This document shows, one piece after another, positions 1 through 64,000 of a stretch of 64,000 nt of DNA; position 1 is the first letter of the stretch; every line of letters starts with the position of its first letter. The notes below the pieces were generated by a model that was not told the origin of the DNA, ran no database searches, and was given only the letters and a program-made list of their open reading frames with translations. The position numbers and the translations under genes are program-made. Source of the stretch: Pontiella desulfatans (lineage in GTDB: Bacteria > Verrucomicrobiota > Kiritimatiellia > Kiritimatiellales > Pontiellaceae); the NCBI RefSeq assembly GCF_900890425.1, contig NZ_CAAHFG010000004.1, positions 788,330 to 852,329 on the forward strand, given 5' to 3'.

Positions 1-40
1 AAGGGGTCTTGCGGCGCCTAATGGGTCCACCGGGAAAAAC

Positions 41-62
41 CGCAGGGCCATAGTGCCCTGCG
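41..62. other. Perfect hairpin in the leader of the first DUF2202 gene
   Basis: CGCAGGGC (41-48) and GCCCTGCG (55-62) form a perfect 8-bp stem with a 6-nt loop, 24 nt before the start codon at 87. There is no T-tract. It could be the terminator stem of an upstream gene outside the window or a structured leader. Confidence 0.5.
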
Positions 63-86
63 TCAACCTTAACTAAGGAACATGCC

Positions 87-731
87 ATGAAACCGCAAAC
101 CACCCTCGTTTTAGTCCTCCTCCTGTCGGCTTCGTTTTCCGGAGCGAAACAAAACCGGCATCGCCACGGGAGGCAGGCGGACGCCTGTGGCCAAGGGTGC
201 GCGGCAACACCGGCCGTGAAGGCGGATGCGAAGTTGACGGAAGCCGATGCCAGGCATCTGCTCTATCTGCGCGAGGAGGAAAAACTCGCGCGCGATGTCT
301 ACAACGCCATGGCCAAGCTCTACGACCAGCGCGTGTTCACCAACATTCCGCGCGCGGAGCAGCACCACATGGATGCCGTTCTAGGGTTGTTGACCGCGTA
401 CGGGCTGGAAGACCCTGTGAAAGAAAAAGCAGGCGCGTTCAGCGACGCCGAACTGCAAAAGCTTTTCGACGCCTTGGTTGAGCGCGGGTCAATCTCGCGC
501 ATGGATGCCTATCTCGTTGGCGCGTTGATCGAGGAGGTTGACATCCTCGACCTCCAAGAGGCCATCGGGCAGACGCAGAACGAAAACATTCGCTCCGTGC
601 TCGAAGCGCTGGAAGGCGGATCGAAAAGGCATTTGAACGCCTTCGTTCGAAACTATGAATCCGTCTCCGGGAAAACCTATGCGGCGCAAAAGATGCCGCA
701 GGCGGAGGTCGATGCCATCCTCGGGAAATAG
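87..731 (+). CDS. Exported DUF2202 ferritin-like protein
   Basis: 214 aa with a Sec-type signal peptide (MKPQTTLVLVLLLSASFSGA), then a short His/Cys-rich linker (HRHGRQADACGQGC) and one DUF2202 domain from about residue 50 to the end. Hallmarks are LREEEKLARD, EQHHMDAV and GALIEEVDILDL, the regularly spaced Glu/His residues of a ferritin-like four-helix bundle. The AAGGA ribosome site at 75-79 supports the start. DUF2202 proteins are usually exported and have no proven biochemical role; metal binding is likely by fold only. The next gene is a paralogue, so the pair looks like a tandem duplication. The His/Cys linker is absent from the paralogue. Confidence 0.85.
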   Translation: MKPQTTLVLVLLLSASFSGAKQNRHRHGRQADACGQGCAATPAVKADAKLTEADARHLLYLREEEKLARDVYNAMAKLYDQRVFTNIPRAEQHHMDAVLGLLTAYGLEDPVKEKAGAFSDAELQKLFDALVERGSISRMDAYLVGALIEEVDILDLQEAIGQTQNENIRSVLEALEGGSKRHLNAFVRNYESVSGKTYAAQKMPQAEVDAILGK

Positions 732-734
732 CTG

Positions 735-786
735 GGCGTCAGCGCCCGACGCCGCGCAGTTGCGGATGGGCGATGCCGCCCATCCG
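735..786. promoter_or_regulatory. Two adjacent hairpins between the DUF2202 paralogues
   Basis: GGCGTC/GACGCC (735-740/748-753) is followed by a perfect 10-bp stem CGGATGGGCG/CGCCCATCCG (763-772/777-786) with a 4-nt loop. Neither has a T-tract. They lie between the stop at 731 and the -24/-12 promoter at 823, so they may be a terminator of the first gene or a protein-binding dyad acting on the promoter. Confidence 0.45.
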
Positions 787-822
787 GGGGCGCGAAGTTC
801 CCCAAACCCCAGTGAATTGCGC

Positions 823-838
823 TTGGCACACCCCGTGC
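823..838 (+). promoter_or_regulatory. Candidate sigma-54 (-24/-12) promoter
   Basis: TTGGCACACCCCGTGC has the invariant GG and GC dinucleotides exactly 10 nt apart and a full TGGCAC -24 element; the -12 element (GTGC) differs from TTGC at one base. It lies 45 nt upstream of the start at 884. A near-identical element is found at 10729, and both are followed by the same leader motif (CCGTCGAGA at 857-865 here). Confidence 0.7.
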
Positions 839-883
839 GTTAGCACCGTGTTGGAACCGTCGAGAATTGTTAGGAGAATCACC

Positions 884-1501
884 ATGAACAGAAGCACATT
901 ATTGGCAATTATCGTGGGCAGCATGATTACGGGTTGGATGCTCGAACCCGTGGTTGCCGCAAAGGGAAAAGGCAAAGGGGGCGGCGGCACGGTGCCAGCC
1001 CTTACCGAGGCGGAGGCCGACGACCTGCTGTTCATGCGCGAGGAGGAAAAGCTCGCACGCGATGTATACCTTACCTTCTACACCCTGTGGGGCACGCAGG
1101 TGTTCGACAACATTTCCCAGTCGGAACAGCGGCATACGGATTCGGTGCTGGCTTTGATTCAAAAGTATGGCCTCGTCGATCCCGTTGGAGACAATGGCAT
1201 AGGAGAGTTCGAAAACGAGGAGCTCCAGCACCTGTATGACGACCTGGTCGCCATTGGCGGGCAGTCGGAGCTCGAAGCCCTTTACGTGGGCGCCCTGATC
1301 GAGGAAGTCGATATCGAGGATATCTGGCTGGCCATGGAACGCACCGACAAGAGCGACATCGACAATGTCTATGCCAACCTGCTGGCCGGATCGGAAAACC
1401 ATCTGGTGGCCTTCGTGGGCAACATCGAAAACCATATCGAAGGGTTGTACGAAGCACAGTACATCTCGCAGGAAGAAGTCGACGTCATTCTTGGACGCTG
1501 A
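884..1501 (+). CDS. Exported DUF2202 ferritin-like protein (paralogue 2)
   Basis: 205 aa from ATG 884, chosen because AGGAG at 872-876 is well placed and a signal peptide (MNRSTLLAIIVGSMITG) begins there. The mature protein opens with a Lys/Gly-rich stretch (KGKGKGGGG) and then a DUF2202 domain with MREEEKLARD, EQRHTDSV and GALIEEVDIEDI. It is clearly homologous to the preceding gene over the whole domain. Unlike that gene it has its own sigma-54-type promoter, so the two copies are probably expressed under different conditions. Molecular function is unknown; a ferritin-like metal or redox role is a fold-based guess. Confidence 0.85.
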   Translation: MNRSTLLAIIVGSMITGWMLEPVVAAKGKGKGGGGTVPALTEAEADDLLFMREEEKLARDVYLTFYTLWGTQVFDNISQSEQRHTDSVLALIQKYGLVDPVGDNGIGEFENEELQHLYDDLVAIGGQSELEALYVGALIEEVDIEDIWLAMERTDKSDIDNVYANLLAGSENHLVAFVGNIENHIEGLYEAQYISQEEVDVILGR

Positions 1502-1531
1502 CCGGAAATTTAAAAGAGGAGGTTCCAGCCA

Positions 1532-1873
1532 TTGTTGATTCTCCTTTCAATGGCTGGCTTTTTTATCGTTATGAAACCGCTCATGTACAGGCACCGTCCG
1601 GCTTTCCCCGCACTTGTGGGCGCGGTCGTCTCACTGCTCGGCGGGATATTTTGTTTCGGCATGATCTATGTGCGGGTGAAGAGCGGGGAGATCGGCGAGG
1701 AAAAGCTGAAGGCCCTCATTTTCATTTCGGTGGCCACCTCGCTCATCTTTTTGGTTGCCGCATTCGGGCGCTATCAATTCACCCATCTTTGGATGAAGCC
1801 GCGCCCCAACAAGAAACCTGCGCCGCGCCATCGGAGAAGGCCGCGCAGGTTCAACGATGCGGAGAAGTTTTAA
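1532..1873 (+). CDS. Small membrane protein of unknown function
   Basis: 113 aa with three hydrophobic segments (about 1-15, 25-48, 63-80) and a very basic C-terminal tail (KPRPNKKPAPRHRRRPRR), which would sit in the cytoplasm. The start is TTG 1532, set by a strong AAGAGGAGG ribosome site at 1513-1521; ATG 1550 is too far away from it. No family recognised. It lies between the DUF2202 pair and the hydrogenase operon, with no sign of coupling to either. Confidence 0.6.
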   Translation: MLILLSMAGFFIVMKPLMYRHRPAFPALVGAVVSLLGGIFCFGMIYVRVKSGEIGEEKLKALIFISVATSLIFLVAAFGRYQFTHLWMKPRPNKKPAPRHRRRPRRFNDAEKF

Positions 1874-1953
1874 AAGGCACCGATCCGCATGTGACCTTCG
1901 GGCGGCGGGCGGTGTAGGTAACCATAGAACAGGTCTATTAACAGGGGCATACG

Positions 1954-2916
1954 ATGAATCTATCCAGGCGACGATTTCTAGAATACTGCGGCGTTGCCGC
2001 CGGCGTCATTGGCCTAACGCCGGGTGATTTAGCCGGGTTGAACGAGGCCCTGGCCGATCCGAATGCACCGGAAGTCATCTGGCTGCACGGGAGCTCCTGC
2101 ACCGGCTGTTCGGTATCCTTCCTGAACTATATCTCCGACACGGCGCCCGAAACCGTGGTCGAGGTGCTCGCCGGAGCCATCAACCTCACCCACCACGCCA
2201 CCGTCATGACCTTTGCTGGCGAAAGTTGCGGCGCGGTGCTCGAACATGCCGCCAAGCGCGGCAACTATATTCTCGTGCTCGAAGGCGGCGTGCCAACCGC
2301 CTTCAACGGCCACTGCTGCGTGGCCTACAGCTATAAGGGGCAGGAGATCACCTATGCGGATGCCGTCACCGAAATGGCGGCGCATGCCTCGCACGTGATA
2401 TGCGCGGGAACCTGCTCCAGCTTCGGCGGCATCCCGGCGGCTGGAAGCAATCCCTCCGGCGTCATCAAGGTTTCGGAGCACATTGGAGCGGACACCATCA
2501 ATATTTCCGGATGCCCGGCCAATCCCAACTGGGTGGTATGGGCCGTCGTGCAGCTGCTCCTCGGCAATACGGTCGATCTCGATGCCGACCAGCGGCCCGT
2601 TGCGCTCTACCAGCAGCCCCGCCAGGGCGGCGGCGGAGGAGGCTCCGGGGTTTGGGAAACCATCCACCAATCCTGCCCGCGCAAGTCGGCGTTCAACACC
2701 AATCGGGCAACGGACTTCGACGATACCGACGGAAAGTGCCTCGTCGACCTCGGTTGCCGGGGGCAGTGGACGAAGGCCAAGTGCGATAGCTGCTGGAACG
2801 GAACGGAAGGCAACGGCCATTGGTGCATCGGCGTCAACTCGCCCTGCATCGGTTGCGTCGAACCCGAGTTTCCCGATTCGCAATCCTTCTTCCAACCCTA
2901 CAGCAACCCAAGCTAG
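1954..2916 (+). CDS. [NiFe] hydrogenase small subunit, Tat-exported
   Basis: 320 aa electron-transfer subunit of an H2-oxidising or -evolving hydrogenase. The N-terminus carries a twin-arginine signal (SRRRFLEYCGVAAG), so the folded dimer should be exported to the periplasm. C49 and C52 in SSCTGC begin the proximal cluster site, completed by later Cys in CAGTCSS and SGCPANP. The C-terminal part has HQSCPRKSAF, GKCLVDLGC and CIGVNSPCIGC for the distal and medial clusters. No C-terminal membrane helix follows, unlike membrane-bound Hya/Hyb types, so the enzyme is predicted to be soluble. The large subunit starts 17 nt downstream. Confidence 0.95.
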   Translation: MNLSRRRFLEYCGVAAGVIGLTPGDLAGLNEALADPNAPEVIWLHGSSCTGCSVSFLNYISDTAPETVVEVLAGAINLTHHATVMTFAGESCGAVLEHAAKRGNYILVLEGGVPTAFNGHCCVAYSYKGQEITYADAVTEMAAHASHVICAGTCSSFGGIPAAGSNPSGVIKVSEHIGADTINISGCPANPNWVVWAVVQLLLGNTVDLDADQRPVALYQQPRQGGGGGGSGVWETIHQSCPRKSAFNTNRATDFDDTDGKCLVDLGCRGQWTKAKCDSCWNGTEGNGHWCIGVNSPCIGCVEPEFPDSQSFFQPYSNPS

Positions 2917-2933
2917 TCCAGCGGAGATTTGCC

Positions 2934-4388
2934 ATGCCCATCATCACAGCATCCATCGATCCCGTCACCCGCATCGAAGGCCATCTGAAGGTCGATGTTG
3001 AAATCGATACCATCGACGGCGTCCAGCAGGTGGTCGATGCCCATTGCGTCGGCACGCTCTTCCGCGGCTTCGAAAAAATCATGGAGGGCCGCGACCCGCG
3101 CGACGCACCCAACATCACCTCGCGCATCTGCGGCGTCTGCCCCACATCGCACGGCATGGCCGCCGCCCTCACGCTCGACAATGCCTTCGGCGTAACGCCG
3201 CCGACTGCCGGCATCATGATGCGCAACCTGGTGCACGGCGCCTGCTTCCTCGAATCGCACATCCTGCATTTCTACATCCTCAGCCTGCTCGACTACATCA
3301 AGGGGCCGGCCATGGCGCCGTGGCAACCCGGCTGGGACACCGGCCGCCGGCTCGATGCCACAACCGAGGCGCGCCTGCAAGGGAACTATCTAAAGGCCAT
3401 CGAACTGCGCCGCAAGTGCCACGAGATGGGCGCGATCTATGGCGGCAAGCTGCCGCACACCCCGTCGTTCATTGCCGGCGGATTCACGGCGGTTTCGACG
3501 CAGGACGACAAAGATGGCTTTCAGATCTTGCTCACCGAAATCACCACGTTCATCCAGGGCACGCTGCTTCCCGATGTCGAGCTGCTGGCCTCGCTCTATC
3601 CCGACTATTTCAGCATCGGCAAGGGCTACGGCAACCTGATGTCCTACGGCGTGTTCGACAACGAATCCGGAAGCGGAACCCTGTTTGAGGCCGGCCTGAT
3701 CAACGACGGCTCGGCAACGGTTCAGGCCCTCGATACCAACAACATTTCCGAACAGGTCACCTATTCGTGGTACGACCAAACCACCGACGGCAAACATCCG
3801 TCGGTCGGCGACACCATTCCAGTGCATCCGAAGGGCGAGGCCTATTCCTGGCTCAAGGCGCCGCGCTATTCCGGCGTCAACTATGAGTGCGGACCGCTTT
3901 CGCGCATGAAGGTCAATGGCGACTATGCGGGCGGGGTATCCGTGATGGACCGCCACCTTTCTCGCGCCCAGGAAGCCCTGAAGATTGCGTTGGCCATGCA
4001 GGGTTGGCTCGATGCCGTTGGCGTGGACGCCCCCGGTTATTCCCCAACCGCTGTGCCGGCATCCGCCAGCGGCGTCGGCCTAACCGAGGCCCCGCGCGGC
4101 GCACTGGCGCACTGGATCGGCGTGGAGTCCGGCGTGGTCTCGCACTACCAGGTCATCACACCCACCTGCTGGAACTGCTCGCCGCGCGATGCCGAGCAAA
4201 ACCGAGGCCCCATGGAAGAAGCCCTCATCGGCACGCCGGTCAAAAAGGCCGACCAACCGGTCGAAGTGCTGCGCGTGGTCCATTCGTTCGATCCCTGCCT
4301 CGATTGCGCAACGCACGTGATGCGCCCGGACCGGAAGGGCAAGGTCTATATTGTTGATCGCTACGGAACTCGGATCGAGGAAGCATGA
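2934..4388 (+). CDS. [NiFe] hydrogenase large (catalytic) subunit
   Basis: 484 aa from ATG 2934, preceded by GGAG at 2922. It carries the NiFe active site. The N-terminal ligand motif is RICGVCPTSH (C66, C69) and the C-terminal motif is DPCLDCATH (C455, C458). The protein runs 23 residues past H461, which is the usual cleavage point after nickel insertion, so it is made as a precursor. It has no signal peptide and would be exported with the small subunit's Tat signal. The last codons overlap the protease gene (ATGA at 4385). The exact group is unclear: the CPTSH form of the motif is not the commonest group 1 version. Confidence 0.95.
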   Translation: MPIITASIDPVTRIEGHLKVDVEIDTIDGVQQVVDAHCVGTLFRGFEKIMEGRDPRDAPNITSRICGVCPTSHGMAAALTLDNAFGVTPPTAGIMMRNLVHGACFLESHILHFYILSLLDYIKGPAMAPWQPGWDTGRRLDATTEARLQGNYLKAIELRRKCHEMGAIYGGKLPHTPSFIAGGFTAVSTQDDKDGFQILLTEITTFIQGTLLPDVELLASLYPDYFSIGKGYGNLMSYGVFDNESGSGTLFEAGLINDGSATVQALDTNNISEQVTYSWYDQTTDGKHPSVGDTIPVHPKGEAYSWLKAPRYSGVNYECGPLSRMKVNGDYAGGVSVMDRHLSRAQEALKIALAMQGWLDAVGVDAPGYSPTAVPASASGVGLTEAPRGALAHWIGVESGVVSHYQVITPTCWNCSPRDAEQNRGPMEEALIGTPVKKADQPVEVLRVVHSFDPCLDCATHVMRPDRKGKVYIVDRYGTRIEEA

Positions 4389-4852
4389 TTGCCGAACAAC
4401 GAAAACGCATTGCGGTGGTCGGCATGGGCAACCTGCTCATGTCGGACGATGGCGTGGGGGTGCACGTTTTGCACGAGCTGCAAAAACGCGGGCTCAAGGG
4501 CGTTGAGCTGATCGATGCCGGCACCGCCGTCATCCATACCGCCGACTGTCTGCGCGGGGCCGACCACATTGTTGTGGTCGATGCGTTCAAGGCCGGACGC
4601 AAACCCGGAACGGTCTATCTGATCTCCGGCGACGACATATTCGAAAACGACTACACGCTCTCGGTGCATTCGCTCGGGCTGAAGACGGCGCTGCGGTTCC
4701 TGGAACCCGGCGAAGATATGATGGATTGGACGCTCGTCGGCGTGGAGCCGGCAACGCTGGAGCACGGCATGGAATTGTCGGACGCGGTTCGGGAGGCCGT
4801 CGAGGGCGCGGTGCGAACCGTCGAAAATCTGATTGAGGAGTGGCAGGCATGA
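4385..4852 (+). CDS. Hydrogenase maturation protease (HyaD/HybD family)
   Basis: 155 aa. It shows the family's GMGNLLMSDDGVGV nickel-sensing N-terminal motif (Glu of the classical GNxLxxDEG is Asp-Gly here), the DAG segment and the VVDAF strand. These endopeptidases remove the C-terminal peptide of the large subunit once Ni is in place; the 23-residue extension in the preceding gene is the expected substrate. Start overlaps the large-subunit stop by 4 nt, and its own stop overlaps the next start by 4 nt, so the operon is translationally coupled. No hypABCDEF genes lie in the window. Confidence 0.9.
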   Translation: MIAEQRKRIAVVGMGNLLMSDDGVGVHVLHELQKRGLKGVELIDAGTAVIHTADCLRGADHIVVVDAFKAGRKPGTVYLISGDDIFENDYTLSVHSLGLKTALRFLEPGEDMMDWTLVGVEPATLEHGMELSDAVREAVEGAVRTVENLIEEWQA

Positions 4853-6642
4853 AAAAAGGACAATGGCTTTTAGTTGGACTGTACGCGGCCGCGACCGCGT
4901 TGGGCAATATTGGAGGGTTCTGCGCGGCGGTCGACGCCGATGGCACCAACGCCTATGTCGGGGCGGGGCAAATCCTGCTGCACGTCGATGTGTCGGACGC
5001 AGCGGCGCCCCGCCTGGTTTCGACGCGGGCTCTGCCCGGATTGATCGAGGATATTCTCGTGGACGGCGCAACGCTCTACGCGGCGTGCGGCGAGGCCGGC
5101 GTCCACAAGGTTGAGTTGCCGGGAATGGAGCTTTCCGCAACGTACGATTCCCCGGGCCATGCCTATGGCCTCGCCCGGGGCGGTTCTTCCCTCTATCTCG
5201 CCGACGGGGTTTCCGGACTGCAAGAACTCGATGCCGCAACGCTCGCCTCGACCGGCGGCTTCCTCACCAATGGGCCGGCCATGGATGTGGTGGTGGAAGA
5301 TTCGGCCGTGTATCTGCTCGACCACTTTAACGGGGTGATTGCGCTCGATGCTTCGCTGGCCGTGACCGGAGGCTACGACTTGGTCGCCTTCGGCAACCGC
5401 ATGGCGTCGGACGGCAGCACGCTTTACGTGGTCGATGGCCTGGGCAACCTGACCCAAGTCGATAGGGCCACCATGTCGGCCACCACCAACGCCCCCGCCA
5501 TCCCGACCTTCGGGATCGCGGCGGGGATGGCCATCGAGGGCGACCGGCTCTATGTCGCCGAAGGTTTCGGCGGCCTTTCGATATACGACACCACCACCGA
5601 AATCCTGCTCGGCACCTTTACCGGCGTGGCGCGTAGCCGCTCGACGGCCATCGCCAACGGCCTGGCCTACGTGGCCGCCGGCAACCAAGGGGTGCGCATC
5701 TTCGACCTGTCGGACTTTTCCCTAGTGGCATCCGTACCGGCCAGCAACGCGCTCGACGTGGCCGTTGCGGGAACCACGCTCCTCGTTGCCGATCCGCTCG
5801 TGGGGCTGGAGCTGTTCGATCTGTCCTCTCCGGCTGTCCCGGTGCATCTGGGCACCTACACCCCATCCTCCCCCGGGGCTGTCCGATGCGTCGGGGCAAC
5901 CGATTCCTTTGCCTATGTTGCCGAGGGCTACACCGTCCGCAAGCTGGACATCTCCACTCCGGCAACGCCGGTCGTGGTCGATAGTTTTGTTTCGGCCAAC
6001 CATGTTTTCGACCTGGATGTCTGCGGTACCAACCTCATCCTGGGCACCGGCGCGGTACACTCCGTTGCGGTGGATGGGACGCAGGGCTTGCTGGATTGGA
6101 ACCTGGTCGATCTTTCCGATCCGCTGACCCCGGTTTCGGTCACCAACCTAACGCCGCTGGTGCGCGCCCTGCGGCTGACGCTTTCGAGCAACGTGGTCTA
6201 TGCTTCCGCCGACGATGGCGGAACGGCGGTCCTCGCCTTGCCGCCTATCGCGAACGATTCCGACGGCGATGGACTCGAGGATTCGTTCGAGCAAATGATC
6301 ATCGATTTTGATCCGGGCGATGGCTTTGTTGATTTTGATAGCGTCGACCCCGACGACGACTTCGATGGCGACGGTCTCTCCAACCTTCACGAACAACTTG
6401 CCGGAACCTCCCCCGTCGATCCCGACTCCATATTCGCCATTTGTGGCCTCGACGGGGAGGCAACCGGTTATGCCGTAAGTTGGTACAGCTCCGCCGGCCA
6501 TACCTATTCCGTGCACAAGAGCACCAACCTGGTGGAAGGCTTCCAGGTGCTCAAGTCAGGCATCCCTGCAACCGAACCCATCAATACATATCTTGATCCT
6601 CATTCCAACGAGTGCGCCATGTATATGATTATAATTGACTAA
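4849..6642 (+). CDS. Secreted LVIVD-repeat beta-propeller in the hydrogenase operon
   Basis: 597 aa from ATG 4849, preceded by GAGGAG at 4835; ATGA overlap with the protease stop. A signal peptide (MKKGQWLLVGLYAAATALG) is followed by about ten blade-like repeats (pattern LYVADGxxGLxxxD, LDVAVAGTTLLVADP), typical of LVIVD propellers, up to about residue 460. Then come an acidic DSDGDGLED / DDDFDGDGLSN calcium-binding-like stretch and a C-terminal module (YSVHKSTNLVEGF ... MYMIIID) shared with the proteins at 11359 and 13694. Role unknown. Its coupling to a periplasmic hydrogenase suggests a partner or scaffold at the same location. Confidence 0.85.
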   Translation: MKKGQWLLVGLYAAATALGNIGGFCAAVDADGTNAYVGAGQILLHVDVSDAAAPRLVSTRALPGLIEDILVDGATLYAACGEAGVHKVELPGMELSATYDSPGHAYGLARGGSSLYLADGVSGLQELDAATLASTGGFLTNGPAMDVVVEDSAVYLLDHFNGVIALDASLAVTGGYDLVAFGNRMASDGSTLYVVDGLGNLTQVDRATMSATTNAPAIPTFGIAAGMAIEGDRLYVAEGFGGLSIYDTTTEILLGTFTGVARSRSTAIANGLAYVAAGNQGVRIFDLSDFSLVASVPASNALDVAVAGTTLLVADPLVGLELFDLSSPAVPVHLGTYTPSSPGAVRCVGATDSFAYVAEGYTVRKLDISTPATPVVVDSFVSANHVFDLDVCGTNLILGTGAVHSVAVDGTQGLLDWNLVDLSDPLTPVSVTNLTPLVRALRLTLSSNVVYASADDGGTAVLALPPIANDSDGDGLEDSFEQMIIDFDPGDGFVDFDSVDPDDDFDGDGLSNLHEQLAGTSPVDPDSIFAICGLDGEATGYAVSWYSSAGHTYSVHKSTNLVEGFQVLKSGIPATEPINTYLDPHSNECAMYMIIID

Positions 6643-6653
6643 GTGTTTTAATC

Positions 6654-8081
6654 ATGTCTGGTTATGCCATGGAAAATGGAAATGAAACATCGCTTGCCGG
6701 ACTCAGTGTATTGGTGGTCGACGACGAGGCGCTGCTTCGTCGCCGGTTGATTGCCCATTTGAAAAACCTCGGCGCGGAGGTGGCCGGGGCGGAAACGCTG
6801 GAGGCCGCCCGACACAAGCTTTCCGATACCGAGTTTGATTTCCTGTTGCTCGACATCCACCTGCCGGACGGTATCGGGCTCGATCTCATCCGCGAAGGAA
6901 CCGTTCCGGAAAGCACCGGCGTGGTGGTGATGACCGCCCAGGGCGGGGTGGAGGGGGCGATTGATTCCATACGCCTTGGTGCGCTGGATTATCTCGTTAA
7001 GCCATTCGATCCCGGCCTGCTGCCGCTGGTGATGCGCCGCGCGCGCAAGATGCGCCAGTCCTCGCGGGCGGCCGAGCACGAACGCGAAACCGAGGATGGG
7101 TCCGGCTTCTATTTCGGCGACTCGCTGGCTCCACTGCGCGAGCGGCTCGATAAAATCATTGCCGCCGACAACCGGTTGGGTATCCACCTGCCGCCGGTGC
7201 TGATTGCCGGGGAGACCGGTTCGGGCAAATCGACGATTGCGCGGTGGCTCCACCGCAACGGGCCGCGGGCCGACCAGCCGATGATCGAGGTGAACTGTTC
7301 GGCCCTGCCGGAATCGTTGGCGGAGTCGGAACTCTTCGGCAGCGAGAAGGGGGCCTTCACCGATGCGCGCGCCACGCGCCAGGGCCTGTTCGAGGCGGCG
7401 CATGGCGGAACCCTGTTCCTCGACGAGATCCCCAGCCTCTCTTCCGGCATCCAGGCCAAGGTGCTCACGGCGATCGAAGACCGCAACATCCGGCGCATTG
7501 GCGGCACGCGCCAGATCGAGATCGATGTCCGCGTGATTGCCGCCACCAACCGCGACCTGCGCGTTGCAGTGGAGTCGGGCGAATTTCGCGAAGACCTGCT
7601 GCACCGCCTCGACCTGTTCCGCCTCAACCTGCCGGCGCTGCACGAGCGCGGTACCGACATTCTCCAGCTGGCGGAGCGCATGCTCCAGCAGCTCTGCAAG
7701 CGGCACCGGCTGCCCCTCCGCCAAATCACGGAAGAGGGCAAGCGGCGCATGCTGGCCTACCGCTGGCCGGGCAACGTGCGCGAATTGGCGCACGAGCTCG
7801 AGCGCGGCCTGGTGTTCGACGATGCCGCCGTGCTGGATTTCGCCCATCTCACCGGGGGCGGGGGGCAGGGCGCTTCCGCCGCCACCGATCCGGGCGACTG
7901 GCTGAACCCGGCCTACGATTTCACCAAGGAAGAGTTTGTGATGGAGGATGCCATCAACCGCCTGGTGCAGCTTTCCCTCAAGCAATCCGGTGGCAATGCC
8001 TCCCAGGCCGCCCGGATGCTGGGCGTAACGCGCGACTTCATCCGCTACCGGCTGCACGGCGACCGGAAAGAAAAGCCATGA
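6654..8081 (+). CDS. NtrC-family sigma-54 response regulator
   Basis: 475 aa. Receiver domain at about 17-130 with VVDDE, phospho-acceptor D67 ([10 protein letters not shown]), T94 and K116 (LVKPFD). The AAA+ domain has Walker [10 protein letters not shown] (186-194) and Walker B LFLDEI (254-259). The sigma-54 contact loop reads GAFTDA (233-238) in place of the usual GAFTGA. A Fis-type helix-turn-helix ([17 protein letters not shown]) is at the C-terminus. It activates transcription from -24/-12 promoters; two such promoters lie at 823 and 10729. Start is uncertain: ATG 6669 is possible and neither has a strong ribosome site. Its stop overlaps the barrel gene by ATGA. Confidence 0.93.
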
Positions 8082-9169
8082 ACCTTCGGCGCATCATTGC
8101 ATTCGCTTCCGTTGGCCTTGCCTGGTCGGCCGGGGCGCAAGGCTCCAATCTGTCTCCGGTCGTGATTTGGGAGGCGGAAGGGTCGGTCTCGGCTGCCGTG
8201 GGCCATCGGGACAATGTCTTGCGTTCGAGCATCGCGACCGAAAGCAGTGCGTTTTTCCAGTCGTCGGTCGATGCCAGCCTCATTCGCTATTCCGATTCGG
8301 GTTCGCTTTTCATGTTTTATATTTTTGGCGAGGACACGCGCTATGTCGATGCGCCTTCGGTGGATTATGAGCAATTCATCTCCGCCACGGTGCAGCTCAT
8401 CGAGCCCGTCGGCGACCGGAACGAGACGGGGCTGGAGGCCAACTATCTCTACCAGCACCAGATCCTCGATGCCTCCGTGACCGAGGTGGATGTGAACCGG
8501 GTGCTGGTGCTGGGGCACAGTGCCTATCTGCGGCCATACTGGATGCACCGGATGGGCAAGTGGGAGGCGCAGGTGGAAGCTTCCGTGCTCCGGCAGGTGT
8601 TCGAGCACACGTTGGACGACTATTGGGAAGCCGAGGCCGAGGCCCGCCTGACCCGCAACTATGGCAACCGTTCGGAGGTTTCGGTGGGCTATGTTCCGAT
8701 GTGGCGCCTCTACGACACCCGCGAGCAGTACGACAGCGGGGGTTCCAGTGTGCCCGGCACCGAGCTGACCTACCTGCAAAACGAGGTCGATGGCGAGTGG
8801 CGGCACTATTGGGACCAAGACCGCCATTGGCGAACCACCAGCCGGGTGAGTTTCATGGCGAGCCGGGACAATGGTTCGGGCTATTTCGACTATGACCGCC
8901 TGTATTTCCGGGAACAGGTCTGGTGGAGCAAGGGGAATTGGGAAATCAAGGCCGCCGCGCGTTTCGGCTGGTACTACTACCGGGAGCAGCTGATCGACAA
9001 CGAGCACCGCTACCGCTCCTATGCCACGCTGGACTACTCGATTACTCGTTGGCTGGGCGACCACTGGAAGCTGTTCACCGCCGGCGAACACGAATGGAAC
9101 ATGAGCAACGACCCGTTCGATGAATACCGCAGCTGGATGGTCAACTGCGGTGCAGGGTATGAATTCTAG
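8078..9169 (+). CDS. Outer-membrane beta-barrel protein between regulator and kinase
   Basis: 363 aa with a signal peptide ([22 protein letters not shown]). The rest is rich in amphipathic strands with aromatic residues (for example WKLFTAGEHEWNMS, MVNCGAGYEF) and ends in Phe, as expected of an outer-membrane barrel. No named family recognised. Its ATG overlaps the response-regulator stop, and the kinase gene begins 14 nt after its stop, so all three are one operon. This placement suggests a sensing or output role in the same signalling unit. A long overlapping frame in the regulator gene upstream is not real coding. Confidence 0.75.
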   Translation: MNLRRIIAFASVGLAWSAGAQGSNLSPVVIWEAEGSVSAAVGHRDNVLRSSIATESSAFFQSSVDASLIRYSDSGSLFMFYIFGEDTRYVDAPSVDYEQFISATVQLIEPVGDRNETGLEANYLYQHQILDASVTEVDVNRVLVLGHSAYLRPYWMHRMGKWEAQVEASVLRQVFEHTLDDYWEAEAEARLTRNYGNRSEVSVGYVPMWRLYDTREQYDSGGSSVPGTELTYLQNEVDGEWRHYWDQDRHWRTTSRVSFMASRDNGSGYFDYDRLYFREQVWWSKGNWEIKAAARFGWYYYREQLIDNEHRYRSYATLDYSITRWLGDHWKLFTAGEHEWNMSNDPFDEYRSWMVNCGAGYEF

Positions 9170-9183
9170 AACGTTGGGCAACC

Positions 9184-10611
9184 ATGACCGAAGCCATCCA
9201 TCTCGATAAATTCATTCCGCGTTCGCGCCGGGCGTTCGCCTGGGGGATCGCCATTGCCCTGGGGGTGCTGGCGGTCACGATTGTGTCCGGCCTGTTCTTC
9301 GTGCGCGATCTGGTGCGCGAGCAGATGATCCGCCGCGATGCCGAAGCGCTCCACGCCACCACGCTCATGGAGCAGCTCGACCTGGCCCCCGATGGGGAGG
9401 ACATCCGTACCGACATGCAGATCGGCTTCGATTCCGCCGTACGTGCATCGCGCCTGCGCGGGGTGATGGGCATTCGCTTCTTCGACAAACAGGGCGACTT
9501 CAGCGACACGTTCCCGGCCACCATCATGCCCCAGGCGCTGGAGGAGGAGGCGTTCGATTCCATCTGGGAGCTGGAACCCCACGGAAGGTTTTTGCCCCAT
9601 TCGCCGATGGATTCGGTTTTCATCTATCTCCCTTCGTTCTCCACCGGACGGATTTCGAGCGTGCCCGTGCTGCAGGTCACCATTCCCTTGCATCAGCGCG
9701 ACACCGAAAAGCTGGCCGGAGCGGCGCAGTTCATCATCGAGGGCCAAAGCATGGCCGAAGAGTTTGCCCGGCTCGATTCCCGGTTGGTGCAGATCGGTGC
9801 CACCACGTTTGCAATGGCGGGGGTCCTTTTGGTGGCCATGCTGTGGCCGGCCTTCCGGCGCGTGCAAAAACTCAACTGGCAACTGGCCCGCCATGGCGAA
9901 CGGTTGCAGCGGGCCAACGATGAGCTGGCGCTAACGGCGCGCATTTCGGCGGTCGGCGCCATTTCCGCCCATCTGATGCACGGCCTGAAGAATCCCCTGG
10001 CCAGCCTCTCGCACTTTGTTTCGCGCAACGACCTCGGTTCCACCGAGGCCGACCTGCAGGATTGGGAGGATGCGCTCACGGCTTCGCGCCGGATGCAGTC
10101 GATGGTGGAGCACACGCTCGAAGTGCTCTGCGATGCCCGCGGCGAAGCCACCTACGAGCTTACCGTAACCGAGCTCGGCGACGATGTGCAAAAGCGGGTC
10201 GCCGCCACCGCCTCCCAGCGGAACGTGATGGTTGCGTTCCAGGCCGAAGGCAATTGCACGCTTTCGAGCCGTACCGCCAACCTGGCCAGCCTGATTCTGG
10301 TCAACCTGCTCGAAAACGCCATCGAGGCAACGCCGCCCGGCGGGGGGGTGTCGCTCTCCGTTTCGCGCCGGGACGACATCCTTTGCTTCCGCGTGCGCGA
10401 CGGCGGAACCGGGTTCCCCGACCATCAGCTCGACCACCTGTTCCTGCCGGGCAAATCGACGCGCGAGGGCGGAAGCGGCATCGGGCTGGCGATCTCGAAG
10501 CAGATTGCCGATTATCTGGAGGCCTCCCTGGAACTCGAGGAGTCCACCCCCGCAGGCTGCGTTTTCCTGCTGGAGCTCCCGATGGACGTCTGCCTGGACC
10601 CGCCGGATTAG
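9184..10611 (+). CDS. Membrane sensor histidine kinase
   Basis: 475 aa. Membrane helix 1 (about 18-40), an extracytoplasmic sensor region (about 41-203), helix 2 (about 204-222), then a dimerisation domain with phospho-acceptor H266 in LMHGLKNPLASL. The ATPase domain shows the N box (ENAIEA), G1 (DGGTGFP) and G2 (GGSGIGLAIS). No HAMP or PAS domain is obvious. It is the natural partner of the NtrC-type regulator in the same operon. Sensor ligand unknown; the intervening barrel protein is a candidate input. An intrinsic terminator follows at 10620. Confidence 0.92.
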   Translation: MTEAIHLDKFIPRSRRAFAWGIAIALGVLAVTIVSGLFFVRDLVREQMIRRDAEALHATTLMEQLDLAPDGEDIRTDMQIGFDSAVRASRLRGVMGIRFFDKQGDFSDTFPATIMPQALEEEAFDSIWELEPHGRFLPHSPMDSVFIYLPSFSTGRISSVPVLQVTIPLHQRDTEKLAGAAQFIIEGQSMAEEFARLDSRLVQIGATTFAMAGVLLVAMLWPAFRRVQKLNWQLARHGERLQRANDELALTARISAVGAISAHLMHGLKNPLASLSHFVSRNDLGSTEADLQDWEDALTASRRMQSMVEHTLEVLCDARGEATYELTVTELGDDVQKRVAATASQRNVMVAFQAEGNCTLSSRTANLASLILVNLLENAIEATPPGGGVSLSVSRRDDILCFRVRDGGTGFPDHQLDHLFLPGKSTREGGSGIGLAISKQIADYLEASLELEESTPAGCVFLLELPMDVCLDPPD

Positions 10612-10619
10612 GAAGGCCT

Positions 10620-10648
10620 GGGCGGTGCCGCCCGGACCGCCCGTTTTT
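10620..10648 (+). terminator. Intrinsic terminator after the kinase gene
   Basis: GGGCGGT (10620-10626) pairs with ACCGCCC (10636-10642) across a 9-nt loop and is followed by GTTTTTG. It ends the regulator-barrel-kinase operon 9 nt after the stop codon. Confidence 0.75.
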
Positions 10649-10687
10649 GTGCTGGGTGCCACCACCCGAAACGGGACTCCGGTTTTT

Positions 10688-10705
10688 GGTAAAGTCCGTT
10701 TTACC
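10688..10705. promoter_or_regulatory. Dyad upstream of the sigma-54 promoter
   Basis: GGTAAA (10688-10693) and TTTACC (10700-10705) form an inverted repeat with a 6-nt spacer, 23 nt before the -24 element at 10729. Such dyads are typical of activator sites, although enhancer sites for NtrC-type proteins usually lie further upstream. The assignment is inference. Confidence 0.35.
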
Positions 10706-10728
10706 TAGTGTTTTTGGACAAAAGTTGG

Positions 10729-10744
10729 TTGGCACACTGCATGC
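10729..10744 (+). promoter_or_regulatory. Candidate sigma-54 (-24/-12) promoter
   Basis: TTGGCACACTGCATGC has TGGCAC at -24, ATGC at -12 and the required 10 nt between GG and GC. It sits 54 nt before the start at 10799. Eleven of its first twelve-to-thirteen positions match the element at 823, and the leader motif CCGTCGAGA recurs at 10768-10776. Confidence 0.75.
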
Positions 10745-10798
10745 AATAGGGGGTGGCAGGCATAGAGCCGTCGAGACCCAATAAAAGGAAGTAGCATC

Positions 10799-11260
10799 AT
10801 GAAGACTAAATTGATTATCGCAACCGTGGCAACCCTGGCATGTGCAAGCCTGACCATGGCAAAAGGTGAAGGAGCCGGCGAAGGAACCGGCCCGGTCAAA
10901 GACCAGATCCAGCAGCGCGACCAGTTGCAGACCTGTACGCCCGATCTCGAAAAGGATTGCACCAAGCTCAAGGAAGGCCTTCCGGAAGAAGTGAAGGAAG
11001 CCGTCAAGGACATGACCCAGGCTCGTGAAAAATACCAGGAGCAACTGAAGGAAAAGCAGAAGGAACTCGCTGAATGCACCAAGGAAGACTGCGATGCCCT
11101 GCGCCAGCAGCTCCGTGAGCAGCTCAAGGATGAATCCGGCGACCGCCTGCAACTGCGTCAGCGCCTCCAGGAAATGCGCAAGGAACTGCCGACCCACGAC
11201 GAAGTCATGGAACAGGCTAAGGAACAGGTTCGCGATCGCACGCGCCGTGGCGACGACTAA
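10799..11260 (+). CDS. Small exported coiled-coil protein
   Basis: 153 aa. Signal peptide (MKTKLIIATVATLACASLTMA), a short Gly-rich segment, then an almost wholly helical, charged region (QAREKYQEQLKEKQKEL, LRQQLREQLKDE) with two CxxxxxC-type pairs (CTPDLEKDC, CTKEDC) that could form disulfides in the periplasm. Family not recognised; the look is of a periplasmic chaperone or stress protein, but that is only composition. An AAGGAAG ribosome site precedes the start. It has its own sigma-54-type promoter and a terminator, so it is monocistronic, and it sits directly after a sigma-54 regulator operon. Confidence 0.75.
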   Translation: MKTKLIIATVATLACASLTMAKGEGAGEGTGPVKDQIQQRDQLQTCTPDLEKDCTKLKEGLPEEVKEAVKDMTQAREKYQEQLKEKQKELAECTKEDCDALRQQLREQLKDESGDRLQLRQRLQEMRKELPTHDEVMEQAKEQVRDRTRRGDD

Positions 11261-11275
11261 TTCCTTTGAACGATA

Positions 11276-11325
11276 ATTCCCCTTGCGGGAATCGACAATG
11301 CCTCCCTTGCGGGAGGCATTCTTCT
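11276..11325 (+). terminator. Tandem hairpins with the same CCTTGCGG centre; second is an intrinsic terminator
   Basis: ATTCCC/GGGAAT (11276-11281/11287-11292) is followed by a perfect 10-bp stem AATGCCTCCC/GGGAGGCATT (11297-11306/11311-11320) with loop TTGC and CTTCTT after it. Both centres read CCTTGCGGG. They terminate the coiled-coil gene. Confidence 0.8.
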
Positions 11326-11358
11326 TCGAACAATCCACAACCCACCCGGATGGCCAGC

Positions 11359-13527
11359 ATGAATAAAACGTGGCAGATCAGCAGACAACGACAGCAAAAA
11401 GCATGCGTTCCATCCGCTATCGTCATCGGCTGCCTGCTGGCCCTCCTTTCCCGGCCCGTTTCCGCTGAAGTGCGCGATGAACGCTGGCGCTGGTCGAACC
11501 CGTTGCCGCACGGCAACAATGTCATGGACATGAAGGTCTCGACCGATCTCTCGGTGCAGGTGGGCGATGGCGGATCGCTGTATGTCCAGCGCTCGGACGG
11601 TCGATGGGCCCCGGCGAACACCGGAACCGAAAACTATCTGCGCAGCACCGCCTTGCTCGGCGACCGCATCATTGCCACCGGTGAGAGCGGAACCATTCTT
11701 TGGTCGGACGACGGTGTTGATTTCGAGCAGGCCTCCCTTTCCCCCGCACTCGTCTACGACGACTGGTTCGAGGGCGTCACGGTTTCCGGCCAGCGCGCTG
11801 TTGCCGTCGGCGACTGGGGCATGATCTACACCAGCACGAATGGCTCAAGCTGGACTTCCGCCACCTCCAATACCGAGGAATGGTTGCGCGGCGTTGCGGC
11901 AGGCAACGGCGGCTTTGTTGCGGTAGGCGAAAACGGAACCATTCTACGCGCATCCCAAGCCGCGGCGTCGTGGAGCCTGAAAACCAGCAACACCCCGGAA
12001 CACCTCAACCGTGTCCGTTTCCTGGGCACAAGCGGAAGCGGCCAATTCTATGCCGTCGGCAACAAGGGAACCTTGTTGAACAGTGCCGACGGAATCTCTT
12101 GGTCGTCCATGGCCAGTGGTTCAACCAACGATCTTTATGATGTCGCAATGAACAACGCAGGGTTGCTCCTCGTCGGAGACCAGGAGATGCGAACCAGTAT
12201 CGATGGCGGGGCAAGCTGGGTGGACCAGATCAATGATCTGCCCACCAATACACCGCCCGCATGGGTCTATCTTTCGGCCCATGGCAAAGCGAATTCGTGG
12301 CTCGTTGCGGGCCGCACAGGACTTTTAATGGAAGGCGCCTCGACCAATGGCATTGATTGGGCATGGCAGCCTTCCCCAGACGATTCCTCCCACGCCTGGC
12401 TCTGGGACATGACGGTGCAGAACGGGATCTACATCGCAGTCGGCGACCTGGCACACATAAAAACCAGCCTCGACGGGATTCTATGGGACCAGGAAGTGGT
12501 TCCCGTCTCGCACACGAATACCGTGTTGCTGGGCGTGGGGGGAACCTCCAATCTATTGGTGGCCGTCGGCAACGCCGGCAACGTCCTGGTTAGCCAGGCG
12601 GGCCTGCAGGAACTATCCGTCACCAACGGGGCCGTCGCCACGAACATCGTGGCCCAAACCTATGGCGTCGTCTGGACCAACCTGGCGTCGTTCACCACGA
12701 ATTCGCTGCAGGGTGTTGCCGCAACCGATGGCCTTTTCATTGTAACCGGCGAGGCCGGCATCGTGTTCACCAGTCCCGATGGCACCAATTGGACGGAGCG
12801 CGCCACGCCAACGGCGAACTTCCTTTCCAGCGGCGCCATCGGCTCCGGCGTGTGCGTTGCCGTGGGCAACGAAGGCACACTGATTCGTTCAACAACGGAT
12901 GGTGCTTCCTGGAGCGCGATCCCCATGGCCACGACCGATTGGCTCTACCGCGTCCGGTGGATTGAAAACCAATTTGTGGTGGTTGGCGAAAACGGAACCA
13001 TCTTCACCAGCCCGGATGGTTCAACATGGACACCCCGCGCCAGCGGATCGACGCGTTGGCTGACGGATGTTGCCTATGCGGATGGCCAATGGTTTGTTTC
13101 CGGCTACCAGGGCACATTGCTCACGAGCACGAACCTTGCGGATTGGTCGGAGCTTCCGTTGCCGACGGGCAAGTCGTTGTTCTCCGCCGCAACGAAGGAT
13201 GGGCAGCTGGTGCTGGCCGGCATCGAGGGCGTTACGCTGCGCAACCGGATCGTGCCGCAAACCACCCCGGTGCTGCTGCTGGACTACAGCCAGAGCATCG
13301 CCGTCGATACCAACGCGGTGGATACCGTCTATGAATTGTTCCTTTTCGGCGGAGAGCCGGATCAGTTCTTCGACTTCCAATCCAGCACCAACCTCACCGG
13401 CAGCTGGACGAACCTCAACGGCACGCTCGAAATGTACGATGCCTCAGGCACCCTCTACGCCATCCGCACCCGCGATGCCACCAACGCCCCTGCCGCCGAA
13501 TTCTACCGAACCGAACTGGTGGATTAG
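11359..13527 (+). CDS. Secreted Ycf48/BNR-like propeller with PVC-type C-terminal module
   Basis: 722 aa from ATG 11359 (ATG 11350 is an alternative; an earlier in-frame ATG at 11266 lies in the terminator and is rejected). A signal peptide ends near SRPVSA. The body is about a dozen repeats of the form VAVGExGTIxxSxDGxxW (for example VVVGENGTIFTSPDGSTW), as in Ycf48-like or sialidase-type propellers. Residues from about 640 form the C-terminal module (FDFQSSTNLTGSW ... EFYRTELVD) also seen at 4849 and 13694. Likely an extracellular or periplasmic binding protein; substrate unknown. Confidence 0.8.
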   Translation: MNKTWQISRQRQQKACVPSAIVIGCLLALLSRPVSAEVRDERWRWSNPLPHGNNVMDMKVSTDLSVQVGDGGSLYVQRSDGRWAPANTGTENYLRSTALLGDRIIATGESGTILWSDDGVDFEQASLSPALVYDDWFEGVTVSGQRAVAVGDWGMIYTSTNGSSWTSATSNTEEWLRGVAAGNGGFVAVGENGTILRASQAAASWSLKTSNTPEHLNRVRFLGTSGSGQFYAVGNKGTLLNSADGISWSSMASGSTNDLYDVAMNNAGLLLVGDQEMRTSIDGGASWVDQINDLPTNTPPAWVYLSAHGKANSWLVAGRTGLLMEGASTNGIDWAWQPSPDDSSHAWLWDMTVQNGIYIAVGDLAHIKTSLDGILWDQEVVPVSHTNTVLLGVGGTSNLLVAVGNAGNVLVSQAGLQELSVTNGAVATNIVAQTYGVVWTNLASFTTNSLQGVAATDGLFIVTGEAGIVFTSPDGTNWTERATPTANFLSSGAIGSGVCVAVGNEGTLIRSTTDGASWSAIPMATTDWLYRVRWIENQFVVVGENGTIFTSPDGSTWTPRASGSTRWLTDVAYADGQWFVSGYQGTLLTSTNLADWSELPLPTGKSLFSAATKDGQLVLAGIEGVTLRNRIVPQTTPVLLLDYSQSIAVDTNAVDTVYELFLFGGEPDQFFDFQSSTNLTGSWTNLNGTLEMYDASGTLYAIRTRDATNAPAAEFYRTELVD

Positions 13528-13631
13528 TTCGGATACATGAAACCGAGTCACCTGTTTTGTTTCAAGCCCAGCGTTCCAGCCCGAAAAACAATAGATGACT
13601 CGCGGCTAATTGAATCGTGCCTTTGGGCTTG

Positions 13632-13647
13632 GTAAATAGGTATTTAC
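13632..13647. promoter_or_regulatory. Operator-like palindrome before the multihaem cytochrome gene
   Basis: GTAAAT-AGGT-ATTTAC is a perfect 6+6 dyad with a 4-nt spacer, 46 nt before the start at 13694. Geometry suits a dimeric regulator; no regulator is identified. Confidence 0.35.
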
Positions 13648-13693
13648 ATGCCTGAACGGCTTGATATCCTCTCTCGCATTCGGAGGTGCGGAT

Positions 13694-16243
13694 ATGAAGA
13701 AGGCCTTGTTGGTGCTCATGGTTTTTGCGGCCTCGGCGCAGGCGCAAAAATGGCAGGTGATCGGGTGGAACGACCTCGGCATGCACTGCATGGACGGAAC
13801 CGACTTTTCGGTCTTCTCGATCCTGCCGCCCTATAACACGATCCATGCCCATGTGCTGCTTGACGGTGAACCGGTGGGCGATGACGTCGTGGCCGTGACC
13901 TTCGAGGCCGTCGCCGATCCCGCAGGCTCGATCAACACCACCGCGGCCGACAAATGCAACTTTTGGGAACACGTTGCCGATATGTTCGGTGCGCAGCCCT
14001 CCAACGATGTCGGGCTGGCGGGCGTCGCGATGCCGGGCACGGCCAACACGCCGCAACCGATGGTCTATGAGCCGGCGCACCAGTGGTTCACCGGCGAGGG
14101 GATTCCCATCACCCCCTTCGACGATGCCGGCAAGGTGAACTATTATCCCATGATGAAGATCGTGGTGCGCGATACGTTCGGAACGGAGCGGGCATCGACC
14201 AAGATCGTGCTACCGGTCTCCGACGAAATGACCTGCTCCGCCTGCCACCAGTCCGGAAGTGCGCCGGATGCCCGCCCGTTGCTCGGCTGGCGGTGGCATC
14301 CCGACCACGACAAGGACATCAAGCTCAACATCCTGCGCCTGCACGACGAAAAGCAGGTGGGGAATCCGGCCTATGCGCAGGCCTTGCTGGAGGAGGGGTT
14401 CAACACCAATGGGCTCTACCCAACCGTGGTGGCCGACCAAACGGCGATCCTTTGCGCCCGCTGCCACCACTCCAATGCGCTGCCGGTGCCGGCCAACACC
14501 AACGTGGTGGCGACCATGACCCAGGCCATGCATGCGCACCATGGCCAGGTGAACGATCCGGCTTCCGGGTTGGTTCTCGATAGTTCGCTTAACCGCGACT
14601 CCTGCTACCGGTGCCATCCCGGCTCATCCACCCAATGCCTCCGCGGCGCGATGGGCGCTGCGGTGGCCGCCGATGGCGGGCTCGCCATCGAATGCCAAAG
14701 CTGCCATGGGCAGATGAGCGATGTGGGTGCGGTCTCGCGCAATGGCTGGTTTGACGAACCAAGCTGCCAGAGTTGCCACACCGGAACGGCCACCGACAAC
14801 AACGGGGAAATCCGATACCTGTCCGTCTTCGAGCCGGGCGGCGCCGAGCGCGTGGCGGTCAACAGCACCTTCGCGCATCCGGCCAATACGCTCTATCGGT
14901 TTTCGACGGGGCATGGTGGGTTGCAGTGCTCGGCCTGCCACGGTTCGCCGCACGCGATCTATCCCTCCGCGCACACCAACGACAATATCCAGAACATCGA
15001 CATGCAGGGGCACAAGGGCACGGTGATCGAGTGCAAAAACTGCCACGTGTACGATCCGCTCACGTTCAACGGCGGCCCGCACGGCATGCACCCGGTTGGC
15101 GACACGGCCTTTGCCAGGAAGGCTGATGGCCGTCCGGAGGAGTGGTTCCACGGCCAGGTTAAGGAAGATGGCAACATTGGTGTTGCATCGTGCAAAGCCT
15201 GCCACGGGACGGATTTTTCCGGCACGGTGCTCTCGCTGGCCCAAGGGGAACGCCAATTCGTTTTCGGGGACGGCATTGGGCCCATCCATTTTTGGAAAGG
15301 CTACCGCGTCGGCTGCTACACCTGCCACAACGGCCCTAACTCGGAAGCACCCAATCCGAACAGTCCGCCGGTGGTTGTTTCGACCAGCGCAGCCACAACC
15401 GCAAATATGCCGGTGGCCATTCCGCTGACAACGGACAAGGGCGAGCTGCGGATCGTATCGCAGGCGCAGAACGGAACGGTCGGTTTGTCTGGCTCAACCG
15501 CCACCTATTATCCCTTTCTGAACGTTACCGGAACGGACTCGTTCACCTTCGCGGCGTGGGATGGCGTCGGCAGGAGGGATTCCAATTTGGCAACCGTCAC
15601 CGTATCCGTGGCGGAGGGGGCCTGCATACTCGTTTGCGAATCGCTCGTTCCATCCAACGCCGTTGCCCGCACGGCGCTTCCGTTCTGGGCATTCGCCACG
15701 GTGTCGAACGGTACCGATGCCGTTTCCTATGCCTGGGACTTTGGCGATGGGGGCGGTTCGACCGCTGCCTTGGCACAACACGCCTATGGCAAAAACGGAA
15801 CCTATCCCTGGAGCGTGATCGCTTCCGCAGGGGGCTTTATGGTCACGAATTCGGGGGCAATCACGGTCGGCAATGTTCAACTGGATACCGACGGCGACGG
15901 CATCGAGGACGACTGGGAATGGGAAACCTTCCAATCCTTGGAAACAGCCGGCGAAGACTCCGACTTCGACGATGATGGCCAGAGCGACAAGGCGGAATAC
16001 CTGTGCGGCTCCGATGCAACGGATGCCGGTTCGAACCTGGCGTTCAACGAGGTGGCGCCGAGCATCGTCCGCTGGGCAAGCGAGCCCAACCGCATCTACA
16101 CCATCAACGCCACCACCTCGCTGGTCGCCACCGCTTTCACCCCGCTCGCCACGGGCATCGCATCGACCCCGCCCGAAAACACCTACACCGACCTAACCGC
16201 ATCGGACGAGTCGGTCAAATTCTATCAAGTGGAGCTGGAGTGA
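13694..16243 (+). CDS. Exported nine-haem cytochrome c with PKD and PVC-type C-terminal domains
   Basis: 849 aa from ATG 13694 behind GGAGGTG (13682). Signal peptide (MKKALLVLMVFAASAQA). Nine CxxCH haem-binding motifs are spread over about residues 180-545 (CSACH, CARCH, CYRCH, CQSCH twice, CSACH, CKNCH, CKACH, CYTCH), many with extra His that could be distal ligands. Then an Ig/cadherin-like segment, a PKD domain (YAWDFGDGGGS), an acidic DTDGDGIEDDWE stretch and the shared C-terminal module (YTINATTSL ... KFYQVELE). Probable role: periplasmic or surface electron transfer. The link to the hydrogenase about 10 kb away is speculative. Confidence 0.88.
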   Translation: MKKALLVLMVFAASAQAQKWQVIGWNDLGMHCMDGTDFSVFSILPPYNTIHAHVLLDGEPVGDDVVAVTFEAVADPAGSINTTAADKCNFWEHVADMFGAQPSNDVGLAGVAMPGTANTPQPMVYEPAHQWFTGEGIPITPFDDAGKVNYYPMMKIVVRDTFGTERASTKIVLPVSDEMTCSACHQSGSAPDARPLLGWRWHPDHDKDIKLNILRLHDEKQVGNPAYAQALLEEGFNTNGLYPTVVADQTAILCARCHHSNALPVPANTNVVATMTQAMHAHHGQVNDPASGLVLDSSLNRDSCYRCHPGSSTQCLRGAMGAAVAADGGLAIECQSCHGQMSDVGAVSRNGWFDEPSCQSCHTGTATDNNGEIRYLSVFEPGGAERVAVNSTFAHPANTLYRFSTGHGGLQCSACHGSPHAIYPSAHTNDNIQNIDMQGHKGTVIECKNCHVYDPLTFNGGPHGMHPVGDTAFARKADGRPEEWFHGQVKEDGNIGVASCKACHGTDFSGTVLSLAQGERQFVFGDGIGPIHFWKGYRVGCYTCHNGPNSEAPNPNSPPVVVSTSAATTANMPVAIPLTTDKGELRIVSQAQNGTVGLSGSTATYYPFLNVTGTDSFTFAAWDGVGRRDSNLATVTVSVAEGACILVCESLVPSNAVARTALPFWAFATVSNGTDAVSYAWDFGDGGGSTAALAQHAYGKNGTYPWSVIASAGGFMVTNSGAITVGNVQLDTDGDGIEDDWEWETFQSLETAGEDSDFDDDGQSDKAEYLCGSDATDAGSNLAFNEVAPSIVRWASEPNRIYTINATTSLVATAFTPLATGIASTPPENTYTDLTASDESVKFYQVELE

Positions 16244-16245
16244 TC

Positions 16246-16257
16246 ACCTCCGGAGGT
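16246..16257. terminator. Short palindrome between convergent genes
   Basis: ACCTCC-GGAGGT is a loopless 12-bp palindrome 2 nt after the cytochrome stop and before the end of the minus-strand peroxiredoxin gene. The stem is short, so termination is uncertain. Confidence 0.3.
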
Positions 16258-16305
16258 TAAATCCAGATAGTCGATCGTGCATTTGGATGTCACTCCGCAT
16301 GGGAT

Positions 16306-16869
16306 TTATTTTTTGGCCTTCAGGAATGCGAGTACGTTGTCGAGATCCTGCACGGCTTTGACCTGGTCGTTTCGGTAGACGATTTTTCCGGATGGATCGA
16401 TGATGAATGTCCAGCGTGCGGTGGTGGCGCTGCGGACCAGCTCCACCTCCTTGCCGTCGACCGTGCGGGTGATTTTCTTTTCCCCGGATGCGACGGGCAC
16501 ACCAAAGGCCTGCGCGATCTTGCCGTCCGGATCGGATAGGAGGGTGAAGTTGAGTTTTTCGGCCTGCTGGAAATATTTCAGGTTCCGGGGGGCGTCGCCG
16601 CTGATGCCGACGATTTCAAATGCCGGGTCCTTGGTCTGCCCAATATGGTCGCGGTAGCTGCAGGCCTGCTTGGTGCATCCGCCGGTCATGGCGGCGGGAT
16701 AAAAATAGACCACGATATGTTTCCCGCCTAGATGATCCTTCAGCGCCCAGGCGTTGCCGTCTTGGTCGACCGTCTCGAATTCCGGTGCCTTTTCGCTGAC
16801 GGTAATTCCGGCGGAAGTTGACGCCACGACAAGCGCAATGGCAGTCAGGCAGATATTTTTGAAATGCAT
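16306..16869 (-). CDS. Exported peroxiredoxin, Bcp/PrxQ type
   Basis: 187 aa from the ATG complementary to 16867-16869, behind AAGGAG on the minus strand and with a signal peptide (MHFKNICLTAIALVVASTSA). It reduces peroxides through the peroxidatic C65 in YPAAMTGGCTKQAC; C70 five residues later is the resolving Cys of the atypical Bcp subgroup. APEFETVDQDGNAW is the usual entry strand. Most Bcp proteins are cytoplasmic, so periplasmic location is notable and would need a thiol donor there. It lies 13 nt downstream of the aldo/keto reductase gene and is probably co-transcribed. Confidence 0.9.
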   Translation of the reverse strand: MHFKNICLTAIALVVASTSAGITVSEKAPEFETVDQDGNAWALKDHLGGKHIVVYFYPAAMTGGCTKQACSYRDHIGQTKDPAFEIVGISGDAPRNLKYFQQAEKLNFTLLSDPDGKIAQAFGVPVASGEKKITRTVDGKEVELVRSATTARWTFIIDPSGKIVYRNDQVKAVQDLDNVLAFLKAKK

Positions 16870-16882
16870 GGTGGCTCCTTTT

Positions 16883-17902
16883 CTAGCTTCGTAGATCCTT
16901 GTTCTTGTAGTACTCGACCTCGCCCTCCTCGGCAAAGGTGGCAACCTTGTTGGTTAAGGCGAGCCGTTGTTGTTCCGAAAGATCCGTAAAACGGTTGACC
17001 ATGGCGGCCTTCTCTTCGACATATTCCGGATTCTCCGCACCGGTGATCAGTACGGAGACCGGTAGGGAGAGCGCGAAGTGGATGCACTCTTCGATGGAAA
17101 GCGCGTTGGGGACAACCGGGTTGCCGGAAGTCCACTTCACCTTGCCGTTCATCTCCTTTTTCGCGAAGAAGCGGCCGTCGGCCAAGGTTTTCATGGCCAG
17201 GATACCGATGTTGTTTTCGAGCATCCGGGGAACCGTGTGGCGTATGAAGCTGTGCTTCGATGCCGCATCAACGGGATTGATCGGGAATTGGCAGGAGATG
17301 CAGGCATCGCGCACGGCCTGGTGTTCGGTCATGCGAACATGGGCGTAGGGCGAAGCGTGGCCGGTGAAACCGATGTGACGCACCTTGCCTTCGGCTTGCG
17401 CCTTGAGTGCCTCGTCCAGTACGCCTTTTGCGAGCCGGTCGTCGGCGTCTTGCGGATTGCTTAACGAATGGATCTGCCAGAGGTCGACGACCTCCGTATT
17501 CATTCGTTTCAGCGACCCTTCCAAATGCTCCCGCGCGGTGGCGGCATCCTTGGCCTGGGTCTTGGTCATCAGGAAAATATCGTCGCGGTATTTGGGGATG
17601 AGGTATTTCCCGTAGCGCTCCTCGCTGCGCCCCTTGCCGTAGCTCTCGGCATTGTCGAAAAAGCGGATGCCGACTTCGAGCGCCTTTTCAATGGTGGCCT
17701 GTACCACGGCTTCGTCCTCCGGCCAGCCGATGTGGTATCCGCCCAATCCAAGGCACGTCACCTTCTCCCCGCTTTTTCCGAGTGTCCGGTGTGGAAGAAC
17801 CGTCCCGAGCCGATCCGACCGCGATGCGCCCGCTTTGGCGACGGGGGGCGCGAGCACCGCGCCGGCAATGGCCAGCTGTTGCAACAAGTCTCTTCGTTTC
17901 AT
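16883..17902 (-). CDS. Aldo/keto reductase with a signal-like N-terminus
   Basis: 339 aa. N-terminus MKRRDLLQQLAIAGAVLAPPVA resembles a weak Tat or Sec export signal. The barrel carries the catalytic Asp and Tyr (FFDNAESYGKG), Lys (LMTKTQ) and His (LWQIHSL). The group oxidises or reduces carbonyl compounds with NADPH. Near the C-terminus it ends in a short helical region without the Cys clusters of ferredoxin-linked forms. It is first in a minus-strand pair with the exported peroxiredoxin; both being exported hints at a common extracytoplasmic redox task, but this is inference. Confidence 0.85.
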   Translation of the reverse strand: MKRRDLLQQLAIAGAVLAPPVAKAGASRSDRLGTVLPHRTLGKSGEKVTCLGLGGYHIGWPEDEAVVQATIEKALEVGIRFFDNAESYGKGRSEERYGKYLIPKYRDDIFLMTKTQAKDAATAREHLEGSLKRMNTEVVDLWQIHSLSNPQDADDRLAKGVLDEALKAQAEGKVRHIGFTGHASPYAHVRMTEHQAVRDACISCQFPINPVDAASKHSFIRHTVPRMLENNIGILAMKTLADGRFFAKKEMNGKVKWTSGNPVVPNALSIEECIHFALSLPVSVLITGAENPEYVEEKAAMVNRFTDLSEQQRLALTNKVATFAEEGEVEYYKNKDLRS

Positions 17903-17942
17903 GCCTGCATGCTACGGCAAGATTCGGGTGATTGAAAGCGTT

Positions 17943-20048
17943 CTACATCGCCCAGTTGACGGCGGCGTAGAAATAGCGGCCGGGCATGGGGATCTTTTCG
18001 CCTTGGGCCAGGTCGCCGGCGGGGAGGGCGGCCGTGCGGTTGAGGTGTTCGGCATAGTCCTGGTCGAAGAGGTTTCCGATTCCCGCTTCCAGGCTGAAGC
18101 CGGCGGGCAGCTGGATGCCGCCGCGCAGGTCGACGACCTGGTAGCCGGGGGTTTCGGTTTCGGGGAATTGGGGATCGATCCGCTCCTGCCTGGAGGCGGC
18201 GCGCAGCATGGCCTCCGCCCAGGGGCGCACGGATTTTTCCCACTCCCAGCGAATGCCCACGTGGCCGTTGAACGGGGGGATCAAGGGTAGGTCGCGGTCG
18301 TCGGACACATTGCGGCCGCGCACGTAGGCCATGGCAAAGGGGATGCTCCAGCTTTGTGAAAGGTTGATGCGGCCCTCCAGCTCGCCGCCGGCGAGCAGGG
18401 CATCGGTATTCACGAACCCGCGGATGAGGTCGTCGGTTCCATCGCCGTTGACATCGTCGGTTGCAATGCCGGTTTCGAGGATGTAGTTCCACACGTAGGC
18501 GCAGTAGAGATGGGCGCCCAGCTGGAGCCAGCCGCCATGGAGTTCGGCTCCGGTGTTGAATTCGGCCTTGGTTTCGGGATCGAGCGAGGGGTTGCCGACC
18601 AAGTATCCGCCGGGGGCGGGGGCGAAGGAATAGAAGCGCTCGGTCACGCTGGCAGCGCGCTGCATCCAGCCGGCCCCGGCAAACCACAGCAGGTTGTCGC
18701 CCTGCGGAATTTCCCAAAGCGCATTGCCGGCGGTGGTCAGTTCGTTGCGGTCGGTATCGAGCGCATCGTCGCCATAATAATAGGCATACGCATCGCGCAC
18801 GGTGGGGGCGATGGAGCTGGTGGGGGGATCGAGCGGCTCGTCGCCTTTGCCGATGGCACTGAAGACGCCGTCGATGCGGAGCCCCAACCGGAGGCGGCTA
18901 TCGTGTGCCAGCTGCGAGGTGCGCTCGGCGAAGACGCCGGCCTGCCCCTGCGAGGCATCCGGCCAGATGGGATCCTGGAAGGTCTTGTCCGGCGTCACCA
19001 TATACCGGGTGCGCAGGGCGTCGCGCGTGAGATAATGGGTATCGACGCCAATGCTCCAATCGGTGTCCGGATTAAACGTCCAATCGGTTTCCATCCGCAG
19101 TCCCAGGGTCCGCGATTCGGTAACGGCTTCGGCTTCCATCGTGCCGCGGTTGGGCTTTTGGCTGTTGTCCATCACGTGGTCGATGGTGGAATAGCCGGCC
19201 TGCCATTCGATGGCTTCGAGGGCGTCGCCAAGGGATTCGTGGCGGGAGCCGAAGGTGAAGGTGTGCGCGTCCACTTCGGTGGCATCCATGGGCAGGGCGG
19301 GGTAGTCGAGGTGGTCGATGCGGTGCGTGTTCCAGTTGATCCAGTAGCCGCTGTTCGCGGTGGGCGTCCAGCGCAGGTTTGCACCCCCGCCGTAGGAACG
19401 GTTTTCGCCGGGTACGGTTTTCCCGCCGCCGGATTCATAGTCGCCGAAGTCGATGGCGTTGAAGGATGCCCCGGCTTCAAGCGTTCCGTTCCCGATTTTT
19501 CCGCCGGCCTGGGTGGAGTAGCCGTCGCGGCCGCCGTTCCAGGTGAAGCCGGCGTGGCCGGTTGCCCCGTTCTGGGCGGGGGCGGCGGCATGGGGGACGG
19601 ATTGCGCCATCACCCGCCCGCCGGTTCCGCCGGAACCATAGGTGACCGAGGGCAGGCCTTTGACGATGACCAGGTTTTCGATCGATTCGGGCGAAAGATA
19701 GACGGTTGGCGGATCCATGCGCGCGGGGCAGGAACCGTAGATCGGAAGAAAGTCGATCTGGGTGGTGACGCGTTCCCAGCCGAGGCCGCGCACCACCGGC
19801 TCCGGGGTGTCGACCGAGGCACAGGCGGAGGAGATTCCGGGAATACGGTCGGCCACGTGGCCGGCGTTGAGGTTGCGGCTGTCGTCGAGCAGTTCCTCTT
19901 TTCCCAGCGGCGTGACCATGGCATCGACCCGCGGGGCGCGCACCACGATGGCTTCGAGTTGGTAGGGCTGGTTTTTGGGCGGACTGTTCGTTTCCGCAAT
20001 GATCCGTGTGGAAACAAGTGCAAGACAAACCAATGCATAGAGCCTCAT
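17943..20048 (-). CDS. TonB-dependent outer-membrane receptor, OprC-like (copper)
   Basis: 701 aa. Start at the ATG complementary to 20046-20048, preceded by GGGGA and opening a signal peptide (MRLYALVCLALVSTRIIA). Plug domain: LEAIVVRAPRVDAM (TonB box region), HVADRIPGISS, PVVRGLGWERV and VIVKGLPSVTYGSGGTGGRV. The plug contains CPARM (C107, M111) inside YGSCPARMDPPTVYLSPES, matching the conserved CxxxM-MDxPT-YxSPE signature of OprC-type copper receptors, where Cys and Met bind Cu. The C-terminal 22-strand barrel ends AAVNWAM. I did not find a clear HxM partner motif. Copper is therefore likely but unproven. Confidence 0.85.
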   Translation of the reverse strand: MRLYALVCLALVSTRIIAETNSPPKNQPYQLEAIVVRAPRVDAMVTPLGKEELLDDSRNLNAGHVADRIPGISSACASVDTPEPVVRGLGWERVTTQIDFLPIYGSCPARMDPPTVYLSPESIENLVIVKGLPSVTYGSGGTGGRVMAQSVPHAAAPAQNGATGHAGFTWNGGRDGYSTQAGGKIGNGTLEAGASFNAIDFGDYESGGGKTVPGENRSYGGGANLRWTPTANSGYWINWNTHRIDHLDYPALPMDATEVDAHTFTFGSRHESLGDALEAIEWQAGYSTIDHVMDNSQKPNRGTMEAEAVTESRTLGLRMETDWTFNPDTDWSIGVDTHYLTRDALRTRYMVTPDKTFQDPIWPDASQGQAGVFAERTSQLAHDSRLRLGLRIDGVFSAIGKGDEPLDPPTSSIAPTVRDAYAYYYGDDALDTDRNELTTAGNALWEIPQGDNLLWFAGAGWMQRAASVTERFYSFAPAPGGYLVGNPSLDPETKAEFNTGAELHGGWLQLGAHLYCAYVWNYILETGIATDDVNGDGTDDLIRGFVNTDALLAGGELEGRINLSQSWSIPFAMAYVRGRNVSDDRDLPLIPPFNGHVGIRWEWEKSVRPWAEAMLRAASRQERIDPQFPETETPGYQVVDLRGGIQLPAGFSLEAGIGNLFDQDYAEHLNRTAALPAGDLAQGEKIPMPGRYFYAAVNWAM

Positions 20049-20059
20049 ATGAAATCCCC

Positions 20060-20090
20060 GTAACGTTATTGGAGATAACATTATTATGAA
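20060..20090 (-). promoter_or_regulatory. AT-rich dyad-like region before the TonB receptor gene
   Basis: TAACGTTATTGGAGATAACATTATTATG contains overlapping TAAC/GTTA and ATTATT/AATAAT half-sites, reminiscent of Fur or Zur family boxes, 12-40 nt upstream of the minus-strand start. The match to any consensus is partial. Confidence 0.25.
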
Positions 20091-20148
20091 ATATGCGTAT
20101 CCAAGTCTAGTGCCCAGTCGGAAAATGGATGTCTATACTACGGTTTCG

Positions 20149-20217
20149 AACAGAAGGACGCAAAGGGCGCAAAGTCAAGGTGTGGAGGATTCTTCGCGAC
20201 CTTTGCGATCTTCTGTT
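20149..20217. repeat. Dispersed inverted A/G-rich repeat, copy 1
   Basis: The left arm (20149-20174, AACAGAAGGACGCAAAGG...) and right arm (20192-20217) are inverted copies with few mismatches. Each arm is built of a ~9-11 nt unit like ACGCAAAGG. Related structures occur at 23261, 31055 and 60305. The whole 20049-20269 gap holds nothing else recognisable beyond the receptor promoter region. Confidence 0.65.
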
Positions 20218-20269
20218 AAACAGGACAGTTATCGGGGGCCTATGTATCAGACGTATATGGAGGTAGAGG

Positions 20270-21436
20270 TTAAAGCCCATACGATTTGATGAAGCGCTCG
20301 GCGTCGAAGTGTTCGGCGAAGAGTTCAACGATGTGCTGGTGCTTGAGCCGGTCGTAGAGCTGGAGCTTGGTGTTGGTGAAGCATTTGTGGAGCGTCATGT
20401 CCGTATCGGCGGTGTCTTGCCGAACGGCGATGGTGGGCAGGCAGCTTTGCGCCAGCAGGCTAAGGGTTTCGGCATCGGGCATGGTGTTTGAGCAGGTTAG
20501 GATCAGGCCTCCCAGCTTTTCCCCGGGCAGCTGGTGGTTGAACTCGACAATGCGTTTCAACCGGCGGTGGGAGCCGCCGCCGATGACGGCGATGTCGCGC
20601 GGGCGCAGGCTGGTTGAGGGGTCGAAGGCATTGTTGCCTTGCGAAACAATTTTCACCTTTCGGCAAGCCAGATGCCAGGCACTGGCGCACCGGCCGCATT
20701 TAAGCGTACGGTGATCCTTGAAGCTCTGGCTGATCAAGTGCATGGATGGATTGTTGAGGTATTTCACCTGCGGCATGTAGCCGAACACTTTCAGCGAGGG
20801 ATCCCACTCCGGGAAAATGCGGTCGAGGGATTCTTCCGTCAGCACCTCTTTCATCATATCCACTTTTGGGGGAAGCACTTTGTTGAACAGCACGCCCGCC
20901 ACCCGGCTATGGTGATGCGAGAAATAGGAGAGGTCCACTTCGAGCTCATCGAGCGTGCGCCCAATCCCGCCGCCAACGAGATAGAGGATCTTTGCACCGA
21001 GCAAGTTGGCAACGCGCGCGTTGGAGAGCCCGACCACCGAGCCGACGCCGGGATGGCCGGTGCCTTCGGCAATGATCAGTTTTTTGTTGGAAAGCGATTC
21101 CATGGTTCGGTGGATGTTCTTTTCAAAATCCGCCGTGATGGTTTTTTGGTTGTTCCCTGTGATGTAGTCGCGCGTGACGCCGGAGATGACGCGGACGGGG
21201 GAGAGCATGCCCATGTCCGGCATGTCGAGCCCGGTGAACTCCTTGACGATGCGCACGTCCTTGTCGATCCGCTCGCCGTTGGGCAGCGTGACCATCTCCT
21301 GGCCGACCGGCTTGAAGTAGCCGATATCCTTGGGATCAATGATTCGGGCGATGGCGGATATGACGCCCAGGCTGGTGACGGTCTTGCCGGCATGCTGGCG
21401 TTCGCCTGCGATGAAAACTACGGGTGGCTTGCTCAT
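20270..21436 (-). CDS. BioD/Pta-N-like P-loop ATPase
   Basis: 388 aa. P-loop GERQHAGKT near the N-terminus and TGHPGVGSVVGLSNARVANLLGA, as in the dethiobiotin-synthetase-like domain found at the N-terminus of some phosphotransacetylases and in stand-alone ATPases. The C-terminal half has a DRTGG-like sensor fold (GGLILTCSNTMPDAETLSLLAQSCLPTIAVR). A CGRCASAWHLAC patch lies between. AAGGA precedes the start. It follows the iron-sulfur oxidoreductase gene by about 50 nt and is probably co-transcribed. Reaction unknown. Confidence 0.75.
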   Translation of the reverse strand: MSKPPVVFIAGERQHAGKTVTSLGVISAIARIIDPKDIGYFKPVGQEMVTLPNGERIDKDVRIVKEFTGLDMPDMGMLSPVRVISGVTRDYITGNNQKTITADFEKNIHRTMESLSNKKLIIAEGTGHPGVGSVVGLSNARVANLLGAKILYLVGGGIGRTLDELEVDLSYFSHHHSRVAGVLFNKVLPPKVDMMKEVLTEESLDRIFPEWDPSLKVFGYMPQVKYLNNPSMHLISQSFKDHRTLKCGRCASAWHLACRKVKIVSQGNNAFDPSTSLRPRDIAVIGGGSHRRLKRIVEFNHQLPGEKLGGLILTCSNTMPDAETLSLLAQSCLPTIAVRQDTADTDMTLHKCFTNTKLQLYDRLKHQHIVELFAEHFDAERFIKSYGL

Positions 21437-21485
21437 GGGATTATCCTTTCGTGCAGTAGTTCGTACTGCGTATTGCGTATCCGTG

Positions 21486-23228
21486 TCAATCGGCGTTCAT
21501 GGTGGGTTCATGGATTAGCGAAACCTTTTGCAGGTTGATGGCATCGACGGGGCAGGCCTTCAGGCATTCGCCGCACCGGATGCACTCGTCCTGGTTGATC
21601 CAAATCAGATTCATTTCGCGGACATAGTCGGTTGCTTCCCACGAAACCACCCGGCCTTCCTGGTCGTGCGTGATTTCCTTCAGCATCAGAATGCATTCAG
21701 GGCGCGGTTTGGCCTTGAGGCACCAGTCGCACTTGATGCACTTGTCCTGGTCGATCTCGAACTTGTAGTGGCACCGGTAGCAGCGCTTTGCTTCTTCGAT
21801 GGCGTCCGGCCGATCGAAGCCCTGTTCGACTTCGCCTTGCAGGCTCCGCTCGGCGAGCGGACGCGAAGGCATCGCCTGCCTTGGAATACGATCCATGGCG
21901 CGGGTGCGGCCAACGGTTGCGGCATCCTCGATCTGCACATGATGGATCAGCCGCTGTTCGCCCATCAGGAAAAGATCGATTTCTTCGACCACCTGCTTGG
22001 CATGGGCGATGGCATCGATCAGCGACGATGCCCCCTGGGCAAAATCGCCGGCCATGAACAGCTTGTTGTGTTCGACGTTGTTGGGATTGCCTGTTGGTTC
22101 CTCCATCCAGCTGAGGTCGGGGAACTGGCCGGTGGCGAGTAGGACGGTATCGGCGGGGACTTCGAACTCCTCATGGGTTCCGGTTCGATGAAAACGCATG
22201 CCGGCCAGCTTGCCCTCCTTTTCAATATAGGCGAGGGGCGTGGCATGGCATTCGAGCGGGATCCCCTCGGCATCGAGCTCCTCCAGCTCGCCGGGGGTGA
22301 CGCGCATGACCTCTTTCGAGCGACGATAAAGCACCTTCAGGTCCCACTGCGCGGTCTGTGCCCCCAGTCGCCGCGCGGTGCGCGCGCAGTCCATGGCCGT
22401 AAAGCCGCCGCCGATCACAATCACGCGTTCGCCGATTCCGCCGGTTCCGGTTTCGTTGACCTCCAGCAGGAAGTCGAGCCCGTGGCGGATGCCGGGCAGG
22501 TCGCTGCCGGGCAGGTTGAGCAGGTTGGGTTTCAGGGTTCCGGCGGCCATGATGACGGCATCGTTTCCATCCAACAACTGCGTGAGTGGCAGGTCTTTTC
22601 CGATGGCAGTGCCGCAGACGACCTCGATACCTAAAGCGGTGATCTGCTTGATTTCGCGGTGGATGATCTCACGGGGTAAACGGAATTCGGGAATGCCCTG
22701 GTTGAGCATGCCGCCGGGGGAATGGTGCTTTTCATAGACCGTAACCTTGTGCCCAAGCAGCGTCAGGTTGCGAGCGGCGGCAAGCCCGGCGACCCCGGAG
22801 CCAACCACGGCCACCCTCTTCCCTGATTCCGGGAACCATGGTTCCAGCAGGATGGGATCCTGTTGCGGAAAGTCGGCGGCGGACCGTTTTGAAAAGCAGA
22901 TGGCCACGGGATCGCCCAGGCCATCGTAGCCGTGGCGGCAGGCGGCTTCGCACGGACGCGAGCAAACGCGCCCCAACACGGCCGGAAAGATATTGTCGCG
23001 CAGGTTGATCCGGTAGGCCTCTTCAAAATCGCCTGTGGCAATGGCGGTGAGATAGGCCGGAACATCGGTTCCGGCAGGACAGGCCTTTTGGCAGGGCACG
23101 TTGGTTTCCATCCAGGCGAAATCTTTCGGTTCCTTGCAATGGCCGGCCTTGGCTGAGAGCTCCGCCGAGGCCGAATGCGTCCGCTCCACCGGCTTGAAAA
23201 GTTTTTTGATCTGCCCCGAAAAATCCAT
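21486..23228 (-). CDS. GltD-like FAD/NAD(P) oxidoreductase with C-terminal ferredoxin domain
   Basis: 580 aa. The N-terminal helical Fe-S domain (NVPCQKACPAGTDVPAYL, GRVCSRPCEAACRHG) is that of glutamate synthase beta-subunit-like proteins. FAD-binding GSGVAGLAAARNL and NAD(P)-binding GGGFTAMDCARTARRLGA follow. The C-terminus has two 4Fe-4S sites (CIKCDWCLKAKPRPEC and CIRCGECLKACP). Such proteins pass electrons between NAD(P)H and a ferredoxin or partner enzyme. No glutamate synthase large subunit is adjacent, so the partner is unknown. First gene of a two-gene minus-strand unit. Confidence 0.85.
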   Translation of the reverse strand: MDFSGQIKKLFKPVERTHSASAELSAKAGHCKEPKDFAWMETNVPCQKACPAGTDVPAYLTAIATGDFEEAYRINLRDNIFPAVLGRVCSRPCEAACRHGYDGLGDPVAICFSKRSAADFPQQDPILLEPWFPESGKRVAVVGSGVAGLAAARNLTLLGHKVTVYEKHHSPGGMLNQGIPEFRLPREIIHREIKQITALGIEVVCGTAIGKDLPLTQLLDGNDAVIMAAGTLKPNLLNLPGSDLPGIRHGLDFLLEVNETGTGGIGERVIVIGGGFTAMDCARTARRLGAQTAQWDLKVLYRRSKEVMRVTPGELEELDAEGIPLECHATPLAYIEKEGKLAGMRFHRTGTHEEFEVPADTVLLATGQFPDLSWMEEPTGNPNNVEHNKLFMAGDFAQGASSLIDAIAHAKQVVEEIDLFLMGEQRLIHHVQIEDAATVGRTRAMDRIPRQAMPSRPLAERSLQGEVEQGFDRPDAIEEAKRCYRCHYKFEIDQDKCIKCDWCLKAKPRPECILMLKEITHDQEGRVVSWEATDYVREMNLIWINQDECIRCGECLKACPVDAINLQKVSLIHEPTMNAD

Positions 23229-23260
23229 GCCTTATACCAAATTAAACTGATTTGAATTTT

Positions 23261-23339
23261 TTACCACAGAGTTTACAGAGACGCAGAGGGTGGCAGATAT
23301 ATTGGTTGCTCTGTGCCTCCGTGCGCTCTGTGGTGAGAC
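23261..23339. repeat. Dispersed inverted A/G-rich repeat, copy 2
   Basis: The left arm (23261-23289, ACCACAGAG...ACAGAGACGCAGAGG) is mirrored by CTCTGTGCCTCCGTGCGC...TGTGGT (23310-23339). Same architecture as copies at 20149, 31055 and 60305. The rest of the 23229-23421 gap shows nothing I can assign. Confidence 0.65.
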
Positions 23340-23421
23340 TCTTCAAGTTAATTGCCTATTAATCGTTCCATCCGCGAAAGTTATTTAGACCGAATCTCAG
23401 AAACGGGCAGGGCCGTCAACG

Positions 23422-23449
23422 AAAAAGGCGAACCCTTGCGGATTCGCCT
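23422..23449 (-). terminator. Intrinsic terminator of the PEP-CTERM gene
   Basis: Read on the minus strand: AGGCGAA, a loop containing CCGCAAGG, TTCGCCT and then a run of T (complement of 23422-23426). It lies 26 nt after the stop. The plus-strand loop reads CCCTTGCGG, as in the hairpins at 11276-11320. Confidence 0.8.
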
Positions 23450-23475
23450 GATCCTGTCCACTTCGGTGGTGTGGG

Positions 23476-24261
23476 CTATTTGAGCCTGTAGGCCGCGAAT
23501 TCGCGCCTTCCGCCGATCGGTGCGGTGGCGATTTCCTCCGAGAGGAACGGGAGCCTAAATGCAGCCAATTGCTCGAAACTCGTTTTCTTTTTGCTGCGGT
23601 GTCTGCGCAGGCGCTTGCGCCGAGCCAGCCAGGTGCCCAGCCCCCCGAGGGCGATCATCGAGAACGATGCCGGTTCCGGAACGCAAGTGGATCCGGTCTG
23701 AAGGTTGTCGATCCAGGTCGTCTGCCCCACGTTGGCAATGAGCGAGATATCCATCCACTCACTGGCCGGTTGCGGATCGAAGTTGACGTATCCCTCGATA
23801 TGGCTACCGGTGGTGTTGGCGGTGAAGGTCAGTGAGCCGGGAACCAATACAGACCGCGAATCATCGGTGCCAAAGTCCAAAACGGGTGCCGTTCCGGAAT
23901 AGTCGAAGGCAAACCAGAAATATTTAATGTTCGCGGAATTGTAGGTGTTGGGGACATCGATATGGAGCGTTACCCCCGAAGGTTGGGTTGCGTTGTGGAT
24001 TCCAAGCACTCCGCCGAGGGTGGAGACGGTATCGCCATAGCCCGAAATCGACCAGATTGGATCGTTGGGTTGGCCTGAATTGCCCCCTTCCAGGGTGATG
24101 GTTGGAGGCAGGCTCCCGTCATCGAAGTCATATCCCCAAAACTTTGTGTTCGGAAGCCCGGTCGGGTTTGTGCTTTCCCAGGGCGGGACAACTTCCCCAT
24201 AGGCCGGGATCATGAAAGCTGCAACAAGCAGCAAGATTGAGGCAATGCGTACGTGTTTCAT
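23476..24261 (-). CDS. PEP-CTERM protein with an extra C-terminal tail
   Basis: 261 aa from the ATG complementary to 24259-24261 (AGGGAG nearby; signal peptide MKHVRIASILLLVAAFMIPAYG). The body is a beta-rich domain of unknown function. The sorting signal is present: VPEPASFSM, a hydrophobic helix (IALGGLGTWLA) and a basic cluster (RRKRLRRHRSKKK). Exosortases normally cut at PEP-type motifs placed at the very end, but here about 38 residues follow. In the neighbouring frame the reading stops some 9 codons after the A-rich run, so an indel there is one explanation. No exosortase gene is in the window. Confidence 0.8.
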   Translation of the reverse strand: MKHVRIASILLLVAAFMIPAYGEVVPPWESTNPTGLPNTKFWGYDFDDGSLPPTITLEGGNSGQPNDPIWSISGYGDTVSTLGGVLGIHNATQPSGVTLHIDVPNTYNSANIKYFWFAFDYSGTAPVLDFGTDDSRSVLVPGSLTFTANTTGSHIEGYVNFDPQPASEWMDISLIANVGQTTWIDNLQTGSTCVPEPASFSMIALGGLGTWLARRKRLRRHRSKKKTSFEQLAAFRLPFLSEEIATAPIGGRREFAAYRLK

Positions 24262-24328
24262 CTTATTCTCCCTTGGTTTCATCTCCGTTTCGCGCGGAAT
24301 TTGGTGTACCGCTCGCGAATCGTTCCCT

Positions 24329-24358
24329 TTTATAACCAAGCGAAACCTGTTTTGACAA
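24329..24358 (-). promoter_or_regulatory. Sigma-70-type promoter of the PEP-CTERM gene
   Basis: On the minus strand TTGTCA (complement of 24353-24358) and TATAAA (complement of 24329-24334) are separated by 18 nt, about 70 nt before the start codon. Confidence 0.6.
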
Positions 24359-24495
24359 GGAAAATGATGAACTTTACTTGTGTGTATTAATTATTAAAAA
24401 GGAAAGATAAAAATTTGTGTGTTGGCATTGTATTCAAAAACCGAGCTGGCCATGGGATCGCCTAGGGTTCGGGATGTTGTTTCATAAAGGAGGAA

Positions 24496-24640
24496 CTTGC
24501 AAAACCTCTGGTTTTGTCGTTCCAGTTATCAGGTACTGGTTATTGGTTATCAGGACAAGTCATACGCAACCAGCGGGTTAGCCCAATAACCAATAACTTT
24601 TAACAAAAAACCGCCTCGCAAACTCGAAGGGTTTTGCAAG
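24496..24640. repeat. Nested inverted repeats in the 24.3-24.7 kb spacer
   Basis: An outer 11-bp repeat CTTGCAAAACC/GGTTTTGCAAG (24496-24506/24630-24640) encloses an inner 12-bp repeat GTTATTGGTTAT/ATAACCAATAAC (24539-24550/24586-24597). Near the right end, GCCTCTTGCAAAA ... TTTGCGAGGC followed by GGTTTTTTG reads as an intrinsic terminator on the minus strand (about 24604-24643). No gene on that strand is close upstream. The 24359-24495 part is AT-rich and otherwise empty. Confidence 0.55.
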
Positions 24641-24738
24641 AGGCTCAAAGGTTGGCCCAAAGCCCATGAAAGCGCGGTGGTGGAAAAAGACGCCGACATG
24701 GTTTGTGATTGCATTGGTCGGTTTGCTATGAACATGCC

Positions 24739-25227
24739 ATGAGCACACCTGAACTGAGCGCCAGCCTTGAGGACTATCTGGAAACCATCTTTTTCCTTTC
24801 CCGGGAGGATGGCGTCGCGCGGCCGAAGGATATCGCCGGACGAATGAAGGTGCGTGCGGCCTCGGTTACGGGCGCGCTCCGGGCGCTGGGGGAAAAGGGG
24901 CTGATCAATTATGAGCCCTATGCCTCGGTAACCCTGACGGAAGAGGGCCGCGAGATTGCCGGAAAGATTGCCGTGAAGCACGAGGCGCTGCTGCACTTTT
25001 TCACCCAGGTGCTCGGGGTCGATGCTTCGGAGGCGGAGGAATTCGCCTGCTCGATGGAACACACCATCCCCGACCATATCCTGCAGCGGTTCGTCCGTTT
25101 TGCGGAATACACCGAAAAGTGCCCGGCCTTCAATGCCAGTTGGCAGGAGAGCGCCGAGGGCTATTTTTGCAAAGCCCAGGGGAGCGATACGAAGCGGTGC
25201 GAAACGTGCCGCCTGCCGGAGGCGTAG
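24739..25227 (+). CDS. DtxR/MntR-family metal-dependent regulator
   Basis: 162 aa from ATG 24739; an earlier in-frame ATG at 24709 is possible and neither has a clear ribosome site. Winged helix (SLEDYLETIFFLSREDGVARPKDIAGRMKVRAASVTGAL) is the DtxR DNA-binding domain. The metal-binding dimerisation region has HEALLHFFTQVLGV and CSMEHTIPDHILQRFVRF. The short Cys-containing tail (KCPAF, FCKAQG, RCETC) replaces the SH3-like domain of long forms. It represses metal uptake genes or activates efflux when Fe or Mn is plentiful. No feo or mnt genes adjoin; the TonB receptor lies 4.7 kb away. Confidence 0.85.
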   Translation: MSTPELSASLEDYLETIFFLSREDGVARPKDIAGRMKVRAASVTGALRALGEKGLINYEPYASVTLTEEGREIAGKIAVKHEALLHFFTQVLGVDASEAEEFACSMEHTIPDHILQRFVRFAEYTEKCPAFNASWQESAEGYFCKAQGSDTKRCETCRLPEA

Positions 25228-25292
25228 CCGCGAGATGCCGTCGCGTTCGCGAAGGGACGATCCTGGAGGGTGGTTGTCAGGGTGGCAGGCGG

Positions 25293-26150
25293 TTAGGCCG
25301 CTTCCTTAAAGGCATCGTACCCTTCTGCCGCCATGCACTCCGGTATGAGGGCGGCCCGGAGGTCGATGCGGACGTTCTCGTCTTCAGCGGTTTTCGCGCA
25401 GCATTTGATCCCGGCGATGAGATAAAGCAGGCTGATGCCGACGAAAACGATGCCCGGAACGGAGAGGCCGAGGGCGGCCGAAACCGTGATGGCGATGATG
25501 GATGGCGTGGCGGCAACGGTCGCAAGGCGCAGTGCCCCGGCAAAGCCCAGGCTGTTGTGCATGGCGGCGGAAAGTATCAATCCCACGATGGCTGCCAGCA
25601 GCATGACGAGCACCGCGAAGATGTAGGAAAGCATCAGGAAAATGCCGTAGGAGAGGGGGGCGATTAATTCCCGGGCCTTTTGCAGCCAGCTGTTGATCAG
25701 GTGTTTGTCGATCTGCAACTCGGCGATGCCGGCAAGGTCGAATGTATTGAAGAGGTTTTTTCCGCGACGGACGACCAGTTTGGTTTCGGTCAGCAAGAGC
25801 ATGACCGATGGGTCGTCGATATAGTTCATGCTTCCCGTGGTATCGATGATGGCCAGTGGTTTTCCGTTGGAGCGATTGATGTAGTAGGGTTGTCGCTGGT
25901 CGATCGAGGCCGTGCCGTTGGTAATCCGAATCGCTGGAATTTGGTTCAGGATTTCAACATGTTCGGTTTCGAGCGAATGAAGGATATTCTTCCGGACGTC
26001 CAGCGTTGGCGGGATGCTGCAGATGGCCAGCAACAGGAACAGGTAGGCCAGATTGACGCCTTTCCAGTTTCGTCCCACGTCAGCATAGAACCGCTTCGAG
26101 AAAAACGAAAGGAACGGCATCTGCACCATACGGTATTTTTTGTTCTTCAT
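25293..26150 (-). CDS. DUF1189-family membrane protein
   Basis: 285 aa. It begins with the family's FFSKRFYADVGRNWKGVNLAYLF segment spanning the first membrane helix, then an extracytoplasmic domain (about 55-160), and four C-terminal hydrophobic segments (about 165-250). DUF1189 proteins are membrane proteins of unknown role. The gene is last in a minus-strand run dnaE, acyltransferase, monooxygenase, DUF1189, with a 52-nt gap ahead of it. No strong ribosome site. Confidence 0.7.
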   Translation of the reverse strand: MKNKKYRMVQMPFLSFFSKRFYADVGRNWKGVNLAYLFLLLAICSIPPTLDVRKNILHSLETEHVEILNQIPAIRITNGTASIDQRQPYYINRSNGKPLAIIDTTGSMNYIDDPSVMLLLTETKLVVRRGKNLFNTFDLAGIAELQIDKHLINSWLQKARELIAPLSYGIFLMLSYIFAVLVMLLAAIVGLILSAAMHNSLGFAGALRLATVAATPSIIAITVSAALGLSVPGIVFVGISLLYLIAGIKCCAKTAEDENVRIDLRAALIPECMAAEGYDAFKEAA

Positions 26151-26202
26151 GCCCTGCTAAATAAGCAGGATCAGTGCCGAGATCCGGTGATGGGTGGAAT
26201 CG

Positions 26203-26529
26203 TTATTCATTCAACACGGAAACCGTGTCCCAGCCGTGCTCGCCCGGGGCAATGTTCGTGTATTTGGTGCTGGATCTCGGTTCGGCCATCATGGGGGCAA
26301 CGGTGTCGCGCCATACCAAATAATGTGGTGTTTCCTTGTGTGCGGCGGCATCTGCCGGGGTGCGGTACACCTCCACCAGCACGAAGCGGTTGGGATCGGC
26401 GTCCTGCAGGAAATCGAACCGTGCAATGCCGGGTTCGAGCATCGAGTTTTTCACATTTTCAAGCGTTGCGGCTTTAAACTCTTCCGTGTTCTCGGGTTTT
26501 ACATGAATGAATACATGGACAATGAACAT
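26203..26529 (-). CDS. Antibiotic-biosynthesis-monooxygenase (ABM) fold protein, LsrG-like
   Basis: 108 aa, one dimeric alpha/beta barrel. [19 protein letters not shown] and [20 protein letters not shown] are ABM hallmarks; [19 protein letters not shown] is the tail found in LsrG-like members, which act on phospho-AI-2. No other lsr gene is nearby, so that substrate is doubtful. TAGGAG precedes the start. Cytoplasmic. Confidence 0.8.
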
Positions 26530-26547
26530 GGTGCATCTCCTATAAGG

Positions 26548-27447
26548 TTAATTCCCTGACTTCGGATCAAGTACCCAGCGTTTGTTATACCAAAAATATT
26601 GCTCGGGCGCCTTGAGCACCTCTTTTGAAAAGGCCGCCATGATTTCCTGCATGATGCGCTGCTGGTCGGCTTTCTTGTCCGCTTCCGGATCGGGAAGGAT
26701 GGGGGCGAGCAGGGTGGCGTCGTGTTGGGTCCATCCGATGCGCCGCGCCATCACCGGGTAGATGGGGCAGTTGGCCAGCTGTGCGAAATGGGCGGCTCCC
26801 GGCGCAACGGTTGCCTTGTTGTTGAGATAATCAACCGTTGCACCCTTGCGCACATTGACGTCGGGAAGAATGGCGAGCACCTTGCCCTGCTTGATGCGGT
26901 CGACCACGCTTTTCCAGATGTTGGACTCGCGGTAGATCAGCTCCAGGTTGAAGGAGCAGCGCATTTTATTGATGTAGTCGTTCATCAGGGGGTTTTTTTG
27001 TTTCCGGACAATCGTGAAGAGGGGAAGACCGATGAGGTCGCCGGCGATGGCCGCAATTTCCCAGTTCCCGAAATGCGCCGTGGTCATGATGAATCCGGAT
27101 TCGCAGCCCTCCATGATTTTTTTCAGGTCGCCCTCCAGCGACCCCATCGGCTGCTTGCGAATCTTCGCTAGCGTGAGCTTGGGGAAGCGGATCTGTTCGA
27201 TTGCGGAAAAACACAGGTTGCGCCAGGCCAGCCACGCAATGCGGCGCACCTCCTTTTCCGTCTTCTGTTCGCCGAACACCTCGCGGATGCGGTTGCGCGT
27301 CCGCTCCACGTTGACCCGCCCGAGGAAATGCGTCCCCGCCGCCACCAGCCAGGCCAGCCCCAGCGCCGCGCGCAAGGGCAGGATCAGCACCAGTCCGGCA
27401 ATGCTTCGGAAAAGTAGATATTCAACAACGTGTTTGGGCCTGTGCAT
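26548..27447 (-). CDS. Lipid A biosynthesis acyltransferase (LpxL/HtrB family)
   Basis: 299 aa. Adds a secondary acyl chain to lipid A at the inner face of the cytoplasmic membrane. An N-terminal membrane anchor (SIAGLVLILPLRAALGLAWLV region) precedes the HxxxxE catalytic motif TTAHFGNWE and the later substrate-binding segment with ILPDVNVRKGATV. The start lies 3 nt after the dnaE stop, with AAGGGA inside dnaE as ribosome site, so the two are coupled. It supports a lipopolysaccharide-bearing outer membrane. Confidence 0.88.
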   Translation of the reverse strand: MHRPKHVVEYLLFRSIAGLVLILPLRAALGLAWLVAAGTHFLGRVNVERTRNRIREVFGEQKTEKEVRRIAWLAWRNLCFSAIEQIRFPKLTLAKIRKQPMGSLEGDLKKIMEGCESGFIMTTAHFGNWEIAAIAGDLIGLPLFTIVRKQKNPLMNDYINKMRCSFNLELIYRESNIWKSVVDRIKQGKVLAILPDVNVRKGATVDYLNNKATVAPGAAHFAQLANCPIYPVMARRIGWTQHDATLLAPILPDPEADKKADQQRIMQEIMAAFSKEVLKAPEQYFWYNKRWVLDPKSGN

Positions 27448-27450
27448 CGA

Positions 27451-30400
27451 CTATCCCTTATTCCTCTCCCACTTCCTCGGTTTCGGCGGGAACCGCAGCG
27501 GATCGGATTTGGCGGCGACGTAGACCAGCCCCTCGCCGAGGGTTTGCTCGACCTTGCGCTCGAGCTCGGCGCAGGGGCGCACCTTGTAGTCGCCGTCGGT
27601 ATCCAGGAAAACCTTGGGTCCATCGACAAATTCAATGCACAGGTTCAGGGGCGTGTTCCCGCGGTATTCCTGCACCGCCTCCTTCAGCGTGGCCATCACC
27701 TGCTCATTCACCCCCATTTCCGGGAGGTGGATGCTGACGCGGTCGCAGAACATGCCGGCGGCCTGCTCGAGCGGGAAGATTTCCAGCACCTGGAATTTCA
27801 GGTCGCCGCTGTCCTCCTCCATCATGATGCCGCCGAACATCATGGTGGCATCATCCACGATGTGGGAGCCGTATTCCTCGTAGGGGTTCGGGAAAATGAT
27901 GGCGCTGATCGCCCCTTCCAGCCCCTCGATCCGGAAGGTGGCCATTGGCTTCTGGTCTTTCTTCGTGAAGAGCTTGCGCGTTTCCGTGATCATTCCACCC
28001 ACGCGCGTTCGCTCCCCGGCGGCGAGCTGCTGGATATCCTTCACGCGCTTGAGCGCAAACTTGTTGAGCACCCACTCGAAACGGGCCAGCGGGTGCCCGG
28101 AAATGAAGAAGCCGATCAGCTCCTTCTCGGCCGCGAGCATGTCGGACTCGCTCCAGGGTTTGACGTCGGGCAGCTCTTCGTCGGTGCTGCCCGCGGATTC
28201 CTCTTCGGCCCCGCCGCCCATCATGTCGAACATCGAGACCTGGCCGGCGGCCTTGTCCTTCAGCGCTTCGGCGGCCCGGCCGATGCAGATGTCGATCCCG
28301 TTGAAGAGCCGGGCGCGGTGGATGCCGCAAAAATCGAAGGCCCCGGAGCGGATCAGGCTTTCGATCACCTTCTTGTTGGCGGAGGTGATGCGCGAGCAAA
28401 AATCCATCAGGCCGGTGAACGGGCCGTTTTCGTCGCGCTCCCGCACGATTTCCTCCACCACGCCTTCGCCGACGCCCTTGATGGCCGCCATGCCGAAGCG
28501 GATGCCGGAGCCGTCCTGCACCGCGTTGAAGCGGCCGATCGACTCGTTGACGCTCGGGGGCAGCACGTCGATGCCCATCTCCTTGGATTCGGCGATGAAG
28601 CCGGTCAATTTATCGGAGTTGCCCATTTCCCCCGAGAGCAGGGCAGCCATGAACTCGGCGGGATAGTGCGCCTTCAGCCAGGCCGTCTGGTAGGTCACGA
28701 AACCGTAGGCGGTCGAGTGCGACTTGTTGAAGCCGTATTTCGCAAATTCGGTAATGTTGTCGAAAATGCGGTTGGCCAGCTCGGCGCTGATGTCGTTGGT
28801 GGCCTTGCAGCCCTCGACGAACTTGCCGCGCTGCTCGGCCATCACCTCGGGTTTTTTCTTGCCCATGGCGCGGCGGAGGATGTCGCCTTGGCCGAGCGAG
28901 AAGCCGGCCAGCTTCTGCGCCGCCTGCTGGATCTGCTCCTGGTAGACGATGATGCCGTTGGTTTCCTTCAGGATCGGTTCGAGCAGTTCGTGGTCGTATT
29001 CCACCGTTTCCTGCCCATGCTTGCGCTTGGTGTAGGTCGGGATGAACTGCATCGGCCCCGGGCGATAGAGCGCGAGGATGGCGATGATGTCCTCGATGCA
29101 GTCGGGGTTCACCTGCCGCAGGGTGTCGCGCATGCCGCCCGATTCCAGCTGGAAGACGCCGACCGTGTCGCCCTTGGCCAGCAGCTCGAAGGTTTTCTGG
29201 TCTTCGATGTCGAGCTTTTCGGGGTCGACGTCGATCCCGTGGTTACGTTTGATCAGTGCGCAGGCTTCGTAGATGATCGTCAGGTTTTTCAGCCCCAGGA
29301 AGTCCATCTTCAGCAGGCCGATCTCTTCGGTTGGCCCTTTCTCGAACTGGACGACCGTCAGCTTTTCCTTCGGTTCCCTCGTGAGCGGAATGATCTCGAT
29401 CAGCGGCTTTTCGCCAATCACGACGCCGGCGGCGTGCATGCCGGTGTGGCGGGGCAGGCCTTCGAGCAGGCGCGCATATTTCATGATCCGCCGCGCATCC
29501 GGTTCGGTGTCGGTGGCCTGCTTGAATTCGGGGCTTTCGGCCAAGGCCTTTTCCAGGTTGGTCCCCGGCGTGTCCGGAATCATCTTGGCCAGCCGGTCGC
29601 AGTAGGGCAGGGGGATTTCGAGCACGCGGCCGAGGTCGCGCATCAGCGTCTTGGCGCCGAGCGTTCCGAAGGTGATGATCTGCGCCACGCAGTCCTCGCC
29701 ATACTTGTCGCGCACATACTGGATCACCTGCTGGCGCTTCGTCGGGCAGAAGTCGATATCGAAGTCGGGCGGCGATACGCGATCGGGGTTGAGGAAGCGT
29801 TCGAAAATGAGGTTGTACTTCAGCGGCTCGATCGTCGTGATCGCCAGCGAATAGGCGAGCAGCGACCCCGCGCCCGACCCGCGGCCCGGCCCGACCGGGA
29901 TGCCCTGCGCGCGCGCCCACTGGATGAAGTCGGCCACCACGAGGAAATAGTTGATGTAGTTGGTCTTCTTGATCACACTGACTTCATAGTAGAAGCGCTC
30001 GTTGATCGTCTGCTCATAGTCGTTCTTCGGGTGGTCCAGGTCGTGGATGTCGTAGAGCTTCCTGAGCCCCTCCTTGCCGAGGTGCACGAGATAGTCGTAG
30101 TCCGATGTAAACCCATCGGGCAGCGGGAAGAACGGGAAGTGGAGGTCTTCCGCCTTTTCCGGAAAGAAAAATTCCACGTTGCAGCGCTTGGCAATCTCGA
30201 CCGTGTTGGAAATCGCCTCCGGGTGGTCGGGGAAGAGGGCGGCCATCTCCTCGCCGCTCTTCATGTAGAACTGGTCGCCTTCGTAGCGGTGGCGCGAGGT
30301 GTCGGCCACCAGGTCGCCGCGCTGCAGGCAAATCAAAACATCGTGGGCCTCCGCATGCTCCTGCCGGATATAGTGCACGTCGTTGGTCGCCACCAGCGGG

Positions 30401-30996
30401 AAGCCGGTGCGCTTGGCAATTTCCAGCATGTTTAGATTGGCGATCTTCTGGTCGGCCAGCCCGTGGTCCTGTAGCTCGAGGAAAAAGTTGTTCGGCCCCA
30501 GAATGTCGGTGTATTCCCGCGCCAGCGCCTCGGCCTTATCCAGGTCGCCGTCCTTGCAGGCCTCGGTCACCTCGCCGCGCAGGCAGGCCGCTAGGCCGAT
30601 CAGTCCTTTCGAATATTTCTTGAGCATCTCCTTGTCGATGCGCGGTTTGTAGTATTGGCCCTCGAGGTGGGCCAGCGACACCAGCCTCACGAGGTTTTCG
30701 TAGCCCTCCTGGGTTTCCGCCAGCAGCACCAGATGCATGTTGTTGCGTTGCGAGCTCTTTTCCTCGATCCCGTGGCGCGCCAGATATACCTCGCAACCGA
30801 TGATCGGCTTGATGCCCGCCGCATAGGCCGCCTTATAGAATTCCACCGCCCCGTACAAGACCCCGTGGTCGGTCATCGCCAGGTAGTCCATGCCCATGTC
30901 CTTCGCCGCTTGCAACGCCGGCTTCACCTTCACGGCGGAGTCCAACAGGCTGTAGCAGGTGTGGAAATGCAAATGGCAAAACGGTACTTGGCTCAT
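27451..30996 (-). CDS. dnaE: DNA polymerase III alpha subunit
   Basis: 1181 aa, the normal length for bacterial DnaE. The PHP domain opens with [19 protein letters not shown] and [13 protein letters not shown]. The polymerase core shows [23 protein letters not shown] (catalytic Asp pair), and [15 protein letters not shown] with RRAMGKKK. The C-terminal part carries the helix-hairpin-helix region ([14 protein letters not shown]) and an OB fold ([13 protein letters not shown]). TAGGAG precedes the start. It is the essential replicative polymerase. The long open frame opposite it is an artefact of GC-rich codon use. Confidence 0.97.
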
Positions 30997-31054
30997 GAAA
31001 AACTCCTAAATCAATCTAAAAAAAGGCAATGCGCGACCCAGCCGGATTCAATCT

Positions 31055-31142
31055 AACCGCGAAAGAACGCAGAGAACGCAAAATGTATCGCTGGCAGGTC
31101 GTCCCGGGTTTCTCTCTGCGTTCCTTGCATTCTTTCGCGGTT
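31055..31142. repeat. Dispersed inverted A/G-rich repeat, copy 3
   Basis: The left arm AACCGCGAAAGAACGCAGAG... (31055-31083) and right arm (31111-31142, ending TTCTTTCGCGGTT) are inverted copies differing at only a few bases. It lies between the divergent dnaE and histidine-kinase genes. The remaining 31143-31390 stretch holds no gene I can support. Confidence 0.7.
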
Positions 31143-31390
31143 CCAAAAGTGCGCCGTGAATTCGCATTGTAGGGAAGATAAAATCCACCCGTTCCAATGA
31201 ACAGGAGAAAATAAAACCAATGGCTATTCATACATCGAAAGTCCCGTTTTGCAGGGGGTTCTTCCGGATAAGGCCATTCCTTGTAGGTGCTTTTTTATTG
31301 AATGGGTCAGATGAGCACGCGGTCAGCGACATGCGCCGTCCTTGCGTCGCGCAAGCTCTTGACTCGCAACTTTGTTGTTTCGCGCATGGC

Positions 31391-31420
31391 TTGACTTGTT
31401 TCATATCTTCTTTAAGGTAG
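31391..31420 (+). promoter_or_regulatory. Weak sigma-70-like promoter for the PAS kinase
   Basis: TTGACT at 31391 is a near-perfect -35; the expected -10 region 17 nt later reads AAGGTA/TTTAAG, a poor match. It lies about 30 nt before the start codon at 31449. Confidence 0.3.
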
Positions 31421-31448
31421 TTTGCGAAAACTGGGAGGGGAAATGATT

Positions 31449-33749
31449 ATGAAGTTCGGCAAGACTGGAAATGCAACGGTTATTCCGTCGGCGGACCTTG
31501 GGGCAAGGCAGGGGATTCTTGCGGAATTCTACGAGTATGCTCCGGCCGGCTATCTCATTCTCGATTTCGACGGCCGGATCCTGGAGGCCAACGCCACGGC
31601 GGGAACGCTGCTGGGGATGGAGCTGGCGGCCCAGCTCAAGGGGCAGGCGTTTTCCGGTTTTGTGCATGCCGAGTCCGCCGAAGCGTGGGAAGCCCATCGC
31701 AACCATGTGGTTGAGCGCGGGGAAAAGCATGGGGTCGATCTTGTGCTGCAACCGGTCGACGGCAAGCGGATCGTTGCTCGGGCGGAGTGTACGCCCCGTC
31801 CGGCGAGCGGGCTCTGCCTGATGGTGCTGGTGGACATTACCCAGCGCGTATGGGTGGAGGACGCGCTTCGCAAGAGCGAGCAGGAACTCGCCATGATCAA
31901 CCTCGGTTTGGAGCGCGATGTGAAGGCGCGCGCTGCCGACCTGCACGAAAGCGAGGCCCGCTTCCGGATTCTGTTCGAAGAGGCGCCGGACGCCTGTTTC
32001 CTGATTGGCTTGGATGGCCGGTTCATCGATGGCAACAAGTCGATGGAGCGGATGGTCGATTATCGGCGCGAAGAGTTGGTTGGCCAAAACCTGTTTGAGT
32101 CCGGTCTTTTCCACGACAACTGTTTTTCCATGGTGGCCGGCAGCATGTTGACCTTGGCGGAGGGCAGGAAGGTGGCGCCCTGCGAGCTGGTGCTTAGGCG
32201 CAGGGATGGCAGCAGGGTGTATGTCGAAGTCTCGGGCCAGGCCATCCGCCTGCAGGGTGAACGGGTGGTGTTCTTCAGCGCACACGACCTGACCGGCCAC
32301 AAGGAGACCGAGCGGAAGCTGGCCGAAAGCGAGGCCCGTTTCCGCCTCTTGTTCGAGGAGGCGCCGGATGCCTGTTTCCTGATCGATCTCGATGGCCGGT
32401 TTGTGGATGGCAACAAGGCGGTGGAACGGCAGATTGGCTATTCCCGCGAGGAGCTGCGCGGCCAAAGCGTCTTCGAGTCGGCCATCTTCCCGCCCATTGC
32501 GAAGCAGATGGCGGCGGAACGGATTGGGAAACTGGGCCGCAATGAAAAGGTGACGCCAATCGAGTATGTTCTGCAGCGCAAGGATGGCTCGGAGATCCAG
32601 GTGGAGGTCACCTCCATGCCCATACTGCTGCAAGGCAAGACCGTGCTGCTGAGTACGGCCCGCGATCTCTCGGCCCGCAAGAAGACCGAGCAGGCGCTTC
32701 AGGAGAGCGAGGAAAAATACCGCTTGCTGTTCGAATCGGAAACCGATGCCGTCATGCTGTTCGATGGCGAAACCCGGCAGTTCATCGACGTTAACGATGC
32801 GGCGGTGCAGTCGTATGGCTATACCCGCGAGGAATTCCTGAAGCTCACGCACTTCGACATCACCGCCGAGCCCGAGGTCGCCAACCAGGTCATCCGCGAA
32901 AACCTGGCCGGCCGGCCTCCGTCATCGGTCCGCAGCAGCCACCGGCGCAAGGATGGAACGGTTTTCCCGGTCGAGATCGCGGGGAGTTCCTTTTCGATCA
33001 AGGGCCGTCCCGTGGTGTGCGGGGTGGTGCGCGACATCACCGGCAGGGTGAAGCACGAAGAAGAGCAGCAGCGAAGCCAGAAGGAATTAAGGCATCTGGC
33101 CTCCGAACTCTCGCTCGCCGAGCAGCGCGAGCGGCAACGGATTGCGGCCGAGCTGCACGATGGCATTTGCCAGCTCCTTAGCTCGTCCAATATCCGCTTG
33201 GCCGCCCTGAGGGAAGCCGATGGCCTATCGCGGGCAACCGTCCAATCGATCGACAAGGTATCCGGTATTATCGAGGAATCCCTGAAACAAACCCGGTCGC
33301 TCATTTTCGAGCTCAGTTGCCCGATGCTGACCGAGCTCGGCCTCGCCGCCGCCTTGGAGGATCTTTGCTCCAGCATGGCGCACGAATATTCCGCGCGTTT
33401 CGAATTCCGGGGCGAACAGCGGCCGCTGCCGCTGGCCATGGAGCGGAAAATCCTGCTCTACCGCTCGGCGCGGGAACTGCTCATCAACGTGGCCCGGCAT
33501 TCCGAGGCGGAATGGGCCTGCGTCGAGCTGGAACGCGAGGGCGGTCTGGTGCGCCTGCGGGTGGAAGACAACGGCAAGGGGTTCGATGCCACATCCGCCG
33601 GCATGGGCTTCTCCGTTTCCGGCGGGTTCGGGCTTTTCAACCTCAGCGAATATCTCCGCCACGCCGGCGGGGAGGTCTTGATCGATTCCGGCCCCGGCAA
33701 CGGAACCCGCGTAACCCTTTCGCTCCCGCTGGAGGAACAACATGGATAG
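31449..33749 (+). CDS. Multi-PAS sensor histidine kinase, NarL-partner type
   Basis: 766 aa from ATG 31449, set by GGGAGGGG at 31433-31440. No membrane helices: a cytoplasmic sensor. Four PAS domains lie at about 18-145, 170-295, 295-420 and 420-545; the second and third are near-duplicates (FEEAPDACFLIGLDGRFIDGNK versus the same with Asp and Val). The kinase core is the HisKA_3 type with H in RQRIAAELHDGICQLL and a compact ATPase domain (ARELLINVARHSEA, VEDNGKGFD, GGFGLFNLSEYL). Its stop overlaps the regulator gene by 8 nt, so the pair is coupled. Sensor ligand unknown. Confidence 0.93.
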   Translation: MKFGKTGNATVIPSADLGARQGILAEFYEYAPAGYLILDFDGRILEANATAGTLLGMELAAQLKGQAFSGFVHAESAEAWEAHRNHVVERGEKHGVDLVLQPVDGKRIVARAECTPRPASGLCLMVLVDITQRVWVEDALRKSEQELAMINLGLERDVKARAADLHESEARFRILFEEAPDACFLIGLDGRFIDGNKSMERMVDYRREELVGQNLFESGLFHDNCFSMVAGSMLTLAEGRKVAPCELVLRRRDGSRVYVEVSGQAIRLQGERVVFFSAHDLTGHKETERKLAESEARFRLLFEEAPDACFLIDLDGRFVDGNKAVERQIGYSREELRGQSVFESAIFPPIAKQMAAERIGKLGRNEKVTPIEYVLQRKDGSEIQVEVTSMPILLQGKTVLLSTARDLSARKKTEQALQESEEKYRLLFESETDAVMLFDGETRQFIDVNDAAVQSYGYTREEFLKLTHFDITAEPEVANQVIRENLAGRPPSSVRSSHRRKDGTVFPVEIAGSSFSIKGRPVVCGVVRDITGRVKHEEEQQRSQKELRHLASELSLAEQRERQRIAAELHDGICQLLSSSNIRLAALREADGLSRATVQSIDKVSGIIEESLKQTRSLIFELSCPMLTELGLAAALEDLCSSMAHEYSARFEFRGEQRPLPLAMERKILLYRSARELLINVARHSEAEWACVELEREGGLVRLRVEDNGKGFDATSAGMGFSVSGGFGLFNLSEYLRHAGGEVLIDSGPGNGTRVTLSLPLEEQHG

Positions 33750-34395
33750 GCCAATCCGAATCGTGTTGGTGGACGACCATGCCGTGATGCGGGCCGCCTT
33801 GTGCAGCCTGCTGGATGCCCGCGCGGAGTTCTCGGTGGTGGGCGAGGCCGACAACGGGCGCGAGGCGCTCGCCGTGGCCGCAAAGGCCGCGCCGGATGTG
33901 GTGGTGATGGATATCAACATACCCGAGCTCAACGGCATCGATGCCACGCGGCAGCTCTGTGCCCGCTTCCCGCACATGAAGGTCATTGGCCTGTCGGTTC
34001 ACACGAAGGGCCGCATGGTTTCGGAAATGCTCGATGCCGGCGCCATGGGCTATGTGCCCAAGAGCAGCGCGGCGCAGGATCTGATCAACGCCATCCGTTC
34101 GGTCATGGCCGGCAACATGTATGTCAGCCCCGAGGTACTCGGCGACTTCGTGGAATTGCGTTCCCGCGCCGCCCCCGGCAAAAGTGCCTTCGAAAAGCTG
34201 ACCGGACGCGAGCGCGAGGTGCTCCAGCTCCTCGCCGAGGGCAACTCCACCAAGGAGGCGGCCGAGAAGCTTTGCCTCAGCGTCCCCACCATCCATACCC
34301 ACCGCCAGCACGTCATGGAAAAGCTCGGCGCCCGCAGCATTGCCGACCTCGTCCGCTACGCCATCCGCGAGGGCATCATCTCGGCGGATTGCTAG
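33742..34395 (+). CDS. NarL/FixJ-family response regulator
   Basis: 217 aa. The receiver domain has VLVDDH, phospho-acceptor Asp in VVVMDINIPELNG, and YVPKSS as the Lys switch. The C-terminal LuxR-type helix-turn-helix is LTGREREVLQLLAEGNSTKEAAEKL...TIHTHRQHVMEKLG. It is the output partner of the PAS kinase, whose 3' end it overlaps. Two pseudo-receiver paralogues follow. Confidence 0.95.
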   Translation: MDRPIRIVLVDDHAVMRAALCSLLDARAEFSVVGEADNGREALAVAAKAAPDVVVMDINIPELNGIDATRQLCARFPHMKVIGLSVHTKGRMVSEMLDAGAMGYVPKSSAAQDLINAIRSVMAGNMYVSPEVLGDFVELRSRAAPGKSAFEKLTGREREVLQLLAEGNSTKEAAEKLCLSVPTIHTHRQHVMEKLGARSIADLVRYAIREGIISADC

Positions 34396-34417
34396 CGTAT
34401 TGCCCACCGCATCATAT

Positions 34418-34445
34418 TTTTTATGACCCGCTTTCATAGCCGGTG
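34418..34445 (+). promoter_or_regulatory. Duplicated upstream element, copy A
   Basis: TTTTTTATGACCCGCTTTCATAG lies about 45 nt before the start at 34484. It matches the element at 35034 (TTTTTATGA then 4 nt then GCTTTCAT). ATGA/TCAT also form a small dyad. Confidence 0.5.
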
Positions 34446-34483
34446 CGATATGCATTGCCCCTTGCAGGTGCTTACCTCGTACG

Positions 34484-34864
34484 ATGAAAACGATACATGT
34501 TGCTCAATTAGGGACGCCGGGCCGGCAATGGAAGGCCTGGGAGGATGCGCTTTCGGAGGCGGAATTCGATGTTCGTTCCGTGGACCCGCTCGCGATGGAA
34601 CGGCTGACCGGTTGCACCCGTCCGGGCGATACCGTGTTGTTCGACGGCCTGTTGCCGAACCTGTCCAGGCATATCCGGCACACCTGCGCGCGGTGTCCGG
34701 AGGTTAATATTATTGTGGCCACCGAGGTGGATTCCTTTGCCATCCGGTATGAAGTCATGCATTTGAATGGGGCCATCTATGTCTCCGGGCCCACGAGCCC
34801 GGATCGGTTCGTCGAGCGCGTCCGTTCGATGATTCAGCGCGAATGCTTCTCCGATGCCGTGTGA
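34484..34864 (+). CDS. Pseudo-receiver-like protein, paralogue 1
   Basis: 126 aa, no signal peptide. No family recognised by name. The strand-helix order and length fit a CheY-like receiver: HVAQLG for strand 1, GDTVLFDG for strand 3, VNIIVATE for strand 4, AIYVSGPTSPDRFVERV for strand 5 and the last helix. The acidic pocket (DD) is missing and the conserved Lys is replaced by Ser-Gly. By eye about 50 of 125 positions are identical to the protein at 35101. It follows a two-component pair, so a phosphorylation-independent signalling role is a reasonable guess. Confidence 0.7.
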   Translation: MKTIHVAQLGTPGRQWKAWEDALSEAEFDVRSVDPLAMERLTGCTRPGDTVLFDGLLPNLSRHIRHTCARCPEVNIIVATEVDSFAIRYEVMHLNGAIYVSGPTSPDRFVERVRSMIQRECFSDAV

Positions 34865-34899
34865 CATCACCCGTTTTTTCCGAGGCAAATGTTCGCCGG

Positions 34900-34969
34900 C
34901 CCAGTCAAATGGACTGGGTGGGAGGGAGGAACCGAAAGCCCCCTGGCGGAAGAAGCTTCCGCCAGGGGG
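34900..34969 (+). terminator. Two strong hairpins between the paralogues
   Basis: CCCAGTC/GACTGGG (34900-34906/34912-34918, 5-nt loop) is followed by a perfect 13-bp stem CCCCCTGGCGGAA/TTCCGCCAGGGGG (34939-34951/34957-34969, 5-nt loop). Neither has a T-tract. They separate the two pseudo-receiver genes, which also have separate upstream elements. Nothing else is seen in 34865-35033. Confidence 0.6.
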
Positions 34970-35033
34970 TGAATTCAAGGATGCGTATCCGCATATCCCG
35001 CCGCGCCGTAGCGAAGCCCTGCGGCAGGTCATA

Positions 35034-35057
35034 CTTTTTATGAGAGGCTTTCATGCC
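35034..35057 (+). promoter_or_regulatory. Duplicated upstream element, copy B
   Basis: TTTTTATGAGAGGCTTTCATG is about 45 nt before the start at 35101 and matches copy A at 34418 in sequence and in distance to the gene. The duplication therefore included the control region. Confidence 0.5.
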
Positions 35058-35100
35058 CCACATGATTTCCCGGAACCCTGATCTGTGGTTTCCTTTCTAA

Positions 35101-35478
35101 ATGGCCAGGATAAATATAGCGCAATTGGGGCAACCCTCCACGCAATGGAGCGCATGGGTGCGGGAGCTTGAGCGGGGTGGTTTTCAAATCAGCTCGTTCA
35201 GTCCGCTGGCCATCGAGTTGCAGCGGTTCGATGCCCGTGCCGGCGATGTGGTTCTGTTCCATGGGCGCTTCCCGGATTTGCCAAAGCTCATTGCCGACAC
35301 CTGCACGCGGAATCCCGAAGCGCATATTGTGGTCGCCAACGAGCTTGATGCCTCGGCGTTTCAGGTTGCAACACGGACGGGGAACGAAACCATCCATATT
35401 TCCGGGCCGCTCACCCCCTCCGGATTTGTCGAAATCATTCGCAAGATGCTCGCGAACGAAAAAGTCGCCGTTGCCTAG
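35101..35478 (+). CDS. Pseudo-receiver-like protein, paralogue 2
   Basis: 125 aa, homologous end to end to the protein at 34484. Shared positions include IAQLGxP, QWxAW, PLAxE, GDxVLF, TCxRxPE and SGPxxPxxFVE. The Asp after VLF in paralogue 1 is His here, so neither keeps a dependable phosphorylation site. There is no clear ribosome site upstream (TTTCCTTTCTAA before the ATG). Function unknown; see the paralogue for fold reasoning. Confidence 0.7.
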   Translation: MARINIAQLGQPSTQWSAWVRELERGGFQISSFSPLAIELQRFDARAGDVVLFHGRFPDLPKLIADTCTRNPEAHIVVANELDASAFQVATRTGNETIHISGPLTPSGFVEIIRKMLANEKVAVA

Positions 35479-35616
35479 CAACCCAACGCGCTTGCCCTCC
35501 ACACATCCCCTCTATATGGACGCAAAAAACTGCGCTCCTTTGCTATTTGTAATATTTTTCTTGCAGGCAGTGCGGTTTGTTGTAGTTTATCGCAAATGAG
35601 CACGGGAGGTGCTAAA

Positions 35617-36261
35617 ATGCACGAAATTATGACAATCGAAGAAGTGGCCGCATATCTGCGCGTTTCCGAGCGTACGGTCTACGACTGGGCGCAAAAGGGC
35701 GACCTGCCCGGTGGCAAGCTTGGAACCACGTGGCGGTTCAAGCGCGAAGATGTCGAAAACTGGGTCAATTCCCGGATTTCCACGAAACCGGCCTCCTCCA
35801 TCATTGGCGGTGTCACCAGCAGTGCCACGCTAACGGCCGAGCGCGTCGTGATTATTGAAGAAACCGACAAGGACACCGTCCTGCGCCAATTGGTCGACCT
35901 GTTGGCGGAATCGCCTTTTGTCCATAACCGCGCCGAGCTGCTCAAAGGCATCTTCGCCCGGGAGGAGCTGATGAGCACCGGGATCGGTTTTGGCATCGGT
36001 GTCCCCCACGTGCGCATCGATTCGGTCTCCGACCTCGTGATGGCCGTGGCCGTGTGCAAGCGGCCGATCTCAGGCTATTCCTCGCTCGACAACGAACCGG
36101 TTCATATTGTCTGCATGCTCGCCGCCCGTTCCGACCAGCACGCGAAATACATCCGGACCCTTTCCGCCGTCAGCAGCCGCCTGAAGGATGCCGCAACGCG
36201 GGAGCGGATCATTGCATCCGACGATCCCGCCTTCATCCATTCCCAGCTGATTTCGGAGTAG
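35617..36261 (+). CDS. MerR/excisionase-type HTH fused to a PTS EIIA domain
   Basis: 214 aa from ATG 35617, set by GGGAGGT at 35604 (ATG 35596 rejected). N-terminal helix-turn-helix (MTIEEVAAYLRVSERTVYD ... TTWRFKREDVENWV) is the excisionase/MerR-like DNA-binding domain. The rest is a PTS EIIA domain of the fructose/nitrogen type, with phospho-acceptor H131 in GIGVPHVR. It begins a co-directional island of EIIA, CBS and ion transport genes and ends 4 nt before the antiporter gene. Likely a transcriptional regulator of the island whose state depends on EIIA phosphorylation; this is inference. Confidence 0.88.
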   Translation: MHEIMTIEEVAAYLRVSERTVYDWAQKGDLPGGKLGTTWRFKREDVENWVNSRISTKPASSIIGGVTSSATLTAERVVIIEETDKDTVLRQLVDLLAESPFVHNRAELLKGIFAREELMSTGIGFGIGVPHVRIDSVSDLVMAVAVCKRPISGYSSLDNEPVHIVCMLAARSDQHAKYIRTLSAVSSRLKDAATRERIIASDDPAFIHSQLISE

Positions 36262-36265
36262 CCCG

Positions 36266-37936
36266 ATGCATGGAATTGAGTTAGGGGTGCTTGCCATCCT
36301 GGGGATTTGCGTTGCCGGCGGCGTGATCGGCGCGTGGATCTTCCAGAAGCTGAAAATGCCGCAGGTCGTCGGCTACATTGTCGTCGGCGTGCTGATCGGC
36401 GACACGGGATTCGGCCTGCTGCATCCGGCCGACATCCAGGCGCTGCAGCCCTTCAACAATTTTGCGCTAGGGCTGATCGGCTTTCTGGTGGGCGGGGAAC
36501 TGAGCGGAAAGATTTTCAAGAAATATGGAAAGCAGTTCACCTTCATCCTGCTGGGGGAAGGCCTGGCGGCCTTCCTGCTGGTGGGCATCTTCTCAACCCT
36601 GATCGTCTACCTGGTTTGCCACGATTGGATCACCGCCATCGCGGCTGGCGTGGTGTTCGGCGCCATCGCCTCGGCCACCGATCCGGCCTCCACCATCGAC
36701 GTCTTGTGGGAATACCGTTCCGCCGGGGTGCTCACGACCGCCATCGTGGCCATCGTGGCGCTCGACGACGCGCTGGCCATGACGCTCTACGGCCTCGGCA
36801 CCAGCGTGGCCACCATCCTCACCCAGGGCGAGGGGCATTCGATCGGCCTGACCCTGTTCCATACGTTGAAGGAGCTGGTCGGCGCCATCGTGCTCGGCAT
36901 CGCCTGCGGCTTCACGCTCGATGCCATGATGAAATACCTGCCGCAGACCGAAAAGCGCCTCGGCATGTCCATCGGCATCCTGATGGTTTGCATCGGACTG
37001 GCCGTGGCCATGAAGATGGACGTCATTCTCGCCACCATGGCGGTGGGCATCGTGCTGATCAACCGGGCGCCGAACCGCTCCAAAAAGCTGTTCGAAACCG
37101 TTCGCTCGTTCTCCACGCCCATCTACATCATCTTCTTCGTGCTCGTCGGCGCGCGCCTTTCGCTCGGCAACATGCCCGCCTGGATCTGGGCGCTGGTGGC
37201 CACCTATGTGCTGATGCGCAGCCTCGGAAAATGGATCGGCGCCTACTGGGGCGGCAAGGTCTCCAAGGCTGAAAAACCGGTGCAGAAATACATGGGCATG
37301 GCGCTCTTCGCGCAGGGCGGCGTGGCCGTCGGCCTGTCCATCGTGGCCAGCCACAACCTCCAGCATATCCAGGTGGTCGAGGGCATGAGCCTCGGCGACA
37401 TGATCATCTTCACCGTCACCGCCACCACGCTCTGCGTACAGCTCATTGGCCCCGCATTCGCCAAGCTTTCCATCAAGAAGGCCGGCGAGATTGGCCGCAA
37501 CGTCACCGAAGAGGATGTGATGGCCGAACTCAAGGTGGCCGATGTCGTCGATACCGGCATCGTGCCGCTGCTCGAAGGCACGCCGCTCGAAACCGTCGTG
37601 CAGCATTTCGCCGAGCAGGAAACCTTCGTCTATCCCGTCGTTTCCAACGAGGGCAAAATCATCGGCGTGCTCACCTTCGAAATGCTCAAGGAGCTGCTGA
37701 ACGAGCGCGACACCTGGCACTGGCTGCTCGTCGGCGATGTGATGCAGCCGCTGCGCCACCGCCTCTTTTCCGCCATGAACCTCGGCGAGGCGTTGAAGGA
37801 AATGGGCAACAACCAGATCGAGGCGCTGCCCGTTGTGGACAGCGAACAGAACCCCAAACTGCTCGGCGTGCTCGACCAACGCGCCGCCCGCCGCAGCGTC
37901 GGTGCGGAGCTCGTCCGCCGCCGAACGGCTGCATAG
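36266..37936 (+). CDS. CPA2 cation:proton antiporter with C-terminal CBS pair
   Basis: 556 aa. Residues 1-390 are about 12 membrane helices of the KefB/NhaA-like CPA2 family, with the ATDPAST signature and VALDDALAM. After AKLSIKKAGEIG, residues 410-550 form two CBS domains (VADVVDTGIVPLLEGTPLETVV and DVMQPLRHRLFSAMNLGEAL ... IEALPVVD) in place of the usual TrkA-N domain. CBS pairs typically bind adenine nucleotides and gate transport. It sits 4 nt after the HTH-EIIA gene, whose 3' end supplies its ribosome site. Confidence 0.9.
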   Translation: MHGIELGVLAILGICVAGGVIGAWIFQKLKMPQVVGYIVVGVLIGDTGFGLLHPADIQALQPFNNFALGLIGFLVGGELSGKIFKKYGKQFTFILLGEGLAAFLLVGIFSTLIVYLVCHDWITAIAAGVVFGAIASATDPASTIDVLWEYRSAGVLTTAIVAIVALDDALAMTLYGLGTSVATILTQGEGHSIGLTLFHTLKELVGAIVLGIACGFTLDAMMKYLPQTEKRLGMSIGILMVCIGLAVAMKMDVILATMAVGIVLINRAPNRSKKLFETVRSFSTPIYIIFFVLVGARLSLGNMPAWIWALVATYVLMRSLGKWIGAYWGGKVSKAEKPVQKYMGMALFAQGGVAVGLSIVASHNLQHIQVVEGMSLGDMIIFTVTATTLCVQLIGPAFAKLSIKKAGEIGRNVTEEDVMAELKVADVVDTGIVPLLEGTPLETVVQHFAEQETFVYPVVSNEGKIIGVLTFEMLKELLNERDTWHWLLVGDVMQPLRHRLFSAMNLGEALKEMGNNQIEALPVVDSEQNPKLLGVLDQRAARRSVGAELVRRRTAA

Positions 37937-37944
37937 CGACACCC

Positions 37945-38262
37945 ATGAAAAGAAACCGGCCATTCCTGATTGCGCTGCTGATCCCGCTCCTGCTGGATCT
38001 GCTGGTTTTCTTTACCGTCCTGCCGGCCTCCGGCCAACGTTTCCAAACCTGCATCGAGCAGGAAACCGAAGAGGTCTGCGAAGGCTTTTTCAAAGCCGAG
38101 GAGCGCGTCGAGGAGGAAGTTGAATTCCTCTGCGGCGTCTTGCCGCCCAGCCAGCAGCCCTGCTGCATCGCCTCCTTCGGTTTTTCCCGGCGCATGTTCT
38201 TTTGCCCCTCCGCAACATCGGCCTCGTTGTCGTGCGGGTGGCGCATGCCCTTGCTGATTTGA
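37945..38262 (+). CDS. Possible small exported protein
   Basis: 105 aa. It opens with a strong signal peptide or anchor (MKRNRPFLIALLIPLLLDLLV, then FFTVLPASGQ) followed by an acidic helix (CIEQETEEVCEGFFKAEERVEEEVEF) and several Cys. There is no ribosome site and the C-terminal third has unusual composition, so only the N-terminal part is convincing. It starts 8 nt after the antiporter stop. No family recognised. Confidence 0.4.
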   Translation: MKRNRPFLIALLIPLLLDLLVFFTVLPASGQRFQTCIEQETEEVCEGFFKAEERVEEEVEFLCGVLPPSQQPCCIASFGFSRRMFFCPSATSASLSCGWRMPLLI

Positions 38263-38332
38263 TGGTCGGCAATGAGAGGCCATTGGAAACCTGCCGGTTT
38301 CCCATGGTTGGATGCGCGGGGTGTTGGATAAC

Positions 38333-38422
38333 TGGTTGAAACGATCAGTCATCCGGCCATCCCACCATCCATCAATCCTTCCGCAATCCCCCGGATTGCG
38401 TTTCCCCTCATTGTTTCAACCA
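38333..38422. other. Structured spacer before the CBS gene
   Basis: TGGTTGAAAC/GTTTCAACCA (38333-38342/38413-38422) encloses the hairpin CGCAATCC-CCC-GGATTGCG (38382-38400), followed by TTTCCCC. It lies 20 nt before the start at 38443. Could be a terminator after the antiporter gene or a leader element of the CBS gene. Confidence 0.45.
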
Positions 38423-38442
38423 TCAAATTTCAAGGACTAAAA

Positions 38443-38910
38443 ATGAAAGCCAATCTGGAACAAACCACCGTCAGGGATATCTCGTATCTCATCAACGCCT
38501 CCTGCCTGCGGGCCAACAGCGGCATCTCGCTCGAAAAACTGGCCACCATGCTCTGCAGCTCCGACCGCTACAAGGTCTACCTCGAAAACTCCGACGGCCA
38601 GTTGGTCGGCGTCGTCCAGGCCAAGCAGATCGCCACCAAGATCCTGGAACTCTCCCGCCAGAAATCCGACGAGGAGGAAATGCTGCCGGCCATCGCCTAT
38701 GTGCTCAACTTTTTCCACGGGCACGACCTCGCCGAGCCACCCGTCTATGTCCGCGGTGGCACATCGCTCAAGCAAGTGATTGAACTGATGCAACTCAACA
38801 GCATCCGCGAAATTCCGGTGGTGGACGACGAGCTATGCCTGATCGGTACGATCGAAGCCAAGAGCGTCCTTGCGCACTATCTCAAGGTTAAAACCGAAAC
38901 CGAGCTGTAG
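38443..38910 (+). CDS. Stand-alone CBS-pair protein
   Basis: 155 aa made almost entirely of two CBS motifs: about 8-65 (VRDISYLINASC ... DGQLVGVVQA) and about 95-150 (VYVRGGTSLKQVIELM ... REIPVVDDELCLIGTIEAKSVL). AAGGA at 38432 supports the start. CBS pairs sense AMP, ATP or related ligands and modulate partner proteins. The partner is probably among its neighbours: the EIIA-CBS protein 14 nt downstream or the transporters. Confidence 0.85.
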   Translation: MKANLEQTTVRDISYLINASCLRANSGISLEKLATMLCSSDRYKVYLENSDGQLVGVVQAKQIATKILELSRQKSDEEEMLPAIAYVLNFFHGHDLAEPPVYVRGGTSLKQVIELMQLNSIREIPVVDDELCLIGTIEAKSVLAHYLKVKTETEL

Positions 38911-38924
38911 CCGGGAGTTGCGCA

Positions 38925-39842
38925 ATGAAAATCATGAACTACACCCGCCGCGAGGAATCGTGGCAGCCCGCCCTTGCGTCCGCACCGCGCGATGCCGCCC
39001 TCGAGACGATGCTCGCGCGGCTCTGCCACAACGGGTTCTATACCGTCAACCACGAGCTGTCGCACGAGTCGATTCTCCAGGCGCTCATCAAACGCGAAGA
39101 GCGGCAAACCACGGCCATGGGGGAGGGCATTGCCTTCCCGCATGCCCGGCTGGAGCATTTGAAGAAGGCGCTGTTTGCCATCGGAACCTTCGATGAACCC
39201 GTCCTGTTCGACGGCAACCCGGTGCGGATCGTCTGCCTGATCCTCGTGCCGGTCTCCGACCCGCCCGTCTCGCTCAAGATCATGGCGCAGCTCTCTCGCC
39301 TGTTGTCCGATGCCAACGTGCGGCGGCAGGTGCTCGATGCGCAGAATCCCGCCGAGCTGCGCAATATTTTCAGCGCGCACAACCCGCGCATCGACAAGCC
39401 GATCCTCGCCCGCGACATCATGCGGCCGCCGCGTTTCAGTGTGCTGGGTTCCGACCCGGTATCGACGTGCTCGCATCTTATGAGCGTCAACAACCTGCAG
39501 GCAATCCCGGTCATTGATGAAGAGCGAAGGGTGCTCGGCGAAATCACGGTCGAGGGGCTGTTCAAATACGGGCTGCCCGAATTCTTCGGCCAGCTCAAGA
39601 GCGTCTCCTTCATTGCCGAATTCGACCCGTTCGAAAAATATTTCGACAACGAAAGCCGCATTCTGGCCGCCGACATGATGGAACCTAGCGCCCGCATTGT
39701 GCCGATGGAGCACACCATCATGGAAGCCGTGTTCGACCTGGCCATCAAGTCCTATCCCAAGCTCTACGTCGTCGACGAAGACAACCGTTGGGTTGGGACG
39801 ATCGACAAGGGCCTCGTACTCGACAACGTCATCAACCACTAA
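38925..39842 (+). CDS. PTS EIIA domain fused to a CBS pair
   Basis: 305 aa behind GGGAG. Residues 20-150 are an EIIA domain with phospho-acceptor H73 in GIAFPHARLE. Residues 155-215 and 245-305 are CBS motifs (ARDIMRPPRFSVLGSD ... AIPVIDEERRVLGEI; AADMMEPSARIVPMEHTI ... KLYVVDEDNRWVGTI). The combination would join phosphate transfer from PEP with nucleotide sensing in one soluble protein. The ArsB/NhaD-type carrier gene follows 10 nt later with its own AAGGAG, so it is the likeliest target. No sugar-specific EIIB or EIIC is present. Confidence 0.9.
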   Translation: MKIMNYTRREESWQPALASAPRDAALETMLARLCHNGFYTVNHELSHESILQALIKREERQTTAMGEGIAFPHARLEHLKKALFAIGTFDEPVLFDGNPVRIVCLILVPVSDPPVSLKIMAQLSRLLSDANVRRQVLDAQNPAELRNIFSAHNPRIDKPILARDIMRPPRFSVLGSDPVSTCSHLMSVNNLQAIPVIDEERRVLGEITVEGLFKYGLPEFFGQLKSVSFIAEFDPFEKYFDNESRILAADMMEPSARIVPMEHTIMEAVFDLAIKSYPKLYVVDEDNRWVGTIDKGLVLDNVINH

Positions 39843-39852
39843 GGAGAGATCC

Positions 39853-41154
39853 ATGTTATTCCCGATTCTAGTATTCCTGGTGGTCTACTTTTTCATTGCC
39901 ACCGAACTCATCGATAAAACCATTGCCGCCCTGATCGGCGCCGGCCTGATGGTCGGCCTCCATCTGGTCGGCTACGAAGAGGCGCTGCACGCCATCGACA
40001 TGAATGTGCTGTTCCTGCTCATCGGCATGATGGTCGTCGTCAACACCCTCACCGATACCGGCGTGTTCGAATGGCTCGCCATCAAGCTCGCCCGCGCCGC
40101 CAAGGGCAACGGCTTGTTGATCGTGGTCTTCTTCATGATCCTCACCGCCGTGCTTTCGGCCTTCCTCGACAACGTGACGACCGTCATCCTGATGGCGCCG
40201 ATCACGATCCTGCTCTGCCAGCTGCTCGAAATGCCGGCCGCGCCGATCCTGATCATGGAGGCGATCTTCTCGAACATCGGCGGTACGGCCACACTCGTGG
40301 GCGATCCGCCCAACATCCTGATCGGTTCGCAGACGCATCTGTCGTTCAACGACTTTATCGTCAACCTCAGCCCCCCGGTGATCGTGAGCATGGTGCTGCT
40401 GCTCGGCCTGATGGCGCTGATGTTCCGCAAAACCACGCGGACGACCGAACAGACCCGCAAGCGCATCGAGCAGTCGCGCCCCGAAAAGGCGATCCTCCAG
40501 CCGGTGGTGCTCAAAAAGTCGCTGGCGGTCTTCGGCCTGATCCTCGCCGGGTTCTTCGGCGGTCGCATACTGGGGATCGAGCCGGGGATCATCGCCCTCG
40601 CCGGGGCCATGCTGATGGTGCTCGTCTGCAAAAAGGATATCCACCATTCGCTGGTGCATGTGGAGTGGAACACGATTCTGTTTTTCTCCGGCCTGTTCAT
40701 GATGATTGCCGCGCTGGAGCACGCCCACGTGTTCGAGTCCATGGGAGAATTAATCCTGCATGTCTGCAAGGGCAACCTGATGGCCACCGCGCTCACCATC
40801 CTATGGTTCAGCGCCATCGCCTCCGCCATCGTCGACAACATTCCGCTGGTGATGGCGATGATCCCGCTGGTGAAGGGCATCATTCCCGTCTTTGCCCAGC
40901 AGATGGGCATCGACGATCCGGCGCTGGTTCACTCGCAGATTGCCGAGCCGCTGCTCTGGTCGCTCGCGCTCGGGGCCTGCTTCGGCGGCAACGGTACGCT
41001 CGTCGGCGCATCGGCCAACGTGGTGATCGCCCAGGTGGCCAACCGCAACAACTGCAAGATCTCCTTCGGCTCATTCACCCGCTATGGCTTCCCCTTCATG
41101 CTCATCAGCCTGGTGGTCGGCAGCGCCTACATCTATCTACGGTATTTCATTTAG
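39853..41154 (+). CDS. ArsB/NhaD-type ion transporter (SLC13-like superfamily)
   Basis: 433 aa from ATG 39853 behind AAGGAG. About 11-12 membrane helices. Signature segments: AFLDNVTTVILMAPITI, NIGGTATLVGDPPNILIGS, NTILFFSGLFMM and GGNGTLVGASANVV. This fits the ion-transporter superfamily that includes ArsB, NhaD Na+/H+ antiporters and P-protein-like carriers; the substrate cannot be read from sequence. Context with an antiporter and SulP favours a Na+/H+ role over arsenite, since no arsA, arsC or arsR is near. Confidence 0.88.
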   Translation: MLFPILVFLVVYFFIATELIDKTIAALIGAGLMVGLHLVGYEEALHAIDMNVLFLLIGMMVVVNTLTDTGVFEWLAIKLARAAKGNGLLIVVFFMILTAVLSAFLDNVTTVILMAPITILLCQLLEMPAAPILIMEAIFSNIGGTATLVGDPPNILIGSQTHLSFNDFIVNLSPPVIVSMVLLLGLMALMFRKTTRTTEQTRKRIEQSRPEKAILQPVVLKKSLAVFGLILAGFFGGRILGIEPGIIALAGAMLMVLVCKKDIHHSLVHVEWNTILFFSGLFMMIAALEHAHVFESMGELILHVCKGNLMATALTILWFSAIASAIVDNIPLVMAMIPLVKGIIPVFAQQMGIDDPALVHSQIAEPLLWSLALGACFGGNGTLVGASANVVIAQVANRNNCKISFGSFTRYGFPFMLISLVVGSAYIYLRYFI

Positions 41155-41163
41155 GAGAACGTG

Positions 41164-42819
41164 ATGTTCCGCCCTAAGCTTTTTACATTGCTGAAAACCT
41201 ACAACCGTTCAACGCTCACCGCCGATGCGGTGGCGGGTTTGACGGTGGGGATCATTGCGCTGCCGCTGGCGATGGCCTTCGCCATCGCCAGCGGGCTGCC
41301 GCCCGAGCGCGGCCTGTTCACCGCCATCGTGGCCGGTTTCCTGATCTCGCTGCTCGGCGGGAGCCGCGTGCAGATCGGCGGGCCGACGGGCGCGTTCGTG
41401 GTCATTGTTTCCGGCATCGTGGCGGAGTTTGGCTATGATGGCCTGGTTTGGTGCATGCTGATGGCGGGCGGCCTGCTGATCCTCTTCGGTTTGTGCCGGC
41501 TGGGCGGATTGATCCGCTTCATCCCGTTTCCGGTCACGACCGGTTTCACCAGCGGCATTGCGGTGGTGATCTTCTCTACCCAGATCAAGGATTTGCTCGG
41601 CCTGGAGATGGCAACCGTGCCTGCGGAATTCCTCCCCAAGTGGGCCGCCTATTTCCAATCATCCGGAACCGTATCGCCCGCCACGGCGGCGCTGGGCATC
41701 GGTTCCATACTTTTAATCTCCGTGCTGCGGCGGTGGAACCCCCGAACCCCCGCCATGCTGGTTTCCATGCTGGCAACCACCGCCGCCGCAGCACTCCTTC
41801 ATCTCGATGTCGAAACCATCGGCAGCCGCTTCGGCGACTTGCCGCGGATGCTGCCGGCCCCCGGGCTTCCGGCGGTGGGGGTTTCCGAGCTCGGCCGTTT
41901 GATCCCGGCCGCCTTCACCGTTGCACTGCTGGCCGCCATCGAGTCGTTGCTTTCGGCCACGGTGGCCGATGGCATGATCGGCGGGAAGCACCGCCCCAAC
42001 ACCGAGCTGATCGCCCAGGGCATCGCCAATATCGGCAGCGCCTTCTTCGGCGGCATCCCGGCCACCGGCGCAATCGCGCGTACGGCGGCCAACGTCAAGA
42101 GCGGCGCCCGTTCGCCGGTGGCGGGAATCATCCACGCCATCGTGCTGGCTCTGGTGTTGCTGCTCTTCGCGCCACTCGCCAAGAGGGTCCCGCTCGCCAC
42201 GCTCGCCGGCATCCTCGTGGTGGTGGCTTGGAACATGGGCGAGCGCCACCATTTCATGGCCATCCTCAAGGGGCCGAGAAGCGACCGGTTGGTGCTGGTG
42301 CTCACCTTCGTGCTGACGGTGCTGGTCGACCTCACCGTGGCGGTGCAGGTCGGGATCGTGCTTTCCGCGCTGCTCTTCATCCGCCGGATGGCCGAGAACG
42401 CCAACGTCAGCGTCATCACCGATGCCGTTTGCGGCGACGTGGATGCCGCCGAGGATCCCAAGGCCTTCGCCCTGCGCGAGGTTCCGCCCGGCGTGGAGGT
42501 CTACGAAATCGAAGGCCCCTTCTTTTTCGGCATGGCCGACACCTTCTGGAATGCGCTTGGCAACCGCCGGAGCAACATTCCCGTTCTGATCCTGCGCATC
42601 CGCAATGTCCCGGCCATCGATGCCACCGGCCTGCACAACCTGCGGGAGCTGCACAGGAAATGTCTAAAAGACGGCACCCGGCTCGTCTTCTCCGGGGTCG
42701 CATTGCAACCCAAGGCCGCATTCACCCGGTCCGGCTTTCTCGACGAAGTCGGTGCGGAAAACTTTTGCCCCACCATCGACGATGCCCTGGAACGGGCACG
42801 GCGCATAACCCAGGAATAA
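41164..42819 (+). CDS. SulP-family anion transporter with STAS domain
   Basis: 551 aa from ATG 41164 behind AGGAGA at 41153. The membrane domain has the SulP motifs ADAVAGLTVGIIALPLAMAF, SRVQIGGPTGAFVVIV, NIGSAFFGGIPATGAIARTAANVKSG and ARSPVAGIIH. A C-terminal STAS domain (about 440-550) carries GPFFFGMADTFWNAL and LRIRNVPAIDATGLHNL. SulP proteins move sulfate, bicarbonate or other anions, often with Na+ or H+. A bicarbonate role would fit the carbonic anhydrase gene 1.4 kb downstream, but is not proven. Confidence 0.92.
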   Translation: MFRPKLFTLLKTYNRSTLTADAVAGLTVGIIALPLAMAFAIASGLPPERGLFTAIVAGFLISLLGGSRVQIGGPTGAFVVIVSGIVAEFGYDGLVWCMLMAGGLLILFGLCRLGGLIRFIPFPVTTGFTSGIAVVIFSTQIKDLLGLEMATVPAEFLPKWAAYFQSSGTVSPATAALGIGSILLISVLRRWNPRTPAMLVSMLATTAAAALLHLDVETIGSRFGDLPRMLPAPGLPAVGVSELGRLIPAAFTVALLAAIESLLSATVADGMIGGKHRPNTELIAQGIANIGSAFFGGIPATGAIARTAANVKSGARSPVAGIIHAIVLALVLLLFAPLAKRVPLATLAGILVVVAWNMGERHHFMAILKGPRSDRLVLVLTFVLTVLVDLTVAVQVGIVLSALLFIRRMAENANVSVITDAVCGDVDAAEDPKAFALREVPPGVEVYEIEGPFFFGMADTFWNALGNRRSNIPVLILRIRNVPAIDATGLHNLRELHRKCLKDGTRLVFSGVALQPKAAFTRSGFLDEVGAENFCPTIDDALERARRITQE

Positions 42820-42822
42820 ACC

Positions 42823-43665
42823 ATGCCCAACCGCAAACTCATCAACCAACTCATCCAGTTGCAGGAACTGGCCGTGGCCCGCATCCAGAAAAAGGTCGCC
42901 ATGCCCAATGCGCCGCTCGATGCCCTCGAGCAGAATATCGCCTTGCTCGGCGCCGACTTGCCGCCGCGCATCAAGACCCATCTCAACCAGCTGCTCCAGA
43001 AACATCCCGAGGCCGTCGTCCCGATCGTGGACGGTCATTGCATGGGCTGCGGCATGGGGTTGAGTAAAAGCCTGATCAACGAGATCCAGCATGCGGAGGA
43101 GATCTACCGCTGCCTCCACTGCACGCGCTATCTCTATATTCCTTCCGAGATCGTCGCCCGCGAGCACGCATCGCGCAAATACGGCGAAAAACAGCAGATC
43201 GGCATTGCACGCTTTTCAACCCAGCCGCTGATGATCAGCTCCTTGGAAGGCCACACGCCCGAGGAGGTGCTTGGCCAAATCTGCTCCCGCATGCAGCAGC
43301 AGGGATTCGTGGAAAATGCCGGACAACTGCTCGATCTGGCCCTGCAGCGCGAGGCCATCATCAGCACCGCGGTCGATAGCGGAATGGCTTTCCCGCACGT
43401 CCGCGGCGTGGAGGGCGGCGGCCTGGCCATGGCGCTTGGCGTCCATAAAAAGGGGATCCATTTCGGCGGCCCCGGCCGGACGCTGAGCCGCCTCTTTTTC
43501 TTCATGGTCATCCCGACGGCCACCAGCGCGTTCTATCTCAAGCTCATCGCCGGCCTGTCGCAAACCTTCCGCAACAAGGAGGCCCGCGAGGCGTTGCTGG
43601 CCGCCGAGGGCGAAGAGGAGCTGTGGAACGCCCTCGTCCGCCAAACCCGCCATGTGATCCAGTAG
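42823..43665 (+). CDS. Zinc-ribbon protein fused to a PTS EIIA domain
   Basis: 280 aa. Residues 1-68 are two helices likely to pair as a coiled coil. A C4 zinc ribbon follows (C73, C76 in HCMGCGM; C97, C100 in YRCLHC), as in CT398/CdsZ-like zf-RING_7 proteins. Residues 130-278 form an EIIA domain with phospho-acceptor H192 in GMAFPHVRG. I know no characterised protein with this arrangement. It begins 3 nt after the SulP gene and ends the island; a long palindrome lies 7 nt past the stop. Role unknown; the ribbon could contact RNA, RNA polymerase or a partner. Confidence 0.85.
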   Translation: MPNRKLINQLIQLQELAVARIQKKVAMPNAPLDALEQNIALLGADLPPRIKTHLNQLLQKHPEAVVPIVDGHCMGCGMGLSKSLINEIQHAEEIYRCLHCTRYLYIPSEIVAREHASRKYGEKQQIGIARFSTQPLMISSLEGHTPEEVLGQICSRMQQQGFVENAGQLLDLALQREAIISTAVDSGMAFPHVRGVEGGGLAMALGVHKKGIHFGGPGRTLSRLFFFMVIPTATSAFYLKLIAGLSQTFRNKEAREALLAAEGEEELWNALVRQTRHVIQ

Positions 43666-43672
43666 TGCATGT

Positions 43673-43706
43673 CACGTCCGTACTCACGATCGTGAGCACG
43701 GACGTG
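43673..43706. terminator. 34-bp near-perfect loopless palindrome
   Basis: The arms are 17 nt (CACGTCCGT...) with one mismatch (T opposite C, G-U in RNA) and the centre is CACGATCGTG. It begins 7 nt after the stop of the zinc-ribbon EIIA gene and lies between convergent genes, so it can act on both strands. Compare 50399 and 58242. No T-tract. Nothing else is seen in 43707-43772. Confidence 0.65.
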
Positions 43707-43772
43707 CTGTTGTTTGGTCGGGATTTGTAGGGAGGGGCGGGGCGGTTTGGTGCGAATGCCGCTCCCGGGCTG

Positions 43773-44204
43773 CTATTTGGCGGTGCGGATGACGGCGTAG
43801 GAGGCGGACATGGAGGCGCAGCCGGTGGCGCCGGAGTGGAGATGGGCTTGAAGGGCGATGCGGCTACGTCCGCGCCCGTTGAGCTCTTGGACGATCCGGG
43901 CGGTTTCTTCTTCCGGAACGGCGGCTTCGGCGAAGAGGGCGGTGTTGGCGGCGGCTACATATTCCATTTCGCTTTTAACGATCATCACTTCGGCTTCGAT
44001 GCCGGCCTCGCGAAGCGAAAGGGTGATGGCGGCCCAGCCGGCGAGTGCGAGCATGGAGGCGATGCTGCCGGCGAACGCGGTGCCTTTGTCGTTGCGGTTG
44101 GGCTCCAAGGGTGCAACCAGTTCAACGCGCCCATCGTTCCAGCTGGCGATCCCGATCCCGAGCGCCTGCGCCGGGGCGATGTCGTCGAACAGGTTGGAGA
44201 TCAT
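43773..44204 (-). CDS. Hotdog-fold putative thioesterase (YiiD C-terminal type)
   Basis: 143 aa from the ATG complementary to 44202-44204; a TTG two codons earlier would overlap the carbonic anhydrase stop. SWNDGRVELVAPLEPNRNDKGTAFAGSIASML is the hotdog core of YiiD C-terminal-like proteins, which are presumed acyl-CoA or acyl-ACP thioesterases. Substrate unknown. It lies directly after, and is probably co-transcribed with, the carbonic anhydrase gene. Confidence 0.75.
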   Translation of the reverse strand: MISNLFDDIAPAQALGIGIASWNDGRVELVAPLEPNRNDKGTAFAGSIASMLALAGWAAITLSLREAGIEAEVMIVKSEMEYVAAANTALFAEAAVPEEETARIVQELNGRGRSRIALQAHLHSGATGCASMSASYAVIRTAK

Positions 44205-44206
44205 GC

Positions 44207-44806
44207 TCAATTGCCGGTGGTGGTTACGTCGAGATCGTGCAGCAGGCCGTCTTCAAGATGGTAGATCCAGCCATGCACGTGCAGCTCCTGCCCCCTGCGC
44301 CAGGCCTTGCGCGCCATGGTGGTGTTGCAAACGTTGGCCACTTGCTCGATCACATTGAGCTCGCAAAGGCGATCCCGTTTTTCCTTTTCGTCCTCGAGGG
44401 CGTTGAGCTCGTCGGCATAGAGGCGGTAGACATCGCCGATGTGCCGCAACCAGTTGTCGATCAGCCCGTGCTCCTTGTTGTCGAGCGCGGCCGCAACACC
44501 GCCGCAGCCATAGTGGCCGCAGACGATGATGTGCTTCACTTTCAACACGTCGATGGCGTATTGGATGACGGAAAGGCAGTTGAGGTCGGTGTGCACTACC
44601 ACGTTGGCAATGTTGCGGTGGACAAACACATCGCCGGGCGGGAGGTTGATGATCTCGTTGGCCGGCACGCGGCTGTCGGCGCAGCCGATCCAGAGATATT
44701 CCGGGTTCTGCTGTTTCGACAATTTTTCGAAAAATCCGGGCTGTTCGCGTTCGATTCGTTCTGCCCATTTCCGGTTGCTGTCGAAGAGTGGTTTCAATGT
44801 TTTCAT
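44207..44806 (-). CDS. can: Beta-class carbonic anhydrase (Can-like)
   Basis: 199 aa from the ATG complementary to 44804-44806, with GAGGA upstream; a longer reading to 44920 is unlikely because it enters the divergent gene's start. Zinc ligands and the Asp-Arg dyad are in WIGCADSRVPANEI and the second pair in CGHYGCGG. It interconverts CO2 and bicarbonate in the cytoplasm. It lies just past the SulP/antiporter island on the opposite strand, which fits an inorganic-carbon or pH role for that region. Confidence 0.92.
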   Translation of the reverse strand: MKTLKPLFDSNRKWAERIEREQPGFFEKLSKQQNPEYLWIGCADSRVPANEIINLPPGDVFVHRNIANVVVHTDLNCLSVIQYAIDVLKVKHIIVCGHYGCGGVAAALDNKEHGLIDNWLRHIGDVYRLYADELNALEDEKEKRDRLCELNVIEQVANVCNTTMARKAWRRGQELHVHGWIYHLEDGLLHDLDVTTTGN

Positions 44807-44900
44807 GGCATCCTCGTTTCGTTCGGTGCATGTTTCCAGACCGTGGAAAAAACGCGAGCCGAAAGTTTGAATTGCCGGAGAATCCTCGTATTCTAATCGC

Positions 44901-45806
44901 ATGTTAGGGCGCGGGGTCATTTTGGTGGTGGCGTGTGGTGCGGCGATCGTGTCCCGGGGGCAGGCGCTGGAACCGAGGTTTTATTCGAATGCGCCGGTGG
45001 GGTTGAACTTTGCGCTGGGCGGCTATGTGCTTTCTTCGGGCGATGTGGCGGTCGATCCGGCAGTCCAGCTGGACGACGCCAGCATTGATATCCACGCCCC
45101 TTTTGTTGCCTATGCGCGTTCGCTGGGTTTGTTCGGGCGCTCGGCCAAGTTCGATGTGGCGGTTCCCTATACCTTTCTCGATGGTTCGGCCAGGGATGCA
45201 AACGGGGAGATGGTGACACGGACGGTGGATGGCTTCGCCGACCCCTCGTTCCGGTTTTCCTATAACTTCATCGGGGCGCCGGCGCTGACGCTGGCGGAGT
45301 TCAAGGACTATCGGCAAAACTTCGTGATGGGCGCGAGCATGAAGGTGACTGCGCCGTTCGGCCAGTATGATTCCTCCAAGCTGGTGAACATTGGAACGCA
45401 CCGCTGGTCGTTCACACCCGAGCTAGGCATGTCGAAGTGCATCGGGCGGGTGTTGCTCGAAGTGTCCGGAGCGGTAACGCTCTATACCGACAACGACGCT
45501 TTTGCCGGGCAGACGAAAGAGCAAGCCCCGATGTATTCGCTGCAGGGGCACCTCGTGTATGTCTTCCGCAAAAAAATGTGGGTTGCGCTGGGTGCCACGC
45601 GCTATAGTGGCGGCCGGTCGACCGTGGGCGGCGTGGAGAAAGGCGACATGCAGCAGAATACCAGGCTGGGTGCAACCCTGGGCATTCCGGTGAGCCGCAG
45701 GAATTCCATCAAGCTCTATGGCAGTAGCGGCGTCGAAACCCGGACGGGAAGCGATTTCAACACTTATGGCGCAGCCTGGCAATACCGCTGGGGAGGCGGG
45801 CTTTGA
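44901..45806 (+). CDS. Outer-membrane protein of the phenol-MetA-degradation/transporter family
   Basis: 301 aa. Signal peptide, then LEPRFYSNAPVGLNFALGGYVLSSGDV, which is the opening motif of PF13557-like outer-membrane proteins annotated as 'transporter'. Repeated amphipathic strands follow (SRRNSIKLYGSSGVETR) and the last strand is AAWQYRWGGGL. It is divergent from the carbonic anhydrase gene (94-nt gap). No ribosome site is evident at the ATG, so the start is uncertain by a few codons. Substrate unknown. Confidence 0.78.
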   Translation: MLGRGVILVVACGAAIVSRGQALEPRFYSNAPVGLNFALGGYVLSSGDVAVDPAVQLDDASIDIHAPFVAYARSLGLFGRSAKFDVAVPYTFLDGSARDANGEMVTRTVDGFADPSFRFSYNFIGAPALTLAEFKDYRQNFVMGASMKVTAPFGQYDSSKLVNIGTHRWSFTPELGMSKCIGRVLLEVSGAVTLYTDNDAFAGQTKEQAPMYSLQGHLVYVFRKKMWVALGATRYSGGRSTVGGVEKGDMQQNTRLGATLGIPVSRRNSIKLYGSSGVETRTGSDFNTYGAAWQYRWGGGL

Positions 45807-45827
45807 TCCGTTGGAGAGGCCGCTTCA

Positions 45828-45848
45828 GGTTCCTGTGGATCAGGAACC
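45828..45848 (+). terminator. Hairpin after the outer-membrane protein gene
   Basis: GGTTCCTG/CAGGAACC (45828-45835/45841-45848) with a 5-nt loop, 22 nt after the stop; no T-tract. A further pair GAGGGCC/GGCCCTC (45849-45855/45912-45918) spans the leader of the MscS gene. Confidence 0.5.
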
Positions 45849-45945
45849 GAGGGCCCTGGAGCTTTTGCAGGAAATCGCATAGTTATACCTAACGGGTGCA
45901 AGGGGAGCCTTGGCCCTCAATGATGTTGGTTTTGGAGAGATGCCG

Positions 45946-47631
45946 ATGAAATATTTGCTTTTGCTGTGTTCAACCCTGCTGGCGTTCCCGGTGTCCGGGG
46001 AAGAGGGCCATCCGCTGTTGCCGGCCGACACCTCAAGCCCCCGCGCCACCCTGAACAGTTTCATGGAAAGCTGCGAAACGGCCTATGGCATGCTCGCCAG
46101 CCAGGGCCGTACTACTGGCGACGAGGCATCCTGGCGCAAAGGGCGCGATGCGATCCGTTCCGTGGAGCGCTGCATGGATCCGGGCGATGTCGCCCAGTTC
46201 CGCCACGAGAACATCATCAAGGAAGCCGCCGTTGCGCTTAAGGAGGTGCTGGACCGCATTGAGCTGCCGGACGAAAAGGAAATTCCGGATCGCAAGATGA
46301 TGACCCGTCCCGACGGATCCCTGATCGAAAGCTGGACGATCCCGAGCACGGAAATCACGCTCAGACTCACCAAAGAGGGGCCGATGGCGGGCCACTACCG
46401 CTTTAGTCCGGACACCGTTGCGCGCGCGGACGAGTTCTATCTGCGCGTCAAGAACCTGCCCTATAAGGAAGGCGCGACCGAAGGGTTTGCGGAGATCTAC
46501 CTCTCCGCGCCCGGCAGCAAATGGCTGGCCGAGGTGGTCAAACGCATGCCCTCAACGCTGCGGGAGCGGAAGAGCGGCCAAGCGGTATGGCAATGGACCG
46601 GATTGGGCATTGTTCTTTTCGGAACGGTGCTTCTGATGGCCGTGCTCTATGCCTCCGGGCGGCGGATCTCCAAGCGGGGGGCGGACGGGGGCATGGTGCG
46701 CTACATTCTGGGGCTGGCCTTTCCGATTGCCGCCGTTTTCGTGCCGATCAAGGCAGCGGGCATCATATCGCGCCTGCTGGCCATCTCCGGCACCGCGCTC
46801 TATGTGGTCAAGTTCAACCTTTCGCTGATCGCTCTGTTCGCCTCCATGATCGTGGTGCTGGGCATCGGAAGGCGCGTGGGCGAATTGATTGCCTGCGTCC
46901 CGCACATCAAAGCCAGCAACATCGATGCGCAGCTGGCGCGCCTGATGAGCCGGATCATGGGCATGCTGTGCGCCATCGTGCTTCTGTTGCAGGGCGGCCA
47001 GCATCTTGGCATTCCGCTGTCGTCGCTGCTGGCCGGTGCCGGGGTGGTGGGTGCGGCGCTGGCGCTCTCCGCCCAGGATGTGCTCAAGAATATTTTTGGC
47101 AGCATCATGATCATCCTCGACAAGCCCTATACCGTGGGTGAACGCATCAAGATCAAGGGCTACGACGGAGTGGTGGAGGAGATCGGCCTGCGCTCCACCC
47201 GCATCCGCCTGCTCAACGGCCACCAGGCCATCATCCCCAACGAGGACATGGCGCGCTCCGATATCGAAAACATCGGCCGCCGCCCCTTCATCCGGCGGGT
47301 TTCAACCATCCGGTTGCCGGTCGATATTGGTTCGGCGAAGGCCCGGAAGGCCGTCGAAATCGTGCAGGGGGTGCTGCAAAACCACGAGGGGTTCGATCCG
47401 GACTTCCCGCCGCGCGCCTGGCTCAGCGAATTCGAAAGCGACCACCTCGATCTCAAAATGATCTATTGGTACCACCCGCCGAACTATTGGGACTACACCG
47501 CCCATGCCGACACGGTGAACCGCGGTCTGCTCGATGCCTTTGAAAAAGCCGGCATCCGGATTGCGCTCCCTGCGTTCACCACCAAGATCGAAGACGAGGC
47601 CGGGGTGCCGGTTCCCGCGCCGAAAGCCTAG
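45946..47631 (+). CDS. MscS-family mechanosensitive channel with exported N-terminal domain
   Basis: 561 aa from ATG 45946 behind GGAGAG. Signal peptide (MKYLLLLCSTLLAFPVSG), a periplasmic helical region to about residue 205, then four membrane helices. The last, pore-lining one is AGAGVVGAALALSAQDVLKN, followed by the MscS beta domain (IMIILDKPYTVGERIKIKGYDG, RIRLLNGHQAIIPN) and cytoplasmic C-terminal vestibule. It releases osmolytes on hypo-osmotic shock. The next gene on the other strand ends within its last codons (4-nt overlap). Confidence 0.92.
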   Translation: MKYLLLLCSTLLAFPVSGEEGHPLLPADTSSPRATLNSFMESCETAYGMLASQGRTTGDEASWRKGRDAIRSVERCMDPGDVAQFRHENIIKEAAVALKEVLDRIELPDEKEIPDRKMMTRPDGSLIESWTIPSTEITLRLTKEGPMAGHYRFSPDTVARADEFYLRVKNLPYKEGATEGFAEIYLSAPGSKWLAEVVKRMPSTLRERKSGQAVWQWTGLGIVLFGTVLLMAVLYASGRRISKRGADGGMVRYILGLAFPIAAVFVPIKAAGIISRLLAISGTALYVVKFNLSLIALFASMIVVLGIGRRVGELIACVPHIKASNIDAQLARLMSRIMGMLCAIVLLLQGGQHLGIPLSSLLAGAGVVGAALALSAQDVLKNIFGSIMIILDKPYTVGERIKIKGYDGVVEEIGLRSTRIRLLNGHQAIIPNEDMARSDIENIGRRPFIRRVSTIRLPVDIGSAKARKAVEIVQGVLQNHEGFDPDFPPRAWLSEFESDHLDLKMIYWYHPPNYWDYTAHADTVNRGLLDAFEKAGIRIALPAFTTKIEDEAGVPVPAPKA

Positions 47632-47999
47632 CTTTCTTCAGCGAGCAGCCATTCGAGCGCTTCCCGGCGGGTCGGGAAAATGCGCACGTTCTGGCCCTGC
47701 AGGTTGCAAAGTGTTTCATAAAGCTCGTAGCCGCTGGTGCCCGGCGAGGCAAGTACGGCACGCCGCAGGTTGGCCGTCAGCGGCGAGGCCTGTGCCATTT
47801 TCGGGAATTGCATGATATCCATCGCCGAAAGCTCCAGCTCCGCGCTGCGGGAATCGCTCAGGACACGCCGGCAACCGGTTTTTTCCAGCACGGGAAGCAG
47901 CGCCGCAATGTATTCCTTCGTGAGCCCCATCGTAACCTTGCCGATGAACGTGGCGAAGATGCAGTCCTGGTCCGCGTCGTATTCAATATTGAATGGCAT
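47628..47999 (-). CDS. SpoIIAA/STAS-like single-domain protein
   Basis: 123 aa behind GGAGGGAACGGC. The pattern MPFNIEYDADQDCIFATFIGKVT, RRVLSDSRSAELELSAMDIMQ and ELYETLCNLQGQNVRIFPTRREALEWL fits SpoIIAA-like (STAS) domains of the short, unlinked type. No conserved phosphorylatable Ser in the anti-sigma-antagonist position could be fixed by eye. Convergent with mscS (4-nt overlap). Role unknown. Confidence 0.65.
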   Translation of the reverse strand: MPFNIEYDADQDCIFATFIGKVTMGLTKEYIAALLPVLEKTGCRRVLSDSRSAELELSAMDIMQFPKMAQASPLTANLRRAVLASPGTSGYELYETLCNLQGQNVRIFPTRREALEWLLAEES

Positions 48000-48104
48000 G
48001 CCGTTCCCTCCGGTTTTCCGTGTAACCTTACTGCGTGTTCCGGCAATTGGAAGCCTCGTTTTGCATTCAAGCCGAGTTCTTGACTCCCCCGCCGCGGAGC
48101 TGCG

Positions 48105-49343
48105 CTAGGCGCTTTCCCCGGCGACCCAGCCGGTCGTCCAGCAGAGTTGGAGCGAATAGCCGCCGGAGGGGCGGCTGATGTGCAGCAGGTCGCCAACAAT
48201 GAACAGGTTGGGGTGGATCCGCGAGGCCATGGTGCGGGTGTCGATTTCGGTCAGCGGAACTCCGCCGTCGCAAACGACGGCCCAGTCGTAGCCCATGGTT
48301 CCGGTCACCGTCAGGGGCAGGGCCTTCATGGTTTGGACAATGGTTTTCCGGTCGTCCTGGGTGGCACGGTTCACCTGCTTTTCCTGGAGCTCTTCCGGCA
48401 GCAAGGCCGCCAGCGCACTGCCCATGCCGGCGGGGGCGAGGAGCTTCACCACATTGCGCACCAGCTTGTTTTTGTTGGCATCGAACACCTCCAGCACGCG
48501 GCGGTCGGTTTCGTTCACCTGCAGCCCGGGGAAGAGGTCGATGGTTGCCGGCACCGGCCCCTGCTGGAGCAGCCGCTTCACTTCGTGGGCGCTGTTGAGG
48601 ATCAGCGGGCCGGAAATGCCGAAATGGGTGAAGAGCAGTTTGCCCTTCTTGGCCACGCGTTCCCCGTTGGCGGCGGTGAAGACGATTTCCATCGGTTCGA
48701 GCGACGTGCCGGACAACTCCTTCACCCACGGCTCCCTCACGCGCAGCGGGACAATGTCGGGCGAGGCCTCGGCCACCGCATGCCCGGCCGCGCGCAACCA
48801 GTCGAACGCCTCTCCGGTGGAGCCGGTCTCCTTGTACGCCGCTCCGCCGGTTGCCAGCACCACGCTTTCCGCCCGGAATGGCCCCCGGTTGGTTTCCACC
48901 CCCGCAATCGCCCCGTCCTCGATCAGCAACCGTTTCACCATCGTCCCGAACTGGATGTCCACATCGCCTTCGCGCAGGTAGGCTTCCAGGGAATCGATGA
49001 CATCCGTCGATTTTTCCGTTTGCGGGAAGGCGCGCTTGCGCTCCTCCTCCACCATCAGTGGCAGGCCGCGGCCGGCGAAAAAATCGAACGTATCCTGCAC
49101 GGCGAAGCGGGAAAAAGGGGAAAAGAGAAACTGGGTGGCCTCGCCGAAATGGGAAAGGAACCGCCGGGTGTCGAACTCGGCATTGGTAATGTTGCAGCGC
49201 CCGCCCCCCGTGAGCTCGAGCTTCTGGCCCAGCCGCCGGTTCTTTTCGAGCAGCAGCACCCGCCGCCCATATTCCGCCGCATGCCCGGCGGCCATCATAC
49301 CGGCGGGCCCGCCGCCCACCACAATCACATCGAAAGATTCCAT
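48105..49343 (-). CDS. HI0933/BaiN-family FAD-dependent oxidoreductase
   Basis: 412 aa. Rossmann FAD motif VIVVGGGPAGMMAAGHAAE, the family hallmark GQKLELTGGGRCNITNA, VLATGGAAYKETGSTGEAFDW and the C-terminal FIVGDLLHISRPSGGYSLQLCWTTGWVAG. Soluble cytoplasmic flavoprotein; most members have no assigned substrate and a few reduce steroid-type compounds. It stands alone, divergent from the secreted protein at 49421. Confidence 0.9.
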   Translation of the reverse strand: MESFDVIVVGGGPAGMMAAGHAAEYGRRVLLLEKNRRLGQKLELTGGGRCNITNAEFDTRRFLSHFGEATQFLFSPFSRFAVQDTFDFFAGRGLPLMVEEERKRAFPQTEKSTDVIDSLEAYLREGDVDIQFGTMVKRLLIEDGAIAGVETNRGPFRAESVVLATGGAAYKETGSTGEAFDWLRAAGHAVAEASPDIVPLRVREPWVKELSGTSLEPMEIVFTAANGERVAKKGKLLFTHFGISGPLILNSAHEVKRLLQQGPVPATIDLFPGLQVNETDRRVLEVFDANKNKLVRNVVKLLAPAGMGSALAALLPEELQEKQVNRATQDDRKTIVQTMKALPLTVTGTMGYDWAVVCDGGVPLTEIDTRTMASRIHPNLFIVGDLLHISRPSGGYSLQLCWTTGWVAGESA

Positions 49344-49420
49344 GGCGGGAATCTACGGCCCCTTTCCATTGAATTCCATGCGAAAATCGCTATTCTGGCT
49401 CCTTTAACCAGGGGGTTGCC

Positions 49421-50398
49421 ATGAGATGGGTTGCACTATTGCTTTGCATGACGGGCTTGCACGCGGCGTTCGGCGATGCCGCCTATGTCGATTATGAGCT
49501 GAAGCTCGTTTTCCCGGCGAAGCTGGGGGGGATGGACTGCGAAAAGGTCGAGAAATACAACAACGAAGACCTGGGCTTCTCCCTGTTCTACCAACGCGGC
49601 GACCAGTTCGATGCCGAGGTTTCGGTCTATAACCTGGGCCGTCCATCCATCGAAACCGGGCATGATGTGGATGGAATCGACATCGTGATCCGGAGCGTGG
49701 AAGACGACTACAAGCGCCGGGAGGAAGGCGCGGCGGTTTCCAACGTCCGCAAGCGCGGCACGATGGTGGTGCCCAAGAAGGGCGAGATCCAGTTTTCCAA
49801 CACGGTCTTCCAGTATCTGCAGCCCCGGGGCATCGACGGCCGCACCAACAATGTCCCGCGCATCCTGTCGGTCTACGCCACGGCGGCCCACAACCACTTC
49901 TTCAAGATCCAGTTCAGCTTCGATGTTGCCGGGAGCAAGGATGCCCGGCTGATGGCCGACCGCATGGTCCAGGAGCTTTCCACCACGATCAAGGGCGGCC
50001 TTTCGGAAGAGGAGCTGCTGCTGGCCGCCTGCACGGCCCTCATCCGCAACCCCGCCGACTATGGCGGCCGCGCCGCCGCCCAGCTTGTGCTGGCCCAATC
50101 GCAGACCATGGACAACCTCAACATCTATCCCCACCTCTTCGCCTGGCCGGACGGCTACCGCAAGCCCAAGAACGCCAATCTGCTCATTGCCGCCTATTTT
50201 GCCGGCATGATCCAGGTGGTGGTTCCGCAAAAGCTCGAAGCCGGCGGCGAATGCGAGGGCTTTATCGCCATGCTTTCGGCCTACGAGTCCCTGCGCAAGA
50301 ACGACCAGATCGAATCCATCCCCGACTTCGACGAATGGGTCAAGGCCGCCGACAAGAAGGCCCTGTTCCAGGAGCTGCTCTACGCCCCGGTCGAATAG
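49421..50398 (+). CDS. Secreted protein of unknown function
   Basis: 325 aa. Signal peptide (MRWVALLLCMTGLHAAFG), then a mixed alpha/beta body (YELKLVFPAKLGGMDCEKVEKY, FSLFYQRGDQFDAEVSVYNLG) and a helical C-terminal half (AAQLVLAQSQTMDNL, LRKNDQIESIPDFDEWV). No family recognised. Its stop codon abuts the left end of a 50-bp perfect palindrome. Confidence 0.7.
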   Translation: MRWVALLLCMTGLHAAFGDAAYVDYELKLVFPAKLGGMDCEKVEKYNNEDLGFSLFYQRGDQFDAEVSVYNLGRPSIETGHDVDGIDIVIRSVEDDYKRREEGAAVSNVRKRGTMVVPKKGEIQFSNTVFQYLQPRGIDGRTNNVPRILSVYATAAHNHFFKIQFSFDVAGSKDARLMADRMVQELSTTIKGGLSEEELLLAACTALIRNPADYGGRAAAQLVLAQSQTMDNLNIYPHLFAWPDGYRKPKNANLLIAAYFAGMIQVVVPQKLEAGGECEGFIAMLSAYESLRKNDQIESIPDFDEWVKAADKKALFQELLYAPVE

Positions 50399-50448
50399 CA
50401 GGTATATCATCCAGCACCCACGATCGTGGGTGCTGGATGATATACCTG
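50399..50448. terminator. 50-bp perfect loopless palindrome abutting a stop codon
   Basis: The left half (50399-50423, CAGGTATATCATCCAGCACC...) and right half (50424-50448) are exact reverse complements, centred on CACGATCGTG. It starts at the base after the TAG at 50396-50398. It would form a 20+ bp RNA hairpin. Compare 43673 and 58242. The rest of the spacer to 50563 holds only the ribosome site GGGAG at 50551. Confidence 0.85.
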
Positions 50449-50563
50449 GAATCCGGAGGCGGGCCGGGGGGTGTTCGGGCTTCGATATTCCTTGTTCGCC
50501 GTTCCGCGCTTCCTGTATGGTTTGCGGCTGATTTTTCCACCATTGGAAACGGGAGTTTATGGA

Positions 50564-53500
50564 ATGACACGCATTTTCTTATTGAGTGCCGCCTTGCTGG
50601 TTGGCGCCGCAACGGCCTTGGCCTACACCAACGTGCTGGATAACGGGGCCTACCAGTCGGTGACCAACGTCTGGAGCATCCCGGGGGAAGACCTGGTTGT
50701 GGGTTCCTCAACGAGCAGCAACCTGATGGAAATCGTGGATGGCGGGCACGTGACCAGCGCTAGGGGTATTCTCGGGCGGGATTCCTCGGCCTGGGTGAAC
50801 TATGTGTATGTCGAAGGCTCCGATGCCTCGTGGACGATGGCCGGGGATCTGTTCGTCGGGGATTCGGGATCGTCCAACTATCTGGAAATAAGCAGTGGGG
50901 GCGTGGTTTCGAACGCCAATGCCCATGTTGGCGGGGGCGGCTCAACGGCATACAACGAAGTTGCCGTCAGTGGTTCGGGATCGGAGTGGCACAATGCCGG
51001 AATCCTCTCCATCGGCTCGGGAACCAGTAATTTGGTTGGCGTTACCTCCGGAGGGTTGGTTGTTGCGGAGGGACTGCAAGTCGGCAGCGGCAGCGGTGGC
51101 TTCAGTCTCTATTCCGGTGGTACGTTCCGCGTGGGCGATCTGGATGCCGGGATGGACGGATTCAACTGGTTTGGGACGGGTTCACTGGTGATTACGAACG
51201 AGTTGACCGGCATGGTGGTTTCGAACAACTTCAACTATCTTGATGGCGGAAAAAGCCTGACGCTCGATGGCGGCACCTGGGCCACGGACACGAACCAGCT
51301 GGTGGTCGGACCCGGTTCTGCCGCAAACCTCTCCACCACCAACGGCGGCTGGGTTTTGGTGGGCGAGGCGCAGACCAATGGTGCCGCAGGCGGCATTATT
51401 GTGGCTTCGACGAACGGCGCGGAACTGGTGGTTGACAACGGTTCCCTGGTTGAAAGCGATACTCTTATTCTCGGCCAGGGCGATGCCACGGGCATGGCCT
51501 CCGTCACCAACGGCGGGGTTGTGAAGATCGGCGAGCTGGAAATCGAGGACGGCAGTGCGTTCAGCATCGATCGGGATGGCACGCTCTTCATGGCCGATGG
51601 CTTCGATTTCGATCCCCAGACCAACCTCAATTGGAGTGCGGGCGGTCAGCTGACCGTGGGCGGAACACTCACCAAGAGCAACGGGCTTGAGGGAACGGAA
51701 CGGACGCTCACCCTGCAGGGTGGCGACTGGACGCTGGGCGGACAATCGGTCGTTTCCGGAACCAACAACCAGTTCAATGTTGCGGAGGGCAGCGCGTTTG
51801 CTTCCACCAACGGTACGGTTTCGGGGTTGGGCAATGCGGTGCTCGTCCAGGGTGCAGGAGCGCTGTGGAGCAACGAAGGCGCGCTTACGGTGGGTGGGTC
51901 GAATAACAGCGTCACGGTTCAGAGTGGCGGGCGGGTTGAAACGGAGGGGCTCGATATCCAGGACGACAACGATTTCAACCTCAGCAGCGGCGGCACGCTG
52001 GCGATGACCGGCGACTTCGACGTTTCCGTCCATTCGAACCTGAACTGGAATTCGGGCGGCAACCTTTCCGTGGCCGGCGACCTGACCGGCATGACTTCGG
52101 TCTCAAACACCACGGTTGGCTACACGACCTATCTGAACGGCGGGCGCGACCTGACGCTCGACGGCGGCCAATGGACCAACGGGACGGATCACTTGATCGT
52201 GGGCTACGGCAGCTCCAACAGCGACCTGGCCATCACCAACGGCGCGGTGGTCGAGAATGCCAACGGCTATATTGGCTGGGGCAGCGCCAGCTCGGCGAAC
52301 TCGGTGCTGGTGGCCGGCGGCGGGTCGGCATGGAAGAACAACGGCGGCACGCTGAAAATCGGTGCGAATAGCTCCAGCGACAGCTCCCTGGTGGTCAGCA
52401 ACAATGCCTGGGTCTTCGTCGGCGAAGCCTCCACCAACGCACCCGGCGGCGGCATGCTGGTGGCTTCCACGAACGGGGCCAGTTTCATCGTCGCCGATGG
52501 TTCGGCCACGGTCGAGGAAACGCTTTACCTGGGGCTGGACACCAACACCACCGGCACCGCCACGATCCAAAGCGGCGGCACGCTCTCGGTGGGCGCTCTC
52601 GAGATGGCCGATGGCAGCTTCCTTGATCTGCTGAAAGGCGGGACCTTCGCCATTGGAGCGGATTTTAATTTGGGCGACTATACCACCAACGAATTTGTTT
52701 GGGGCGAGGGCGCGGCCCTTTCGGTGGGCGGAACCCTCACCGGTTTGGCCACCACCAATCTTGCCATGGGCGGGGCCACGAACCTCTACACCTATCTCGG
52801 CGGATCGCGCGACCTGATCCTGGACAGCGGCACCGGCTACCTGGACGCGGGCAACCTGGTGGTCGGCCTTGGTGCCGATGGCAGCGCGCTCACGGTGCAG
52901 GACGGAGCGGTGCTGGATAGCACCGATACCGTCATTGGCTGGGGAGCCGACGATGGCATGGTGGTCGTGACGGATGGCGGCAGCTGGAACAACATCGGCG
53001 ATGTGACCATCGGCTATCTCGGCGACGACAATACCCTGGCCGTTCTGGCCGGCGGCACCGCCACGATCGGCAACAACCTCCATATCGGCGGCGACGGTAC
53101 CTCCGGGAACATGGCCTCCGCTAACGGTTCGAACGCTGTGCTCGATGTCCTAGGCGACGTCTTTGTCGGCAACACCTCGGAGGTCGGCGGAAACGCACTG
53201 CTGGTGGACGATCTCGGCACGGTACGGGTTGGCGGTGATCTTACGCTTTACACCTCCAACAACATCGAGCTCTACAACGAAGGCACGATCGAGCTCATGA
53301 ACAACATGGTTGTCCATTCCAACAGCTTTATCCTTGGCTCCGGCACCAACCTGTTCTTGGGCAACAACACGACGCTCTCGTTCAATGGCACCGGCATTGA
53401 TGTTGACGGTGCGGTTATTTTTAAGGCGGAGGGCACCGGCAACAAGGTTGCCGTGAACGAGGGAGCGTTCGGGATTTCCGATACGGTCTCCGACCAGTAC

Positions 53501-54985
53501 CTTGGTTTCGATGCGCTAACGCTGACCAATAGCGAACTATATGGCAACGGCTCCCTGGATGCGTCGTCGTTCGATACCGTTGGTATGTCCGGTGGAGTGA
53601 TCAATCCCTCCGGCGAGGAAGAATATTTCTCCTTGTCATTCGGAACGCTCGAAATCGGCGGCGATGTCCAGTTTGACGATACGGAGTATTATGCCGAGAT
53701 CGCCATTGTGCAGGAGGATGTCCGACACGACCAGTTGGTGCTCAGCGGTTCCAACAGCGTGGATCTTTCCGGGATCGACCTGGAGGTCTATGTGCCCAAC
53801 TCGTTACCCGATACCAACATTGTCATCCTGGCGGCCGATGGCGGGTTCGGCGGTTCCGAGTTTGGTTCAACCAACATTGTCGACCGCATGTTGCTGTTCG
53901 ATGCCGCATTGGTGCTCGACGATGCCGGCACCGCAAGCATCCGCACGGAAGCCAACGGCACCAAGTTTAGTTCGGCGCTCGACTTTGCGGGATCGGAAGG
54001 CATCCGCGCGGGCTACGGCGCCATGAAAAACGCGGTGTTCGCGCGCACCAAGCAGCTCCGCCGCAACCTGGTTTCGACCGCCCATTCGCTTCCGCACGAG
54101 GTCTATCTCATGACCCAGACCAATGCCGCCCCGACCGGTGCGGAGGGCCCCGGCGACCAAAACACGGTCTTCGACATGCATGTCTGGATGCAATACTTCA
54201 ACGGCCAGGGCGTCTACGATGCCCAGGGCAATTCCTACGGCTTCGACCTCAACAATGGCGGAACCGTCATCGGGGCCGACCGCCTGTTCGGCGATGACCT
54301 GACCGTGGGCTTCAACTACACCTATGCCCGCTCCGATGCGCAGACCACCAACCTCGACTCCGTCAATACGGAAACCTATTGGCTCGGCGCCTATGGCGAA
54401 TGGGTTGGGGAGAACGGACTCTATGTGGACTCGCTGGCAGCCATGGGCTTCTCGAACTACGACTCCATCCGTCGCGAGGATAACTACGAGGGCACGGCCT
54501 CCTATAAGGGCAACAACATTGGAGCCTATGCCGACGTGGGGCAATACTACTACTATAAAAACCTGGCCCTCTCTCCCTATGTCGGCCTGCACTTCCTGCG
54601 GGTGGTGGCGAAAGAGCACACCGAAACCGAAGCGGAGAGCAGCGAACTGACGGTGCACGAATCCGAGCGCAACTGGCTCGAGTCCGCCGTGGGCCTCAAA
54701 GGCCGCTACCGTTTCGATACGCGCTACGGGCGCTTCCAGACCACCGGCTATGCCGAATGGACGCACGACTTCCTTAACGAGGATGTCTACTCCACCCTTT
54801 CGGCGGACCGGCTGCCCCCGGTCGACATGGCCCGCATCTCGCCGGATTCGGACATGTTCAACGCCGGCGTCGGCGTCAGCTGGATCTGCACCGACTACAT
54901 GGAAATCGGCGTCGGCTACAACGGGCGCTATAGCGGCCTCTACAAGGAACACACCGGCTCGCTCATGCTCGATATCATGTTCTAG
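50564..54985 (+). CDS. Autotransporter with T5SS/PEP-CTERM-type repeats
   Basis: 1473 aa from ATG 50564 behind GGGAG. Signal peptide (MTRIFLLSAALLVGAATALA). The passenger (about 21-1190) is a beta-helix of Gly/Ser/Asn-rich repeats such as LVVGxGSxNSxLxITNGAxV...GYIGWGS, resembling the T5SS/PEP-CTERM-associated repeat family; several blocks (LTLDGGxWxTGTDxLVVGxGS) recur four or five times. The C-terminal 280 residues form a type V barrel ending in SLMLDIMF with terminal Phe. Predicted surface-displayed or released adhesin-like protein. GltS follows 78 nt later. Confidence 0.92.
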   Translation: MTRIFLLSAALLVGAATALAYTNVLDNGAYQSVTNVWSIPGEDLVVGSSTSSNLMEIVDGGHVTSARGILGRDSSAWVNYVYVEGSDASWTMAGDLFVGDSGSSNYLEISSGGVVSNANAHVGGGGSTAYNEVAVSGSGSEWHNAGILSIGSGTSNLVGVTSGGLVVAEGLQVGSGSGGFSLYSGGTFRVGDLDAGMDGFNWFGTGSLVITNELTGMVVSNNFNYLDGGKSLTLDGGTWATDTNQLVVGPGSAANLSTTNGGWVLVGEAQTNGAAGGIIVASTNGAELVVDNGSLVESDTLILGQGDATGMASVTNGGVVKIGELEIEDGSAFSIDRDGTLFMADGFDFDPQTNLNWSAGGQLTVGGTLTKSNGLEGTERTLTLQGGDWTLGGQSVVSGTNNQFNVAEGSAFASTNGTVSGLGNAVLVQGAGALWSNEGALTVGGSNNSVTVQSGGRVETEGLDIQDDNDFNLSSGGTLAMTGDFDVSVHSNLNWNSGGNLSVAGDLTGMTSVSNTTVGYTTYLNGGRDLTLDGGQWTNGTDHLIVGYGSSNSDLAITNGAVVENANGYIGWGSASSANSVLVAGGGSAWKNNGGTLKIGANSSSDSSLVVSNNAWVFVGEASTNAPGGGMLVASTNGASFIVADGSATVEETLYLGLDTNTTGTATIQSGGTLSVGALEMADGSFLDLLKGGTFAIGADFNLGDYTTNEFVWGEGAALSVGGTLTGLATTNLAMGGATNLYTYLGGSRDLILDSGTGYLDAGNLVVGLGADGSALTVQDGAVLDSTDTVIGWGADDGMVVVTDGGSWNNIGDVTIGYLGDDNTLAVLAGGTATIGNNLHIGGDGTSGNMASANGSNAVLDVLGDVFVGNTSEVGGNALLVDDLGTVRVGGDLTLYTSNNIELYNEGTIELMNNMVVHSNSFILGSGTNLFLGNNTTLSFNGTGIDVDGAVIFKAEGTGNKVAVNEGAFGISDTVSDQYLGFDALTLTNSELYGNGSLDASSFDTVGMSGGVINPSGEEEYFSLSFGTLEIGGDVQFDDTEYYAEIAIVQEDVRHDQLVLSGSNSVDLSGIDLEVYVPNSLPDTNIVILAADGGFGGSEFGSTNIVDRMLLFDAALVLDDAGTASIRTEANGTKFSSALDFAGSEGIRAGYGAMKNAVFARTKQLRRNLVSTAHSLPHEVYLMTQTNAAPTGAEGPGDQNTVFDMHVWMQYFNGQGVYDAQGNSYGFDLNNGGTVIGADRLFGDDLTVGFNYTYARSDAQTTNLDSVNTETYWLGAYGEWVGENGLYVDSLAAMGFSNYDSIRREDNYEGTASYKGNNIGAYADVGQYYYYKNLALSPYVGLHFLRVVAKEHTETEAESSELTVHESERNWLESAVGLKGRYRFDTRYGRFQTTGYAEWTHDFLNEDVYSTLSADRLPPVDMARISPDSDMFNAGVGVSWICTDYMEIGVGYNGRYSGLYKEHTGSLMLDIMF

Positions 54986-54989
54986 GATT

Positions 54990-55052
54990 GCCACGAAAAG
55001 GCTCAAGATGCACGAAGACCGGGATAGGCAGTACGCAATACGTACTACGCAA
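54990..55052. repeat. Repeat fragments upstream of gltS
   Basis: GCCACGAAAAGGCTCAAGATGC (54990 on) resembles one arm of the dispersed A/G-rich repeats (compare 60305). It is followed by TACGCAATACG (55032-55042), which recurs inverted at 21469-21479, upstream of the ATPase gene there. Confidence 0.4.
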
Positions 55053-55063
55053 GGAGGAGTGTA

Positions 55064-56395
55064 ATGCTTTCGTTTGGATGTTTGTGCGTGTTGCTGGGGC
55101 TGGGCTATTGGCTGCGCCGCAAGCTGGTGTTCCTGCAACGGCTCTACCTTCCCGCCAGCGTGATCGCCGGCCTGCTCGGGCTGGTCCTCTTCCAGTCGGT
55201 GGAGGTGCCCGCCGAGGTTTCCGCCGGTTGGAGCAAGCTGCCCGGCCTGCTGATCAATATTGTTTTTGCCTGCCTGTTCCTCGGCACGGCGCTGCCCACG
55301 GTTTCCAAGGTTTGGAAAAGCTCCAGCCGCCAGCTGGCCTATGGCCAGATCGTCGCCTGGGGGCAATATGCCGTCGGTTGCCTCGTTGTGCTGTTGATGC
55401 TCAAGCCCATCTTCGGCCTGCCGGACCTCTTCGCCGGCATCATGCCGGTCGGCTTCGAGGGGGGGCACGGCACCGCCGGCGGCATGGGGCCGGTGTTCGA
55501 CGAACTCGGCTTCCCGGAAATGAAGGACTACGCCCTCGCCAGCGCCACCGGCGGCATCATGGGGGCCATCCTGGTCGGCATGGGCCTGGTCAACTGGGCC
55601 GTGCGCAAAGGCCATGTGGAGAAAAAGACCGCGCCCCGTTTCGATGCCGAGGATCTCACCGGCATCATTCCCGAGGCCCATCGCCCTTCGGCCGGAAAGC
55701 TCACTGTTTCGTCCGACGTCATCGAATCGCTCACGCTGCATCTGGTGTTTGTCGGCTCCGCCATCCTGCTCGGCTGGCTGATGAAGCAGGGGTTGCTGCT
55801 CGCCGCCGCCCGGCTCCCCGGTTCCGGCAGCGACATTTTTGCCAGCTTCCCGCTCTTTCCGCTCTGCATGCTCGGGGGGGTCGTCGTCCAATGGCTGGCC
55901 GACCGCTTCGATCGGCACGAACACATGGACCATGGCCTGATGCTGCGCATCCAGAACTGCGCGCTCGATTTCCTGGTCGTCGCCGCCATCGCCACCATCC
56001 GGATCGATGTCGTTGCCCAGCAGTGGATCCCGATTGTGGTATTGATTGCCGCCGGTATCGGCTGGAACGTGCTCTGCCTGACCGTCTTCGCCCGCCGCGC
56101 CTTCAAGGATGCCTGGTTCGAGCGCGGCATTGCGGAAATGGGGCAGTCGATGGGGGTGACCGCCACCGGGCTGCTGCTCCTGCGCGTGGTCGATCCCAAC
56201 TATGAAACCGAGGCCGCCGAGGCCTTCGCCGCCAAGCAGCTGCTGCACGAGCCCTTCATGGGCGGCGGGCTCTGGACGGGCGCCGCCATTCCGTTGCTGG
56301 CCTATTGGGGCGGCTGGCGCATCCTCGGCATCGCCCTCTGCGCCATCGCCGTTTGGACGATCATGCTGGTTGTGATGAACCGCCGTATCCATTAA
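55064..56395 (+). CDS. gltS: Sodium/glutamate symporter, GltS family
   Basis: 443 aa behind AAGGAGGAG at 55051. About 11-12 membrane helices. The two re-entrant signatures GFEGGHGTAGGMG and MGQSMGVTATGLLLLRVVDP are diagnostic of GltS, which carries glutamate with Na+. The N-terminus is slightly shorter than classical members, perhaps lacking the first residues of helix 1. Its place after the autotransporter is probably incidental. Confidence 0.88.
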   Translation: MLSFGCLCVLLGLGYWLRRKLVFLQRLYLPASVIAGLLGLVLFQSVEVPAEVSAGWSKLPGLLINIVFACLFLGTALPTVSKVWKSSSRQLAYGQIVAWGQYAVGCLVVLLMLKPIFGLPDLFAGIMPVGFEGGHGTAGGMGPVFDELGFPEMKDYALASATGGIMGAILVGMGLVNWAVRKGHVEKKTAPRFDAEDLTGIIPEAHRPSAGKLTVSSDVIESLTLHLVFVGSAILLGWLMKQGLLLAAARLPGSGSDIFASFPLFPLCMLGGVVVQWLADRFDRHEHMDHGLMLRIQNCALDFLVVAAIATIRIDVVAQQWIPIVVLIAAGIGWNVLCLTVFARRAFKDAWFERGIAEMGQSMGVTATGLLLLRVVDPNYETEAAEAFAAKQLLHEPFMGGGLWTGAAIPLLAYWGGWRILGIALCAIAVWTIMLVVMNRRIH

Positions 56396-56444
56396 TCTAC
56401 ATCAACCGGATAGAGCTTTTAACCTTCAACGAGGAACAACTGAA

Positions 56445-57179
56445 ATGGGAATCAAAGAGAATTTGAACGCGAAATTCGCATTGGCGGCAATGCTGTGCCT
56501 GAATGCGTTTTCCGCCGTGGCCGCAACGGGTGAGAAAATGGAACTGGTTCCCTCCGTATGGGTGGGGTGGATGCGCGGGAATATGAATGTCCAGGGGCAG
56601 GAGGCGAAGGTGGTCCGCGCATCCGACGACTATTTCGGCGATCTGGACTACGGGTTTTCGGCCGAGCTCGTGCTTCGGAACCAGCAGATGGTGCTGCTCG
56701 GTTTGGTGGATTACATCGAAACCATCTCCTCGGAGGTAAAGGTGGGCAACGAAAAGGGAACGCTCGACTCCTCCGAGATTGTTGGCTGCATTGCCCTCGG
56801 CTATCCCCTGGGATCGGGTAAATCGACCGTGGACTTTCTTATCGGCCTTCAAACCCTTCGCCTGGACAACGACCTGAAGCTGGCTGGCGGTGATGCCTAT
56901 AGCGACGGCCCGACCGTTTATGATGTCATGTGGATGCTGCGGATCAAGCAGGAGCTGTTCAGCAATTTTTATCTGAATGTGCCCTTGGCCATCGGGGGAA
57001 CCTACTTAAGCGATTCCGAATTTGTGTATGACGCCGGAGTCCAGCTGCTCTATCAGGTAAACGGCAAAATCGATGTTCGCGCTGGGTACCGGATCACCGG
57101 GTATGATTTCAGCGAGGATGCCGACAGCACGGATTTCTACCAGCAGGGCTATACGCTGGGGGTCGGAATTATATTCTAG
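56445..57179 (+). CDS. Small outer-membrane beta-barrel protein
   Basis: 244 aa behind GAGGAAC. Signal peptide (MGIKENLNAKFALAAMLCLNAFSAVA). The body alternates amphipathic strands and turns (ELVPSVWVGWMRGNM, VDVRAGYRITGYDFSED-like) and ends with TLGVGIIF, a C-terminal Phe strand. Family not recognised; OmpW/OmpX-sized. A hairpin CCCGTCC/GGACGGG (57188-57210) follows. Confidence 0.75.
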   Translation: MGIKENLNAKFALAAMLCLNAFSAVAATGEKMELVPSVWVGWMRGNMNVQGQEAKVVRASDDYFGDLDYGFSAELVLRNQQMVLLGLVDYIETISSEVKVGNEKGTLDSSEIVGCIALGYPLGSGKSTVDFLIGLQTLRLDNDLKLAGGDAYSDGPTVYDVMWMLRIKQELFSNFYLNVPLAIGGTYLSDSEFVYDAGVQLLYQVNGKIDVRAGYRITGYDFSEDADSTDFYQQGYTLGVGIIF

Positions 57180-57187
57180 GTCCGTGT

Positions 57188-57210
57188 CCCGTCCGCCTGG
57201 AGGGGACGGG
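57188..57210 (+). terminator. Hairpin after the outer-membrane protein gene
   Basis: CCCGTCC (57188-57194) pairs with GGACGGG (57204-57210) across a 9-nt loop, 8 nt after the stop; no T-tract. Confidence 0.45.
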
Positions 57211-57281
57211 CCTCTGCAACCGCGGCATTGTGGAAAGGATCCGTTTCTAAACATTGTCCGCTCACAACCTGCGGAGCTTGT

Positions 57282-57653
57282 ATGAAGAAGATCAAATGGT
57301 TAGTCCTTCTCGCGTTTTTCGCCCTGGCCGGATGCGCCAACTATAGCGGCGACAACGGCGTTGAAAACCGTTGGCGCTCGGTCGACGCTCCGGTTTGGGA
57401 GGTTGGAAAAACGAGTGAACAGGAGGTGGTGGATGTGCTCGGCCCCCCTTCCCAGCTGATCAACCTCCAGGATCAAACGGCCTATTATTATCTCCGGGAG
57501 CACCGCGCCGGAAAGGCGCTGGTGCTGCTGCTCTATAACTGGGGCTATCAAAAACTGACCTACGACCGTGCCGTCTTTTTCTTTGATGCGCAGGGCACGT
57601 TGACCAAATATTCCTACAGCCCCGAGGCCCTGCCTTATGACGAGGCGGACTAG
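57282..57653 (+). CDS. BamE/SmpA-like lipoprotein 1
   Basis: 123 aa from ATG 57282 (GCGGAG upstream). Lipobox LAGC gives acylation at C18. VGKTSEQEVVDVLGPPSQL is the BamE/SmpA-type helix-turn found in outer-membrane lipoproteins that help barrel assembly or stabilise the envelope. The rest forms a short beta sheet (AYYYLREH, YDRAVFFFDAQGTL). Its end overlaps the next lipoprotein gene by 17 nt. Whether it works with the Bam complex is unknown. Confidence 0.75.
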   Translation: MKKIKWLVLLAFFALAGCANYSGDNGVENRWRSVDAPVWEVGKTSEQEVVDVLGPPSQLINLQDQTAYYYLREHRAGKALVLLLYNWGYQKLTYDRAVFFFDAQGTLTKYSYSPEALPYDEAD

Positions 57654-58239
57654 ATGGCCGGCCATTCTGATGGCGGCGTTGGCGGCCTCCGGCTGTTCGA
57701 CCATCTATAAACGGGTGGATCCGGGCATTTCCGACCAGGAGGTGTCGTTCAAGATCAACGAGACGCATTTCCATGAGGTGCTCGACAAAGTCGGTCCCCC
57801 CAGTCGGTTGACGGCTGCGGATGAGGGGTTTGCCTTTCTTTACGAAGACCTGCTCATCCGGGAGTTGCAGACCGGGTTGTCGGGGCGGTCAGGCTGGTGG
57901 CAGCTGATCAAATTGTCCTTTGCCAATTCAAAGCTGTTTAGGCATACGGCGGTTCTACGGTTCAGCCGCGAGGGGATTTTGTTGTCGTCCGCGATCTCGA
58001 AAAGCACCGAGGGTCTTGGAATCGCCGGTGCCATTCAGCCGGTCTTGAGCATCGTGCAGGTTGTGGACACCGCCCAGTTCGAAGACGATGCCTCCGAACC
58101 GCAGCGCTGGGGGATCGATTTGCTAAGGCCGATTCCCGTAACGCTCAACAATCCGCAATCGCTGGATTCGGGGCAGGGCGGCCTGGAGCAGAGCGGCACC
58201 ACCACCAAGATTGGCCAGCATACCCTCGAAATGCGATAG
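57637..58239 (+). CDS. BamE/SmpA-like lipoprotein 2
   Basis: 200 aa. Lipobox region AASGC gives Cys-20 as the acylated residue. INETHFHEVLDKVGPPSRLT mirrors the DVLGPPSQL motif of the preceding lipoprotein, so the two overlapping genes are likely distant duplicates. The C-terminal part adds an extended region rich in Ser and Gln. Overlap of 17 nt indicates coupled translation. Function unknown. Confidence 0.72.
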   Translation: MTRRTRWPAILMAALAASGCSTIYKRVDPGISDQEVSFKINETHFHEVLDKVGPPSRLTAADEGFAFLYEDLLIRELQTGLSGRSGWWQLIKLSFANSKLFRHTAVLRFSREGILLSSAISKSTEGLGIAGAIQPVLSIVQVVDTAQFEDDASEPQRWGIDLLRPIPVTLNNPQSLDSGQGGLEQSGTTTKIGQHTLEMR

Positions 58240-58241
58240 CC

Positions 58242-58285
58242 CATGCCACGCATCTCGCCACGGCCGTCGTGAGATGCGTGGCGTG
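58242..58285. terminator. 44-bp near-perfect loopless palindrome
   Basis: Arms of 22 nt (CATGCCACGCATCTC...) centred on ACGGCCGT, with one mismatch and two G-T pairs. It starts 3 nt after the stop at 58239. Third of a set with 43673 and 50399. The following stretch to 58360 shows nothing I can assign. Confidence 0.75.
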
Positions 58286-58375
58286 AATGGGTCTGAAAGC
58301 CTTGCAATGGCTGATTGACACCGTGGCTGTTTCGCGTATTTTTCCAAGCTCTGGAACCACAGAAGGATTTTGACT

Positions 58376-58990
58376 ATGGGCAAGAAAAACAAAGCAGAAG
58401 AACAGGAACTGAACGAAGAAGCCATTGCGGCCGAAGAAGAACTGGCCGATAAGGAAGCGGCGGAGGTTGAGGAGCTTCCCGATACGGAGATCATCGAAGA
58501 GGATGCGCCGGCACCTGTGGTTGAAGAGGAAGAGGAGTCGCTGCGCGACCAGTTCGTGCGCCTTCAGGCCGACTTCGCCAACTTCCGCAACCGCACCCAG
58601 CGCGAACGGCTGGAGCTCTACCAACGCGCCAACGAAGACCTGCTGCTCGAACTGCTCCCCGTGCTCGACCACTACGAAATGGGGCTTAAAACCGCCGAAC
58701 AGCACGATGCCGACAAAGCCGTCGTCGATGGCTTCAAGCTGGTCTACGACCAGTTCCAGAACGTGCTCGACAAATTCAACCTCAAGGCGATCGAGGCCGT
58801 GGGTGAAGTGTTCGACCCCCACAAGCACGAGGCGCTCACACATATGCCGTCGGACGAATATGCCGCCGAGACCTGCTCGAACCAGGTGCGCCGCGGCTAC
58901 CTGTTCGGCGACAAGCTCCTGCGCGCCGCGCAGGTCGTCGTCTCTTCGGGGCCAGCGGCCACCGAAGAGGACGAAAGTACGAAATCCTGA
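58376..58990 (+). CDS. grpE: GrpE nucleotide-exchange factor
   Basis: 204 aa from ATG 58376 behind AGAAGGA. A long acidic N-terminal coiled-coil (EEQELNEEAIAAEEELADKEAAE region) is followed by the conserved LRDQFVRLQADFANFRNRTQRE helix and the C-terminal beta domain (VGEVFDPHKHEALTHMPSDE, VRRGYLFGDKLLRAAQVVVS). It releases ADP from DnaK. dnaJ follows; dnaK is not in the window. Confidence 0.96.
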   Translation: MGKKNKAEEQELNEEAIAAEEELADKEAAEVEELPDTEIIEEDAPAPVVEEEEESLRDQFVRLQADFANFRNRTQRERLELYQRANEDLLLELLPVLDHYEMGLKTAEQHDADKAVVDGFKLVYDQFQNVLDKFNLKAIEAVGEVFDPHKHEALTHMPSDEYAAETCSNQVRRGYLFGDKLLRAAQVVVSSGPAATEEDESTKS

Positions 58991-59117
58991 ATCCGAAATT
59001 CTAAACAAAATGCAAATCAACAAGTCCAAAGGTTGAATACATGGTGTTTAGTGCTTCTATTTTTAACGGTTTTGAATTTGTTTCGGATTTAGATATTAGA
59101 GATTAGGATTTACCACA
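58991..59117. repeat. AT-rich inverted repeat between grpE and dnaJ
   Basis: AAATCCTGAATCCGAAATTC at the left (58981 on) is loosely mirrored by TTTCGGATTTAGATATTAG...GATTAGGATTT at the right (59080-59112). AT-rich, unlike the flanking genes. May separate the two genes' expression or be a repeat of another dispersed family. Confidence 0.4.
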
Positions 59118-60287
59118 ATGGCTGAAAAACGCGACTACTACGAAGTGCTTGGCGTTGACCGAAACGCATCGGACGACCAAATCAAAAAGGCCTACCGCAA
59201 GGTGGCCATGAAATACCACCCCGACCGCAATCCGGGCGACGCGGCGGCCGAGGAAAGCTTCAAGGAGGCCTCCGAAGCCTACGAAGTGTTGTCCGATGGC
59301 AACAAGAAGGCGCGCTACGACCAGTTTGGCCATCAGGCCTTCGCCCCCGGGGGCGGTGGGTTCGGCGGCGGCTTCGGCGGCGGCTTCCACGATGCGTCCG
59401 ATATCTTCGAACAGGTGTTCGGCGGCGGCTTCAACATCAACGACCTCTTCGGCGGGGGCGGCGGGCGCCGCCGCAGCACCGGCCCGGCCCGGGGATCCGA
59501 CCTGCGCTACGATTTGGATGTGGATTTCGAGGAAGCGGCGCTGGGATCGCGGCGCACGCTCACCCTGCCGGTGGCCGAAACCTGCGGCCGTTGTTCCGGT
59601 AGCGGCGCCGAACCCGGCACCTCCAAAAGCACCTGCCCGACCTGCGGTGGGCGCGGGCAGGTTTCCGCCGGGGGTGGATTCATCCAGTTTTCCCAAACCT
59701 GTCCCGCTTGCGGCGGTGCCGGCGAAACCATTTCCAATCCGTGCCGCGACTGCAACGGCGCGGGTAGCATCAAGCAACGCAAGACCATCAAGCTGCGCAT
59801 TCCGGCCGGCGTCGAGTCCGGTTCGCGCCAGCGCCTGCCCGGCAAGGGGGAGGCCGGTGCCCGCGGCGGCCCGGCCGGCGACCTGTTCATTGTCTTCCAC
59901 GTCCGCGACCACGAGCTTTTCAAGCGCAACGACCTCGATATCTATTGCGAGGTGCCCGTTCCGTTCCAAGTCGCCATGCTCGGCGGCGAGATCGAGGTGC
60001 CCACCATCCACGGCGGCGCCAAGCTCAAGATTCCGGCCGGCACCGAAAGCGGAAAGATTTTCCGCCTGCGCGGGCAGGGCGTGGTCGATGCCGCCCACGG
60101 CCATGGCAAGGGCGACCAGCACATCCAGGTGAAGATCGAGGTTCCCGTCCGCCTCTCCGGCAAGGAAAAGAAGGCCATGCAGGAGCTGGTTGAAAAGCTG
60201 CACGAAAACCATTTTGAGGAAACCCTCCGCATGAAAAAACAGGCGGAAAAATTCTACGAACGCAAGAAGAAGCTCGAAGCGGAGTAG
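59118..60287 (+). CDS. dnaJ: DnaJ co-chaperone
   Basis: 389 aa, full length. J domain with YHPDRN (HPD motif), a Gly/Phe-rich linker (GGGFGGGFGGGF), four zinc-binding repeats (CGRCSGSGA, CPTCGGRG, CPACGGAG, CRDCNGAG) and the two C-terminal beta domains (PGKGEAGARGGPAGDLFIVFHV). It delivers clients to DnaK and stimulates its ATPase. Confidence 0.97.
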   Translation: MAEKRDYYEVLGVDRNASDDQIKKAYRKVAMKYHPDRNPGDAAAEESFKEASEAYEVLSDGNKKARYDQFGHQAFAPGGGGFGGGFGGGFHDASDIFEQVFGGGFNINDLFGGGGGRRRSTGPARGSDLRYDLDVDFEEAALGSRRTLTLPVAETCGRCSGSGAEPGTSKSTCPTCGGRGQVSAGGGFIQFSQTCPACGGAGETISNPCRDCNGAGSIKQRKTIKLRIPAGVESGSRQRLPGKGEAGARGGPAGDLFIVFHVRDHELFKRNDLDIYCEVPVPFQVAMLGGEIEVPTIHGGAKLKIPAGTESGKIFRLRGQGVVDAAHGHGKGDQHIQVKIEVPVRLSGKEKKAMQELVEKLHENHFEETLRMKKQAEKFYERKKKLEAE

Positions 60288-60304
60288 CAAGCGAGATCGT
60301 TTAT

Positions 60305-60375
60305 GGTCACGAAGAGGCACAAGAAGCACAAAGACGAAGAATACGGTCTTCGTGTCTCTTGAACCACTTTGTGGC
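60305..60375. repeat. Dispersed inverted A/G-rich repeat, copy 4
   Basis: The left arm GGTCACGAAGAGGCACAAG... (60305-60340) is mirrored by TCTTCGTGTCTCTTGAACC...TTGTGGC (60347-60375). Fills the dnaJ-rsmE spacer. More diverged than the copies at 20149 and 31055. Confidence 0.55.
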
Positions 60376-60384
60376 AATTCATCC

Positions 60385-61098
60385 ATGAGAATCAATTCAC
60401 TAGTCGATTCCTGTGAGCTGGAGAAGGACGTTGCCGTTCTTTCTCCGGAGGAATCGCATCATCTGGCGCGGGTGCTGCGGGTTCAGGAGGGGCAGGAAAT
60501 CATCCTGTTCGATGGGCAGGGCGGCGTGGCCGAGGGCCTGATCTGCGCGGTTTCGAAAACGGCGGTTGAAGTGAACGTTTCCCGCCAGTGGAACGTTCCT
60601 CGGCCCGCAGTGGAGATCGACCTGATCCTGGCCGTGCCCAAGCCCGACCGCTGGGAGCTGGTGCTGCAGAAGGCCGTCGAGCTGGGGGCCACCGCCATCC
60701 GGCCCATCCTGACGCAGCACACCGAGTACAAATCCAACCCGAAGAAACAGGAACGCTGGGGCAAGATTGTGCTCAACGCCGCGCAGCAATGCGAAGTCCG
60801 CTGGTTGCCCAAACTCCACGGGCTAGAAAGGCTGGATGCAATCCTTCCCGCCCTCGCGGGCTACGACCTGGTTCTGGTGGGGTCGCTCTACGAAGGCGCA
60901 AAGCCCTTCCGCAACGTGGCCATGCATGGCAAAGCAAAGATTGCACTGCTGATCGGCCCCGAAGGCGACTTTTCCGAAAAGGAAGTGGAAGCCCTGGTTG
61001 AAGCCGGGGCCATCCCCGTTAGTTTCGGCGACCGCATCCTCCGCACCGAAACCGCCGCAATTTTTGGTTTAAGCGTGCTGGCCTATGAGCTACTTTAA
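60385..61098 (+). CDS. rsmE: 16S rRNA m3U1498 methyltransferase
   Basis: 237 aa from ATG 60385. PUA-like N-terminal domain (LSPEESHHLARVLRVQEGQEIILFDG) and a SPOUT knot with IALLIGPEGDFSEKEV and LGDRILRTETA-type ending (VSFGDRILRTETAAIFGL). It methylates U1498 of 16S rRNA. The ribosome site is weak. Location right after grpE-dnaJ is common in bacteria. Confidence 0.95.
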   Translation: MRINSLVDSCELEKDVAVLSPEESHHLARVLRVQEGQEIILFDGQGGVAEGLICAVSKTAVEVNVSRQWNVPRPAVEIDLILAVPKPDRWELVLQKAVELGATAIRPILTQHTEYKSNPKKQERWGKIVLNAAQQCEVRWLPKLHGLERLDAILPALAGYDLVLVGSLYEGAKPFRNVAMHGKAKIALLIGPEGDFSEKEVEALVEAGAIPVSFGDRILRTETAAIFGLSVLAYELL

Positions 61099-61124
61099 CC
61101 GCCTTGTTTTTTTAACCGGAGCAG

Positions 61125-62006
61125 ATGCACTTTATGAAGACTACCGTTGTTGCCTTGGCGAACCAGAAGGGCGGGGTGGGGAAGACCACCACCGTAATCA
61201 ATTTGTCGGCCTGCCTTGCGGAAAAGCGCAAGAAGGTCTTGCTGGTGGATCTCGATCCGCAGGCGAACGCCACGAGCGGCCTCGGCCTGGAAAAAGGCTT
61301 TGGCCAGAGCATCTTCCCGGCACTGCTGGGCGAGACCGATGGCGCCAGCCTGATCAAGGAAACCGGCATCAAGAATCTCGACATCATTCCTTCCGAGCTG
61401 GATCTGGCCGGCGCGGAGATCGCCATTGCCCGGCGCGACGACTATCTGCATCGCCTGCGGGAGGCAATGGACCCGATCATCGAGAGCGGAACCTACGACT
61501 ACATCATCCTCGACTGCCCGCCGTCGTTGGGCATCCTGTTCATGAACGCGCTGAACATTGCGCACGAGGTGATCATCCCGATCCAATGCGAATACCTCGC
61601 CCTCGAAGGGCTTGGCGTGATGGTCGACATCGTCAACCAGATCAGCGAGGCCGGAAACCCGGATCTGCATATCAGCGGCATTCTGATGACGATGTACAAC
61701 GTGAGCACCAACCTTTCGCAACAGGTCGTGCAGGAAGTCGTGAAACACTTCGGCGACCGCGTGTTCGAAACGCTGATCCCGCGCAACGTGCGCTTGAGCG
61801 AGGCGCCGAGCTTCGGCCAGCCGGTCATTGAATACGATCCGCATTGCGTCGGGTCGGCCGCCTACCGCAACCTGGCCAAGGAATTCATCAAACGCCAGAA
61901 GCAGGACGCCGAACCCGAAACCGAAGCCTTGCCGACCCTTTCCGACGTCATTGCCCGGCCCCCGGTGCCGCAGGCCACCGAAGAAACGCCCGATCCGTCG
62001 GTTTAG
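61125..62006 (+). CDS. parA: ParA/Soj-family chromosome partition ATPase
   Basis: 293 aa. Deviant Walker A KGGVGKTTT at about residue 17, Walker A' LVDLDPQANATSGLG, Walker B YIILDCPPSLG, all typical of the ParA/Soj family, with a Pro/Glu-rich tail of about 35 residues. ATG 61125 has GGAG 3 nt away; ATG 61134 is an alternative with better spacing. The expected parB partner is not adjacent: the next gene is a permease. Confidence 0.93.
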   Translation: MHFMKTTVVALANQKGGVGKTTTVINLSACLAEKRKKVLLVDLDPQANATSGLGLEKGFGQSIFPALLGETDGASLIKETGIKNLDIIPSELDLAGAEIAIARRDDYLHRLREAMDPIIESGTYDYIILDCPPSLGILFMNALNIAHEVIIPIQCEYLALEGLGVMVDIVNQISEAGNPDLHISGILMTMYNVSTNLSQQVVQEVVKHFGDRVFETLIPRNVRLSEAPSFGQPVIEYDPHCVGSAAYRNLAKEFIKRQKQDAEPETEALPTLSDVIARPPVPQATEETPDPSV

Positions 62007-62118
62007 ACGGCCTTGCCGGTTTCCAATCGATAATTCGCTCCCGATTCAAAGGGTTGTGCTGTCCTTTGCTTGTTGCTATGCTCGCGTGCGTCGGGCGGGG
62101 CGATGAGTGGAGGCGTTG

Positions 62119-63969
62119 ATGGATAAATCGCTAAAGAAGCAACTTGGTCTGCTCGATGTCTATGCCATCTGCAGCGGGGCCATGATCAGCTCCGGGCTGT
62201 TTGTCCTACCTGGCATCGCGGCCTCGAAGATCGGGCCGGCCGTCATCTATGCCTATTTGCTCTCGGGCCTGCTGCTGATCCCCTCGATGCTTTCGATGGC
62301 GGAAATGTCGACCGCGCTGCCGCGGGCGGGCGGATCCTACTTTTTCGTTAGCCGCAGCCTCGGCGGCATGTTCGGGACGATCGACGGCGTGGGGGTCTGG
62401 CTGGCGCTGATTCTGAAAACATCGATCGCGCTGCTGGGCCTCGGGGCCTATTTGGCGGCATATGTCCACCTGCCGATGCAGCTCGTCGCCATCGTGGCGG
62501 GACTTCTGTTCATGGGGTTCAACATGGTCGGCGCCAAGGAAACCACCCGGTTGCAGGTCGTTATGGTGATCGGCCTGCTGGCGATCCTGGCTTTCCTGGT
62601 TGTCCGGGGCGCGCCCGCCATCGAGCGTGAATTCTACACGCCGATGGCGCCGGAGGGTTGGGAAAAACTGTTGCCGACCGCTGCGCTGGTCTTCATCAGC
62701 TACATCGGCGTAACCAAAGTCGCCAGCATGGCGGAAGAGGTGAAGAACCCATCGCGCAACCTGCCGTTGGGCATGTTTATTTCCCTGGTTTCCATCCTGG
62801 TGCTCTATGGCGCGGTCGTGGCGGTCGTGGTCGGCATCGTTCCGGCGGAACAGCTCTATGCAACCCTGACGCCGCTTTCGGACGCGGCGGACATCGCCAT
62901 CGGCCCGACCGGAAAAACCCTCGTCAGCCTAGGCGCCGCGCTGGCGTTTGCCACCACGGCCAACGCCGGCATCATGTCGGCCAGCCGCTATCTGCTGGCG
63001 ATGAGCCGCGACCGCGTCATCCCCCACGGGCTGTCGCGCTTTTCCCGCTTCAAGACGCCGTGCCGCGCCATCGCACTGACTTCCGCCATCATTATCCTGG
63101 TCGTCGCCTTCACCGGGCTCGAGCGGATCGCGAAACTGGCCAGTGCGTTCCAGTTGCTGGTGTTCGCCTTCGTCAACATTGCCGTGATTGTGATGCGCGA
63201 GAGCGGCATCGAGAGCTACGACCCCGGCTTCAAGAGCCCGTTCTATCCATGGGTCCAGGTGGTCGGCATCCTTGTTTCCGTGGTGTTGATCCCCGAAATG
63301 GGCCTGATGCCGAGCATCTTTGCCATGGGGCTGGTGGCCATCGGCGTGGTCTGGCATAACCTCTACGCCAGCAAACATATCGCGCCGCGCGCCGGCGCGG
63401 TCGCCAAAATGGCCGAGCGGTTGGGCGAACGCCTGCTCGAACGCGATGCCGATGCGATGGGGCTGCGCACCGAGCTGCGGCAGATCATGAAGGAGCGCGG
63501 CCTGCGTGAGAAAGACCCCTTCGTCGAAGTGGTGCAGAGTGCCCATTTCATCGAAATCGAACCCGGCATCGATTGCGAAGAGGTGATCCGCCGCGGCGCA
63601 GCCCTGCTGGCCGGGCAAAGCGGGATTTCGCGCGACCTCATTCTCGGCGCCCTGCTCGAGCGCAACCGGCTCGGCGAAACCCCGGCCGGCGCAGGTGTGG
63701 CGCTGCCGCATCTGCTCCTGAACGATGTCGAGGGCTTCCACATGGTGGCCGCCCGCTGCATCCACGGGCTCGATTTTCCCGGCGCGGCGCAAGGCATCCA
63801 TGCCGTTTTCCTCCTCTTGGGCGCCCGAAGCAATCCAACCCGCCACCTGCGCTTCCTCGCCGAGATCGCCCGCCGCGCCGAAAACCCGCACTTCATCGAC
63901 GACTGGATTTCCGAAAAATCGGTGGATGGCCTTCCAGAGCTTTTGCTCGCCGGAGACCGCCAGCCGTAG
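62119..63969 (+). CDS. APC-family permease fused to a C-terminal PTS EIIA-like domain
   Basis: 616 aa from ATG 62119 behind GGAGG. Residues 1-430 are about 12 membrane helices of an amino-acid/polyamine/organocation permease (SGAMISSGLFVLPG, TANAGIMSASRYLLAMSRD). After a linker, residues 460-616 resemble an EIIA domain, with the conserved His as H531 in GVALPHLLL. The Arg that follows this His two positions later in the other three EIIA proteins is Leu here, so phosphorylation may be altered. Substrate unknown. A terminator follows at 63977. Confidence 0.82.
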   Translation: MDKSLKKQLGLLDVYAICSGAMISSGLFVLPGIAASKIGPAVIYAYLLSGLLLIPSMLSMAEMSTALPRAGGSYFFVSRSLGGMFGTIDGVGVWLALILKTSIALLGLGAYLAAYVHLPMQLVAIVAGLLFMGFNMVGAKETTRLQVVMVIGLLAILAFLVVRGAPAIEREFYTPMAPEGWEKLLPTAALVFISYIGVTKVASMAEEVKNPSRNLPLGMFISLVSILVLYGAVVAVVVGIVPAEQLYATLTPLSDAADIAIGPTGKTLVSLGAALAFATTANAGIMSASRYLLAMSRDRVIPHGLSRFSRFKTPCRAIALTSAIIILVVAFTGLERIAKLASAFQLLVFAFVNIAVIVMRESGIESYDPGFKSPFYPWVQVVGILVSVVLIPEMGLMPSIFAMGLVAIGVVWHNLYASKHIAPRAGAVAKMAERLGERLLERDADAMGLRTELRQIMKERGLREKDPFVEVVQSAHFIEIEPGIDCEEVIRRGAALLAGQSGISRDLILGALLERNRLGETPAGAGVALPHLLLNDVEGFHMVAARCIHGLDFPGAAQGIHAVFLLLGARSNPTRHLRFLAEIARRAENPHFIDDWISEKSVDGLPELLLAGDRQP

Positions 63970-63976
63970 GCACGAA

Positions 63977-64000
63977 AAAGCCCGCTCATTGGCGGGCTTT
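63977..64000 (+). terminator. Intrinsic terminator at the window edge
   Basis: AAAGCCCGC (63977-63985) pairs with GCGGGCTTT (63992-64000) across TCATTG. It ends the APC-EIIA gene 7 nt after the stop; the T-tract would continue past the window. Confidence 0.8.

Follow-up and report, generated by a model that had tools for sequence, protein, structure and literature searches.

The perfect 50-bp palindrome at positions 50399-50448 of our window (the whole 64-kb stretch of DNA that was analysed, C4:788330-852329 of the 8.66-Mb Pontiella desulfatans genome) is a dispersed repeat whose relatives bracket a PaaX/Cas2-like gene elsewhere in the genome, a property that the original prediction had overlooked. 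We think it rather likely that palindromes of this kind are non-autonomous extragenic repeats copied with the help of the linked PaaX-like protein, and the association of PaaX-like genes with palindrome families points to a system for spreading short palindromes that has not been described before and relies on a protein unrelated to the known one. Our literature search, which had most subscription journals and preprints outside its reach, found no earlier account linking PaaX with such palindromes.

Re-computation of the symmetry confirmed the predicted structure: the sequence at 50399-50448 is its own reverse complement (25+25, with no mismatch and no spacer; CAGGTATATCATCCAGCACCCACGA|TCGTGGGTGCTGGATGATATACCTG) and, as had been claimed, it starts directly after a stop codon, the TAG that ends the ORF 49421-50398. 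The claim that such a structure is beyond chance also held, the next-longest loop-free perfect palindrome in the window having arms of 7 nt; across the 1.17-Mb contig, 38 palindromes scored at least 11 versus 1 in an equally long first-order random sequence. RNA folding of the 50-bp palindrome gave z = -9.0. An assembly artefact is an unlikely source, because about 20 copies of the family lie on five contigs with different flanks and further copies occur in independently assembled relatives. The gene upstream of the palindrome has orthologues in 17 of the 27 other genomes of the genus, and no family palindrome was found beside them among the BLAST matches in the searched genus genomes (the search with the window family left out G040 and G042, of which G042 alone was searched, with a different family query). 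Because these orthologues have no adjoining family palindrome, the window copy was probably gained in the present lineage, as judged from sequence comparison, which agrees with the earlier suggestion that the palindrome is recent or selected; this absence beside orthologous genes is the sole direct sign of a gain. The features of the window are collected in Table 1.

Table 1. Palindromes and host genes in the window (positions counted from its first base)
Feature	Position	Strand	Basis
Perfect 50-bp palindrome, solo	50399..50448		Family of PaaX-like gene C4:582953-583804; 18/18 arm positions match one gene flank
44-bp family core GTATATCATCCAGCACCCACGA|TCGTGGGTGCTGGATGATATAC	50402..50445		Alignment of 17 copies; C3, C1 and C5 cores 100% identical
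Extension CAG, particular to this copy and palindromic with CTG at 50446-50448	50399..50401		Symmetry beyond the core
Centre ACGATCGT, common to families with unrelated arms (nCGR|YCGn)	50420..50427		CG..CG invariant in 21 palindromes
Upstream host gene, 325 aa, no Pfam match, TAG abuts palindrome	49421..50398	+	ORF, profile search
Downstream host gene, autotransporter beta-domain	50564..54985	+	PF03797 E=5e-42 (ORF from upstream GTG 50471); start 50564 predicted
Second solo palindrome CACGTCCGTACTCACGA|TCGTGAGCACGGACGTG	43673..43706		Family of PaaX-like gene C5:27173-27964, 17/18 arm match; about 7 nt from predicted stop codon
Third solo palindrome GCCACGCATCTCGCCACGG|CCGTCGTGAGATGCGTGGC	58245..58282		Assigned to family of PaaX-like gene C1:3339464-3340270, 15/18 arm match

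The family of the window palindrome occupies about 20 places across the five contigs, and four genomes of the same genus hold additional members, most of them more divergent. Bases outside the 44-bp core are copy-specific and often still symmetric (CAG/CTG in the window, CCTA/TAGG, TTTTAA/TTAAAA and others); these palindromic extensions run 1-9 nt into the host flank, and the mean length of symmetry past the core is 2.5 nt (35 copies) versus 0.6 nt at control positions further out (p=1e-6). Two sub-families differ at several arm positions, each change being mirrored in the opposite arm, so that most copies remain perfect palindromes. No target-site duplication was seen by eye in the aligned copies, whose flanks bear the short extensions, and the palindrome had no Rfam match near the gathering score. 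The centre extends well beyond this one family: the genome has 54 occurrences of CACGATCGTG and none of its reversed control, and of the 76 long loop-free palindromes in an unselected 2.43-Mb sample (one contig plus portions of two more), 49 have the centre CG(AT or GC)CG. Among 21 palindromes from different loci and species, CG..CG was the sole invariant part of the centre, while 17 of 18 pairs varied on both sides, a pair count biased towards symmetry by the choice of well-formed palindromes for building the covariance model. Palindromes of other kinds were also encountered. The perfect palindrome (C)CAAGCACACTTGC|GCAAGTGTGCTTG(G), which is centred differently and has no known partner gene, is repeated at C4:1102298, at C2:320065, 472794, 1135633 and 1135670, and at L023:6291-6316; the 30-bp perfect palindrome GCAGTCGGGGAACCC|GGGTTCCCCGACTGC recurs at C4:615201, C2:1169041 and L011:7606-7635 with the same flank bases on both sides and is probably part of a longer repeat; and a lone 56-bp perfect palindrome at C4:1080554 (AGGGGGCGGTCCTGTGAAATAATGTTTT and its complement) is not of the nCGR|YCGn type. 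At L027:1457-1576, a palindrome whose arms reach 60 nt or more stops at the end of contig G012:C389; it may be an assembly artefact produced by fold-back around a family palindrome.

A pair of window-family palindromes flanks the gene at C4:582953-583804, which encodes a protein with PaaX_M (Cas2-like; 2e-24) and PaaX_C domains. The genome contains nine PaaX_M/PaaX_C genes, the other eight being 45-51% identical to this protein and one of them carrying an internal stop, and all nine (9/9) lie between two nCGR|YCGn palindromes, the gap to the gene end usually being 20-60 bp. The arms of the flanking pair are specific to each paralogue, and the centre nCGR|YCGn is all that the nine pairs have in common. 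The left-hand and right-hand arms of a given locus match at 12.5 of 14 positions, compared with 6.0 for arms from different loci, with no overlap in 10,000 permutations, and an arm's own partner ranked first in 35 of 40 loci. Protein identity tracks arm similarity weakly overall (Mantel 0.28, 2/2000 permutations) and clearly only among close relatives. Two PaaX-like copies, C1:4199226-4200023 of P. desulfatans and C2:1457387-1458195 of G021, are broken by a stop or a shift of frame but are still palindrome-flanked, so the pair outlasts the gene. At another locus, palindromes (L013:4997-5048 and 5142-5190) provide the C-terminal codons (KYIIQHPRS...) and the stop of a glutamyl-tRNA-synthetase-like gene and a PaaX-like gene, and palindromes can thus become coding ends.

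The PaaX-like protein passed the Pfam gathering scores for PaaX_M (85.8 vs 24 bits) and PaaX_C (28.6 vs 22), and its best matches among solved structures were E. coli PaaX (8a39, E=1.4e-9) and M. tuberculosis Rv0674, followed by a second PaaX-like regulator and Cas2. It thus shares the two domains and the fold of the PaaX repressors but falls far below their equivalog cut-off (TIGR02277, 55.4 bits vs 264.55), occurs as nine paralogues and is bracketed by palindromes; the pair was absent from all seven canonical PaaX genes tested as controls (E. coli paaX and six actinobacterial genes, canonical actinobacterial PaaX being all that a plasmid search yielded). The AlphaFold2 model (pLDDT 83) shows a helical/winged N-terminus of low confidence, then a Cas2-like domain of beta-alpha-beta-beta-alpha-beta order and, at the C-terminus, a helical part; the predicted winged helix-turn-helix is a putative DNA binder. 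Like Cas2, the protein has a ferredoxin-like domain with an aspartate ending its first strand (D113, invariant in 43 homologues), whereas here the domain is fused to a winged helix and PaaX_C. Foldseek comparison with Cas2 structures gave probabilities up to 0.97 with E-values above 0.2. The Cas2 equivalog TIGR01573 had no match to the Pontiella protein (P0001) and scored the Roizmanbacteria homologue below its cut-off (19.4 vs 24.5), and a defence library gave no match for the former and weak Cas2 matches for the latter.

A GTDB-wide scan identified 55 homologous PaaX-like loci, which together with the nine of P. desulfatans gave 58 loci with complete flanks, drawn from Kiritimatiellota, Lentisphaerota, Verrucomicrobiota and one Roizmanbacterium. 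A centred palindrome was present on both sides in 40 of these, on one side in 14 and on neither in 4, some of the last (L106, L108) having matching palindromes with another centre. Among the predicted genes of two contigs, used as a control, 8 of 1789 had palindromes on both sides and six of the eight were themselves PaaX-like genes; relative to the remaining control genes (2 of about 1780), the enrichment at PaaX-like loci has a Fisher p of about 1e-65. The Roizmanbacterium genome (G058, 1.3 Mb) carries 8 PaaX_M genes and 'bacterium isolate AUK161' (G061, 0.6 Mb) carries 3, and their loci (L288, L289, L292-L300) have several palindrome pairs with more varied centres. A viral origin of the protein was rejected, since 0 of 20 candidate viral stretches encode a relative. 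Gene and palindrome also co-occur: in 58 related genomes, palindromes were detected by the covariance model in 20 and the PaaX-like gene in 19 (both in 16, gene only in 3, palindrome only in 4, neither in 35), with p=4e-8, a value that overstates independence because the genomes are related to each other. We count the four genomes with palindromes and no detected gene, and the three with the reverse, against our main reading; G024 and G042, which have the gene and are negative by the covariance model, contain family palindromes by BLAST. Orthologous PaaX-like genes keep the same neighbours across species (for example the seven trpB-side loci, L050 and L059-L064, and other groups), while their flanking palindromes differ between species, both sides together. 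The gene is therefore a resident of its locus, and its palindromes turn over in step with it. In agreement with this turnover, P. sulfatireligans (G021) has solos of its own family version with no match in the P. desulfatans genome (G000), and the P. desulfatans version is absent from P. sulfatireligans.

The solo palindromes can be assigned to individual genes. In the 2.43-Mb sample, 37 of 40 solos fit the arms of one of the nine PaaX-like genes at 15 or more of 18 positions, a score that 10 of 20,000 random draws reached. Some of the nine families are supported by few solo copies (one to four), and three solos that a score of 15 places with the C2:492678 paralogue appear nearer to a family seen in relatives (L076-L079) and may be orphans in this genome. 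Although the contigs are 86% coding, 32 of 36 solos are intergenic; a stop codon is no more than 20 nt away in 13 of these 32 (expectation 7.9%, p=4e-7) and a start in 4 (expectation 8.9%, no significant difference), the gene calls coming from a simple codon-usage script so that individual distances may be off. These positions bear on the main rival reading, in which each PaaX-like protein binds its palindrome to repress its own gene together with a dispersed regulon, with no mobility involved. PaaX is a known repressor, the protein matches it by Pfam and fold, and the palindromes beside a PaaX-like gene could be operators, a point that we count against our own reading; there are two palindromes per gene, and coevolution of regulator and operator would yield paralogue-specific arms. 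However, the solos lie behind stops rather than before starts, the conserved dyad is 40-44 bp long and has a match downstream of the gene as well, the symmetry continues into unique flanks, and the canonical PaaX genes have no such pair. Identical cores at unrelated sites in P. desulfatans and in G052 look copied rather than converged: G052 has ten copies with identical 20-nt arms and similar palindromic extensions at unrelated sites, and these repeated arms indicate recent amplification there. Weakened by the position behind stops and by the copied look of the solos, the operator reading is in our judgement unlikely, though it deserves to be kept in mind.

The location of the solos also fits palindromes that serve as bidirectional terminators or mRNA 3'-end stabilisers under selection, unconnected with the PaaX-like gene, as does their very stable predicted hairpin. 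A hairpin at transcript ends was implied by the original prediction, and this part did not hold up: no U-tract follows the palindrome 50399-50448 on either strand, on which ground we rejected an intrinsic terminator at this site, and T-rich tails beside the stems of 36 solos (6/36) are no commoner than in other intergenic DNA (15.8%). To address DNA versus RNA, mismatch counts were preferred to covariance pair counts; in the solos, which had also passed a symmetry score, 27 of 648 cells were non-Watson-Crick and G-T showed no excess over A-C (6 vs 6). The equal counts and the missing T-tract enrichment disfavour selection for an RNA stem or a canonical terminator, and the symmetry looks to be kept at the level of DNA. 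Since termination would in addition leave the matching of arms to one PaaX-like gene each unexplained, we regard selected terminators or stabilisers as improbable; an influence of family palindromes on transcript ends is possible, given their preference for sites just 3' of stop codons.

Where dispersed palindromes of bacteria have a known dedicated protein, that protein is a RAYT transposase, and CGTC REPs are among the families with no known protein partner (PMC3733652). The likeness to REP/RAYT is considerable: both comprise short multi-copy extragenic palindromes that for the most part lie downstream of genes, together with a dedicated gene that the same repeats flank, and in both a genome holds several families, every one with a gene of its own. 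The genome moreover has 17 Y1_Tnp (RAYT-like) matches over the cut-off alongside its PaaX-like palindrome families, so RAYT (Y1) transposases might be what moves these palindromes, which would then be REP elements, the PaaX-like genes being mere bystanders. We find this highly improbable and RAYT disfavoured as the mover, for each of the six Y1_Tnp matches examined in the sampled contigs is 18-71 kb away from any family solo while all nine PaaX-like genes are bracketed, and REP stems have an unpaired tag, GTAG or CGTC, at their base (PMC3733652) that has no counterpart here, inspection of the flanks revealing no conserved bases outside the symmetric core. The present palindromes also differ from REPs in being fully symmetric around a fixed centre, nCGR|YCGn, in numbering tens rather than hundreds of copies, and in being linked to a PaaX/Cas2-like winged-helix protein instead of an HUH Y1 transposase. 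The MITEs of insertion sequences are likewise short non-autonomous inverted repeats that share ends with a gene-bearing unit, but here that unit stays at one locus between species, as in the trpB-side group and others, and no multi-copy transposon of the PaaX-like gene-bearing unit was seen.

The arrangement that we favour would be a two-part system, made up of a resident PaaX-like gene with one family palindrome on each side and of solo copies between genes, often directly 3' of stop codons. The protein would recognise its own family palindrome as DNA (a duplex dyad, a cruciform or a hairpin) through the centre and the family-specific arm, and would promote its copying to new sites, a movement in trans in which we infer a role for the Cas2-like domain. 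Copying may proceed by fold-back, with one arm serving as template for the other, which would account for the perfect copies, the mirrored changes and the symmetry running 1-9 nt into the host flank. This mechanism is a hypothesis; the association itself is firm, and the family structure, the gene-arm pairing, the co-occurrence, the placement behind stop codons and the vertical inheritance of a gene whose palindromes change have been shown. That flanking symmetry could have another source, namely the old stem of a host terminator hairpin into whose loop the solo was inserted, a variant of our main reading that keeps its core claim. Insertion sites directly 3' of stop codons and extensions of 1-9 bp would both be expected from it, but extended stems would then be followed by T-tracts more often than was found, and we give the variant little credence.

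It is a serious possibility, against which we lean slightly, that this is a new DNA-mobilising class, in which each protein with a Cas2-like domain propagates its own family of short, perfect palindromes through fold-back copying of a hairpin or cruciform, and which spans Kiritimatiellota, Lentisphaerota, Verrucomicrobiota and Patescibacteria. Such a class would be a counterpart of RAYT/REP built on an unrelated protein, and a second setting besides CRISPR adaptation in which the Cas2 fold handles DNA for insertion. Palindrome families in several phyla, very small Patescibacteria genomes included, here have a one-to-one tie to a Cas2-like/PaaX-like protein that is not homologous to RAYT, and the pairing of arms with proteins offers ready predictions of recognition specificity. 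Should the protein act on the palindromes, Cas2-like domains would have a DNA-mobilising role outside CRISPR, and many 'PaaX family transcriptional regulator' annotations would be misnamed.
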